A stretch of 39,530 nucleotides of DNA, taken from NCBI GenBank assembly GCA_937911525.1, contig CALDQK010000539.1, positions 1 to 39,530 on the forward strand, in the 5' to 3' direction. Below the pieces are notes generated by a model. It was not told the DNA's origin and ran no database searches. It saw only the letters and a list, made by a program, of their open reading frames with translations. Both the position numbers and the translations under genes were made by a program. Each line of letters begins with the position of its first letter. Position 1 is the stretch's first letter. Shown here one piece after another: positions 1 to 39,530 of the stretch. This DNA is from an uncultured bacterium. Its GTDB lineage: Bacteria > Planctomycetota > J058.

Positions 1-51
1 CGAGCAGTCCACGGTGAGCACGCGGGGGGCGAGGAGCAGGACGGGATCCAT
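1..51 (-). CDS. 5' end of a gene running off the left edge
   Basis: A minus-strand ATG at 49-51 is preceded by a strong GGAGGAGG ribosome-binding site (read on the minus strand, about 4 nt upstream), and the frame stays open to the window edge. Only 17 codons are visible, beginning MDPVLLLAPRVLTV. That is too little to assign a family. It would be divergent from the lipoprotein gene starting at 262, so the 210 nt between them probably hold promoters for both. No clear -35/-10 pair is visible there. Confidence 0.5.
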   Translation of the reverse strand, partial: MDPVLLLAPRVLTVDCS

Positions 52-261
52 GGACCCTCCTCCGCGAGCCCCTTGAACAAGCCCCGTGCCAAGCCCAAGG
101 CCTGGCGGCGTCAGCAGAGCGGGGCGCGCTCGCCACCCTCGACCTCGCTCCTGCCCAGGGGCCGGGGCCCGCCCGCCCCTGCCGGCGCCGCAACTCGAGC
201 GGCCTCGGCGGCATCGGCTTCGGAACGAGCAGTGCACCTCCTCCGCGCGAGGAGGTGCGCC

Positions 262-882
262 ATGCACTCGCAGACCCCTGTTCGCTCGAGCCTGATCGCC
301 TTGATCCTCTTGGCCTCGACCTCGGGTTGCGCCTTCCTCGAGGGCCTCCAGCGCGACCCTTCCGTCGCCGTGCGAGCGCAGGGCAAGCGCGGGCGAGGCG
401 CGATCCTCGGCCCCAATCGCGTCATGACCGTCCAGCACGTGGTCGGCTCGGCGCGGCGGGTCCGCGTCGGCGCGGGCCTCGAGTGGACCGAGGCCCGGGT
501 CGTGCGCCGCTTCCCCTGCGCGCCTGAGGCCCTGGTCGAGCTGGAGCTCGAGCAGAGCACCCTCGGCTTCAGCGGCTTCGCCGCGGCCCGCTGCGCCCAG
601 CTCGGTCAGGGCGGCCCGGCCTGGATTCACACCCCGCGCGGGCGAATGCCCTGGGGCTCGGCCGAGCTGCGCCGCGGCGACTCGGGCTCGCCGGTGTTCG
701 ACGCGCAGGGCGGCCTGGTCGGCCTCCTCCACGGCCGCGAGCTGTGGAGCGGGCGGCCGATCGCCGTCCAGCTCAGCTCGACGACCTTCGGCGCCGGCCC
801 TCTCGCGCGACGCGCAAACGCCAGCGACGAGCTGCTGGCGCTGGCCCGCGCGCGCGCGCCGCGCCCCCTCCGGCTGCGCTAG
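262..882 (+). CDS. lipoprotein with trypsin-like serine protease fold (H59, E89, S141)
   Basis: The 206-residue product begins with a lipoprotein signal (hydrophobic stretch ending LASTSGC, lipobox Cys at about residue 25), so it is probably envelope-anchored. The ATG at 262 follows a strong AGGAGGTG site; the open frame extends further upstream but without a ribosome-binding site. Residues 50-160 look like a chymotrypsin-fold core: GAILGPNRVMTVQHVV holds the catalytic-type His59 and RRGDSGSPVF holds the nucleophile-type Ser141 with its oxyanion loop. Where the triad Asp is expected (before the ALVELEL strand) the residue is Glu89. Two shorter relatives lie at 2161 and 2644. The gene is tail-to-tail with the YceK-like gene with no gap. 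Protease activity is possible but unproven given the Asp-to-Glu change. Confidence 0.75.
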   Translation: MHSQTPVRSSLIALILLASTSGCAFLEGLQRDPSVAVRAQGKRGRGAILGPNRVMTVQHVVGSARRVRVGAGLEWTEARVVRRFPCAPEALVELELEQSTLGFSGFAAARCAQLGQGGPAWIHTPRGRMPWGSAELRRGDSGSPVFDAQGGLVGLLHGRELWSGRPIAVQLSSTTFGAGPLARRANASDELLALARARAPRPLRLR

Positions 883-1215
883 TCACCCGTCGGTTGGCGC
901 CTCTTCTTCCTCCCCCTCGCAGCGGACCGGCCCACAGCCGGAGCAGCGCCAGCTCGGGTGCAGCGCGAGCATCACTGGCAGCAGCGCCGTGTCGACGCCG
1001 AGGGTCAGCGGCAGCTCGAAGAGCAGGATCACCCCAATGTTGCTGCTGCCCTCGCCGAGCCGCCGGATCCCCAGGTCGTGAGCGACCATGGCGACGCTGA
1101 CCCGCGTCGCCCCGTAGGGCCTGCGGGAGCAGGTCAGCCCGAGCGCGGTGGCGCAGCCCCCCTGCGCCAGCGCGGCCGCGGCGAGGAGCGTCAGGACGAG
1201 TCGGCGAGATCGCAT
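883..1215 (-). CDS. YceK/YidQ-like small lipoprotein
   Basis: A 110-residue product with a short signal peptide ending AALAQGGC, giving a lipobox Cys at about residue 21. Downstream it has the layout of the YceK/YidQ (DUF1375) lipoprotein family: a YGATRVSV segment followed by a conserved hydrophobic block with ELPLTLGVDTALLP. Family members are small lipoproteins of unknown biochemical function. The C-terminal tail has an acidic EGEEEE run. The stop codon directly abuts the stop of the convergent protease-like gene at 882. The family assignment rests on pattern recognition of the P-L-x(4)-D-x-x-L-L-P block. Confidence 0.65.
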   Translation of the reverse strand: MRSRRLVLTLLAAAALAQGGCATALGLTCSRRPYGATRVSVAMVAHDLGIRRLGEGSSNIGVILLFELPLTLGVDTALLPVMLALHPSWRCSGCGPVRCEGEEEEAPTDG

Positions 1216-1695
1216 GGCCTCAGGGTGAAGGCTCGCTGCCCTGCGAGCGGCTCAATCCCACGAATCGACTCGATAACCACGGAGGTCAGCTCTCGTCGCG
1301 CCGGACTCGTCCCGCCCAGGCGCGCTCACCAGGTGCCCTACTCCCCTCGTCGCGGGAAGTGCACTCGGGATCGGATCGCTCACGTCCGAACAAGCCGCAG
1401 GGGACAGGCGCTCTCACTCGCCCACCTCGAGCGAATAAGGGGAGTAGAGCGCCCGAATGATCAAGGCGCTCCCGCCGACCCTCCCCCTGCGCTCTGCCCC
1501 CGTTTAGCGGAACCCAAAGTGGGGGGCTGGGGGGCTCGCCCCCCAGAAATACAGTCGCCTGGCGCCTCTGGGGGGAGGAGGCGCCAGGCGACCAGCGGAG
1601 AGGGGGTGGAAAGAAGGGTGGAAGGAGCGGGGGCGCGAAGTCACGAACGCGAGTGCACTCGCGGACCTACGCGCCCCCCAGGTTGGAGTGGCGGG
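1216..1695. other. 480-nt gap without a convincing gene
   Basis: Between the start of the YceK-like gene and the end of the small membrane protein gene no open frame has both a ribosome-binding site and recognisable protein character. Its only obvious structures are the two adjacent strong hairpins at 1527-1592. The rest should hold the promoter of the minus-strand gene starting at 1215; no clear -35/-10 pair is seen. Confidence 0.5.
1527..1592 (-). terminator. double hairpin, probable terminator of the 1696-1902 gene
   Basis: Two perfect inverted repeats lie back to back. One has arms at 1554-1568 and 1578-1592 (15 bp, 9-nt loop). The other spans 1527-1546 (8-9 bp with a tiny loop). Read on the minus strand, the 15-bp stem is followed by TGTATTTCT, a short U-rich tail, about 100 nt after the stop at 1696. 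A terminator for that gene is the simplest reading. No T-tract follows on the plus strand. Confidence 0.5.
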
Positions 1696-1902
1696 CTAGG
1701 CGATCAGGCCGAGGAACCACCACTGGAAGGCGAGGCCGGCGACGAGGAGGCCGGCGGCGACGAGGCGGGCCCGAGCGACGCGGGCGGCGGGGGAGAGGTC
1801 TCGCGGCGCCTGGTCGAGGAACTGGCGCAGGAGCTCGTCTTCGCTGAAGGAGCGGCGCGGCCGGGTGACTTGGCGGCGTGAGAATGCAGCGGTGTTCGAC
1901 AT
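1696..1902 (-). CDS. small single-pass membrane protein, 68 aa
   Basis: The ATG at 1902 is preceded by AGGAGA at good spacing on the minus strand, and most codons end in G or C like neighbouring genes. Residues 1-45 are charged (arginine-rich, then FSEDELLRQFLDQAP). Residues 46-68 form one hydrophobic segment with a WWF aromatic cluster that reaches the C terminus, typical of a tail-anchored or small inner-membrane protein. No family is recognised. It is divergent from the lipoprotein gene at 2161. A larger open frame extends upstream but lacks protein character, so this start is preferred. Confidence 0.6.
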   Translation of the reverse strand: MSNTAAFSRRQVTRPRRSFSEDELLRQFLDQAPRDLSPAARVARARLVAAGLLVAGLAFQWWFLGLIA

Positions 1903-2092
1903 GTCTGTCTCTCCTGGTGCGAAGTCCCAGTGCAAGAGGGCGGCCACAGCGCAACTCGCGCTGCTGCGTTCGAGGCGGGGCGCTAGCACCCGCGTCGGCC
2001 ACCCCTGGCGCGGTGTCTCCGCCCCTCTTGGCTTCGCCCCCGCCCCTCCAGAGGCGCGCGCGCCCCTGGGGCAGGACCCGCGCGAGCCCCGC

Positions 2093-2104
2093 TCTGCATG
2101 CAGA
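2093..2104. promoter_or_regulatory. 12-bp palindrome, possible operator
   Basis: TCTGCATGCAGA is a perfect 12-bp palindrome about 57 nt upstream of the lipoprotein gene at 2161, in the divergent interval 1903-2160. It could bind a dimeric regulator. No repeat of it was noticed elsewhere, so this is weak evidence. Confidence 0.2.
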
Positions 2105-2160
2105 TCAAGGAGTTGAGCTCGGGCCCGCGCTGTGCCTGAGCGCTGGTCATGGAGGTCACT

Positions 2161-2634
2161 ATGACGAGCGCACGCACGACGAGGACGAGCCGGCAGCTCC
2201 CCGCGCTCTTGTTGGCCGTGGCGGGCCTGCTCCCTTGCGGCTGCGCCAGCTCGGACGCGACCCTGGCGGCCCGCTCGGCCGACTACGGTCACTGCGTCGC
2301 GCTGGGGCCAGGCCGAGTGGCGACCGTCGAGCACGTGACCAGCCGCGCAGGGCGCTTGGAGGTGCGCGACGGCCGCACCTGGCGCAGCGGGCAGACGGTC
2401 AGCAGCGTGCCCTTGCCGACCCTCCCCTGGCGCGACGCGGTGGTCGAGGTCGAGGTGCCGGGCTACTCGCCGCGCCCCGCCGAGTGGCAGCGCCTGGGCG
2501 CCGACGACGCCGGCCGCGGGGTCTACATCCGCGAGGGCGGGCGCTGGGTCTGCGTCGGGATCTACCTGGGCGACTCGCAGCGGAGCGCCGCGATCGGCGT
2601 GTTCGCTCCCCCTCACCCGAGCTGGACTCCCTAG
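2161..2634 (+). CDS. trypsin-fold-like lipoprotein, nucleophile Ser replaced (H58, D92, A117)
   Basis: A 157-residue lipoprotein (signal ending AGLLPCGC). The ATG at 2161 is chosen because GGAGGT sits 5-6 nt upstream; the in-frame ATG at 2149 has none. It aligns with the 262-882 product: GPGRVATVEHVT keeps the His (58), LPWRDAVVEVEV has Asp92 at the triad position, but the GDSG motif has become ADDAGRGVYI, with Ala117 where Ser should be. It should therefore be catalytically dead as a serine protease. It is about 50 residues shorter than the first paralogue because of a compact C-terminal half. The next paralogue begins 9 nt after its stop, so the two are probably co-transcribed. Confidence 0.7.
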   Translation: MTSARTTRTSRQLPALLLAVAGLLPCGCASSDATLAARSADYGHCVALGPGRVATVEHVTSRAGRLEVRDGRTWRSGQTVSSVPLPTLPWRDAVVEVEVPGYSPRPAEWQRLGADDAGRGVYIREGGRWVCVGIYLGDSQRSAAIGVFAPPHPSWTP

Positions 2635-2643
2635 GAGGGCGCC

Positions 2644-3120
2644 ATGAGCCCCAACCCCAGCCTGACTTCGCTCGCCGCCTCGCTCAGCCTCCTGGTCTCG
2701 CTGACCGGCTGCGGCGCGGTCGCTCCCTTGCCCAGCGACCCGGCGGACCTCAGCTTCGACCGCGGCCACGGCGTGCCCCTCGGCGGCGAGCGCGTAGCGA
2801 CCACGGCCCGCGTCGCCGCGGGTGAGCCGCACGCAGGCGAGCCGCTCGTGCGCCACGAGCTGCCCGCCATGCGCGGACGCGAGGCCATCGTCGAGCTGCG
2901 CGTCCCCGGCCTGAGCGCGGCCTGCGTCCCCCTGCGCCGGCTAGGACCCGGCGACTCCGGGCGCGGGGTCTACGTGAAGATCGAGGGGCGCTGGCGCTGC
3001 ATCGGCCTCTATCTGGGCCGGCGCTGGCCAAAGGGGCGCGAGGACCAGGCGGTGAACGTGTTCGCCCACCCGCTCCCCGACTGGCTCGGGGCTCGCGAGC
3101 GAGACTTCCTCCAGCCCTGA
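2644..3120 (+). CDS. trypsin-fold-like lipoprotein, catalytic His replaced (R56, E80, S105)
   Basis: A 158-residue lipoprotein (signal ending LVSLTGC) with AGGAGG before its ATG, 9 nt after the preceding paralogue. Its alignment to that paralogue is clear: GHGVPLGGERVATTARV against GHCVALGPGRVATVEHV, and GPGDSGRGVYV against GADDAGRGVYI. The Ser of GDSG (105) is retained, but the His position is Arg56 and the Asp position is Glu80, so serine-protease catalysis is not expected. Both short paralogues share GRW-C-GLYLG/GIYLG and a C-terminal VFA-P-P-W block. The role is unknown: a binding or scaffold protein of the envelope is an inference. Confidence 0.7.
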   Translation: MSPNPSLTSLAASLSLLVSLTGCGAVAPLPSDPADLSFDRGHGVPLGGERVATTARVAAGEPHAGEPLVRHELPAMRGREAIVELRVPGLSAACVPLRRLGPGDSGRGVYVKIEGRWRCIGLYLGRRWPKGREDQAVNVFAHPLPDWLGARERDFLQP

Positions 3121-3180
3121 GCGTCAGCTGCCTCGGGCGAGCTTGCCCTGCCTTCGCCCAGGCCCGATCCTCGGCGATCC

Positions 3181-4020
3181 GTGAAGCTCGCTCACCTCTC
3201 CGACCATCACTACGACGGCACCCCCCAGCGGCGGGACCTCTTCCTGCGCGCGCTCGAGGGGGCACGAGCCCGCGGCGCCGACCACCTCCTGCTCGCAGGT
3301 GACCTCGTCGACTACGCCGACCGCGGCCACTTGAGCGAGGTCGCCGAGCTCCTGCGCGAGACCGGCTGGTGGGACCCCGCGCGCGCGACGGTCTTGCCAG
3401 GCAACCACGACCTCTACCGTCACTCGGCGCCCCACCTCGTCCGCAGCCTGCTGGGCGGACTGCCCAGCCTCACGCGCACCCGCGCGACCTTCGACGAGCT
3501 CTTCGGCGAGCTGATGGGGACCCGCGTCGCCGAGCCCACGCTGCCTGCGCTCAAGCCCCTCGACTCCGAGTGGACGCTGCTGCTCCTGGACACCGTGATC
3601 CGCACCCACCGCTTCGACCTCCTCGGCTCCTGGCGCGGCGACCTCGACGCCACCCTGAGCGAGCCCACCCTCGAGGCGATCCACGCCGCCGCGCCCAGGC
3701 GCCTGGTCGTCGCGGGTCACCACTTCCCCCTCCCCCAGTCCCGCGCCGCGACCGCGCTCCTGCGCGGCACGGCCTTCGTCGACCCGGGCTTCGCCGAGCT
3801 CGAGGGCTTGCTGGAGCGCTTGAGCCCGCGCCCAGCGCTCTACCTCTGCGGGCACATTCACGCCTGGCCAGCCGGCCAGCCGCCGGCCTTCGACACCGAG
3901 CGCGTGAGCGAGGTCCCCGTCTACTGCCAGGGCCGGACCGGCGGCTGGGTGGACATCGAGCCGAGCTGGACCCTGCACGTCCTCGGCGAGCGGGTCGAGT
4001 CGGAGCTGGTTCCGCTCTAG
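3181..4020 (+). CDS. calcineurin-like metallophosphoesterase
   Basis: The 279-residue product carries the metallophosphoesterase motif series in order: D8-x-H10 near the N terminus (LSDHHYD), GDLVD at about 40, GNHDL at about 79, GHH at about 180 and GHIHAW at about 224, which supply the two-metal ligands. No signal peptide or membrane segment is seen, so it is cytoplasmic. It starts with GTG at 3181, 60 nt after the lipoprotein gene, without a strong ribosome-binding site; the start is chosen because the conserved KLAHLSD strand begins there. The substrate cannot be told from sequence (phosphodiester or phosphomonoester of a nucleotide or lipid). Confidence 0.85.
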   Translation: MKLAHLSDHHYDGTPQRRDLFLRALEGARARGADHLLLAGDLVDYADRGHLSEVAELLRETGWWDPARATVLPGNHDLYRHSAPHLVRSLLGGLPSLTRTRATFDELFGELMGTRVAEPTLPALKPLDSEWTLLLLDTVIRTHRFDLLGSWRGDLDATLSEPTLEAIHAAAPRRLVVAGHHFPLPQSRAATALLRGTAFVDPGFAELEGLLERLSPRPALYLCGHIHAWPAGQPPAFDTERVSEVPVYCQGRTGGWVDIEPSWTLHVLGERVESELVPL

Positions 4021-4112
4021 GTGCCGGGGCTGTCGGCTCAGCGGGGCAGCAGGAGAGCGCTCTCATGAAGACCTCATGCTGATCTCGAGGTCGGCGTGAC
4101 TAGCTTCGCGTC

Positions 4113-6014
4113 ATGCAAGCTGCCCTCACCCGTGAAGAGGTGGTCCAGGAAACGCGCGCCCCTCAGACGCGCTGGCTCGGCTACTACCTGCTGCTGACCT
4201 ATCCCGCGCTCCTGGCCACCATGGGGCTCCTCCTGCGCGACGTGGGCGAGATCGAGACCGCCGGCGCGATGTTCCTCGGGGCCGTGTTCCTCACCTACGG
4301 CTGCACCTACCTGCTCCCCCTGGCGGCGGCGCTGGGGCTAGGCGCCTGGCTCGCGTCCCGCCTGGGCCGCGCCGGTGGCTGGCTGCTCGGGGCGCTCGCG
4401 ATCGGCGGGGCGGGCGCGCTGCAGTTCGGGATCTACCTCGACGCCTACCTGCACCACGTGTTCGGGTTCCACGTGAACGGGTTCGTGCTGAACGTGATCA
4501 CGACGCCTGGCGGCCTGCGGGCGACGGGCGGGAACAACAGCACCTGGCTGACCTTGGCCGCGATCGGCGCGGGGCTGGTCACGACGCAGGGGCTCCTGGC
4601 CTTGCTGGCCCACAGGCTCGCCGCCTCGCACCCCTTGCGAGGTCGCGCCCGCTGGTTGGCGCTTGCGGCGGGGCTGCTCTTGGCGCTGGGCCTGGGCGAG
4701 CGGGCCGCCTACGGCCTGGCCCGCTTCTACCGCTTTCCCCCCGTCCTGGTCGCGTCCCGCGCGCTGCCGCTCTACGTGCCGGTCACCTTCAACAAGCTGT
4801 TGAAGCGCGCTGGGCTGGAGCAGCCACGCGCGCCGGAGGGGCTGCGCCTCAGCGAGCAGATTCGGCTGCGCTACCCCCTGGAGCCCCTCGCGCGGCGGGC
4901 GGACGCGCAGGATTACAACGTGGTGTGGTTGGTCGCAGAGTCCCTCCGCGCCGACGCGCTGGAGGTGATGCCGCGAACTCGGGCCTTCGCCGATCGCCAC
5001 GCGCTGCGCTTCACCCACCACCTCAGCGGCGGGAACGGCACTCGTTGGGGCATGTTCAGCATGTTCTACGGGCTCTACGGGAACCTCTGGCACGCCTTCC
5101 TCGACGAGCGGCGAGGTCCGGTCCTGATCGACGAGGTCGTGTCCCGCGGCTACCAGCTCTCGATCAACACGAGCGCGCGCTTCAGCTACCCCGAGTTCGA
5201 CGCCACGCTCTTCTCGGCCGTCCCGCGGGATCGCCTGCACGAGAGCGACGCCGACGCGACCACGGGCTGGAGCTGCGATCGCGACAACGTGACGCGGATC
5301 CTCGACTTCCTCGACGGGCGGGACCCCCAGCGGCCCTTCTTCGCCTTCCAGTTCTTCGAGTCGACGCACGCGCCCTACTCCTTCCCCGCGGAGGCGCCGC
5401 TGCACGACGACTACACGCGCGAATACAACTACGTCGCGGTGGACATGCAGGCCGAGGCGAAGGGGCTGCACGCTCGCTTCGAGAACGCGGCGCACTACCT
5501 CGACTCGCAGCTGAACCGGCTCTTCGCGGGCCTCGAGGAGCGGGGCCTCCTGGAGCGCACGATCGTGATCGTGACCGGCGACCACGGCGAGGAGTTCATG
5601 GAGCACGGTCGCATGGGGCACAACTCGCAGTTCTCGGACGAGCAGATCCGAGTTCCGCTCCTGCTCCACGTCCCCGGCCGAGGGCCGGCCGTGGTCGAGA
5701 GCCTGAGCAGCCACCTGGACCTGCCGGCGACCGTGCTGACCGCGCTGGGGGTGAGCACCCCCGCGAAGAGCTACTCCCTGGGGCAAGACCTGATCGGCGC
5801 AGCGCCCCGCAGCTGGGCGGTGCTCTCCGACTGGTCGCACGTGGCCTACGTGGACCGCGAGCACGTCGCGACCTACTCCCTGCAAGGCTTCGACGAGCGC
5901 CAGGGAGTCAGGACCCGGGCCGGGCTCCCGCTCGCCCAGCCCCAGCGCTTCGAGCAGGAGATCCAGCCCCGGCTGATGGAGATCATGACCGGGCTGCGCC
6001 GCTTCTCCCGCTGA
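4113..6014 (+). CDS. YejM/LTA-synthase-like membrane sulfatase-fold protein
   Basis: The 633-residue protein has about five transmembrane helices in residues 20-205 and a sulfatase/alkaline-phosphatase-fold domain from about 270 to 560, expected on the periplasmic side. The NGFVLNV segment between helices, ESLRADAL, the GGNGTRWGMFSMFYG block with the usual Thr site, and GDHGEEFMEHGRMGHN all resemble the YejM (PbgA/LapC, DUF3413-sulfatase) group rather than secreted sulfatases. YejM in enterobacteria senses LPS and controls LpxC turnover; related LtaS proteins transfer phosphoglycerol. Which role applies here is not decidable. The gene is monocistronic and ends 56 nt before the tRNA-Sec gene. 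Confidence 0.75.
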   Translation: MQAALTREEVVQETRAPQTRWLGYYLLLTYPALLATMGLLLRDVGEIETAGAMFLGAVFLTYGCTYLLPLAAALGLGAWLASRLGRAGGWLLGALAIGGAGALQFGIYLDAYLHHVFGFHVNGFVLNVITTPGGLRATGGNNSTWLTLAAIGAGLVTTQGLLALLAHRLAASHPLRGRARWLALAAGLLLALGLGERAAYGLARFYRFPPVLVASRALPLYVPVTFNKLLKRAGLEQPRAPEGLRLSEQIRLRYPLEPLARRADAQDYNVVWLVAESLRADALEVMPRTRAFADRHALRFTHHLSGGNGTRWGMFSMFYGLYGNLWHAFLDERRGPVLIDEVVSRGYQLSINTSARFSYPEFDATLFSAVPRDRLHESDADATTGWSCDRDNVTRILDFLDGRDPQRPFFAFQFFESTHAPYSFPAEAPLHDDYTREYNYVAVDMQAEAKGLHARFENAAHYLDSQLNRLFAGLEERGLLERTIVIVTGDHGEEFMEHGRMGHNSQFSDEQIRVPLLLHVPGRGPAVVESLSSHLDLPATVLTALGVSTPAKSYSLGQDLIGAAPRSWAVLSDWSHVAYVDREHVATYSLQGFDERQGVRTRAGLPLAQPQRFEQEIQPRLMEIMTGLRRFSR

Positions 6015-6070
6015 GCGAGCGCCTGCGCGGGTTGCGCCCCGGCGGGCTGAGCATGACAATCGCGGCACGC

Positions 6071-6167
6071 GGGGCCCAATGTCGGCTGGTGTCGGCCACG
6101 GTCTTCAAAACCGCTGGGCCTGGCGAACAACCAGGTCGCTCTGTTCGATTCGGAGTGGGCCCCGCCA
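6071..6167 (+). tRNA. selC: tRNA-Sec (anticodon UCA)
   Basis: The segment folds as a bacterial selenocysteine tRNA. It has an 8-bp acceptor stem (GGGGCCCA with TGGGCCCC), a 6-bp D stem closed on a UGGU tetraloop (GUCGGC on both sides, using two G-U pairs), an anticodon loop CUUCAAA with UCA at the anticodon, a long variable arm (GGCCUGG with CCAGGUC) and a 5-bp T stem with loop UUCGAUU. This is followed by discriminator G and encoded CCA. The 8+5 acceptor/T arrangement, 6-bp D stem and UCA anticodon are diagnostic. The outermost anticodon pair is A-C. Its presence means the host decodes UGA as selenocysteine somewhere. Its 3' portion serves as the island attachment site. Confidence 0.95.
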
Positions 6168-6171
6168 ACGA
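6099..6171 (+). repeat. attL: left 73-bp direct repeat within tRNA-Sec
   Basis: The repeat starts at CGGTCTTCAAAACCG of the anticodon arm and runs through the variable arm, T arm and CCA to 6171. It is identical to 16335-16407; the next base differs (A here, G at right). On this side it completes an intact tRNA-Sec, so host function is preserved after integration. Confidence 0.95.
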
Positions 6172-6178
6172 ACTACAG

Positions 6179-6218
6179 CGCCCCGAGGCTTGGAACGCAG
6201 GTCTCGGGGCGTTGTTCT
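6179..6218 (+). terminator. intrinsic terminator after tRNA-Sec
   Basis: A perfect 9-bp inverted repeat, CGCCCCGAG at 6179-6187 and CTCGGGGCG at 6203-6211, is followed by TTGTTCT. It lies 12 nt after the tRNA. A structurally equivalent hairpin follows the right-hand repeat at 16423-16454. The left one belongs to the island end and the right one to the original chromosomal side, or the reverse. Confidence 0.7.
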
Positions 6219-6337
6219 AAGTGCCCTGGTTGCGACCTCCTCGGGCTGACCGAGGGCACGATTTGCCCACAGTGCAGTCCACGGCATGAAGTGCCGACGC
6301 CGTTGCTCAGGTGCAGCCCCACCGGCATAGTCGAGGT

Positions 6338-7156
6338 ATGCGCCGTCCGACCTGGTTGATCGAAGCGAACGTCTACGGAGTGGACTCTCAAGCGCTCCAG
6401 GACGAGATCCGGCACCAGGGCATGACGGTTCAGGTGGTGAAGCCGAACGTCGGGGCACCGCCGCCACGAGACCTGCTGGGAGCCGAGCAGCTTTCGCCGG
6501 ACGGTTGTGTCGTCTTCCTCGGAACCCTGCCCGTGATGGAGCACATCCAACGGACGAAGCGCTGGAGGCCAGGGGGCTGGTGCTCCTTCGACAAGCTGTC
6601 GTGCTCTACCTACTACTCCTACTTCGGCCCCTTCCTGCTGAACCAGAACTACACGCTCCTTCCCTGTTCCGAGGTGATCCGTCACGCGAAGCGGCTAGGC
6701 AGTGAGTTCGGGAAGGAGGGGAAGGTCTTCATTCGGCCCGATACCGTCCGGAAGATCTTCAAGGGCGCCGTGGTGAGTGCCCATGCTCTTGAGCAAGCCC
6801 TTGCGTCCGCTCGGTACGACCCAACCCAACTTGTGCTGGTCGCGGAGCCTCAAGAGGTTGTTCGGGAGTGGCGTCTGGTCGTCGCCAACGGCGAGGTGGT
6901 TGCGGCGAGCCAGTACTACGAAGGCGGGAAGGTGGCTCGTTCGGCTGGTTGCCCCAGCGAAGTGCGCGCCTTCGCAGAGAGAGCGCTGTCGTCCGTCTCT
7001 TGGAGGCCCGACCCCCTCTTCGTCCTCGACGTGTGCGAAAGCCAGGACGAGCTTCGCCTCGTGGAACTGAACAGCTTCAGTTGCTCGGGCCTCTACGAGT
7101 GCGACAAGGCAGCGGTGATCTCTGCTGCCGCCGAGTGCGCGAGCAAGACCTGGTAG
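6338..7156 (+). CDS. ATP-grasp protein, R2K/DUF4343-like
   Basis: A 272-residue cytoplasmic protein. The C-terminal half has ATP-grasp features: KVFIRPDTVRKIFKG near residue 128 (nucleotide-binding Lys/Arg region), an acidic-strand pair VREWRLVVANGEVVAAS, and a terminal VLDVCES...LRLVELNSFSCSGLY, where the E-x-N pair supplies metal ligands. This layout resembles the R2K-clade ATP-grasp domains (DUF4343) found in phages and islands, which are predicted to ligate or modify peptides; no substrate is known. The ATG at 6338 begins the conserved-looking MRRPTWLIEANVYG strand, with GAGGT immediately before it. A GTG at 6311 is an alternative start. The gene ends 4 nt before the convergent integrase and is the first island gene after attL. 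Confidence 0.7.
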   Translation: MRRPTWLIEANVYGVDSQALQDEIRHQGMTVQVVKPNVGAPPPRDLLGAEQLSPDGCVVFLGTLPVMEHIQRTKRWRPGGWCSFDKLSCSTYYSYFGPFLLNQNYTLLPCSEVIRHAKRLGSEFGKEGKVFIRPDTVRKIFKGAVVSAHALEQALASARYDPTQLVLVAEPQEVVREWRLVVANGEVVAASQYYEGGKVARSAGCPSEVRAFAERALSSVSWRPDPLFVLDVCESQDELRLVELNSFSCSGLYECDKAAVISAAAECASKTW

Positions 7157-7160
7157 CCAG

Positions 7161-8318
7161 TCACGGCTGCGCCTTGGCAGTAACCAGCCGGGCCAGGGCA
7201 ACTGCGGTCTCGGAGACCGCTTCGAGAGCCTCAGCCAACTCGGTGAACTGAAGCCGTTGGTAGACGCAGGCCGTCAGCCGAGGATCGCTGTGCCGCAGCA
7301 ACTTCTGCGCGGTCGACAACCCAACTCCACTGCCTTCGAGCATGACTGCGAAGGCGCCGCGCAGGGAGTGAAAGTCGAGCTTGCCTTCGTGGGTCACGCG
7401 CTCCACCTCTGCGGCGACGAGGTCTCGTCCTAGCGTGTCCGTTCCCGGAACGCAGGGAAACACAGGGTCGGTCGGTGCCGTTCCAGCACGCTGGTAGACC
7501 GGGTGCGGCCTTCCCTTCGAGTCCAACAGGGGGATCTCCCTGGCTCTGAGGGCGCGTAGTAGTTCAACGAGCGGACCAGGGATCGGGTGTCGCAGGCGGA
7601 GCTTCTTGTTCTTCGTCGCCGAAGCGTCGAGGCGAACCCAACCCGTCCCGGAGGGCGTGACCTATTCGAGGTTCAGATCCTCCCAGCGAAGCGAGCCAAG
7701 CTCCTTCCGGCGCAAGCCGGTGGTGGCGGCGGACAAGTAGACCAGGGACCGATAGGGGGTGCTCGCTGCCAAGAGCCGGAGCAACTCCTCCAATCTGTAG
7801 TGGCGTCGCCGGTAGACGCGGTCAGCCTCGCCGGACGAGAACGCGAGTTCGTCGAAGGGGTTGTCTCGGAGTCCGGTCTGCTTCCGGTGCTTGACCAGGA
7901 ACACGCCGAACTGGCTGAGGTGCTGTGCGTACTTCGAGCGGCTCCTCGCTGAGATGCTCCCGTGTCGTCCGTAGCGCTGGCCGTAGGCTAGGAGCCACTC
8001 GACCGCCGCCGTACCGCTGATGTCTCGAACGGTCGCGGCTCCGCTGTCATGGAGGAAGGTGCGATTGATGCGCTCGACCTCGCGGTTGTGAGCGGACTCG
8101 GTGCCTCCAAGATGCCGAACGAAGAGGTCGAGCCATTCGAGGGCGCTTCGCTGGTCGACCCGCTCGCCAAGTTCGACCTCGCTCCTGCGCTTTCGCCACA
8201 GCTTCTTGGCGACCTCGAAGCTGGTCGTGTTCAGGGACTCGCGATGGCGTCGTCCACGAACCCGGATGTCGAGGCAGTAGATGCTCCCTCGCTTTCGGAG
8301 TCCGGGGTAGCCCTTCAT
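7161..8318 (-). pseudogene. int: tyrosine recombinase (island integrase) with in-frame TAG
   Basis: The frame runs 385 codons from the ATG at 8318 (GGAGGGAC upstream) with a single amber codon, number 219, at 7662-7664. Before it come an N-terminal arm-binding-like strand region, a SAM-like core-binding domain (about 60-160) and the first catalytic Arg in TTGLRRKELGSLRWEDL. After it come the beta-hairpin Lys region (SATKNKKLRLR), H-x-x-R in FHSLRGAFA, the second His in KLLRHSDPRL and the nucleophile Tyr in ACVYQRL. Every catalytic residue survives and only the stop breaks the protein. It is presumably the enzyme that integrated the island at tRNA-Sec. Either it is recently inactivated or the stop is suppressed; two fragments could also be made, since a TTG lies downstream at 7524-7526. 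Confidence 0.85.
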
Positions 8319-8418
8319 GGCGTCCCTCCGTCGCAACCGTCACCCAGGTCGCAGCGTTGTTCAGACACACGACCTCCTTCGGTCGCTGAGGCCCGGTCAC
8401 CCACGTTTCGGGGCGGGA

Positions 8419-8511
8419 CCAAAGCCGGTGCTTTGGGCCGGATCCAAAGGCTCGCGTAAGCCTCTTGAACTCGACGATGTTCGGGGGCGTCGAGGTGGGG
8501 GGCTTTGGGCC
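8419..8511. repeat. GCTTTGGGCC repeats and small hairpin between integrase and resolvase
   Basis: In the 196-nt gap between the two recombinase genes, GCTTTGGGCC occurs at 8430-8439 and again at 8502-8511. The first copy is also the right arm of a perfect 7-bp hairpin (CCAAAGC at 8419-8425, loop CGGT, GCTTTGG at 8430-8436). This is upstream of the integrase, so recombinase accessory or operator sites are possible. Nothing ties them to a known protein. Confidence 0.35.
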
Positions 8512-8514
8512 CAG

Positions 8515-9096
8515 CTAGGCAGCCTCCCGCAAGACGCGACGCACGACCTTCCGAGAGACTCCGAGCGCCGCCGCGATCTCCCTCTGGCTCTTCCCTTGGT
8601 CCCGGAGCGCGGTGACCCGGTCCGGGTTGATCTCCAGCCGAGGGCGTCCGACGTGCTTCCCTCTGGCGCGAGCGCGTCGTTGGCCCTCGACGGAGCGCTC
8701 GACCAGGACGTCCCTCTCCAACTGAGCCAGCGCCCCCATGATCGTGAACATGGCCTGGCCCATCGGCGTGCTCGTGTCGAGGTTCTCGCTGTAGCTGACG
8801 AACTCGACGCCCAGCGCGTTGAACTCCTCCAGCACTCGCAGGAGGTGGACGCAGGACCGGGCCATTCGGTCGAAGCGAAACACGCACACCACATCGACAG
8901 CGCGCTTTCGCGCTGCGTCCATCAACCGATCAAGCTGGGGGCGGCTGGTCTTGGTGCCGCTCACTCCGTGATCGACGAACTCGGAGACCACAGCGAAGCC
9001 ACGGCGCTCGGCATACTCCCGCAGCGCCTCAAGCTGCATCTGCGGGCTCTGGTCCGACGTGGACACTCGGGCGTAGATGGCGGCGCGTACTTGCAT
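8515..9096 (-). CDS. serine recombinase, resolvase/invertase family
   Basis: A 193-residue small serine recombinase. The N-terminal catalytic domain (1-135) has YARVSTSDQSPQMQL with the nucleophile Ser at about 10, the E-F-V-D-H-G-V-S-G strand, and the FRFDRMARS motif with the conserved Arg residues. A long E helix follows, then a GRPRLEINPD linker and a C-terminal Hin-type helix-turn-helix (KSQREIAAALGVSRKVVRRVL). The ATG at 9096 is chosen because GAGGT lies 7 nt upstream; the frame extends further without homology. It could resolve element dimers, invert DNA or assist excision. It ends 197 nt upstream of the integrase start on the same strand. Confidence 0.9.
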   Translation of the reverse strand: MQVRAAIYARVSTSDQSPQMQLEALREYAERRGFAVVSEFVDHGVSGTKTSRPQLDRLMDAARKRAVDVVCVFRFDRMARSCVHLLRVLEEFNALGVEFVSYSENLDTSTPMGQAMFTIMGALAQLERDVLVERSVEGQRRARARGKHVGRPRLEINPDRVTALRDQGKSQREIAAALGVSRKVVRRVLREAA

Positions 9097-9127
9097 GGGG
9101 TGACCTCGGCGATGGACGGGAGATCGC

Positions 9128-9139
9128 TGATGTACATCA
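9128..9139. promoter_or_regulatory. 12-bp palindrome TGATGTACATCA, candidate operator
   Basis: A perfect 12-bp palindrome starting 32 nt upstream of the resolvase ATG, in the divergent control interval. This size and symmetry suit a dimeric HTH repressor or the resolvase itself. Direct binding evidence is absent. Confidence 0.35.
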
Positions 9140-9350
9140 CCCCTCTGACGTCGCTTCAAACGCGAAACCATCCGCCCCACCTCGGACACGAACAGGCGGG
9201 AGGCGAGACTGTGTGCGGCGCCGAGCAGGTTGTGTCACTCAGCGGGCTCGATCTCTCTCGACGCACTTTGTGTTTCCCAACTGCCGCGTCGGCGCGACCC
9301 GACGCAGGGGGTGGAGGCATGTAGACCGACTTCGAATCAGATTGACGCCA

Positions 9351-9378
9351 TTGACAGTTCTCGTGCTGGTCGTACCCT
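9351..9378 (+). promoter_or_regulatory. sigma-70-like promoter for the island replication operon
   Basis: TTGACA at 9351-9356, a perfect -35 consensus, is followed after 16 nt by TACCCT at 9373-9378 (a weak -10 with the T-A...T positions). Another TTGACG lies 9 nt upstream at 9342-9347. It would give a leader of about 115 nt before the HTH gene at 9502. Confidence 0.35.
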
Positions 9379-9501
9379 AGAAGCGTTCGAGCGCGCTGAG
9401 TTGGGTGCCGCGTTTGAGCGACAACCCGGCTCGCAAGTCGATCCCAGAACTGGTGCGGTAGACAAGCGATCCCTGACGGCCCGTGGGCCGAAGGAATCGT
9501 C

Positions 9502-9744
9502 ATGTCCCCCAGTAACCCATCCTGGCTGGCCGAGATCCTCGACCGTCTCGAACCCCTCAACAGCATCAGCGACTCCGCCGAGGCGCTGAACGTTCCCGTC
9601 CCGACTCTCCGTGGCTACGTACGGCGAGGACACCTCCAAGCCGTTCGCTGTGGGCCTCGTGGATCCCGAGTGCTGATCCCACGCGACGCCATTCGGGACT
9701 TGCTCCTCGACGGTCTCACTGGACCCGAGGAGGTGATGTCGTGA
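9502..9744 (+). CDS. excisionase/MerR-like HTH protein
   Basis: An 80-residue protein whose centre reads SDSAEALNVPVPTLRGYVRRGHLQAVRCG and then RVLIPRDAIRDLL. This is the winged-helix pattern of excisionase-type (DNA-binding HTH_17) proteins: helix-turn-helix, a short wing, then a final helix. The ATG at 9502 has AAGGA upstream. It is the first gene of the rightward operon and overlaps the next by 4 nt (GTGA). In an integrative element the natural role is a recombination directionality factor or a regulator, but no site is known. Confidence 0.7.
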   Translation: MSPSNPSWLAEILDRLEPLNSISDSAEALNVPVPTLRGYVRRGHLQAVRCGPRGSRVLIPRDAIRDLLLDGLTGPEEVMS

Positions 9745-10316
9745 GCGGCAGCCAGGAACAGGACCAGCAGGTCCGCGACCCCTTCGATCCAGCCGCGCTT
9801 CGAGTGCAGGCTGATTTCTCCGCCCTGACGCCCGTCAAGCGCCTCCTGACCACCGTCCCGCTCGACAAGCCAAGGCGCGAGGCGTGGGTTCGCGTACACC
9901 CCGCGAAGGAATACACCTTGAGGGTGTTCACCCTCAAGGTGGATCGGGATACCTACCTGGTCAGCCCAGACCTGGGCCCCGAACTTCGCGCTCGCCCGAC
10001 GCAGATCTACACCGCCATCACGCGCCAAGGCGACATCCGCCTTTGGCCTGTGGGACTCCCGGGGCCTGACGGCAAACACAACCCCTGGCACGCTTCCGCA
10101 ATGATGGCTGCAGAGCAAGCCAAGACCCAGTGGGTTCGGCTGGAGTCGAACGTGTCGGCGGGCTACTACGAGGTGTGGACGCCAAAGATCGACATGGGCG
10201 AGCCCCAGTGGCCCGAGGAGAGCTTCGGAGATCTGCTCCGCGTGGCCTGTAGCGGTGGGAAGCTCATCGACTCGCTGGACCACATCGTCCTTCGCCAACT
10301 TCGAGGTGAGGTCTGA
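9741..10316 (+). CDS. island protein of unknown function, upstream of DNA polymerase
   Basis: A 191-residue soluble protein with no recognised catalytic motif. It has a mixed alpha/beta look, with a beta-rich centre (EYTLRVFTLKVDRDTYLVSP; then IRLWPVGLPGP) and a tryptophan-rich C-terminal half. It starts with GTG overlapping the HTH gene and its TGA overlaps the ATG of the polymerase, so it is translationally coupled to both. Position suggests a replication accessory factor of the element. The function is an inference from context only. Confidence 0.65.
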   Translation: MSGSQEQDQQVRDPFDPAALRVQADFSALTPVKRLLTTVPLDKPRREAWVRVHPAKEYTLRVFTLKVDRDTYLVSPDLGPELRARPTQIYTAITRQGDIRLWPVGLPGPDGKHNPWHASAMMAAEQAKTQWVRLESNVSAGYYEVWTPKIDMGEPQWPEESFGDLLRVACSGGKLIDSLDHIVLRQLRGEV

Positions 10317-12187
10317 TGAGCGTTGACCTCGACTACTTCCGCGAGATCTGGCTCGTGGACTTCGAGTTCTGTGCGCCGCCAGGCGAGCGCCCCAGGGTTC
10401 TCTGCCTGGTCGCACGGGAGCTTCGGTCGGGGCGCCTTGTACGGCTGTGGGAGGACGAACTCTCCCACAGGCGCACCGCGCCATATCCGCTGGACGACCG
10501 GAGCCTCGTGGTTGCCTACTACGCATCGGCGGAGGTGGGGTGCCACCTCGCGTTGGGCTGGCCTGTTCCCTCACGGGTGCTCGACCTCTACGTCGAGTTC
10601 CGCAACCTCTCGAACGGGAAGCCCACGCCCTGCGGAGCGGGTCTCCTGGGCGCCCTGTTCCACTACGGCTTGGCTGGGATCGAGAGCGTCGACAAGGACG
10701 AGATGCGCGACCTTGCGATGCGCGGTGGCGACTACACGGCGGACGAGCGTCGCAGGCTCCTCGACTACTGTCAGTCGGATGTGGACGCACTGGTTCGGCT
10801 GCTGCCTGCCATGCTGCCGAACGTGGACCTGCGCAGGGCCGTCTACCGGGGTCGTTACATGGTCACGGCAGCAAGGATCGAGCACGAGGGGATTCCGATT
10901 GACGGCGACAGCCTGGCTCGGCTCCGAATCCGTTGGCCGGACATTCAGCGGGCGCTCGTGGAGCGGGTCGATGCCGACTACGGCGTCTATGAGGGTCGGA
11001 CCTTCAAGGCGGCGCGCTGGGAGGCGTGGCTCGCTAGGAACAACATCCCCTGGCCTCGCCTTCCCTCGGGAGCCCTGGCACTCGACGACGACACGTTCCG
11101 CCAAATGGCGAGAGCGCACCCGAGCGTCGCGCCCATTCGTGAGCTACGACACTCACTCGGTCAGCTTCGCCTCGCGGACCTTGCTGTCGGGAGCGACGGG
11201 CGGAACCGCTGCCTGCTCTCAGCCTTCCGGGCGAAGACGGGGCGCAACCAACCGAGCAACAGCAAGTTCATCTTCGGGCCGTCTGCTTGGCTTCGCGGGC
11301 TCATCAAGCCGCCTGCGGGTCATGCAGTCGCTTACGTGGACTGGTCCCAGCAGGAGTTCGGTGTAGCTGCTGCGCTTTCTGGCGACGCCAAGATGCTCGC
11401 CGCCTACGAGACTGGCGACCCCTACCTCGCCTTCGCCATCCAAGCTGGTGCAGCACCTCCTGGGGCAACGAAGCAGAGTCACGCAGAGGTGCGAGAGCTG
11501 TACAAGCAGTGTGTGTTGGCCGTCCAGTACATGATGGGCGCCGAGTCGCTCTCGCAGCGGATCGGGCGATCCGCTCTAGAAGCTCAACATCTTCTGCGCC
11601 GACATCGTGAGACCTTCCGCGACTACTGAGCATGGTCCGACGCGGCGGTTAATCACGCGATGTTGCGTGGGCACTTGGATACCGTGCTGGGTTGGCGGGT
11701 CTGGGTCGGATCAGGGACGAACGGGCGCTCCTTGCGGAACTTCCCGATGCAGGCCAACGGTGCTGAGATGCTCCGCCTGGCTTGCTGCCTGGCTACTGAG
11801 CGCGGTGTGCGGGTCGCGGCTCCGGTCCACGACGCACTTCTCGTGGTCGCCCCCCAGGAGCGCCTAGAGGCTGTCCTAGAGTCGACCGTACGGGCAATGG
11901 ACGAAGCCTGCGACATCGTGCTCGGTGGGCGCCTGAGGCTCCGCACGGACGCTGAGGTCGTGTCTTATCCCAAGCGATACATGGACCCCCGTGGCGCCCG
12001 CATGTGGGAGGTCGTCTGGCAGATCGTCGAAGACCTAGAGGCGAGCGACGGCGGCAGGAGCTTCTCGCGCCAGCGCGACGAAGAAGTCGCGCCCCCGCGA
12101 ATCACTTGTCGCAGGAGCGCGAACCCGTCCACTCCTATCTCTCTTCTCTCTCCTCTTAGTACATCTACACCAGTAGGTGTCCGATGA
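10316..12187 (+). pseudogene. phage-type family A DNA polymerase with in-frame TGA
   Basis: The frame spans 623 codons with one opal codon, number 438, at 11627-11629. The N-terminal 3'-5' exonuclease has Exo I DFEF near 15, and Exo III in LDYCQSDVDAL near 155. The polymerase part has motif A DWSQQEFG near 342 and motif B R-x3-K with VQYMMG near 390-405. After the stop come NFPMQANGAEMLRLA and motif C VHDALLV. The break falls between motif B and motif C, so a terminated product would lack a catalytic aspartate. In phage relatives I recall, the aligned position is Trp (FW-x-WSDA), which makes TGG to TGA the likely change. The downstream part has an ATG at 11660 but no ribosome-binding site. 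It is coupled to genes on both sides by overlapping start/stop codons. Confidence 0.8.
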
Positions 12188-12576
12188 ACTTCGGGCATCA
12201 GGTTCCAGAGCGTCGTCTTGATCCTGCACTGTGGGGAGGTCCACCTGCGAATGGGGGTCACCGGGAGTCCAGGGGAGGGGCTGCTCCCGGTTCCTCTGGG
12301 TTGTTCCTGGGCGGTCGGATTCCGTTGGTCTGGCTCCAACAGGCGGGGAGACTCCCCGGACGGTCGCTCCATGTCGCAGTGGTAATCCGGTTCCTCTCCT
12401 GTCTGGAAAAGAGTCCGACGGTCAAGTTGAGACCGAAGCTGCTCCGAGAGTTTGGCGTCCAGAAAGATGCTCTGAGCCGAAGCCTCGACGCGCTTTCGGA
12501 AGCCGGACTCATCGAGATCATCGACCGCACTCGGGGTCGGGGCTCAACCGTGAGAATCTTGGAGGCCCACAAGTGA
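12184..12576 (+). CDS. winged-helix DNA-binding protein
   Basis: A 130-residue protein. After a poorly structured glycine/proline-rich N terminus (1-45), residues 46-127 form a winged helix: IPLVWLQQAGRLPG, a helix VVIRFLSCLEKS, then KLRPKLLREFGVQKDALSRSL as helix-turn-helix and GLIEIIDRTRGRGSTVRIL as the wing. Small proteins of this sort are common beside family A polymerases in integrative elements and are likely replication or copy-control regulators (inference). The ATG overlaps the polymerase stop (ATGA). Confidence 0.65.
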   Translation: MNFGHQVPERRLDPALWGGPPANGGHRESRGGAAPGSSGLFLGGRIPLVWLQQAGRLPGRSLHVAVVIRFLSCLEKSPTVKLRPKLLREFGVQKDALSRSLDALSEAGLIEIIDRTRGRGSTVRILEAHK

Positions 12577-12709
12577 TTCTTCGTGGGCCCGCCAGGTGTG
12601 GATCACGCAGGAACGTCAGCGCCGCAGTTCTTCTCGCCCTTCCCGGGCGACGTTCGAACTCAAGGCCAGTCAGGTTCTTACAAACCCGCACTTGCCATAA
12701 TGGAGAGCA

Positions 12710-13075
12710 ATGGCTGGCAGGGTGAGAAACATCAGGCGAGAAGTTCAGGCTCTAGAACTTCGGGTGGCGGGCCAGAGTCAGCGTGAAGTCGCCTCGACGC
12801 TAGGGATCAGTGTTCGCACGGTTTCTCGCTACGAACAGCGTTGGCGCGACGGCGACCGTCCTCTACCGGAAGTCTTGGCCGCGCTATGGAGTGCCTACGA
12901 CCGAGAGCAACAGGGCTGGCGACGAGTCCGTCTGCTCCAGAGCCTCGCGAAGGTTGCCGTTGTCCAGGCCCAGTTGGATCAGGAGTCTGCGGATCGCGAC
13001 CTCCTGAACGAGGTTCGGGAGCACCAGACGGAGAGCCCCCAAAGGGCGTGGTGCCCGGTTCGAGGTGGCTCATGA
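12710..13075 (+). CDS. helix-turn-helix protein, first gene of the cargo operon
   Basis: A 121-residue protein with an N-terminal homeodomain-like HTH: REVQALELRVAGQSQREVAS, then TLGISVRTVSRYEQRW. This resembles the HTH of IS630-type transposases and small terminase-like proteins. The remainder is helical and charged with no catalytic motif. The ATG at 12710 has GGAG 6 nt upstream. A 133-nt gap separates it from the preceding gene. Its stop overlaps the next ATG (ATGA), starting a run of translationally coupled genes to 16210. A regulator of that operon is the simplest guess. Confidence 0.6.
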   Translation: MAGRVRNIRREVQALELRVAGQSQREVASTLGISVRTVSRYEQRWRDGDRPLPEVLAALWSAYDREQQGWRRVRLLQSLAKVAVVQAQLDQESADRDLLNEVREHQTESPQRAWCPVRGGS

Positions 13076-13410
13076 ACCCACTCGACGAGCTACTCCAACG
13101 AGTGCTGAGGACGACCAGCCTGGAGGATCTCCGGTTGTTCGCGGCACTTCCAGATCAGGAGCGGGTGCTGCGCTGCGATGTCGCCGTAGCGAAGGCGAAC
13201 GAAGTTGCCGAAGATCTGCTCAGCGCCGTCAGCCCCGCAGCTTGGTTCAAGGTCCGAGTCAGCCAAACGTCTCTTGGAGCCTCGCTGTCCCGCGACAAGC
13301 CCGCTCAGGGCGCGTTGGGGGGCCACCAGGCGCCTGAAGCCGCGATTGTTGACCCAGCACGCGCCCGGACGCTGGAGGGCCTTGTGGTGGAGCAGGAGCA
13401 GCAAGGGTGA
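13072..13410 (+). CDS. unknown island protein, 112 aa
   Basis: Begins with ATG at 13072 (GAGGTGG upstream) overlapping the HTH gene and ends overlapping the HAD gene (GTGA). The N-terminal half is helical and leucine-rich (PLDELLQRVLRTTSLEDLRLF), the C-terminal third glutamate/glutamine-rich. No signal peptide, membrane segment or known motif is seen. The tight coupling on both sides supports that it is real. Confidence 0.6.
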   Translation: MNPLDELLQRVLRTTSLEDLRLFAALPDQERVLRCDVAVAKANEVAEDLLSAVSPAAWFKVRVSQTSLGASLSRDKPAQGALGGHQAPEAAIVDPARARTLEGLVVEQEQQG

Positions 13411-14021
13411 AGCGAGCCGTCCTGCTCGACGTGTTCGGTACGTTGGTCCACTTCGGGATCAAGCGCCGCCCGTTCGTGACCCTCATGCGGAACCTGGACC
13501 GAAACAGGGAGGGACTTCTACGGGCTCGACGTCGGCTGATGACGTCACCTGTTCCCTCCCTCCGTGCCGCCGCCGAGTTCTTGGACGAAAAACCGGCTGA
13601 GGCTGACATCCAAGCTGCCGAGCGTGAGCTTGAGGAGCACCTCGCCAGTTGTCACCTCGCCGAAGGAACGCTCCCGCTGCTCCGACAGCTTCGCGGGGAG
13701 GGCTTCGCCCTCGCCCTGATCTCCAACTTGGCGAGCGCGTACGTTCCTGTGCTGAGGAGGTTGGGAGTCCACCAGTTGGTCGATGAGGCCACATACTCCT
13801 GCGAAGTGGGGGTCGTGAAGCCCGATCCGGCGATCTACGGGCTGACCCTTGAGAAACTCGGTGTCGCCCCGCAGAACGCGACGATGGTCGGGAACTCCAT
13901 TCGGGCGGACGTCCTCGGAGCAAAGGCGGCAGGTCTGAGGGCGGTCTGGATCACGGAGAACGACGACCCGGCCCACGTCTGCCTTCGTGGACTCGCCGAT
14001 CTTAGGAGCGTCCTTCCATGA
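13407..14021 (+). CDS. HAD-superfamily hydrolase
   Basis: A 204-residue cytoplasmic HAD enzyme. Motif I is LLDVFGTLV: the nucleophile Asp8 is present but the usual second Asp is Phe, as in haloacid-dehalogenase-like members. Motif II is ALISNLAS near 109, motif III the Lys in GVVKPDP near 140, and motif IV MVGNSIRADVLGAKAAG near 160. A helical cap of about 70 residues lies after motif I (type C1). The substrate is unknown; the second-Asp change makes a simple phosphatase less certain. GTG start, coupled to the genes before and after. Confidence 0.8.
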   Translation: MKRAVLLDVFGTLVHFGIKRRPFVTLMRNLDRNREGLLRARRRLMTSPVPSLRAAAEFLDEKPAEADIQAAERELEEHLASCHLAEGTLPLLRQLRGEGFALALISNLASAYVPVLRRLGVHQLVDEATYSCEVGVVKPDPAIYGLTLEKLGVAPQNATMVGNSIRADVLGAKAAGLRAVWITENDDPAHVCLRGLADLRSVLP

Positions 14022-15007
14022 GTGACGCGACCCTGAGAGCCCTGGAGCGTGACTGGAAGGCGTCGGGCAGTGCGGAGAGCGAAGCCGCGCTCATCCAGGC
14101 CCAATCGCGGGCTGGCGTCTTGCTGGAGAGCCGCCTTCGACTGGCCGCGCTCCTGGGCCATCCAGCAGCCGTCCTGGCCTCGGGTGCTGCTGAGCCGGGA
14201 CCGCTCCTCTGCGACTTGTGCTTCGAGATCACCGAGTTTGGCAGGAAGGCGAGCATTCGAACTGCGGTAGCGGCTGCGAGGCTCCTCCTCGAACGCTGGA
14301 GTTGGCCCCACCCGGAAGCCAATCCGCAGGAGGTGCTGAATGCGGTCGAGGCATGGCTCTCCTGTCCCTGCCCCACGCACGAGGCCAACTGCCGGGGCCA
14401 GGCGGACGAGCTGTACAACTCGATGGTGGCGCACGAAGGTGAGCCCGACCTGGGTGTCGTCATTCACCAGACGGATCGGTCGCGACCGGCAAACGCGATC
14501 TACCTAACGGCATACCTGACATCGAGAGCCGAACTTGACGACGACTCCCGACGGACTGCCGTTCGGGTTGTGACCGAGATCGAGCAGGCCCTCGACGCCG
14601 AATACGATCTGCGGGACGCCATCCGAAACGAAGTCGTGCCCTGGGCTCTCGGACGCCGGGACGTTGTCCAAGAGCGTGTGGATGCCCTCCTCGGCAGAGA
14701 GGCGGAGTACGTTACCTACTTCGGCCAACGGCTGACGAGGGACTGGGCTGAGGCGTTGGACCGTGCCCAGCAAGAGCGTGCTTATCGGGTGGGCAGCGCG
14801 AGCTACCCGAGGATCCCCTACGGGTCCGAGACCTTTCGCGACCCGCAGGAGGCGATGAACCAACCCTGCCGACACTGCAACACGCTGCTCGGGAAACTCC
14901 ATGACCCGGACTGCGATTACGAGCAGTGTCCCGCGTGCAACCGGCAGATCATGTCCTGCGACTGTGAGTTCGAGGGCCACGAGTGGCGCGAGCTTGACGA
15001 TGACTGA
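14018..15007 (+). CDS. helical cargo protein with C-terminal zinc ribbon, paralogue of the next gene
   Basis: A 329-residue protein. Its N terminus (LRALERDWKASGS, then EAALIQAQ, then ESRLRLAALLGHPAA) matches the N terminus of the next gene's product, and both carry a distal N-x-VVPWALG motif, so they are paralogues. Residues 50-220 are helical and repeat-like. Unique to this copy is a C-terminal cysteine/histidine cluster (CRHC, then CDYEQCPACNRQ, then SCDCEFEGHEW) that looks like a zinc ribbon. The LERxxxxSGxxExEA...LAAxLGH opening is seen in many myxobacterial and planctomycete proteins of unknown role. ATG overlaps the HAD stop. Confidence 0.6.
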   Translation: MSDATLRALERDWKASGSAESEAALIQAQSRAGVLLESRLRLAALLGHPAAVLASGAAEPGPLLCDLCFEITEFGRKASIRTAVAAARLLLERWSWPHPEANPQEVLNAVEAWLSCPCPTHEANCRGQADELYNSMVAHEGEPDLGVVIHQTDRSRPANAIYLTAYLTSRAELDDDSRRTAVRVVTEIEQALDAEYDLRDAIRNEVVPWALGRRDVVQERVDALLGREAEYVTYFGQRLTRDWAEALDRAQQERAYRVGSASYPRIPYGSETFRDPQEAMNQPCRHCNTLLGKLHDPDCDYEQCPACNRQIMSCDCEFEGHEWRELDDD

Positions 15008-15743
15008 CGCCAACCTCCGAGAGCTAGAGCGACGCTTCCGCGCCTCGGGCACCGTCGAGGACGAGGCTGCGTGGTTGCGGGCTAGGTTGTATTCCGGCGA
15101 ACTGGAACAGAGCAGGTTGGAGATAGCAGCCCACTTGGGCCACGGGGGGGCTCTTACAGCGCTGGCACTGCCACCAGACCCGAGTCGAGATCCAACTGCT
15201 CAGATCGAAGCTATGAGGACTCGGGATGTTGGATCCGCAGATGAACGGTTGGCCTTGCGTCGTGAGCGGTATCAGGCAGGGGAAGACGCTCTACGTCTAC
15301 TTGACGGGCTCCGCTCGTTTGGGCTGGAGGCTTGTGTTCGCGCGGCAGCGGCGGCTGTGGGTCTGCTTGAAGCGCGATTCAAGAGCCTGGAGCCTTCAAG
15401 TCGCGCCTATCGAGCCTCCCTGGACTGGTTGGAGTGTCCTACGCAAGAGTTCTCGGAGGAGTGCCGTCGACTTGCAGATCTCATCGCACCTCGGTTCAAC
15501 GACTCGGGTTGGAAGCAGCACGCTGTCAAGTGCCTGGCCGCAGCAGCAGGAAGCGGCCAAGGGGGAGAAGGGACGGCAATCGAGGCCATCCGCTACGTGG
15601 GGACGGCGGGCTGCTCTATGTCTCAGGTGTTGGCTGTGATTGTCGAGAACGTAGTCCCGTGGGCTCTCGGCTATCCCGAGGGGCTCGGGGACTCGGATCC
15701 CTTCTGTGAGCGCGCCGAGGCTCGACAGCAGGATCAAGGATGA
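15000..15743 (+). CDS. helical cargo protein, paralogue lacking the zinc ribbon
   Basis: A 247-residue protein starting at an ATG that overlaps the previous gene by 8 nt. N terminus LRELERRFRASGT, then EAAWLRARL, then QSRLEIAAHLGHGGA, aligned with the upstream gene; distal ENVVPWALG also matches. The middle is alanine-rich and helical (EACVRAAAAAVGLLEARF). No catalytic motif. Two diverged tandem copies beside an immunity-like gene suggest a conflict-related or regulatory cassette, which is inference. Confidence 0.6.
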   Translation: MTDANLRELERRFRASGTVEDEAAWLRARLYSGELEQSRLEIAAHLGHGGALTALALPPDPSRDPTAQIEAMRTRDVGSADERLALRRERYQAGEDALRLLDGLRSFGLEACVRAAAAAVGLLEARFKSLEPSSRAYRASLDWLECPTQEFSEECRRLADLIAPRFNDSGWKQHAVKCLAAAAGSGQGGEGTAIEAIRYVGTAGCSMSQVLAVIVENVVPWALGYPEGLGDSDPFCERAEARQQDQG

Positions 15744-16210
15744 CGCTCGACGACTACCTCCTCCCAAGTGCTGGGCTCGATATGGGCCGAATACTGAGTT
15801 GTTGGGCTCCTCTCATCCCTGACGGTGCAACGGTCTGGCTTGCGAATCAGTTTGGCGAGCCGTTCTTGGTCTACGAGGACGGCTCGGTGCATCACTTCGA
15901 CCCAGAGGGAGGAGCGGTTGAGCAAGTCGCGGAGAGCCGCGACGACTTCATCTCGCTGCTGGGTCAGGAGGACAACGCGAACCAGTGGTTCCTGATCCCG
16001 TTGGTGGAGGAAGCTCGGGCGGCAGGAATGACCCTGGGGCCAGGGCAGTGCTATGGCTTCGCTCAGCCGACTGTCCTGGGAGGCGACTACGCCCTGTCAA
16101 ACGTCCGAGTCAAGACCATGGACGAGTACTTCGCCTTTCTCGCGGATTTGCACGCCCAGATTCGTGATGTGCCGGACGGCGCCCAGGTGGAGATCGAGTG
16201 GACCGATTGA
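15740..16210 (+). CDS. Tdi1/DUF1851-like (immunity-type) protein
   Basis: A 156-residue soluble acidic protein. The C-terminal part GPGQCYGFAQPTVLGGDYALSN, followed by a helix and DLHAQIRDVPDGAQVEI, fits the T6SS-immunity Tdi1 C-terminal (DUF1851) pattern, in which a G-x-CYGF...LGG-Y...N block and a terminal Q-x-x-D-(L/V)-P-x-G motif are typical. Members include immunity proteins against ADP-ribosylating T6SS toxins, but many are orphans. No toxin gene is recognised in the window. Last gene of the cargo operon, coupled by ATGA and ending just before the attR copy. Confidence 0.55.
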   Translation: MTLDDYLLPSAGLDMGRILSCWAPLIPDGATVWLANQFGEPFLVYEDGSVHHFDPEGGAVEQVAESRDDFISLLGQEDNANQWFLIPLVEEARAAGMTLGPGQCYGFAQPTVLGGDYALSNVRVKTMDEYFAFLADLHAQIRDVPDGAQVEIEWTD

Positions 16211-16273
16211 ACCGCGCAGGTAGGCGGCGCTGGGCGTTGACCGACTCGACCCAGCAAGGTCACGATTCTCACC

Positions 16274-16403
16274 ACAACCCAATGTCGGCTTGTCGCAGAT
16301 CCCGCGACCCCTAAGGGTTGCGGATTGTCGGCCTCGGTCTTCAAAACCGCTGGGCCTGGCGAACAACCAGGTCGCTCTGTTCGATTCGGAGTGGGCCCCG
16401 CCA
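16274..16403 (+). pseudogene. tRNA-Sec-like relic with hairpin inserted in the D arm
   Basis: Beyond the 73-bp repeat, similarity to tRNA-Sec continues into the 5' half: CCCAATGTCGGCT at 16278-16290 matches 6075-6087, and GTCGGCC at 16327-16333 matches 6091-6097. Between them the 3-nt GGT of the intact D loop is replaced by 36 nt (16291-16326). This insert folds into an 11-bp hairpin with one bulge and one G-U pair (ATCC-C-GCGACCC / GGGTTGCGGAT, loop CTAA). The first four acceptor bases (ACAA) cannot pair with CCCC, so a canonical tRNA is not expected. The anticodon is still UCA. This sequence would be carried by the excised element as part of attP. Confidence 0.75.
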
Positions 16404-16407
16404 ACGA
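16335..16407 (+). repeat. attR: right 73-bp direct repeat
   Basis: Identical to 6099-6171 across all 73 bases. It marks the right boundary of the island. Recombination between the copies would leave an intact tRNA-Sec gene followed by the terminator at 16423, and a 10,236-bp circle. Confidence 0.95.
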
Positions 16408-16422
16408 GCTAGTGCCGACGAG

Positions 16423-16454
16423 CGCCCCGGAGTGACCCTCCGGGGCGTCGTCTT
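16423..16454 (+). terminator. intrinsic terminator downstream of attR
   Basis: Perfect 10-bp inverted repeat, CGCCCCGGAG at 16423-16432 and CTCCGGGGCG at 16438-16447, with a 5-nt loop and a TCGTCTT tail. It occupies the same place relative to the repeat as the terminator at 6179, and is probably the original terminator of the host tRNA-Sec gene. Confidence 0.7.
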
Positions 16455-16590
16455 GGGTGCGCTGCTCGTGCTCTGTTAAGGACTCAGACAGACTGAGCCA
16501 GGCCACAGACTCTGAATCAGAGGACGTGAATGTGGACGCCTTCGCCGCTACTCTTCAGGCCATGGGCGGCCACCTGCGAGCAGCGCAACG

Positions 16591-17385
16591 ATGATTCAGG
16601 CGGAGCTGCACGGGAAGCTCGGCGGAGACGCACGCAGCGCCAGTGAACGGCTGGAGGACCTCCTTACCTCCAGTGTTCTTGGCACCCTGCGCTACCTGGG
16701 TCCCAAACTCGGCTTGCTTCCTGTGCTCGAACGGGTCCAAGCGTTCCCGCACTCTCGAGACGGCTTGCCGATCGACCTGGAGCAGGTCACTTCGGTGGAG
16801 TGGCACTTCTGGCCGAAGGCTCGTCGCCCAAATGGGCGGGGCTACGACGAGTGCGATCTGCTGCTGGTGCTAGGGGACGAGACAGGGGGCAAGAACGCCC
16901 TCCTGGTCGAGGCGAAGTACCTCTCCGGGAAGAGCGGGACTGGAGCCGTCGAGGAGGCGGGCAACTCACGTGCCTCCGGCGACCAACTTGCGCGCTACTT
17001 GCTCGCGCTCAGGGATGATCGATTCAGCTGTATCGCAGGGACAGGCGCGCGCCCCTTGGGGATCGTCTACCTGACGGCTCATGTGGCTCCCCCCAAGACG
17101 GCTCTGCAGGAGTCGCTGAGCGAGCTTCAGCGGCACGGAGTCGGGGACGGACTCTTCTGGCTGGGGTGGAGGGACGTGGACCGTGCGCTGCATCCGCTCA
17201 GGAGCGAGGCGCCGCCGCGCTCCTACGCAATCATGGACATCCTCTCGCTGTTGGAGCGGAAGAACCTGAGGGCCTTTCGCGGTGTGCGTGCCTTCGAGGG
17301 CCGCCTCCCAGGCTCGTTTCGTGAGCCAGAGCAGCGCTGGGCGACGCGACCTCGCTTGCCCGCTTCCTGGCGGACTGGCGAGTAG
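16591..17385 (+). CDS. PD-(D/E)XK nuclease-like protein
   Basis: A 264-residue soluble protein. GYDECDLLLVLGD...NALLVEAKYLSG (about residues 87-113) has the D-x(n)-E-x-K arrangement of the PD-(D/E)XK nuclease fold, with Asp in the first strand and E-A-K in the second, followed by a helix containing a Gln (GDQLARYLLALRD) as in many restriction-like nucleases. The N terminus (ELHGKL, then ERLEDLLTSSVLGTLRYL) is typical of uncharacterised nuclease-like proteins. It lies 184 nt outside attR but keeps island-like codon use and is followed 20 nt later by an unknown gene. A defence role is inferred from fold and location. The ATG has no strong ribosome-binding site. Confidence 0.6.
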   Translation: MIQAELHGKLGGDARSASERLEDLLTSSVLGTLRYLGPKLGLLPVLERVQAFPHSRDGLPIDLEQVTSVEWHFWPKARRPNGRGYDECDLLLVLGDETGGKNALLVEAKYLSGKSGTGAVEEAGNSRASGDQLARYLLALRDDRFSCIAGTGARPLGIVYLTAHVAPPKTALQESLSELQRHGVGDGLFWLGWRDVDRALHPLRSEAPPRSYAIMDILSLLERKNLRAFRGVRAFEGRLPGSFREPEQRWATRPRLPASWRTGE

Positions 17386-17405
17386 GTCAAAGCAAGGCAG
17401 GGACG

Positions 17406-17975
17406 ATGAACGACGAAGAGGCCAGCCACCGGGACTGCGCTCGCTGGCTAGTTCAGCTTTCAAAGGACCTGGGAGGGGTGCTCTCCGACCTCAAGCGCTG
17501 CGGCGCGAAGCACGGGCTGCACCTCCTCAAGGGCAATCACGTCTCGATGGAGGGCTCGACGAGCCTGGCCTATCCCGAGTCCTGGGCGAGGACCTGGTTT
17601 GCGATCGGCTTGGCGCCCATGGAGAACAAGTCCGCTACGGGAAGTGTGGCTTACGTCTTCGAGATCTGGCTCGATCCTCCTTTCGCTTATGAGGAGGCCT
17701 GCGTTCTCGGGGCGCGGATCGACTTGCCGCGACCGATGACGAGGGACGAGGTCTACCAAGGCTGGCGTCTGATCGGACGGCGCCTGGAGGAGTCGGATCG
17801 CAGCGACTTCAGCGCGCCCTTCTCATTGAGCGCGGAGCTCGTGGAGAAGAGTCTCTCCGCCTTCGCAGGCGGGGGCGTGAGCGTCGTGGTCGTCGGCCTC
17901 ACCGAGTTGACGAACGAAGCTGCGGTCGAACAGAAGCTGTTCGATCGGGTCCTGGCCACGAAGGCAGCCAAGTAG
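17406..17975 (+). CDS. unknown partner of the nuclease-like gene
   Basis: A 189-residue soluble protein, AGGGA before the ATG. The central part is beta-rich (TGSVAYVFEIWLDPPF) and is followed by a helix pair and a glycine-rich strand (GGGVSVVVVGLTEL). No known family is recognised. It starts 20 nt after the PD-(D/E)XK-like gene on the same strand, so the two probably form one operon and may be functionally paired (nuclease plus sensor or regulator), which is inference. It is the last gene with island-like codon use before the signalling cluster. Confidence 0.6.
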   Translation: MNDEEASHRDCARWLVQLSKDLGGVLSDLKRCGAKHGLHLLKGNHVSMEGSTSLAYPESWARTWFAIGLAPMENKSATGSVAYVFEIWLDPPFAYEEACVLGARIDLPRPMTRDEVYQGWRLIGRRLEESDRSDFSAPFSLSAELVEKSLSAFAGGGVSVVVVGLTELTNEAAVEQKLFDRVLATKAAK

Positions 17976-18044
17976 CGAGATAACAGGCCCCCGGGAACCT
18001 CCCTCCCCCTGTTCGGTATCGCCCTACGGGAGCCCGGAAGGTGC

Positions 18045-20120
18045 GTGTCTCCGGGGCTAGAATCCGCTGTGGTCGTGTCCTCGCTCGTCAGCACTCACCG
18101 TGAAGGGGAAGACGTCGTCCTGCTCGTGGACGACGACCCGAGCAACCTCGCGCTCCTGGAGCGGGCGCTGCGGGGGCGGGGGTATCGGCTGGTCAGCTGC
18201 CAGGCCGGCGCCGAGGCGCTGGAGCTGGCGCGGCGCGAGCGGCCGACGCTGGTCCTGCTCGACGTCGTGATGCCGGCCATGGACGGCTACGAGGTCTGCA
18301 GCCGCCTCAAGGCGGACGAGCAGACCCGCGACTGCGCGGTGGTCTTCCTCTCCGCCCTCGACGAGGCCGACCACAAGGTGCGCGGGCTCGAGCTCGGGGC
18401 GGTGGACTACCTGGCCAAGCCCTTCGATCGCGAGGAGGTGATCACGCGGGTCCAGACCCACGTCACCGTCCAGCGGCTCCAGCGCCAGCTGCAGCGGCGG
18501 ACCCGCGAGCTGGAGCGTGAGCTGCGCGTGGCCCAGCAGCTCGTGGCGGACCAGCGCGATCGGCACGAGGGGCCGCTGCTGGGCGGGAGCGCCCCTGCTC
18601 GCGCGCTGCGGGAGAGCGTGGCCGCGGCGGCGGAGAGCGAGGAGCCCGTGCTGCTGCTCAGCCCCGCGGGCGCGGGCGAGGAGGCGGCGGCGCGCGCGAT
18701 CCACCACCAGTCGCCGCGCGGCGAGCGCCCCTTCCTGCGCGTCGACTGCCTCAGCGTCGAGGCGGCCGACACGCCGCTCTTCGCGAGCGAAGGGGCGAGC
18801 AAGTGGGGGCTCGCGCGGGGGGGGACGATCTACCTGGACCGCGTCGAGGTCCTCGCCGAGTCGCTCCAGCAGGAGCTCGCGCGCCGCCTCGTCGAGGCGC
18901 CGGCCAGCGACGACCCGCGCGTGATCGCGACCGTCCTGGGGGACCGGGGAGAGGGGGCCGCGGGCCGCCTGGAGGCGATCGCGTGGCGCACGATCCGGGT
19001 GCCCTCCCTCGCGGAGCGGCGCGAGGACATCCCCGAGCTCGCCCAGCACTTCCTCAGCCGGGCGGCCCAGCGCCAGGGGCGGCAGATCGAGGGGATCTCG
19101 CCCGAGTCCCTCCGGCGCCTCGTGAGCTGCCCGTGGCGCGGCAACGTCGAGGAGCTGCGCAGCGTGCTGGACTGCGCGCTGATCACCTCCAGGGGCGCCC
19201 TGGTCGAGGTCAACGAGGCGCTGCTCGAGACGGGGCGTCGGGTCGGCAGCTACGAGCTGGTCGAGCCGCTCGGCGCCGGGAGACATGTGTGGGAGGCGCG
19301 ACACCGGCTGCTGATCCGCCCCGCGGCCATCAAGTTCGTGCGCTCGGCGCGCCTCGCGGACCCCAGCACCCGGCTCGAGACCGTGCGCCAGTTCGAAGAG
19401 GAGGCCCGCGCCACCGCCTCGCTCCGCTCGCCCAACACCGTGCAGCTCTACGACTTCGGCGTCACCGAGGAGGGCGCCCTCTACTACGCCATGGAGCTGC
19501 TGCGGGGCATGGACCTCGAAGCCCTCGTGGCTCGCCACGGCGCGGTCCCGCCGGCGCGCGCCGTGGGCTTCGTCCAGCAAGCCTGCGGCTCGCTCGCCGA
19601 AGCCCACGAGCGGGGCCTGATCCACCGCGACGTCCGGCCCGCCAACCTCTTCGTGTGCTGCGTGGGGCCGACCCCCGACGTGGTCAAGGTGCTCGACTTC
19701 GGGCTGACGCGCGAGCTGGCGCAGTCCGCCTGCGGCAGCGCGACCTGCGCCAAGGGAGCCCTCGTCTGCTCGCCCGCCTTTGCTGCCCCCGAGGCGCTCC
19801 AGGGTGCGCCCTGTCCCGAGAGCGACGTCTACTCGCTCGGCTGCACGCTCTACTGGCTGCTCAGCGGCGTGACGGTCTTCTCCGGGGACCCCGCGGCGCA
19901 CGTGAGCGGACACCTCGGGGACGCGCCGGGACCGCCCTCGCGCCTGGCGGCTGGCCCGCTCCCCGCCGGGCTCGACGAGCTGGTGCTGGACTGCCTGAGC
20001 AAAGACCCGCTCGCCCGGCCCAGCGCGCGCGAGGTGCGTCGACGCCTGCGCGCCCTCAGCTTCGCGCAGCCGTGGACCGAGGACGCCGCCCGGGCCTGGT
20101 GGCGGGAGCGCGCCGAGTGA
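18045..20120 (+). CDS. REC / degenerate NtrC-type AAA+ / Ser-Thr (pseudo)kinase fusion
   Basis: A 691-residue cytoplasmic protein. A receiver domain (24-140) has VLLVDDD, phospho-acceptor Asp73 in LVLLDVVMP and the YLAKPF Lys. A coiled linker follows, then an NtrC-like ATPase region (about 180-390) lacking key residues: Walker A reads SPAGAGEE (no Lys), the GAFTGA loop is absent, Walker B reads GTIYLDRV, and the arginine-finger motif is missing. [12 protein letters not shown] and CPWRGNVEELR still show ancestry. A Ser/Thr kinase domain (about 400-670) has the VAIK-type Lys and LDFG, but its glycine loop is shortened (GAGRHVWEA) and the catalytic loop is HRDVRPAN with Arg for Lys. GTG at 18045 is assumed; a later GTG at 18075 is possible. 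It overlaps the next gene by GTGA. Confidence 0.8.
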   Translation: MSPGLESAVVVSSLVSTHREGEDVVLLVDDDPSNLALLERALRGRGYRLVSCQAGAEALELARRERPTLVLLDVVMPAMDGYEVCSRLKADEQTRDCAVVFLSALDEADHKVRGLELGAVDYLAKPFDREEVITRVQTHVTVQRLQRQLQRRTRELERELRVAQQLVADQRDRHEGPLLGGSAPARALRESVAAAAESEEPVLLLSPAGAGEEAAARAIHHQSPRGERPFLRVDCLSVEAADTPLFASEGASKWGLARGGTIYLDRVEVLAESLQQELARRLVEAPASDDPRVIATVLGDRGEGAAGRLEAIAWRTIRVPSLAERREDIPELAQHFLSRAAQRQGRQIEGISPESLRRLVSCPWRGNVEELRSVLDCALITSRGALVEVNEALLETGRRVGSYELVEPLGAGRHVWEARHRLLIRPAAIKFVRSARLADPSTRLETVRQFEEEARATASLRSPNTVQLYDFGVTEEGALYYAMELLRGMDLEALVARHGAVPPARAVGFVQQACGSLAEAHERGLIHRDVRPANLFVCCVGPTPDVVKVLDFGLTRELAQSACGSATCAKGALVCSPAFAAPEALQGAPCPESDVYSLGCTLYWLLSGVTVFSGDPAAHVSGHLGDAPGPPSRLAAGPLPAGLDELVLDCLSKDPLARPSAREVRRRLRALSFAQPWTEDAARAWWRERAE

Positions 20121-22246
20121 CGCGCGCCGCCGCCGCGCTCCAGGAGGTCTTGCTCGTCGTGGACGACGACGAGAGCAGCCGCGCCCTCCTCCGGCGCGTG
20201 CTCGAGCGCAGCGGGCACCGCGTCGTCGTCGCGAGCAGCGGGGAAGAGGCCCTCGAGCGCGCCCAGCGCGAGCGGCCGATGCTGATCCTCCTCGACGTCG
20301 TGATGCCCGGCATGGACGGCTACGAGGTGTGCCGACGCCTGAGGGAGCAGGAGGACACGCGCGAGTGCGCGGTCGTGTTCCTCTCCGCCCTCGACGAGCC
20401 GACCGACAAGGTGACCGGCCTCAAGCTGGGCGCCGTCGACTACCTGACCAAGCCCCTGCACCGGGCGGAGGCCCTGGCGCGCGTCGACGCCCACCTCACG
20501 ATCCAGCGGCTCAAGCGCGAGCTGGACCGGCGCAACGCCGAGCTGGAGCACGAGCTGTGGGTCGCGCGCGAGCTGGTGTGGAGCGCGCAGGCCCAGCAGG
20601 CGGGGCCCCTGCTGGGGGAGAGCGCGCCGGCGCGGCGCCTGCGCGAGCGGATCGCGGCCGCGGCGGGGGACGAGCGGCCGGTCCTGATCCTCAGCCCCGG
20701 CGGGGCCGGCGAGGAGGCCGTGGCCCGGGCGATTCACCACCAGTCCGAGCGCGGCAGCCGCCCCTTCCTCTTCGTCGACTGCCTGGGCCTGCGCGAGGTC
20801 GACGGCGAGAGCCTGTTCGGCCGCGGCTCGCGCTGGGAGCTCGCCAGCGAGGGGGCGCTCTACCTCGACCACGTCGAGAGCCTCCCCCTGGTGCTCGCCT
20901 ACGAGCTCGCCGAGTGGCTCCGCTCCTCCAGCCCCAAGCCGCGCGTGATCGCGCGCGCCCGCCAGGAAGGCTTCGCCGCCTGGGAGGCGCTCGGAACCGT
21001 CGCGTGGCTGCGCGTCGAGGTCCCCAGCCTCGCCGAGCGCCGCGAGGACATTCCGACGCTCGCCGCCCACTACCTGACCCAGAAGGCCCACCGCCTGGGC
21101 CGGGAGACGCGCGGGCTCTCGGAGCGCTCCTGGGAGCTGCTCTCGAACTACGCCTGGCCGGGCAACGTCGCCGAGCTGCGCAGCGTCCTCGACTGCGCGC
21201 TGATGACGAGCGGCGACGAGCGGGTGGAGGTCGACGCCTCGCTGCTCGAGTCGGGGAAGCGGGTGGGCAGCTACCAGCTGATCCGCCGGATCGGCGCCGG
21301 GGGCATGGGTGAGGTGTGGCTGGCCCGCCACCGGCTCCTGGTGCAGCCGGCCGCCGTGAAGCTGACCCGCACCAACGAGCTGCTCGACCCGAGCCAGCGC
21401 GCCGACTCGCTGCTCCGCCTGGAGCGCGAGGCCCGCGTCACGGCTGGCCTCGAGTCGCTCAACACGGTGCGCCTCTACGACTTCGGGGTGACCGACGAGG
21501 GCTCCTTCTATTACGTGATGGAGTTCCTCGAGGGCCTCGACCTGAGCACCCTGGTGGACGAATTCGGCCCCCTCCCGCCGGCGCGGGCGACCCAGCTGAT
21601 CGCGCAGGCCTGCGACTCGCTCGCCGAGGCGCACGAGCAGGGCCTCGTCCACCGCGACATCAAGCCCTCCAACCTCTTCCTGACCCGCCTGGGCGAAGAG
21701 CGAGACGTGCTCAAGGTGCTCGACTTCGGCCTCGTGCACGAGCTCTTCGGCGCCGATCAGCGCGACGCCAAGCGCAAGCTGGTCGTGGGGACGCCCGCCT
21801 TCTATTCCCCGGAGGCCTGCCAGGGCACCCCGGACCCGCGGGGCGACATCTACTCGCTCGGCTGCACGCTCTACTACCTGCTCACCGGCGAGTACGTGTT
21901 CGAGGTGGACAACGTGGACGCCATGACGGAGGCCCACCTGGGCGCGCCGGCCCAGCCGCCCTCCTGGCGCGCGCCGGACGTCACCGAGGAGCTCGATCAG
22001 CTGGTGCTGGACTGCCTGGAGAAGGACCCCGCGCGACGCCCCGAGCCGGCAGAGCTGAAGCGGCGGCTGGAGCAGGTCTCCTGCGAGGAGCCCTGGACGG
22101 CGGCAGACAGCGCGGCCTGGTGGAAGGCCTGGGCCGAGGGGGGCGGGGAGCGCGCCTCGCGCGATCTGCTCGACGCCTTCGAGGCCTCCTCCAGTCAGCC
22201 TCTCGTGAGTCACGACGAGCCGACCAGGCTGATCGAGCCGTGGTGA
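20117..22246 (+). CDS. REC / degenerate NtrC-type AAA+ / Ser-Thr kinase fusion, active-looking paralogue
   Basis: A 709-residue tandem paralogue of the preceding protein with the same order: REC (10-125, [11 protein letters not shown], Asp in LILLDVVMP), a helical linker, a dead NtrC-like ATPase (SPGGAGEEA in place of Walker A, LYLDHV in place of Walker B, no GAFTGA) and a Ser/Thr kinase. Here the kinase is canonical: glycine loop [15 protein letters not shown] Lys, catalytic loop [12 protein letters not shown], and activation-segment [10 protein letters not shown]. It ends in an acidic serine-rich tail. The likely role is a response regulator whose output is Ser/Thr phosphorylation rather than sigma-54 activation. 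GTG start inside GTGA, and it overlaps the hybrid kinase gene in the same way. Confidence 0.85.
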
Positions 22247-23805
22247 CGCCTGAGCGCCCGGTCAAGCTGCTCGTCGTCGACGACGAGCCGGACGTCGAGC
22301 TGCTGGTTCGCCAGCGCTTTCGCCACCAGATCCGCCGGGGCGAGTTCGGCTTCGTGTTCGCCCGCAACGGCAAGGAGGCCCTCGCGCTCCTCGAAGAGCA
22401 CCCAGACGTCGAGGTCGTGCTGACCGACCTCAACATGCCCGAGATGGACGGGTTGACCCTGCTCTCCCACCTGCAGGAGCTCTCGATCCCCGGGCTGCAG
22501 CCGGTGGTCGTGACCGCCTACGGCGACATCAAGAACATCCGCACCGCCATGAACCGCGGCGCCGTGGACTTCGTCACCAAGCCCATCGACTTCGCGGATC
22601 TCGAGCTCACGATCCGCAAGGCGATCGGCTACGCCCGGGAGGCCAAGACGGCCCGGCGGCTGCGCGAGGAGAAGCTCCAGGCCGAGGCGGCCAGCGCGGC
22701 CAAGAGCCTCTTCGTGGCCTCGATCAGCCACGAGATCCGCAACCCCATGAACTCGATCGTGGGCATGTGCGAGCTGCTGGCCGAGACCGAGCTGGACCCC
22801 GAGCAGGCGCGCTACACCCAGCAGCTCCGCGTCGGCTGCGAGGCGCTGCTCGGGCTCCTCGACGAGGTCCTCGACCTGTCGCGGATCGAGGCCGGCGCGC
22901 TCGAGCTGGAGCGCTCACCCTTCGACCTGCGCCAGGTGGTCTCGCAGGCGCTCGGGATCATGGAGGTCCTGGCCGGCAAGAAGGGCCTCAGCCTGCGCTC
23001 GAGCGTGGCCTCCGCGGCCCCCGCCCGGATCGTGGGTGACGCGGGCCGGCTGCGCCAGGTCCTGCTCAACCTGCTGGGCAACGCCTGCAAGTTCACCGAC
23101 TCGGGCGAGGTCGCGCTCGAGGTCACGCTGCCCGCGCCCAGCACGCTCCAGTTCGCGGTGTGCGACACGGGGATCGGCATCCCGCGCGAGCGCCAGGACG
23201 CGATCTTCGGCGCCTACGCCCAGGCGGCCGAGCGACGCTTCGGGGGGACCGGGCTGGGGCTCGCCATTTGCCAGCGCGTGGTCGAGGCCTGGGGCGGGCG
23301 GATCTGGGTCGAGAGCGAGGTCGGCCAGGGCAGCGCGTTCCGCTTCACGCTCCCCGTCGAGGTGGCGCAGAGCGCGGCCCCCAGCGCGCCGGTCGAGCGC
23401 GGGCCCGTCGCGGGGCGGCGAATCCTGCTCGCCGACGACTCCGAGGACAACCGAATGCTCGTCGCCCGCTACCTGGCCCGCACCCCCCACCAGCTCGACC
23501 AGACCAGCAACGGGAGGGAGGCCCTGGACCGGGTCAAGAGCGGCGACTACGACCTGGTCCTGCTCGACATGGACATGCCCGTGATGGACGGCTTCACCGC
23601 GGCGGCCGAGCTGCGCGCCTGGGAGCGCCGCGAGCGCCCAGAGGCGCCCCCGCTGCCCGTCGTGGCCTTGACCGCCTACGCGCTCGAGGACCACCGCCGG
23701 CGCTGCTTCGAGGCCGGCTGCGACGGGCACCTCACCAAGCCGATCACCAAGGCCGCCCTGCTCGAGACGATCGAGCGCTTCGCGCGACCTCAGCCCTCGT
23801 CGTAG
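22243..23805 (+). CDS. hybrid histidine kinase, REC-HisKA-HATPase-REC
   Basis: A 520-residue cytoplasmic protein without membrane segments. An N-terminal receiver (1-125; LLVVDDEPD, Asp at about 61 in [11 protein letters not shown]) and a helical linker precede HisKA with [10 protein letters not shown] (His at about 162) and an HATPase domain ([12 protein letters not shown]-box at about 276, [16 protein letters not shown]). A C-terminal receiver follows ([10 protein letters not shown], Asp at about 442 in [11 protein letters not shown]). An input receiver and no sensor domain mean it is driven by another kinase. It starts with GTG overlapping the upstream stop. Its 3' end overlaps the convergent Hpt gene by 16 nt, and that Hpt is the natural acceptor for the last receiver. 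Confidence 0.92.
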
Positions 23806-24104
23806 ACCGGCTCGACGCGTGCCAGGTAGTCCTCCAGCTCGCCGACCAGCTGCTCGATCGCGCCGCCGTCCTGGTGGCGCGCGGCGGTCGAGAGCGCGGC
23901 CCCCAGCTCGCCCAGGCGGGGGAAGCCGTAGGCCGCCCCGGTGCCCTTCATCGAGTGGCCGATGCGGCGGATCTCCTCCCACGTCGCCGCGGCGAGGGCT
24001 GCTCGCAGCTGCGCCAGGTCTTCGTGACGGAGCTCGAGGTAGCGCGGGACCAGATCCGCGATCTCGGGGTCGACGCGCACGGAGATCTTTCCCTTACCCT
24101 CCAC
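23790..24104 (-). CDS. histidine phosphotransfer (Hpt) protein
   Basis: A 104-residue all-helical protein with the Hpt signature IGHSMKGTG; His50 is the expected phospho-acceptor, followed by [18 protein letters not shown] at 24104 is chosen because homology begins soon after; no strong ribosome-binding site is visible. It would shuttle phosphoryl groups between receivers. It is encoded on the opposite strand, convergent with the hybrid kinase (16-nt overlap of 3' ends) and divergent from the large kinase at 24170, an arrangement that could give antisense effects on the hybrid kinase message. Confidence 0.85.
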
Positions 24105-24169
24105 GGGTCCGACGCTAGCGACGATCGGACCCCGCCACAAGCCGCAAGCGACTCGCGGCAGGACCACGC

Positions 24170-27100
24170 ATGCTCGAGCTCTCTCGCTACCAGCTCTCGG
24201 AGCAGCTCCACGAGAGCGCCAACTCCCGCGTCTACCGCGCCAAGCGGCTCGCCGACGGGCAGCCCGTCGTGGTCAAGGTCCTCAGCGAGGAGTTCCCCTC
24301 GCCGGAGCGGATCGCGCGCTTCGCCCGCGAGTTCGAGGTGGCCCACGGCCTGAACCCCTCGTCCGACCCCGCCCAGGCGCTCCAGACCGTCGTCGCCAGC
24401 TACGCGCTCGAGCGCGACCGCGAGCGCTGGGTGATGGAGGTCGAGGACTTCGGCGCCGAGTCCCTCGCGCGCAGCGGACTGGCCGGTCGGATCGGGCTGG
24501 AGGACTTCCTCGAGATCGCGGCGCAGATCGCGCGCGCCCTGGCCGGGCTCCACGCCCGCCACGTGATCCACAAGGACGTCAACCCCAGCAACGTGGTGCT
24601 CAACCCCGAGACCTACCAGGTCAAGCTGATCGACTTCGGGATCTCGACCCAGCTCTCGCGCGAGCGCACCGCCATGCGCAGCCCGGGCGTGCTCGAGGGG
24701 ACCCTGACCTACATCTCCCCCGAGCAGACCGGCCGCACCAACCGCGCGGTCGATTACCGGACGGACTTCTACAGCCTCGGCGTCACGCTCTACGAGCTGC
24801 TCACGGGAGAGGTCCCCTTCACGAGCGAGGACCCGCTCCAGCTCGTGCACGAGCACATCGCCCGGCTCCCCCGCCCGCCCCACGAGCTGCGCCCTGGGGT
24901 TCCGCCCCTGCTGTCCCGGATCGTGACGCGCCTGCTCGAGAAGAACGCCGAGGATCGCTATCAGTCCGGGTTGGGCCTGGCCGCCGACCTGGAGCGCTGC
25001 CTCGAGGAGCTGCGCGCCCGCGGCGAGGTGGGGGACTTCGCCCTCGGCCAGCGGGACGTCTCCGATCGCTTCCAGCTGCCCGGGCACCTCTACGGACGCG
25101 ATCGTGAGATCGCGAGCCTGCTGGCGGCCTTCGAGCGGGTCGGCCAGGGCGCGACCGAGCTGCTGCTGATCGGCGGCTACTCGGGGATCGGCAAGTCGGC
25201 CCTGGTGCGCGAGGTCTATCGACCGATCACCGAGCGCCGCGGCTACTTCATCCTGGGCAAGTTCGATCAGCTCCAGCGCGAGGTGCCCTACGCGGTGCTG
25301 ATCCAGGCCTTCCGCTCGCTCGCCCGCCAGCTCCTGACCGAGGGGGAGGCCAGCGTGGCGAGCTGGCGCGCGCGCCTCCTCGCGGCGCTGGGGCCCAACG
25401 GGCGCGTGATCACCGACGTGATCCCCGAGTTCGAGCTCCTGCTCGGGCCCCAGCCGGAGGTGCCTCAGCTGGGGCCGGCGGAGGCCGAGAACCGCTTCAA
25501 CCTCGTGTTCCAGAGCTTCGTCGACGTGTTCGCCCAGCCCGAGCACCCCCTCGTGATCTTCCTGGACGACCTGCAGTGGGCCGACCCGGCCTCCTTGAGC
25601 GCGGTCGAGAGCCTGGCGCGCCGCCCGGGCGGGCACCTGCTCCTGATCGGCGCCTACCGCGACAACGAGGTCGACGAGGCCCACCCCCTGACCCTGACCC
25701 TGAGCCGGGTCCGCGCCGCCCGCCCCGAGCGCCTGAGCGAGATCGTGCTCGAGCCCCTGGCCGAGGAGGACGTCCGCGAGCTGGTCGCCGACACGGTCGG
25801 GCGCCCGGCCGCCGAGGCGGAGCCCCTGGCCCACCTCGCCTGGGAGCGGACCGGCGGCAACCCCTTCTTCTTGGGCGGCTTCCTCGAGTCGCTCCACGCC
25901 GAGGGCCTGCTGGCCTTCGCGCGCGGCGCCTGGCGCTGGGACCTCGACCGGATCCGCGCGGAGGCGATCACCGAGAACGTGGTCGACCTGCTCGCGGGGC
26001 GGATCCAGCGGCTGTCCCCGGACACGCAGTCCCTGCTCCAGCTCGCGGCCTGCCTCGGCAATCGCTTCGACCTCGCCACGCTGGCCATGATCGCTGAGCG
26101 GCCCGCCGTGAGCGTCGCGCACGACCTGTGGGAGGGCGTGGTCAGCGGCCTCGTGCTGCCGCTCAGCGACGCCTACAAGCTGATGGCGCTCGAGGTCGAA
26201 GGGCTGGCCGCCGCGGTCAGCGCCGAGTACCGCTTCGCCCACGACCGGGTCCAGCAGGCGGTCTACTCGCTGATCCCCGCCGAGGAGCGCCCCGGGCTGC
26301 ACCTGCGCGTCGGCCGGCTCTTGCTCGAGAGCACCCCCCCCGCCCTGCGCGAGGAGCGGATCTTCGCGATCGTCAACCAGCTCGACGAGGGCGCGGCCCT
26401 GATCAGCGACCCCGACGAGCGCGGGCGCCTGGCTCGCCTCAACCTGCGGGCCGCCGAGAAGGCCAAGGCCTCGGCCGCCTTCCCCGCGGCCTTCGCCTAC
26501 CTCCGCCACGGGCTGAGCCTCCTCGACGAGGACGCCTGGGACACGGACTACGAGCTGGCGCTCGAGCTGCACGCCTCGGCGGCCGAGGCGGCGCACCTCT
26601 GCCGGGAGGACGCCGAGCGGGAGCGCCACTGCGAGCTCGTGCTGGAGCACGCCCGCGCGCGGCTCGACCGGATCCGGATCTGCGAGCTGCGCGTGTTCGC
26701 CTACAACCAGCGCAACGAGTACTCGCGCGCGATCGAGACCGCCCTCGCGGGGTTGCGCCTGCTCGGCACCGAGCTGCGCGAGGACCTCAGCCCCGCCGAG
26801 GTCGAGGCGGGCTTCGGCGAGGCGATCCGCACGCTCCTCGCGATCGACCCCGCCGAGGTGCCGAACCTGCCGCGGATGCAGGACCCCGAGCAGCTGGCCA
26901 CGGTCCGGCTGCTCGTGGCCATGACCTCGACCGTGTTCAACTCGCGGCCGCAGCTCCTGGCGGACATGGCGATCACGATCGTGCGCCTGGCCCACGAGCA
27001 CGGCCTGTGCGCGGAGCTGGCCTACGGCTTCGGCCTGTTCGGGATCGTGACCTGCGCCAACCCCGCCACGATTCCCGCGGGCTACCACGCCGGCAAGCTG

Positions 27101-29533
27101 GCCCAGCGGATCCAGGACACCTTCGGCGCGCAGGAGCTCAAGGCCAAGACCTACTGCATGGTCAACGCCTTCATTCGGCACTGGAGCGAGCCGATGCTGG
27201 CCTGCATCGAGCCCTTTCAGGAGGGCCTGCGGAGCGGGCTCGAGCAGGGCGACCTCGAATACGCGAGCTACTGCGCCAAGGAGTCCTGCGCGTTCTGGCT
27301 CTTCGGCGGGGTCGGCCTGGAGCGGACCCTCGAGCTGCAGACCGAGGCGATCGGCGTGCTGGAGCGGATCGCCATCGTCTACACGCTGCACAACGCCAAC
27401 GTGTGGCGGCAGCTGACGCTCAACCTGCGCGGTGAGGGCGAGTCCCGCACGCGCCTGGTCGGCGAGGCCTTCGACGAGGACGCGCTGACCGAGTTCCTCG
27501 TCGAGTCCAAGCACGCCACCAGCCTGTTCGCGCTCTACGTCTCCAAGGCGATCCTCTGCTACCTCTTCGGAGAGCCGGCCGAGGCCCTCCGCAACGTCGC
27601 CCTGGCCGAGGAGTGGGCCGCCGGCGGGGCGGGGCTGATGCACTCGGGCCCTTGGCACTTCTACGTGGCCTTGATCCACCTCGCCCTCTGCGAGCCCGAG
27701 GCCCCCGAGGAGTGGGGCGAGCACCTCGAGGTCGTCGAGCGCGAGCTCGAGGCGCTGGGGGCGCTGGCCGAGCGGGCGCCGAGCAACTACGCCCACAAGC
27801 GAGAGCTGGTGGCGGCCGAGCGCGCGCGGCTGGCGGGGGAAGAGGTCGCGGCGATCGAGCTCTACGAGGCCGCTATCGACCTGGCCCGGGAGCACGGGTT
27901 CATTCACCAAGAGGCGCTGGCCTTCGAGCTCGCGTCGCGCTTCCACGGCGGGCGCGGGCGCCTGCGCCTGGCGCTGGTCTACCTGCAGGACGCCCACTAT
28001 GCGTATCGCCAGTGGGGCGCGCTCGAGAAGGTGGCCGACCTCGAGGAGCGCTACCCCCAGCTCGCCGAGGGGGCGCGCTCGACCGGCTCGCGGCCGGGGA
28101 CCAGCACGAGCAAGAGCACGCGCGGCACGGGCTCCAGCGCTGGCGTCGCGCTGGACTTCGACTCGGTGGCCAAGGCGAGCCAGGCCATCTCGGGCGAGGT
28201 GGTCCGGGCCGACCTCCTGCGCCGCATGATGGAGATCGTGGTCGAGAACGCCGCCGCCGCGCGCGGCGCCCTGGTGCTCGCGACGGACGAGGGCCCGCGG
28301 CTCGAGGTGCTCGCCGAGGGCGAGACGCGGGTCCTGCCGCCCACGCCCTTGAGCGAGTCCCTGGAGCTCTCGGCGGGGATCGTGGAGTACGTCCTGCGCA
28401 CGGGCGAGGAGGTCGTGCTCGGCGACGCCGCCAGCCGCGGCCCCTTCGTGCGGGACGCCTACGTCAAGCGCACCACGCCCCGCTCGATCCTCTGCGCGCC
28501 GATCGCCGGGGGAGGGCGCACGCGCGGCGCGATCTACCTGGAGAACAACGTGGCGGCGGACGCGTTCACGGCCGAGCGCGTGCGCGTGATCCAGCTGCTC
28601 TCCTCGCAGGCCGCGATCTCGCTCGAGAACGCGAAGCTCTTCGCCCAGCTCGAGCGGGCCAACGAGACGCTCGAGGCCAAGGTGCGCGCGCGGACCTACG
28701 AGCTGGAGGAGAAGAACGACGAGCTCCAGGCGACGCTCGCGCAGGTGCGCGAGATGCAGGAGCAGATCGTGACCCAGCAGAAGCTGGCCTCGCTGAGCGC
28801 GCTGACGGCCGGGATCGCGCACGAGATCCGCAACCCGCTCAACTTCATCGTGAACTTCGCCGACCTCTCGCGCGAGCTCGCCGACGAGCTGCGCGCGGCG
28901 CTGGACGCCGCTCAGCTCGAGGAGGAGGCCTCCCAGCTGCTGGGGGACCTGCGGGTGAACGTGGAGCGGATCCACGAGCACGGGCGGCGCGCCGACCAGA
29001 TCATTCAGATGATGGCCAAGCACAGCCAGATCTACCCCTACACCCGCGAGGCGGGCAACCTCTCCGTCCTGGTCGAGGACTGCCTGCGCACCTCCCAGAG
29101 CGAGGCCGGTCCGCTGCGGATCGCGCGGGACTACGAGCCGATCGCGCCGGTCGAGGGCGTCGTCGGGCAGGCCCTCAGCGGGGCGCTGAGCAACCTGCTC
29201 GACAACGCGCGCTGGGCCATGCGCGAGCGCGAGGGCGAGCCCGGCTACGAGCCCGCGCTCGAGGTCTCGATCCGCGACGTGGACGAGGGCGTCGAGCTGC
29301 GGCTGCGCGACAACGGGGTCGGGATCGAGGCCGGGGTGCGCGAGCGCGTGCTCGAGCCCTTCTTCACGACCAAGCCCCCCGGCGAGGGCGCGGGCCTGGG
29401 CCTCTCCCTCGCGCACGAGATCGTGACCAAGCTCCACCAGGGCGCGCTCGAGCTCACGAGCGAGCCGGGCCGCTTCACGGAGGTCCGGCTGGTGATCCCC
29501 CGCCGCGCCGCCCCGCCGCTCGGGGGCCGGTGA
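24170..29533 (+). CDS. trifunctional Ser/Thr kinase - AAA ATPase - GAF - histidine kinase
   Basis: The 1787-residue protein has a known multidomain order. A Ser/Thr kinase (1-285) has a VVVKV Lys, catalytic loop HKDVNPSN and LIDFGIS. An AAA_16-type ATPase (about 303-560) has Walker [10 protein letters not shown] near 333 and Walker [13 protein letters not shown] near 460. A long alpha-helical TPR-like region (600-1270) follows, then a GAF domain (about 1340-1485), a coiled coil, HisKA with [11 protein letters not shown] near 1550 and HATPase (NLLDNARW near 1674, [17 protein letters not shown]). There is no C-terminal receiver. Such HstK-like proteins are frequent in myxobacteria and cyanobacteria. 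In the kinase loop the usual Lys is Asn, as in other members. It probably feeds phosphate to the neighbouring receivers and Hpt. Confidence 0.92.
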
Positions 29534-29535
29534 GC

Positions 29536-30426
29536 ATGTTCCGCGACGTCCTCATCGCGACCGACGGCTCCAACCTCTCCCTCGAGGTCCTGAAGCCGGT
29601 CTCGCGCCTGCTGGCCCCGCTGAAGGGGGGGCGCCTGATCGTGCTGCACGTGCTCCCGCGCGAGAGCGAGACCGCCTACAGCACGCGCGAGCGCTGCCTC
29701 AACACGGCCAACGCGGCCCTGGAGAAGGCCAAGCTGCGCCTGGTCGACCTGCGCTGGTCGGTCGAGACGCTGGTCGAGGAGGGCGACCCCGCCGAGCAAA
29801 TCCTCCAGGTGGCGGAGCGCGAGGCGGTCGACCTGATCGCGCTGGCCTCGCACGGCCACACCGGCCTCACGCGCCTGGTCCGCGGGAGCGTCGCCGAGCG
29901 GGTCCTGCGCAGCGCCAGCGCGCCCGTCTTGATCTGCACGCCCACCTCCAGCCAGCCGGAGGGCGTGAGCCGCGGGCCCTTCCAGCGGATCCTCGTGCCG
30001 CTCGACGGGTCGGAGTGCGCCGGGCAGATCGTGCCGCTGGCCGGCGCCATGGCCTTCTTGTGCGAGGCGCAGCTGGTGCTCTTCCACGTGCGCACCGGCG
30101 CGGTGCTGCAGACTCCCCTGGCCGAGGTCGAGGCCAAGCTCCGGCGCGAACGCGAAGCGCTGGCCGAGGCTGGCGTCGAAGACGTCCTGATCACCACCGC
30201 CGAGGGGAACACGGCGGAGGAGATCCTCGCCGTCGTCGAGCGGCTCGGGATCGACCTGGTGGCGTTGGCGACGCACGGCCGCACGGGGGTCATGCGCTGG
30301 TCGCTGGGCTCGGTCGCCGAGGCCGTGGCTCGCGCGTGTCGGGCTCCGCTCCTGGTCTTTCGGCCCAACCCCCTCGGGGCGCCGCCGCGAGAGGCGCCGC
30401 CGCGAGAGGCGCCGCCGCCAGCCTAG
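29536..30426 (+). CDS. tandem universal stress protein
   Basis: A 296-residue protein made of two UspA-type domains (about 1-140 and 150-280). Each has an N-terminal strand of the form [16 protein letters not shown] and an ATP-loop [15 protein letters not shown] or [15 protein letters not shown], the expected G-9x-G-S pattern that binds ATP. The tail contains a short tandem repeat [13 protein letters not shown] encoded by repeated gcgccgccgcgagag units. ATG at 29536 is preferred, but GTG at 29530 overlapping the upstream stop (GTGA) is equally possible. Co-transcription with the large kinase is likely. Confidence 0.9.
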
Positions 30427-30438
30427 GGGGCCAATCCC

Positions 30439-30795
30439 TCAGGAATCGTCGTCTGCCCCGCGCAGCTTGAGGTGCATGTCCAGCGCCTCGTAGTTCTCCG
30501 GGCTCACGTCGACGAACTCGATCCCCATGTCGCAGAGCCGCTCGTCGACCTCGCGGATCGACTTGACCCGCCCGTGCAGCTTGAGGATCTGGTTCCCCAG
30601 CGCCAGCTCGATCTCGACGCGGGAGCGGATCGGGATGCAGTGATCCAGCTCGAGGCGCATCCCGTCGTGGGTCAGGTCCGTGGTCTTGCCGACGGCGTCC
30701 TCGGTCTTGAAGTCGGTCAGGGTGGGGTAGCCGTACCCCTCGATGTGCACCAGGTTCATGGTCTGGATGCGCGGCTCTTGGCGACGCTCGGTCAT
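30439..30795 (-). CDS. PilZ-domain protein (probable c-di-GMP receptor)
   Basis: A 118-residue single-domain protein. RRQEPR at residues 4-9 and D40-L-T-H-D-G45 form the two halves of the PilZ c-di-GMP-binding signature (RxxxR ... D/NxSxxG), here with Thr for Ser. A beta-barrel pattern follows (RVEIELAL, LHGRVKSIREV, MGIEFVDVSPENYEALDMHL). The ATG has a strong GGAGGAG site. It is convergent with the stress protein gene. Output in c-di-GMP-dependent motility or exopolysaccharide control is the family expectation. Confidence 0.88.
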   Translation of the reverse strand: MTERRQEPRIQTMNLVHIEGYGYPTLTDFKTEDAVGKTTDLTHDGMRLELDHCIPIRSRVEIELALGNQILKLHGRVKSIREVDERLCDMGIEFVDVSPENYEALDMHLKLRGADDDS

Positions 30796-31318
30796 GGCTC
30801 CTCCTCGTTCAGGTGCAGGCTAGCCCGCGCGCGCAGGGATTTCAGCGGGACCCGGGGTCACTTCTGCGGGGGCGGGGATCGACTGCCCGCCTCACCCGGG
30901 AGGGCGCCCCCAATGGGCGGACGGCCAGAGGAAGCCAAGCGGTTCGGTAGCTGCGCCTTCGCGCGCTCGCTCCTCGCGCAGCGCGGGTCGCTGGCGCCCT
31001 CGGGCCAGGCGCGTCGAGTCGAGTGCGTCGAGCGCGAGGCGCGCGGGCTGCAGAGTCGCCTGCCCACCTGCGGCGCCGGCTGCTCCCCTTCGAGCGCGCG
31101 CGCGCGGGCTCTTGATTCACGCTCGACGCGAGCACGTGGAGTCGGGCCGAGCCCGCTCCAGGGGCCACACGTCGCTGACGCGCCGAGTCAATTGTGTGGC
31201 GCGCTGTGTCAAGCTCTGGCGTAAATCCTTACTCCGCTGGACTGGCCAACCCTGTTAAGGGCGAGCGCCAAAGTTAACGCATAACGTGTTTTCCTCGAGA
31301 TTCTGCCCGGGGGGGCTC
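30796..31318. other. 523-nt gap without a convincing gene
   Basis: Divergent interval between the PilZ gene and the FadL-type gene. Open frames here have no ribosome-binding sites and arginine/proline/serine-rich random character. The last 120 nt (31190-31310) are noticeably AT-richer (TCAATTGTGTGG, GTAAATCC, GTTAACGCATAACG), which suits a promoter region for the porin operon, but I cannot fix a -35/-10 pair. Confidence 0.5.
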
Positions 31319-32596
31319 ATGTTGCGCACCTGCGTCCTTGCGACTCTCTGTCTGCTCTCGCTCACCGGAGCCGCCCGCGGCTCCGGTTTTCTCTTGACCG
31401 ACCACGACGCGGCGGGGACGGGACGCGGCTTCGCGCGCACCGCCGGCGTCGACGACGCGGCGGCGCAGTATTGGAATCCGGCGGCGAGCTCCTTCCTCGA
31501 GGGCTCTCAGATCAAGCTCGACTTCCACTACATCAGCACTCAGCTCGACTACGACCCCGACCCCGGGGAGGGCTTCGACGCCGAGCAGCACCAGGGCCAC
31601 TTCTTCATCCCCGCGACCTACGCCGTGTTCGACATCAGCGAGTACGTCGACGCGGGCCTGGCGGTGTTCAACCCCTTCGCCCTGGCGACCCGCTACAACC
31701 GCAACTGGGCCGGGCGCTACCAGTCGATCGACGCCGAGGTCAGCTTCCTCTTCGTGCAGCCCTCGATCTCGGTGCGGATCCCGGGGATCGACCTCGCGCT
31801 GAGCGCTGGGCTGCAATTCAACATGAACATGGACGAGATCAAGCCGGTCCGGCTGACTCGCGCCCTCGACTTCCGCTTCCTCGGCCTCTCGGACGGCTTC
31901 ATCGAGATCGAGGGCGACAGCCAGAGCATCAACGTCGGCTACGTGCTCTCGGCCTCCTGGAAGCCCAGCTACCTGGGCAATCGGGTCGCGGTCGGCGTGA
32001 CCTGGCGCGCGACCCCCGACGACCACGAGATCAAGGGGCGGGCGCACATTCAGGCCCCCGCCTCCGTCGGCCTCCCCGCGCGCGCCGGCGCCAAGACCTC
32101 GGTCACCCTGCCGCCCTACCTGACCGTCGGGGTCGAGTTCATGCTGCTCGAGGACGAGCTCTGGGTCGAGTTCGGCTATCGCTGGGTCGGCTGGTCGACC
32201 CTCGAGAAGCTCGTGATCGAGTTCGACGACCCGCGCCTGGCGACCTCGACCAGCGGCTTCGACTACCAGGACGTCAACCAGTTCATGTTCGGCGTCGAGT
32301 GGCGCCCGACCGACTGGCTGGCCCTCCGCTGCGGCTACCAGTTCGACGAGTCGCCCGCGAGCCGCGAGTTCCTCAGCCCGCGCCTGCCGGAGGGCGATCG
32401 GCACGGCGTCTCGGTCGGCGTCGGCTTTCAGACCGAGCGCTTCAGCGTCGAGCTCGCCTACATGCACCTCTTCTTCAAGACCGCCACCAAGCGCAACCTG
32501 CAGGGCTTCAACTCGCCCGGCGGGCCCGCGACCGCCAACGGCCAATACGACGCCCTCGTCGACGTCGTGGGCCTCTCCTTCGGCATGAAGTTCTAA
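31319..32596 (+). CDS. FadL/OmpP1/TodX-family outer-membrane protein
   Basis: A 425-residue protein with a cleavable signal peptide (LRTCVLATLCLLSLTGAARG) and mature N terminus SGFLLTDHDAAGTGRGFA, then DDAAAQYWNPAA. This is the FadL hatch motif: glycine-rich start, aligned G-x-G-x-A and NPA box. Alternating aromatic strands and a C-terminal Phe (GLSFGMKF) fit an outer-membrane beta-barrel. The family passes long-chain fatty acids or other hydrophobic compounds. ATG at 31319 is chosen because the signal peptide starts there; GTG at 31286 is an alternative. The next gene follows after 12 nt with a strong ribosome-binding site. Confidence 0.88.
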   Translation: MLRTCVLATLCLLSLTGAARGSGFLLTDHDAAGTGRGFARTAGVDDAAAQYWNPAASSFLEGSQIKLDFHYISTQLDYDPDPGEGFDAEQHQGHFFIPATYAVFDISEYVDAGLAVFNPFALATRYNRNWAGRYQSIDAEVSFLFVQPSISVRIPGIDLALSAGLQFNMNMDEIKPVRLTRALDFRFLGLSDGFIEIEGDSQSINVGYVLSASWKPSYLGNRVAVGVTWRATPDDHEIKGRAHIQAPASVGLPARAGAKTSVTLPPYLTVGVEFMLLEDELWVEFGYRWVGWSTLEKLVIEFDDPRLATSTSGFDYQDVNQFMFGVEWRPTDWLALRCGYQFDESPASREFLSPRLPEGDRHGVSVGVGFQTERFSVELAYMHLFFKTATKRNLQGFNSPGGPATANGQYDALVDVVGLSFGMKF

Positions 32597-32608
32597 GGAG
32601 GAGTGGAG

Positions 32609-35600
32609 ATGAAGTTTCGCGCTCAGCAGCTCGCCTCGTTGACCCTCCTGCCCCTCGGAGCAGGGCTCCTCTTCCTCGGCTGCCTCGGTGAGTCCGACAC
32701 CAACGGGAACCCGCCCGCCTCGAGCAGCCAGATCGGCGCCGTCGGCTCGACGGCGGGGGTCAGCAGCTCGACCGACTTCGGGCCCGACCACATCGGCGGC
32801 CTCGGCTCCGGGCAGAGCAACGACACCGGCGACTACGTGCTGGAGAACAGCTTCCTGCGGGCCGTGATCGATCAGCCGGGCACCGACCCGACCAGCCCCG
32901 GCGGGGCCTTCCCGCTCGTCAACGGGCTCGCGCCCAGCGGGGGGACGCTCGTCGACCTCCAGGTCCGCGGCAAGGCCAACGACCAGTGGAACCAAATGAC
33001 CCAGGGCGTGGTCGGCTTCGCGACGATCCGCCAGGGCACCGCCGCGATCACGACCGCGAGCAACGACCGCAGCCGTGACCTCGTGTTCGACCTCAGCGCC
33101 GACGCCTTCGTGCAGACCCTCGTCACCTCCGCGGGCGCCACCGGCGGCGCCGACGGGACGAACAACGCCTTCGCCGACAACACGGCCAACTTCATCACCT
33201 CCGGCGTGCGGGGCGGCGACATCCTCACGATCCTCAGCGGCGCCAACGCCAACCGCAGCTACGCGATCTCGGGGCTGCGCAACTCGACGACCCTCCTCCT
33301 GACGGTGACCAGCAACACCGCCCTCACCTCCGAGGCGGGCGTGAGCTACCGGATCCATCGCCAGCGCTTGGCCACGGGCGACTCGATCACCTTCACCGGC
33401 GGCGCCAACAGCGGGCGCAGCTACCGGGTCGCCGCGCTCGGCCCCCTCTCGACCGCCGACGGCGGGACCGGCAGCAGCGCCGCGATCGCGATCTTCCGCC
33501 CCGCGGGCGTGCCCTTCGCGAGCGAGGGGACGCTGGCGGGCGGCGGCAGCGCCGGCTACAGGATCACGCGCCGGACCAGTCCGCTCCAGAACCTCGTCGT
33601 CTACGACCGCGCCGAGATCGTCGGCAGCGGCAACCCCGCCACGCTCCGCCTGACCGGCGGGATCCTCAACCAGGGCGGAGCCCTCCCTGACGGGACCTCG
33701 GTCGCCCCGACGACCTCGCGCCTCCAGGTCGGCTCGACCGCGATCAGCGTCACGACGGACTACGTCCTCTTCCCGACCACGCCTTACCTGCAGATCACCA
33801 GCCGCCTGACCCACCCCGGGGGCAGCTCGATCGCCCTCAGCGGCCTGGCGGACGTGGTCGTGACCGGGGGCTTCTCGCCGCCCAACCTCGCCCCCTGGAC
33901 GCCGCTCGCGGGCTACGCGACGCGCGGCCTCGACAGCCCCCTGATCGTGCCCTTCGTCGGCTTCCGCGGGCGCAACACCCCCCCCGTGAGCTACGCCATG
34001 GCCGACGCCCAGACCGGCCAAATGATCCACGTCGCCGACGGCCAGGCCGTGGCGGCCAACCTCCAGCTCTCGACCCGCACCAGCCTCGCCTCGAGCGAGA
34101 CGATCTCCTGGACGCGCGTGATCGCCGTCGGCGACCGCAACGACGTCGCCAGCGCGGCCGACGTCGTGGTCGAGCTGCTCTCCGCTTCGCCCGTGCGGAC
34201 CAACCCCAGCGGCGGGACCACGATCCCCAACATGTACGGGGACCCGATCCAGCTGAGCGGCAAGGTGCTCGGGGCGCCTCCCGGGACGACCGTGACCGCG
34301 CTGCAGGTCACCCCCGCGCTGACCTTCGACGCCGGCGTCCCCAACGGGCTGACCCCCATCGCCGGCTTCTACCCCTCCACGATCGTGGGCGCCCAGGAGC
34401 TGCTCGTCTCCTCGACCGAGGTCGACCCCGGCACCGGCGCGTTCGCGCTCACCGTGCCGGGGAGCTTCGCGGGTAAGAGCCCGACCGCCTCCGCGACCAC
34501 GGACCTGTTCTTCACCTCGCCCTACGAGAACGGCACCTCGGGCACGACCTACCGGGTCCTGGTCGAGGCGCCCGGCCACGACGCCCAGACCGTGGTCGTC
34601 TCGATCCCGCAGGACGTCATCAACAACCTCCAGTTCGACCTCCGCCGCGAGACGGGCACCCTCGACATCGTGGTCCAGGACGAGGGCGGGAACCCGATCC
34701 CCTGCCAGGTCCTGATCCGCGGCGTGGATCCCGACGGCGCCGGGCCGGCGCCGACGACGCCCAACCCGACCTTCGGCGGGCTGGTCAGCTCGACCAGCGG
34801 GCAGAGCGCCAACACCGCCAACGCCTTCGCGGCGGGGAACGGGACCAACACCCTCTACCTCCTCGACGGGACGGCCAAGGTCGAGGTCGCGCCGGGCTTC
34901 TATCAGGTCGTGGCCAGCCGCGGGCTGGAGTATTCCCTGGGTCGCTGGCCCGCGCCGGGCTCCTCGGTCGAATACGTGCGCGTGGCCAGCGAGCAGACCA
35001 CCCGCACCGCCGACTCCAACAACGTCGGGATCCGCCTCGTGCGCTTGCTCGACAGCGACTCCCTGGCCTTCGTCGGCAGCGGGACCACCTTCACGAGCCC
35101 CCTGCGGCGCCTGGTCGGCGCCGAGCTGCGCGGACACACCGGCGCCTCCTTCGACGAGCCGACCCCGGCCCGCGACACGCTGCTGCAGGCCCTCGCGCTC
35201 GGGCTCGAGGTCTACGTCAACACCGAGCACGACAACCTGCTCGACCTGAGCGGCACCCTCAGCGCGCTCGACGCCGAGACGAGCCAGAACCTGAGCGGCC
35301 TGCTGCGGGTCCAGGGCGGCGTCGAGCTGACGCCCTTCCTGCCGGTCAACGTGCCCAACGTGGCCCAGTTCCCCAACACGGTCGGGAGCTGGAGCGGCTT
35401 CCCGATCTCGCCGCAGGTCAACAACCGCCGCAACGGGGCGCCCGCGGACGAGTTCCGCAACCCCGCGATCCTGATCGACACCCTGCGCGGGCGCGGCGCG
35501 AGCCTGGTTCAGATCAACCTGCCGCGCGCCCCGATCGCCGCCGCGCCCCTCCCCCCGATCGGCCCCGGCTTCTTCACCAACGGCAAGGCCGGCTTCACCC

Positions 35601-36607
35601 AGCTCAACACGGGCAACGCCGCCCTGGCGGCCGGCGGCTACGCGACGCCGCTGCGGAGCAACTCGACCTCGACCGGCAACGACGGGGGCATGGACGACCT
35701 CAACGCGACGCGGACCGGCTCGACGTCCCGCTACAACAGCTTCGACCTGATCGAGCTCTACGCGGGCAATTCGACCCTCTACGACATCACGCGCACCGAC
35801 TTCTACGCCCTGACCTCGGCGGGCTACGTGCGCACGGCCACCGGCTGCGCGGACGTGACCTCGACCTCGGGCTATCCGCGCACCTACGTGCGCACCCCCG
35901 GGAACGGGAGCGCCGACCTCGCCAACCTCAGCCTGAGCCAGTTCAACGCGAACCTGCTCCCGAGCCTGGTCCAGGCGAACCGGGGGACCACGGTCCCCTC
36001 CCTGGGCAACTTCTTCCCCGCGACCCGCCGTCAGGGCGCCGACGCCGACGCCATGGAGGTGATCGTGAGCTCCGGCCCGGTGGTCTACATCGAGGTCGAC
36101 GCCAACGAGGACGGCGTGTTCGAGGGCCAGCCGGGCGACCTCGTCACCGACGACGGCGACCTGAGCGTCAACGTGCGGATCACCGTCCTGGCGCCGCCCT
36201 GGGTCCCCGTCAGCCAGGTGAACCTGCTCGTGAACGGCGGAACGCCGCAGATCAACGGGACCAACGTGGCCCCGGCCACGGGCTTCGGCTTCCAGCAGAT
36301 CGGGATCACCGGCACCGACCTGTTCAGCCCCAGCGGGTTCGAGGTCGAGTATTCGACGACCTTGAGCAACGTCGTGCGCGTGCGCACCGTGCGGACCGTC
36401 TCGCTGCGCAACCCGCCCACCTTCGCGGTCCCCAACGGCTCGGCCGGCGACCACTGGATCATCGGCGAGGCGCGCGGCACGGTCACCTCCGGCAGCCTGT
36501 TCAACCAGCTCGTGCCGAGCCTCTCGGGCCCCGCGATCGGCTACACGAACCCGATCTTCATCGACGTCAACAACGACCAGGAGTTCGACCCGCCGGGCGT
36601 GCCCTGA
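32609..36607 (+). CDS. CehA/McbA-like (PHP-fold) large lipoprotein with altered metal motif
   Basis: A 1332-residue lipoprotein (signal ending GLLFLGC). AAGGAGG lies 6 nt before the ATG at 32609. The N-terminal part (GDYVLENSFLRAVIDQPG, then GGTLVDLQV) resembles the beta domain of CehA/McbA metallohydrolases, here expanded by Gly/Ser/Asn/Thr-rich beta segments. A carboxypeptidase-regulatory-like domain (GTLDIVVQDEGGNPIPCQVLIRG) precedes a PHP-like domain. That domain has ELRGHTGASFDEP near 838 where DLHxHT is expected, NTEHDN near 871 for TDHD, and GCADVTSTSGYPRTYV where G-x-SDSH-x-G-x-PR-x-Y is expected. Several metal ligands therefore look lost. Lipid-anchored, probably in the outer membrane and co-transcribed with the porin. 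Confidence 0.7.
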   Translation: MKFRAQQLASLTLLPLGAGLLFLGCLGESDTNGNPPASSSQIGAVGSTAGVSSSTDFGPDHIGGLGSGQSNDTGDYVLENSFLRAVIDQPGTDPTSPGGAFPLVNGLAPSGGTLVDLQVRGKANDQWNQMTQGVVGFATIRQGTAAITTASNDRSRDLVFDLSADAFVQTLVTSAGATGGADGTNNAFADNTANFITSGVRGGDILTILSGANANRSYAISGLRNSTTLLLTVTSNTALTSEAGVSYRIHRQRLATGDSITFTGGANSGRSYRVAALGPLSTADGGTGSSAAIAIFRPAGVPFASEGTLAGGGSAGYRITRRTSPLQNLVVYDRAEIVGSGNPATLRLTGGILNQGGALPDGTSVAPTTSRLQVGSTAISVTTDYVLFPTTPYLQITSRLTHPGGSSIALSGLADVVVTGGFSPPNLAPWTPLAGYATRGLDSPLIVPFVGFRGRNTPPVSYAMADAQTGQMIHVADGQAVAANLQLSTRTSLASSETISWTRVIAVGDRNDVASAADVVVELLSASPVRTNPSGGTTIPNMYGDPIQLSGKVLGAPPGTTVTALQVTPALTFDAGVPNGLTPIAGFYPSTIVGAQELLVSSTEVDPGTGAFALTVPGSFAGKSPTASATTDLFFTSPYENGTSGTTYRVLVEAPGHDAQTVVVSIPQDVINNLQFDLRRETGTLDIVVQDEGGNPIPCQVLIRGVDPDGAGPAPTTPNPTFGGLVSSTSGQSANTANAFAAGNGTNTLYLLDGTAKVEVAPGFYQVVASRGLEYSLGRWPAPGSSVEYVRVASEQTTRTADSNNVGIRLVRLLDSDSLAFVGSGTTFTSPLRRLVGAELRGHTGASFDEPTPARDTLLQALALGLEVYVNTEHDNLLDLSGTLSALDAETSQNLSGLLRVQGGVELTPFLPVNVPNVAQFPNTVGSWSGFPISPQVNNRRNGAPADEFRNPAILIDTLRGRGASLVQINLPRAPIAAAPLPPIGPGFFTNGKAGFTQLNTGNAALAAGGYATPLRSNSTSTGNDGGMDDLNATRTGSTSRYNSFDLIELYAGNSTLYDITRTDFYALTSAGYVRTATGCADVTSTSGYPRTYVRTPGNGSADLANLSLSQFNANLLPSLVQANRGTTVPSLGNFFPATRRQGADADAMEVIVSSGPVVYIEVDANEDGVFEGQPGDLVTDDGDLSVNVRITVLAPPWVPVSQVNLLVNGGTPQINGTNVAPATGFGFQQIGITGTDLFSPSGFEVEYSTTLSNVVRVRTVRTVSLRNPPTFAVPNGSAGDHWIIGEARGTVTSGSLFNQLVPSLSGPAIGYTNPIFIDVNNDQEFDPPGVP

Positions 36608-36682
36608 GCTGGAGCGTGGCTCGCTGACGGAGAGACCTCGCGACGGGCTGCAGTCAGGGGGACGAGCCGCTATCCTCCCGGC

Positions 36683-38308
36683 GTGATCTCATCCGCCAAT
36701 CGTGACGCCGTCGGGGTCGTCCGCAGCCTGGAGAAGGCGATCCGCCTCCTCCTGCTCTACCCGGCGTCGCACCCCAACTGCTCGAAGGCCCTCGAAGAAG
36801 GCCTGCAACTCCTGCGCGAGTACCACCAGCGCTACGGCGCGCTGGCGCTCGAGATCCGCCGCAACGGGCTAGAGGTGGACGAGGAGCCGCTCAACGTCCC
36901 GCGCGAGGCCGGCGGCCTCGACCTCTCGCAGGTGCTCTACCCGGAGGGGATCCGCTCGCTGGCGCTGGCGGAGGGGATCGAGGGCAGCGAGCTCTTCACC
37001 TTCATGGAGACCGTGGCCGGCTCCAGCGACGGGGACGACGAGGAGCAGCTCGGGCTGGGGCGAGACCTGCTCGACGCGCTCCAGACGCGGGACCTCCCCC
37101 ACGTCCAATACCTCGTCTACGACCCCCTCTCTCCCGCTGGCGTTCACGCCGAGCGCTTCGACCCCACGATCGCGCTCGTGGCCAGTCGGATTCGTGAGCT
37201 GCACGAGGACTTCGCCCGCGCGCTCGGGACCAGCGCTCAGCTCGACACCCTCCTCGAGCGCGAGGCGGCCGATCTCTCGCGCCCTTCGAGCACCTCGGCC
37301 TTCCCCGAGCACGCGCGGACCTACCTCGACTCGGGCGCCGGCAAGCAGCGCCGGGAGCTCTTCGACCCGGCCGAGCTGAGCGGCGGGGAGGAGCAGCTGC
37401 GGGCCGCCGAGATCGCGCTCGAGGCGGACGAAGCCGCCCCGGGCATGCTCCGGGAGGACGCCCTCTACATGCTCAAGGACGCCGCCCTCGGCATGGTGGC
37501 TGACCTGCGCTTCGGACCCCTGCTCGTGCTCCTCGCCGACGTCAAGGAGAGCGAGAAGGAGTTCTCGACCGCCCTGGCTGGACGCCTGGGTGACCCGGTC
37601 AGCCTGGCGGTGCTCTCGCGCGCGCTGCAGTCCCAGCGCCAGCTGGACCCCGAGGCGCTGCAGTCGGCCAAGGCCTACCTCGAGTGGCTGGGGCGACCCG
37701 CCGTGCCGGGAATGATCAAGGTCTTCAGCTCGATCATCCTGACCGGTGAGACGCGCGAGCTCTTCGAGGGCTTCCTGCGCGGCTGGGCTCAGCGCGCGCC
37801 CGAGAGCCTGATCAAGCTCGCCGAGGCGCCCCGCGAGGTCGTGGCGCGCCAGGGCCTGAGCCTGCTCTGCGAGGGAGGGCGCCAGAGCGAGGGCTTCGCC
37901 ATGGTGCAGAAGATCGCCAACGACCCGCGCCACCCGCGCGCCGCCCTCGCGGCGGAGATCATCGAGGCAGCCAGCGGCGACAAGGAGCGCACCCGCCTCC
38001 TGACCGCGATCGAGAAGAGCAAGGTCTACGCCGAGCGAATCGGCGCCTGGCAGGGGCTCAAGGACCTGCCACCCCACCCCGAGATCCTCGAGCGGGCCAA
38101 GGCGGTGGTCAGCGCGGGCGGCTTCGTCAGTCGCGAGAAGGAAGAGCAGGAGGCCGCCCTCGACGCGCTGGTCGCCCTGGGTGGCAAGGACGTGGCGGAG
38201 ACGCTGCGCGAGCTCTCGCAGCGGACGGGGATCTTCCGGCGCAAGGCGACCATGAGCTTCGGCAAGCTCGCCGGTGAGCGGCTGCGCAAGCTGGGAGGTG
38301 GCAAGTGA
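36683..38308 (+). CDS. helical-repeat (HEAT-like) protein of unknown function
   Basis: A 541-residue soluble protein starting with GTG at 36683. Residues 1-110 form a domain with a beta hairpin around EIRRNGLEVDEEPLNV and YPEGIRSLALAEGIEGSELFTFM, a pattern I associate with proteins found beside HD-domain genes. The remainder (about 230-535) consists of leucine/alanine-rich helical pairs like HEAT repeats (LAEAPREVVARQGLSLLCEGG; then KDVAETLRELSQRTGIFRRKA). There is no catalytic motif. It overlaps the HD-domain gene by GTGA, so the two are coupled and probably interact. Confidence 0.65.
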   Translation: MISSANRDAVGVVRSLEKAIRLLLLYPASHPNCSKALEEGLQLLREYHQRYGALALEIRRNGLEVDEEPLNVPREAGGLDLSQVLYPEGIRSLALAEGIEGSELFTFMETVAGSSDGDDEEQLGLGRDLLDALQTRDLPHVQYLVYDPLSPAGVHAERFDPTIALVASRIRELHEDFARALGTSAQLDTLLEREAADLSRPSSTSAFPEHARTYLDSGAGKQRRELFDPAELSGGEEQLRAAEIALEADEAAPGMLREDALYMLKDAALGMVADLRFGPLLVLLADVKESEKEFSTALAGRLGDPVSLAVLSRALQSQRQLDPEALQSAKAYLEWLGRPAVPGMIKVFSSIILTGETRELFEGFLRGWAQRAPESLIKLAEAPREVVARQGLSLLCEGGRQSEGFAMVQKIANDPRHPRAALAAEIIEAASGDKERTRLLTAIEKSKVYAERIGAWQGLKDLPPHPEILERAKAVVSAGGFVSREKEEQEAALDALVALGGKDVAETLRELSQRTGIFRRKATMSFGKLAGERLRKLGGGK

Positions 38309-39530
38309 GCGTGACCGACGAGCTGGAGCTGGCCTCGCCCTCGGCGCTGGTCAACAAGGTCACGGTCGCGATCCGCCTGGCCTGCCTCTACGCGGGCAAG
38401 AACGTGGCGATCGAGAACGCGATCAAGGAGCTGGTGCCGACCCTCGACGCCTTCCTGACCCGCCGCGGTCGCGCCGCGATCCTGGGCGAGCACGGGCTGG
38501 CCTACGTCAACGGGCGCCTGATCCGCGGCAAGACGAACGCGGGCTGGCTCAAGGACTGGAACGACCTCCTCGAGCGCTACGGGCTGGGCGGGATCTTCTT
38601 CTCGGGCGTGTGGAGCGAGGAGCACGTGCGCGGGCTCCTCGACGTGTTCGTGGCCGCCACCGCCGAGAAGGGCGACGCCCGCGCTCAGGTGCTGGAGCGG
38701 GTGGGGCAGGCCGTCACGGCGCCCGCCGTGATCCGGCTGTTCACGCCCGAGCAGGCGGCCGCCTACGTGCGCGAGGAGGAGGAGGGCCACCTCGACACCC
38801 GCTCGCTGGCGGCCTTCTACTACGCCCGCCTCGTCGCCCTGGCCGAGGCCAGCGGCAAGGCCGTCGTGACCCAGGGCAACCCCGACCTCTACACGCGCCT
38901 CAGCCAGCAGGCGCTGCTCAAGCTGCTCGGGCACATCGACTCGCGCGCCTTCGAGCACCAGCTCCTGCTCCTGACGGCTCGCCGCCACCCCGAGGAGCTG
39001 CAGGCCTACGCGGTCCACTGCGCCAACGTCACGGTCTACTCGCTCTTGATCGGGCGCCTGCTCGGCTTCAACGAGAACGAGCTGCTCCGCCTCGGCTACG
39101 CGGCCCTCTATCACGACGTGGGGCGGGCCCGCCCAGGGACCCCCGACAAGCCCAACGCGCACGTCGAAGACGGGCTGATCCTGTGCCTCAAGGGGCGCGC
39201 CTCTGGACCGGCGAACCGCGCGCGACTGATCGTGGCGCGCGAGCACCACATCAAGAGCGACAACTTCATGCGTCGCCACCGCCCGCCCCACGTCCTCAGC
39301 ACGATCGTGTCCCTGGCCGAGGCCTACGACCTGCTCGAGAACGGCCTGGCCGACCAGCCCCCCCTCGGCCCGCGCGGCGCCTTGGCCGCCCTGGCCGCCA
39401 AGGGGCGCTTCGAGCAGCCCTGGCTCGACCTGCTGCGGGATGCGCTGGGGACCTACCCCCGGGGGAGCTGCGTGCTCGTGCCCGGGGGCGGCGCGGCGGT
39501 GGTGGTGGACGGCGGCGCGCGCCGCGGCCA
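38305..39530 (+). CDS. HD-domain protein, truncated by the window edge
   Basis: The frame opens with GTG overlapping the previous stop and stays open to the end, giving 408 codons. The N-terminal half shares with its neighbour a GEHGLAYVNGRLIRG hairpin and a YGLGGIFFSGVWSEEHVRGLLDVF segment. From about residue 225 an HD phosphohydrolase-like core follows: VHCANVTVYSLLIG, ALYHDVGRARPG (the HD pair), a later VAREHH and VSLAEAYDLL. The arrangement resembles HD-GYP domains (AYHDIG ... HHE ... ADxYD) but the GYP segment is not visible, so c-di-GMP hydrolysis is uncertain. Confidence 0.75.
   Translation, partial: MSVTDELELASPSALVNKVTVAIRLACLYAGKNVAIENAIKELVPTLDAFLTRRGRAAILGEHGLAYVNGRLIRGKTNAGWLKDWNDLLERYGLGGIFFSGVWSEEHVRGLLDVFVAATAEKGDARAQVLERVGQAVTAPAVIRLFTPEQAAAYVREEEEGHLDTRSLAAFYYARLVALAEASGKAVVTQGNPDLYTRLSQQALLKLLGHIDSRAFEHQLLLLTARRHPEELQAYAVHCANVTVYSLLIGRLLGFNENELLRLGYAALYHDVGRARPGTPDKPNAHVEDGLILCLKGRASGPANRARLIVAREHHIKSDNFMRRHRPPHVLSTIVSLAEAYDLLENGLADQPPLGPRGALAALAAKGRFEQPWLDLLRDALGTYPRGSCVLVPGGGAAVVVDGGARRG

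Follow-up and report, generated by a model that had tools for sequence, protein, structure and literature searches.

Three paralogous genes related to trypsin-like proteases were found at the beginning of the window, which is the whole stretch of 39,530 nucleotides analysed here, and none of the three encoded proteins has a full catalytic triad. In the reading that we prefer, to which we give a probability of about 60%, copy 1 would be a MarP/HtrA-like lipoprotein without the catalytic Asp, perhaps active in sensing through a Ser-His dyad, and copies 2 and 3 would be non-catalytic binding proteins, perhaps forming a heterodimer; a composite active site would not be formed. Copy 1 is predicted to be a small envelope lipoprotein with a trypsin fold, belonging to a clade in which the Asp was replaced by Pro or Ala while His, Ser and the GDSGSP motif stayed fixed. 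It may still bind peptides and perhaps cleaves them slowly, or cleaves only once during self-processing. Copies 2 and 3 would be derived from the same lipoprotein ancestor as an adjacent and lineage-specific pair, which lost part of the second barrel as well as further triad residues and was kept by selection at the protein level.

The window represents the entire contig C539 of a 10.2-Mb assembly with 1342 contigs. Copy 1 (P0001; 206 amino acid residues; positions 262–882, forward strand) contains a signal peptide, a Cys23 conserved in its family and a Trypsin_2 domain. On the same strand, positions 436–438 encode its His59 (within TVQHVV), positions 526–531 its Glu89 and Ala90, and positions 676–693 its GDSGSP motif, of which positions 682–684 encode the nucleophile Ser141. 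Copy 2 (P0003; 157 residues; positions 2161–2634, forward strand) possesses His58, Asp92, Ala93 and, in place of the Ser, Ala117, while copy 3 (P0002; 158 residues; positions 2644–3120, forward strand) possesses Arg56 in place of the His, Glu80, Ala81 and Ser105 within GDSG. The genes and the residues H59/E89/S141, H58/D92/A117 and R56/E80/S105 were thus all located where the original prediction had put them. The reading frames of all three copies are intact, and their GC3 values (0.93, 0.94 and 0.92 for copies 1, 2 and 3, respectively) are like those of neighbouring genes, such as the metallophosphoesterase and sulfatase genes that come after the trio. As to the proposal that all three proteins are lipoproteins, the putative lipoboxes judged by eye were good in copy 3 (LTGC), weak but tolerable in copy 1 (TSGC) and poor in copy 2 (PCGC). 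The Cys at position +1 is conserved across the family of copy 1.

A strong Shine-Dalgarno sequence (gaggaggtgcgccATG) is found 5' of copy 1. Because copies 2 and 3 are only 9 nucleotides apart and copy 3 is preceded by a Shine-Dalgarno-like AGGAGG, they are probably co-transcribed. Copy 1 is separated from this pair by 1.3 kb with open reading frames on the opposite strand, so the trio is not one operon. The first of these frames (positions 883–1215, reverse strand) encodes a small predicted lipoprotein without a Pfam match, which by eye we take to be like the YceK/YidQ-like lipoproteins. The second (approximately positions 1696–1902, reverse strand) may encode a membrane protein of 68 residues and corresponds to the C-terminal part of a longer reverse-strand frame at positions 1696–2856. 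The same interval also contains an interspersed intergenic repeat of ~140 bp (positions 1407–1546) that recurs, whole or in part, in contigs C937, C119 and C366 with identities of 85–91%, and directly after it a perfect 15-bp inverted repeat with a 9-nucleotide loop (positions 1554–1592; GTCGCCTGGCGCCTC/GAGGCGCCAGGCGAC).

Copies 2 and 3 were 38% identical to each other (E 1e-22). By BLASTP, copy 1 matched copy 2 with an E value of 1e-7 and copy 3 with an E value of 4e-5, and both alignments covered the signal peptide and the first barrel; the homology among the three copies (E 1e-22 to 4e-5) is beyond chance. When the profile of the copy-1 family was compared with that of copies 2 and 3 by hhalign, both barrels were covered with a probability of 94.8% and an E value of 5e-8. 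In this alignment, S141 corresponds to A117 and E89 to D92, and the stretch from the acid strand to the Ser loop contains gaps that add up to ~31 residues in copies 2 and 3. These comparisons indicate that the three copies are true paralogues and that copies 2 and 3 have been shortened.

The predicted trypsin fold of copy 1 holds in both profile searches and structure modelling. Copy 1 passed the Pfam Trypsin_2 model (PF13365) with 36.1 bits against a gathering threshold of 27.6 (E 1e-8), although it lacks the Asp. In its AlphaFold model, which was built with seven relatives, most of both barrels had pLDDT values of 84–93 (pTM 0.69), and an N-terminal helix corresponded to the signal peptide. 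The best Foldseek matches of this model were MarP structures (E 4e-8), followed by exfoliative toxins, DegS, MamO (5hm9) and small viral proteases; the TM-scores, mostly 0.45–0.56, refer to the whole chain including the signal peptide and the C-terminal tail. MarP (Rv3671c) is the best relative of solved structure by sequence profile and by fold. However, copy 1 is not a member of the MarP family, as it scored 26.2 bits against a cutoff of 250 for NCBIfam NF033740. A membrane-associated trypsin fold is common to both, but copy 1 is lipoprotein-like, has no membrane domain and lacks the Asp in the register of the triad. Unlike copy 1, neither copy 2 nor copy 3 matched Trypsin_2 at E<1 in a Pfam profile search. 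The model of copy 2 comprised the first barrel only, with pLDDT values of ~66–80 there, 38–49 in the C-terminal part and 57 on average, and Foldseek found no significant structural match for it. Given how poor this model is past the first barrel, the case for a trypsin ancestry, which the original prediction had assumed for the whole trio, rests on sequence homology for copies 2 and 3.

The position of the catalytic Asp was assessed with the relatives of copy 1. In a gap-free family alignment, E89, D92 and E80 fall on an invariant Glu, and the residue that follows (A90, A93 and A81, respectively) aligns with the Asp of family members with the sequence PEDLVVLAL; the motif of the 12-member alignment is PE[D/P/A/E]LVVLEV. 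The Asp of the PEDLVVLAL members aligns with the Asp of DVAVLKI in the DegP-like MucD and with that of EDLAVL in Jep, the sites at which HtrA and V8-like enzymes are known to have theirs. The equivalence of E89, D92 and E80 was agreed upon by an alignment of truncated relatives, BLASTP and hhalign. An initial MAFFT alignment of the three copies with relatives, in which the acid strand was two residues off from the other three alignments, was set aside. All this places the catalytic Asp one residue past the acid proposed originally, at what would be A90 in copy 1, A93 in copy 2 and A81 in copy 3. In the corrected register, the triads read H-A-S in copy 1, which keeps H59 and S141, H-A-A in copy 2 and R-A-S in copy 3. 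The original prediction had found each triad position to be canonical in at least one copy. With Ala in the Asp register of all three, no copy provides an Asp at the canonical place, and the three are thus not complementary; the pattern of complementary losses had arisen from a misregistration of one residue.

Copy 1 does not stand alone but is part of a family of Trypsin_2 lipoproteins in the Planctomycetota with at least 12 members. The 12 comprise copy 1 and 11 further full-length members, of which one is in the same genome and the rest are in five other genomes, so that the set comes from six genomes belonging to a single GTDB family; three copy-1 relatives are in the other genome from the genus of the window. 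A more distant Trypsin_2 member outside this set was found elsewhere in the phylum (L019). The columns that are invariant in all 12 include Cys23, H59, P88, E89, G102, F103 and GDSGSP. In contrast, the residue after E89 is Asp in four members, Glu in one, Pro in six and Ala in one, which is copy 1. In a maximum-likelihood tree, the members with Asp or Glu were split from the seven with Pro or Ala with weak support (59/89), consistent with a single loss of the Asp in the Pro/Ala clade. The summed branch lengths of this group amount to ~5 substitutions per site, and its His and GDSGSP are unchanged throughout. Thus, selection still guards the nucleophile and the base after the loss of the Asp. 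Either the dyad would suffice in this clade, or Glu89 would help, or the site would bind peptides. The suggestion that the trio represents pseudoproteases recruited for binding is therefore not simply applicable to copy 1, with its fixed His and GDSGSP, while it fits copies 2 and 3.

Copy 1 might instead be a fully active protease in which Glu89 has taken the role of the Asp in a Ser-His-Glu triad. Glu89 is as invariant (12/12) as the His and GDSGSP, adjoins the canonical Asp position and lies just before the strand of residues 91–96 in the model of copy 1. However, the four members that still have the Asp keep this Glu just as strictly, so that it has a role independent of the loss of the Asp. 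For the same reason, a structural role of Glu89 is favoured over an acid role, and we consider a Ser-His-Glu triad in copy 1 to be unlikely, at a chance of little more than one in five.

The second barrel of copies 2 and 3 is incomplete, with ~31 residues gone ahead of the Ser loop, and they therefore cannot be ordinary proteases. Their codons speak for constraint on the proteins. Over 144 aligned codons, copies 2 and 3 differ at 69, 61 and 68 of the first, second and third positions, respectively, compared with 99, 106 and 78 when the codons were paired after shuffling, and 29 of the 60 identical residues are encoded by different codons. This indicates that both genes have been held under protein-level constraint rather than drifting as dead genes, which is evidence of past selection, not of present function. 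Judged from their sequences, copies 2 and 3 are most likely non-catalytic envelope binding proteins.

The pair is confined to this genome so far. The original prediction had proposed a search of related genomes for a complementary trio. Copies 2 and 3 had no credible homologue in 148 near relatives or in 392 genomes across the phylum. They were also absent from the other genome of the same genus, a search of a genome collection with copy 3 was empty, and a scan of viral contigs with both copies found none. Matches in distant genomes with E values of 5e-4 to 1e-2 were short and often crossed stop codons or lay in long unrelated frames; the only one inspected (L090) lay on the strand opposite to other plausible genes, among them one that looked ArsR-like by eye, and these matches were dismissed as noise. 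The metallophosphoesterase has an orthologue with 58% identity in the same genus; copies 2 and 3 are missing beside it, but so is the sulfatase, so that this locus is not a clean empty site.

The restriction of copies 2 and 3 to one genome, together with the loss of key residues and of part of the domain, would also be expected if a protease had been duplicated and all three genes were its functionless remains, soon to be lost. Such decay is improbable, however, given the intact frames, the GC3 values of 0.92–0.94, the Shine-Dalgarno sequences, the strong conservation of first and second codon positions between copies 2 and 3 and the fixed catalytic residues in the family of copy 1. A composite active site to which different subunits contribute the His, Asp and Ser had been offered as a speculation in the original prediction. 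The presence of every triad residue in some copy in the original register and the adjacency of copies 2 and 3 speak for it, but it can be given almost no credence, as the register backed by relatives has Ala at the Asp position of all three and so no Asp donor, the trio occurs in none of the other genomes searched, and the second barrel of copies 2 and 3 is incomplete.

In the preferred reading, copy 1 would take part in an envelope sensing step. This role is proposed because its relatives elsewhere adjoin histidine-kinase and receiver genes. At six of the eight loci with copy-1 relatives (L092, L094, L095, L098, L100 and L101), a gene for a histidine kinase, a receiver or a receiver-Ser/Thr kinase was found within 800 bp. 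The copy-1 relative adjoins a hybrid histidine kinase at L092, L095, L100 and L101, and the second copy at L095 adjoins a receiver protein. At L098, a receiver-Ser/Thr kinase gene is divergent from the relative, while at L094 such a gene is directly downstream of it and a receiver-HD protein is encoded on the other side. Neighbours were detected by BLAST with queries from these same loci, and each neighbour was also matched by queries taken at other loci. For comparison, such a gene lay within this distance for 4.0% of comparable placements over 228 kb of a single related genome. Against this background, the binomial estimate for six of eight is ~1e-7, or ~2e-6 with paralogous loci counted once, for a single background genome and for neighbours whose type differs among the loci. 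The linkage suggests an envelope input to signalling.

Copy 1 itself has no confirmed signalling neighbour in the window, as only 261 bp of the contig precede it. The only hint of one is a frame divergent from copy 1 and cut by the contig end (positions 1–51, reverse strand), which starts with MDPVLLLAPRVLTVDCS; it resembles the beginning of a receiver domain in which the second acidic residue has been exchanged and is too short to judge. Some 15 kb from the trio, positions 17976–29530 of the window hold a cluster of Ser/Thr kinase, histidine kinase, receiver and sigma-54-activator-like genes, which is homologous to genes beside copy-1 relatives elsewhere. At another locus (L093, positions 2369–3839), the gene for an unclassified receiver-like protein without a Pfam match is directly followed by a copy-1 relative, and fliD/fliS-like genes were recognized by eye nearby. 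A broader reading, which we put forward only tentatively and regard as having about one chance in four, is that this trypsin-fold lipoprotein family, with one Asp-less clade of fixed His and Ser, would act as a sensor or processing step for the adjacent kinase/receiver pathways, with copies 2 and 3 as derived binding partners.

Trypsin-fold pseudoproteases are well known. MamO of magnetotactic bacteria has an HtrA-like fold with an altered triad and plays a non-catalytic role after duplication (PMC4794232), and is the nearest known bacterial trypsin-fold protease recruited to such a role. MamO keeps the His and the Asp, has Thr in place of the Ser, contains a transporter domain and binds metal, whereas the trio consists of small predicted lipoproteins in which it is the Asp that has gone. 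The nearest known set of protease paralogues that mostly lack catalytic residues and act in signalling is CspB/CspA/CspC of Clostridioides difficile, of which one has an intact triad and two are regulatory pseudoproteases (PMC6636752). Different from the trio, the Csp proteins are spore proteins with a subtilisin fold. A search of the literature on bacterial trypsin-like pseudoprotease lipoproteins found nothing on the family of copy 1. The fold is known, and what is new is a family of trypsin-fold lipoproteins with an Asp-less branch, together with a private pair of shortened pseudoproteases. A bacterial branch that lost the Asp alone and kept the His and Ser fixed over a long divergence would offer nature's own test of whether a biological task can be done with a Ser-His dyad. 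Moreover, if the recurrent linkage to genes of two-component systems and Ser/Thr kinases is functional, it would point to an envelope input for Planctomycetota kinases.
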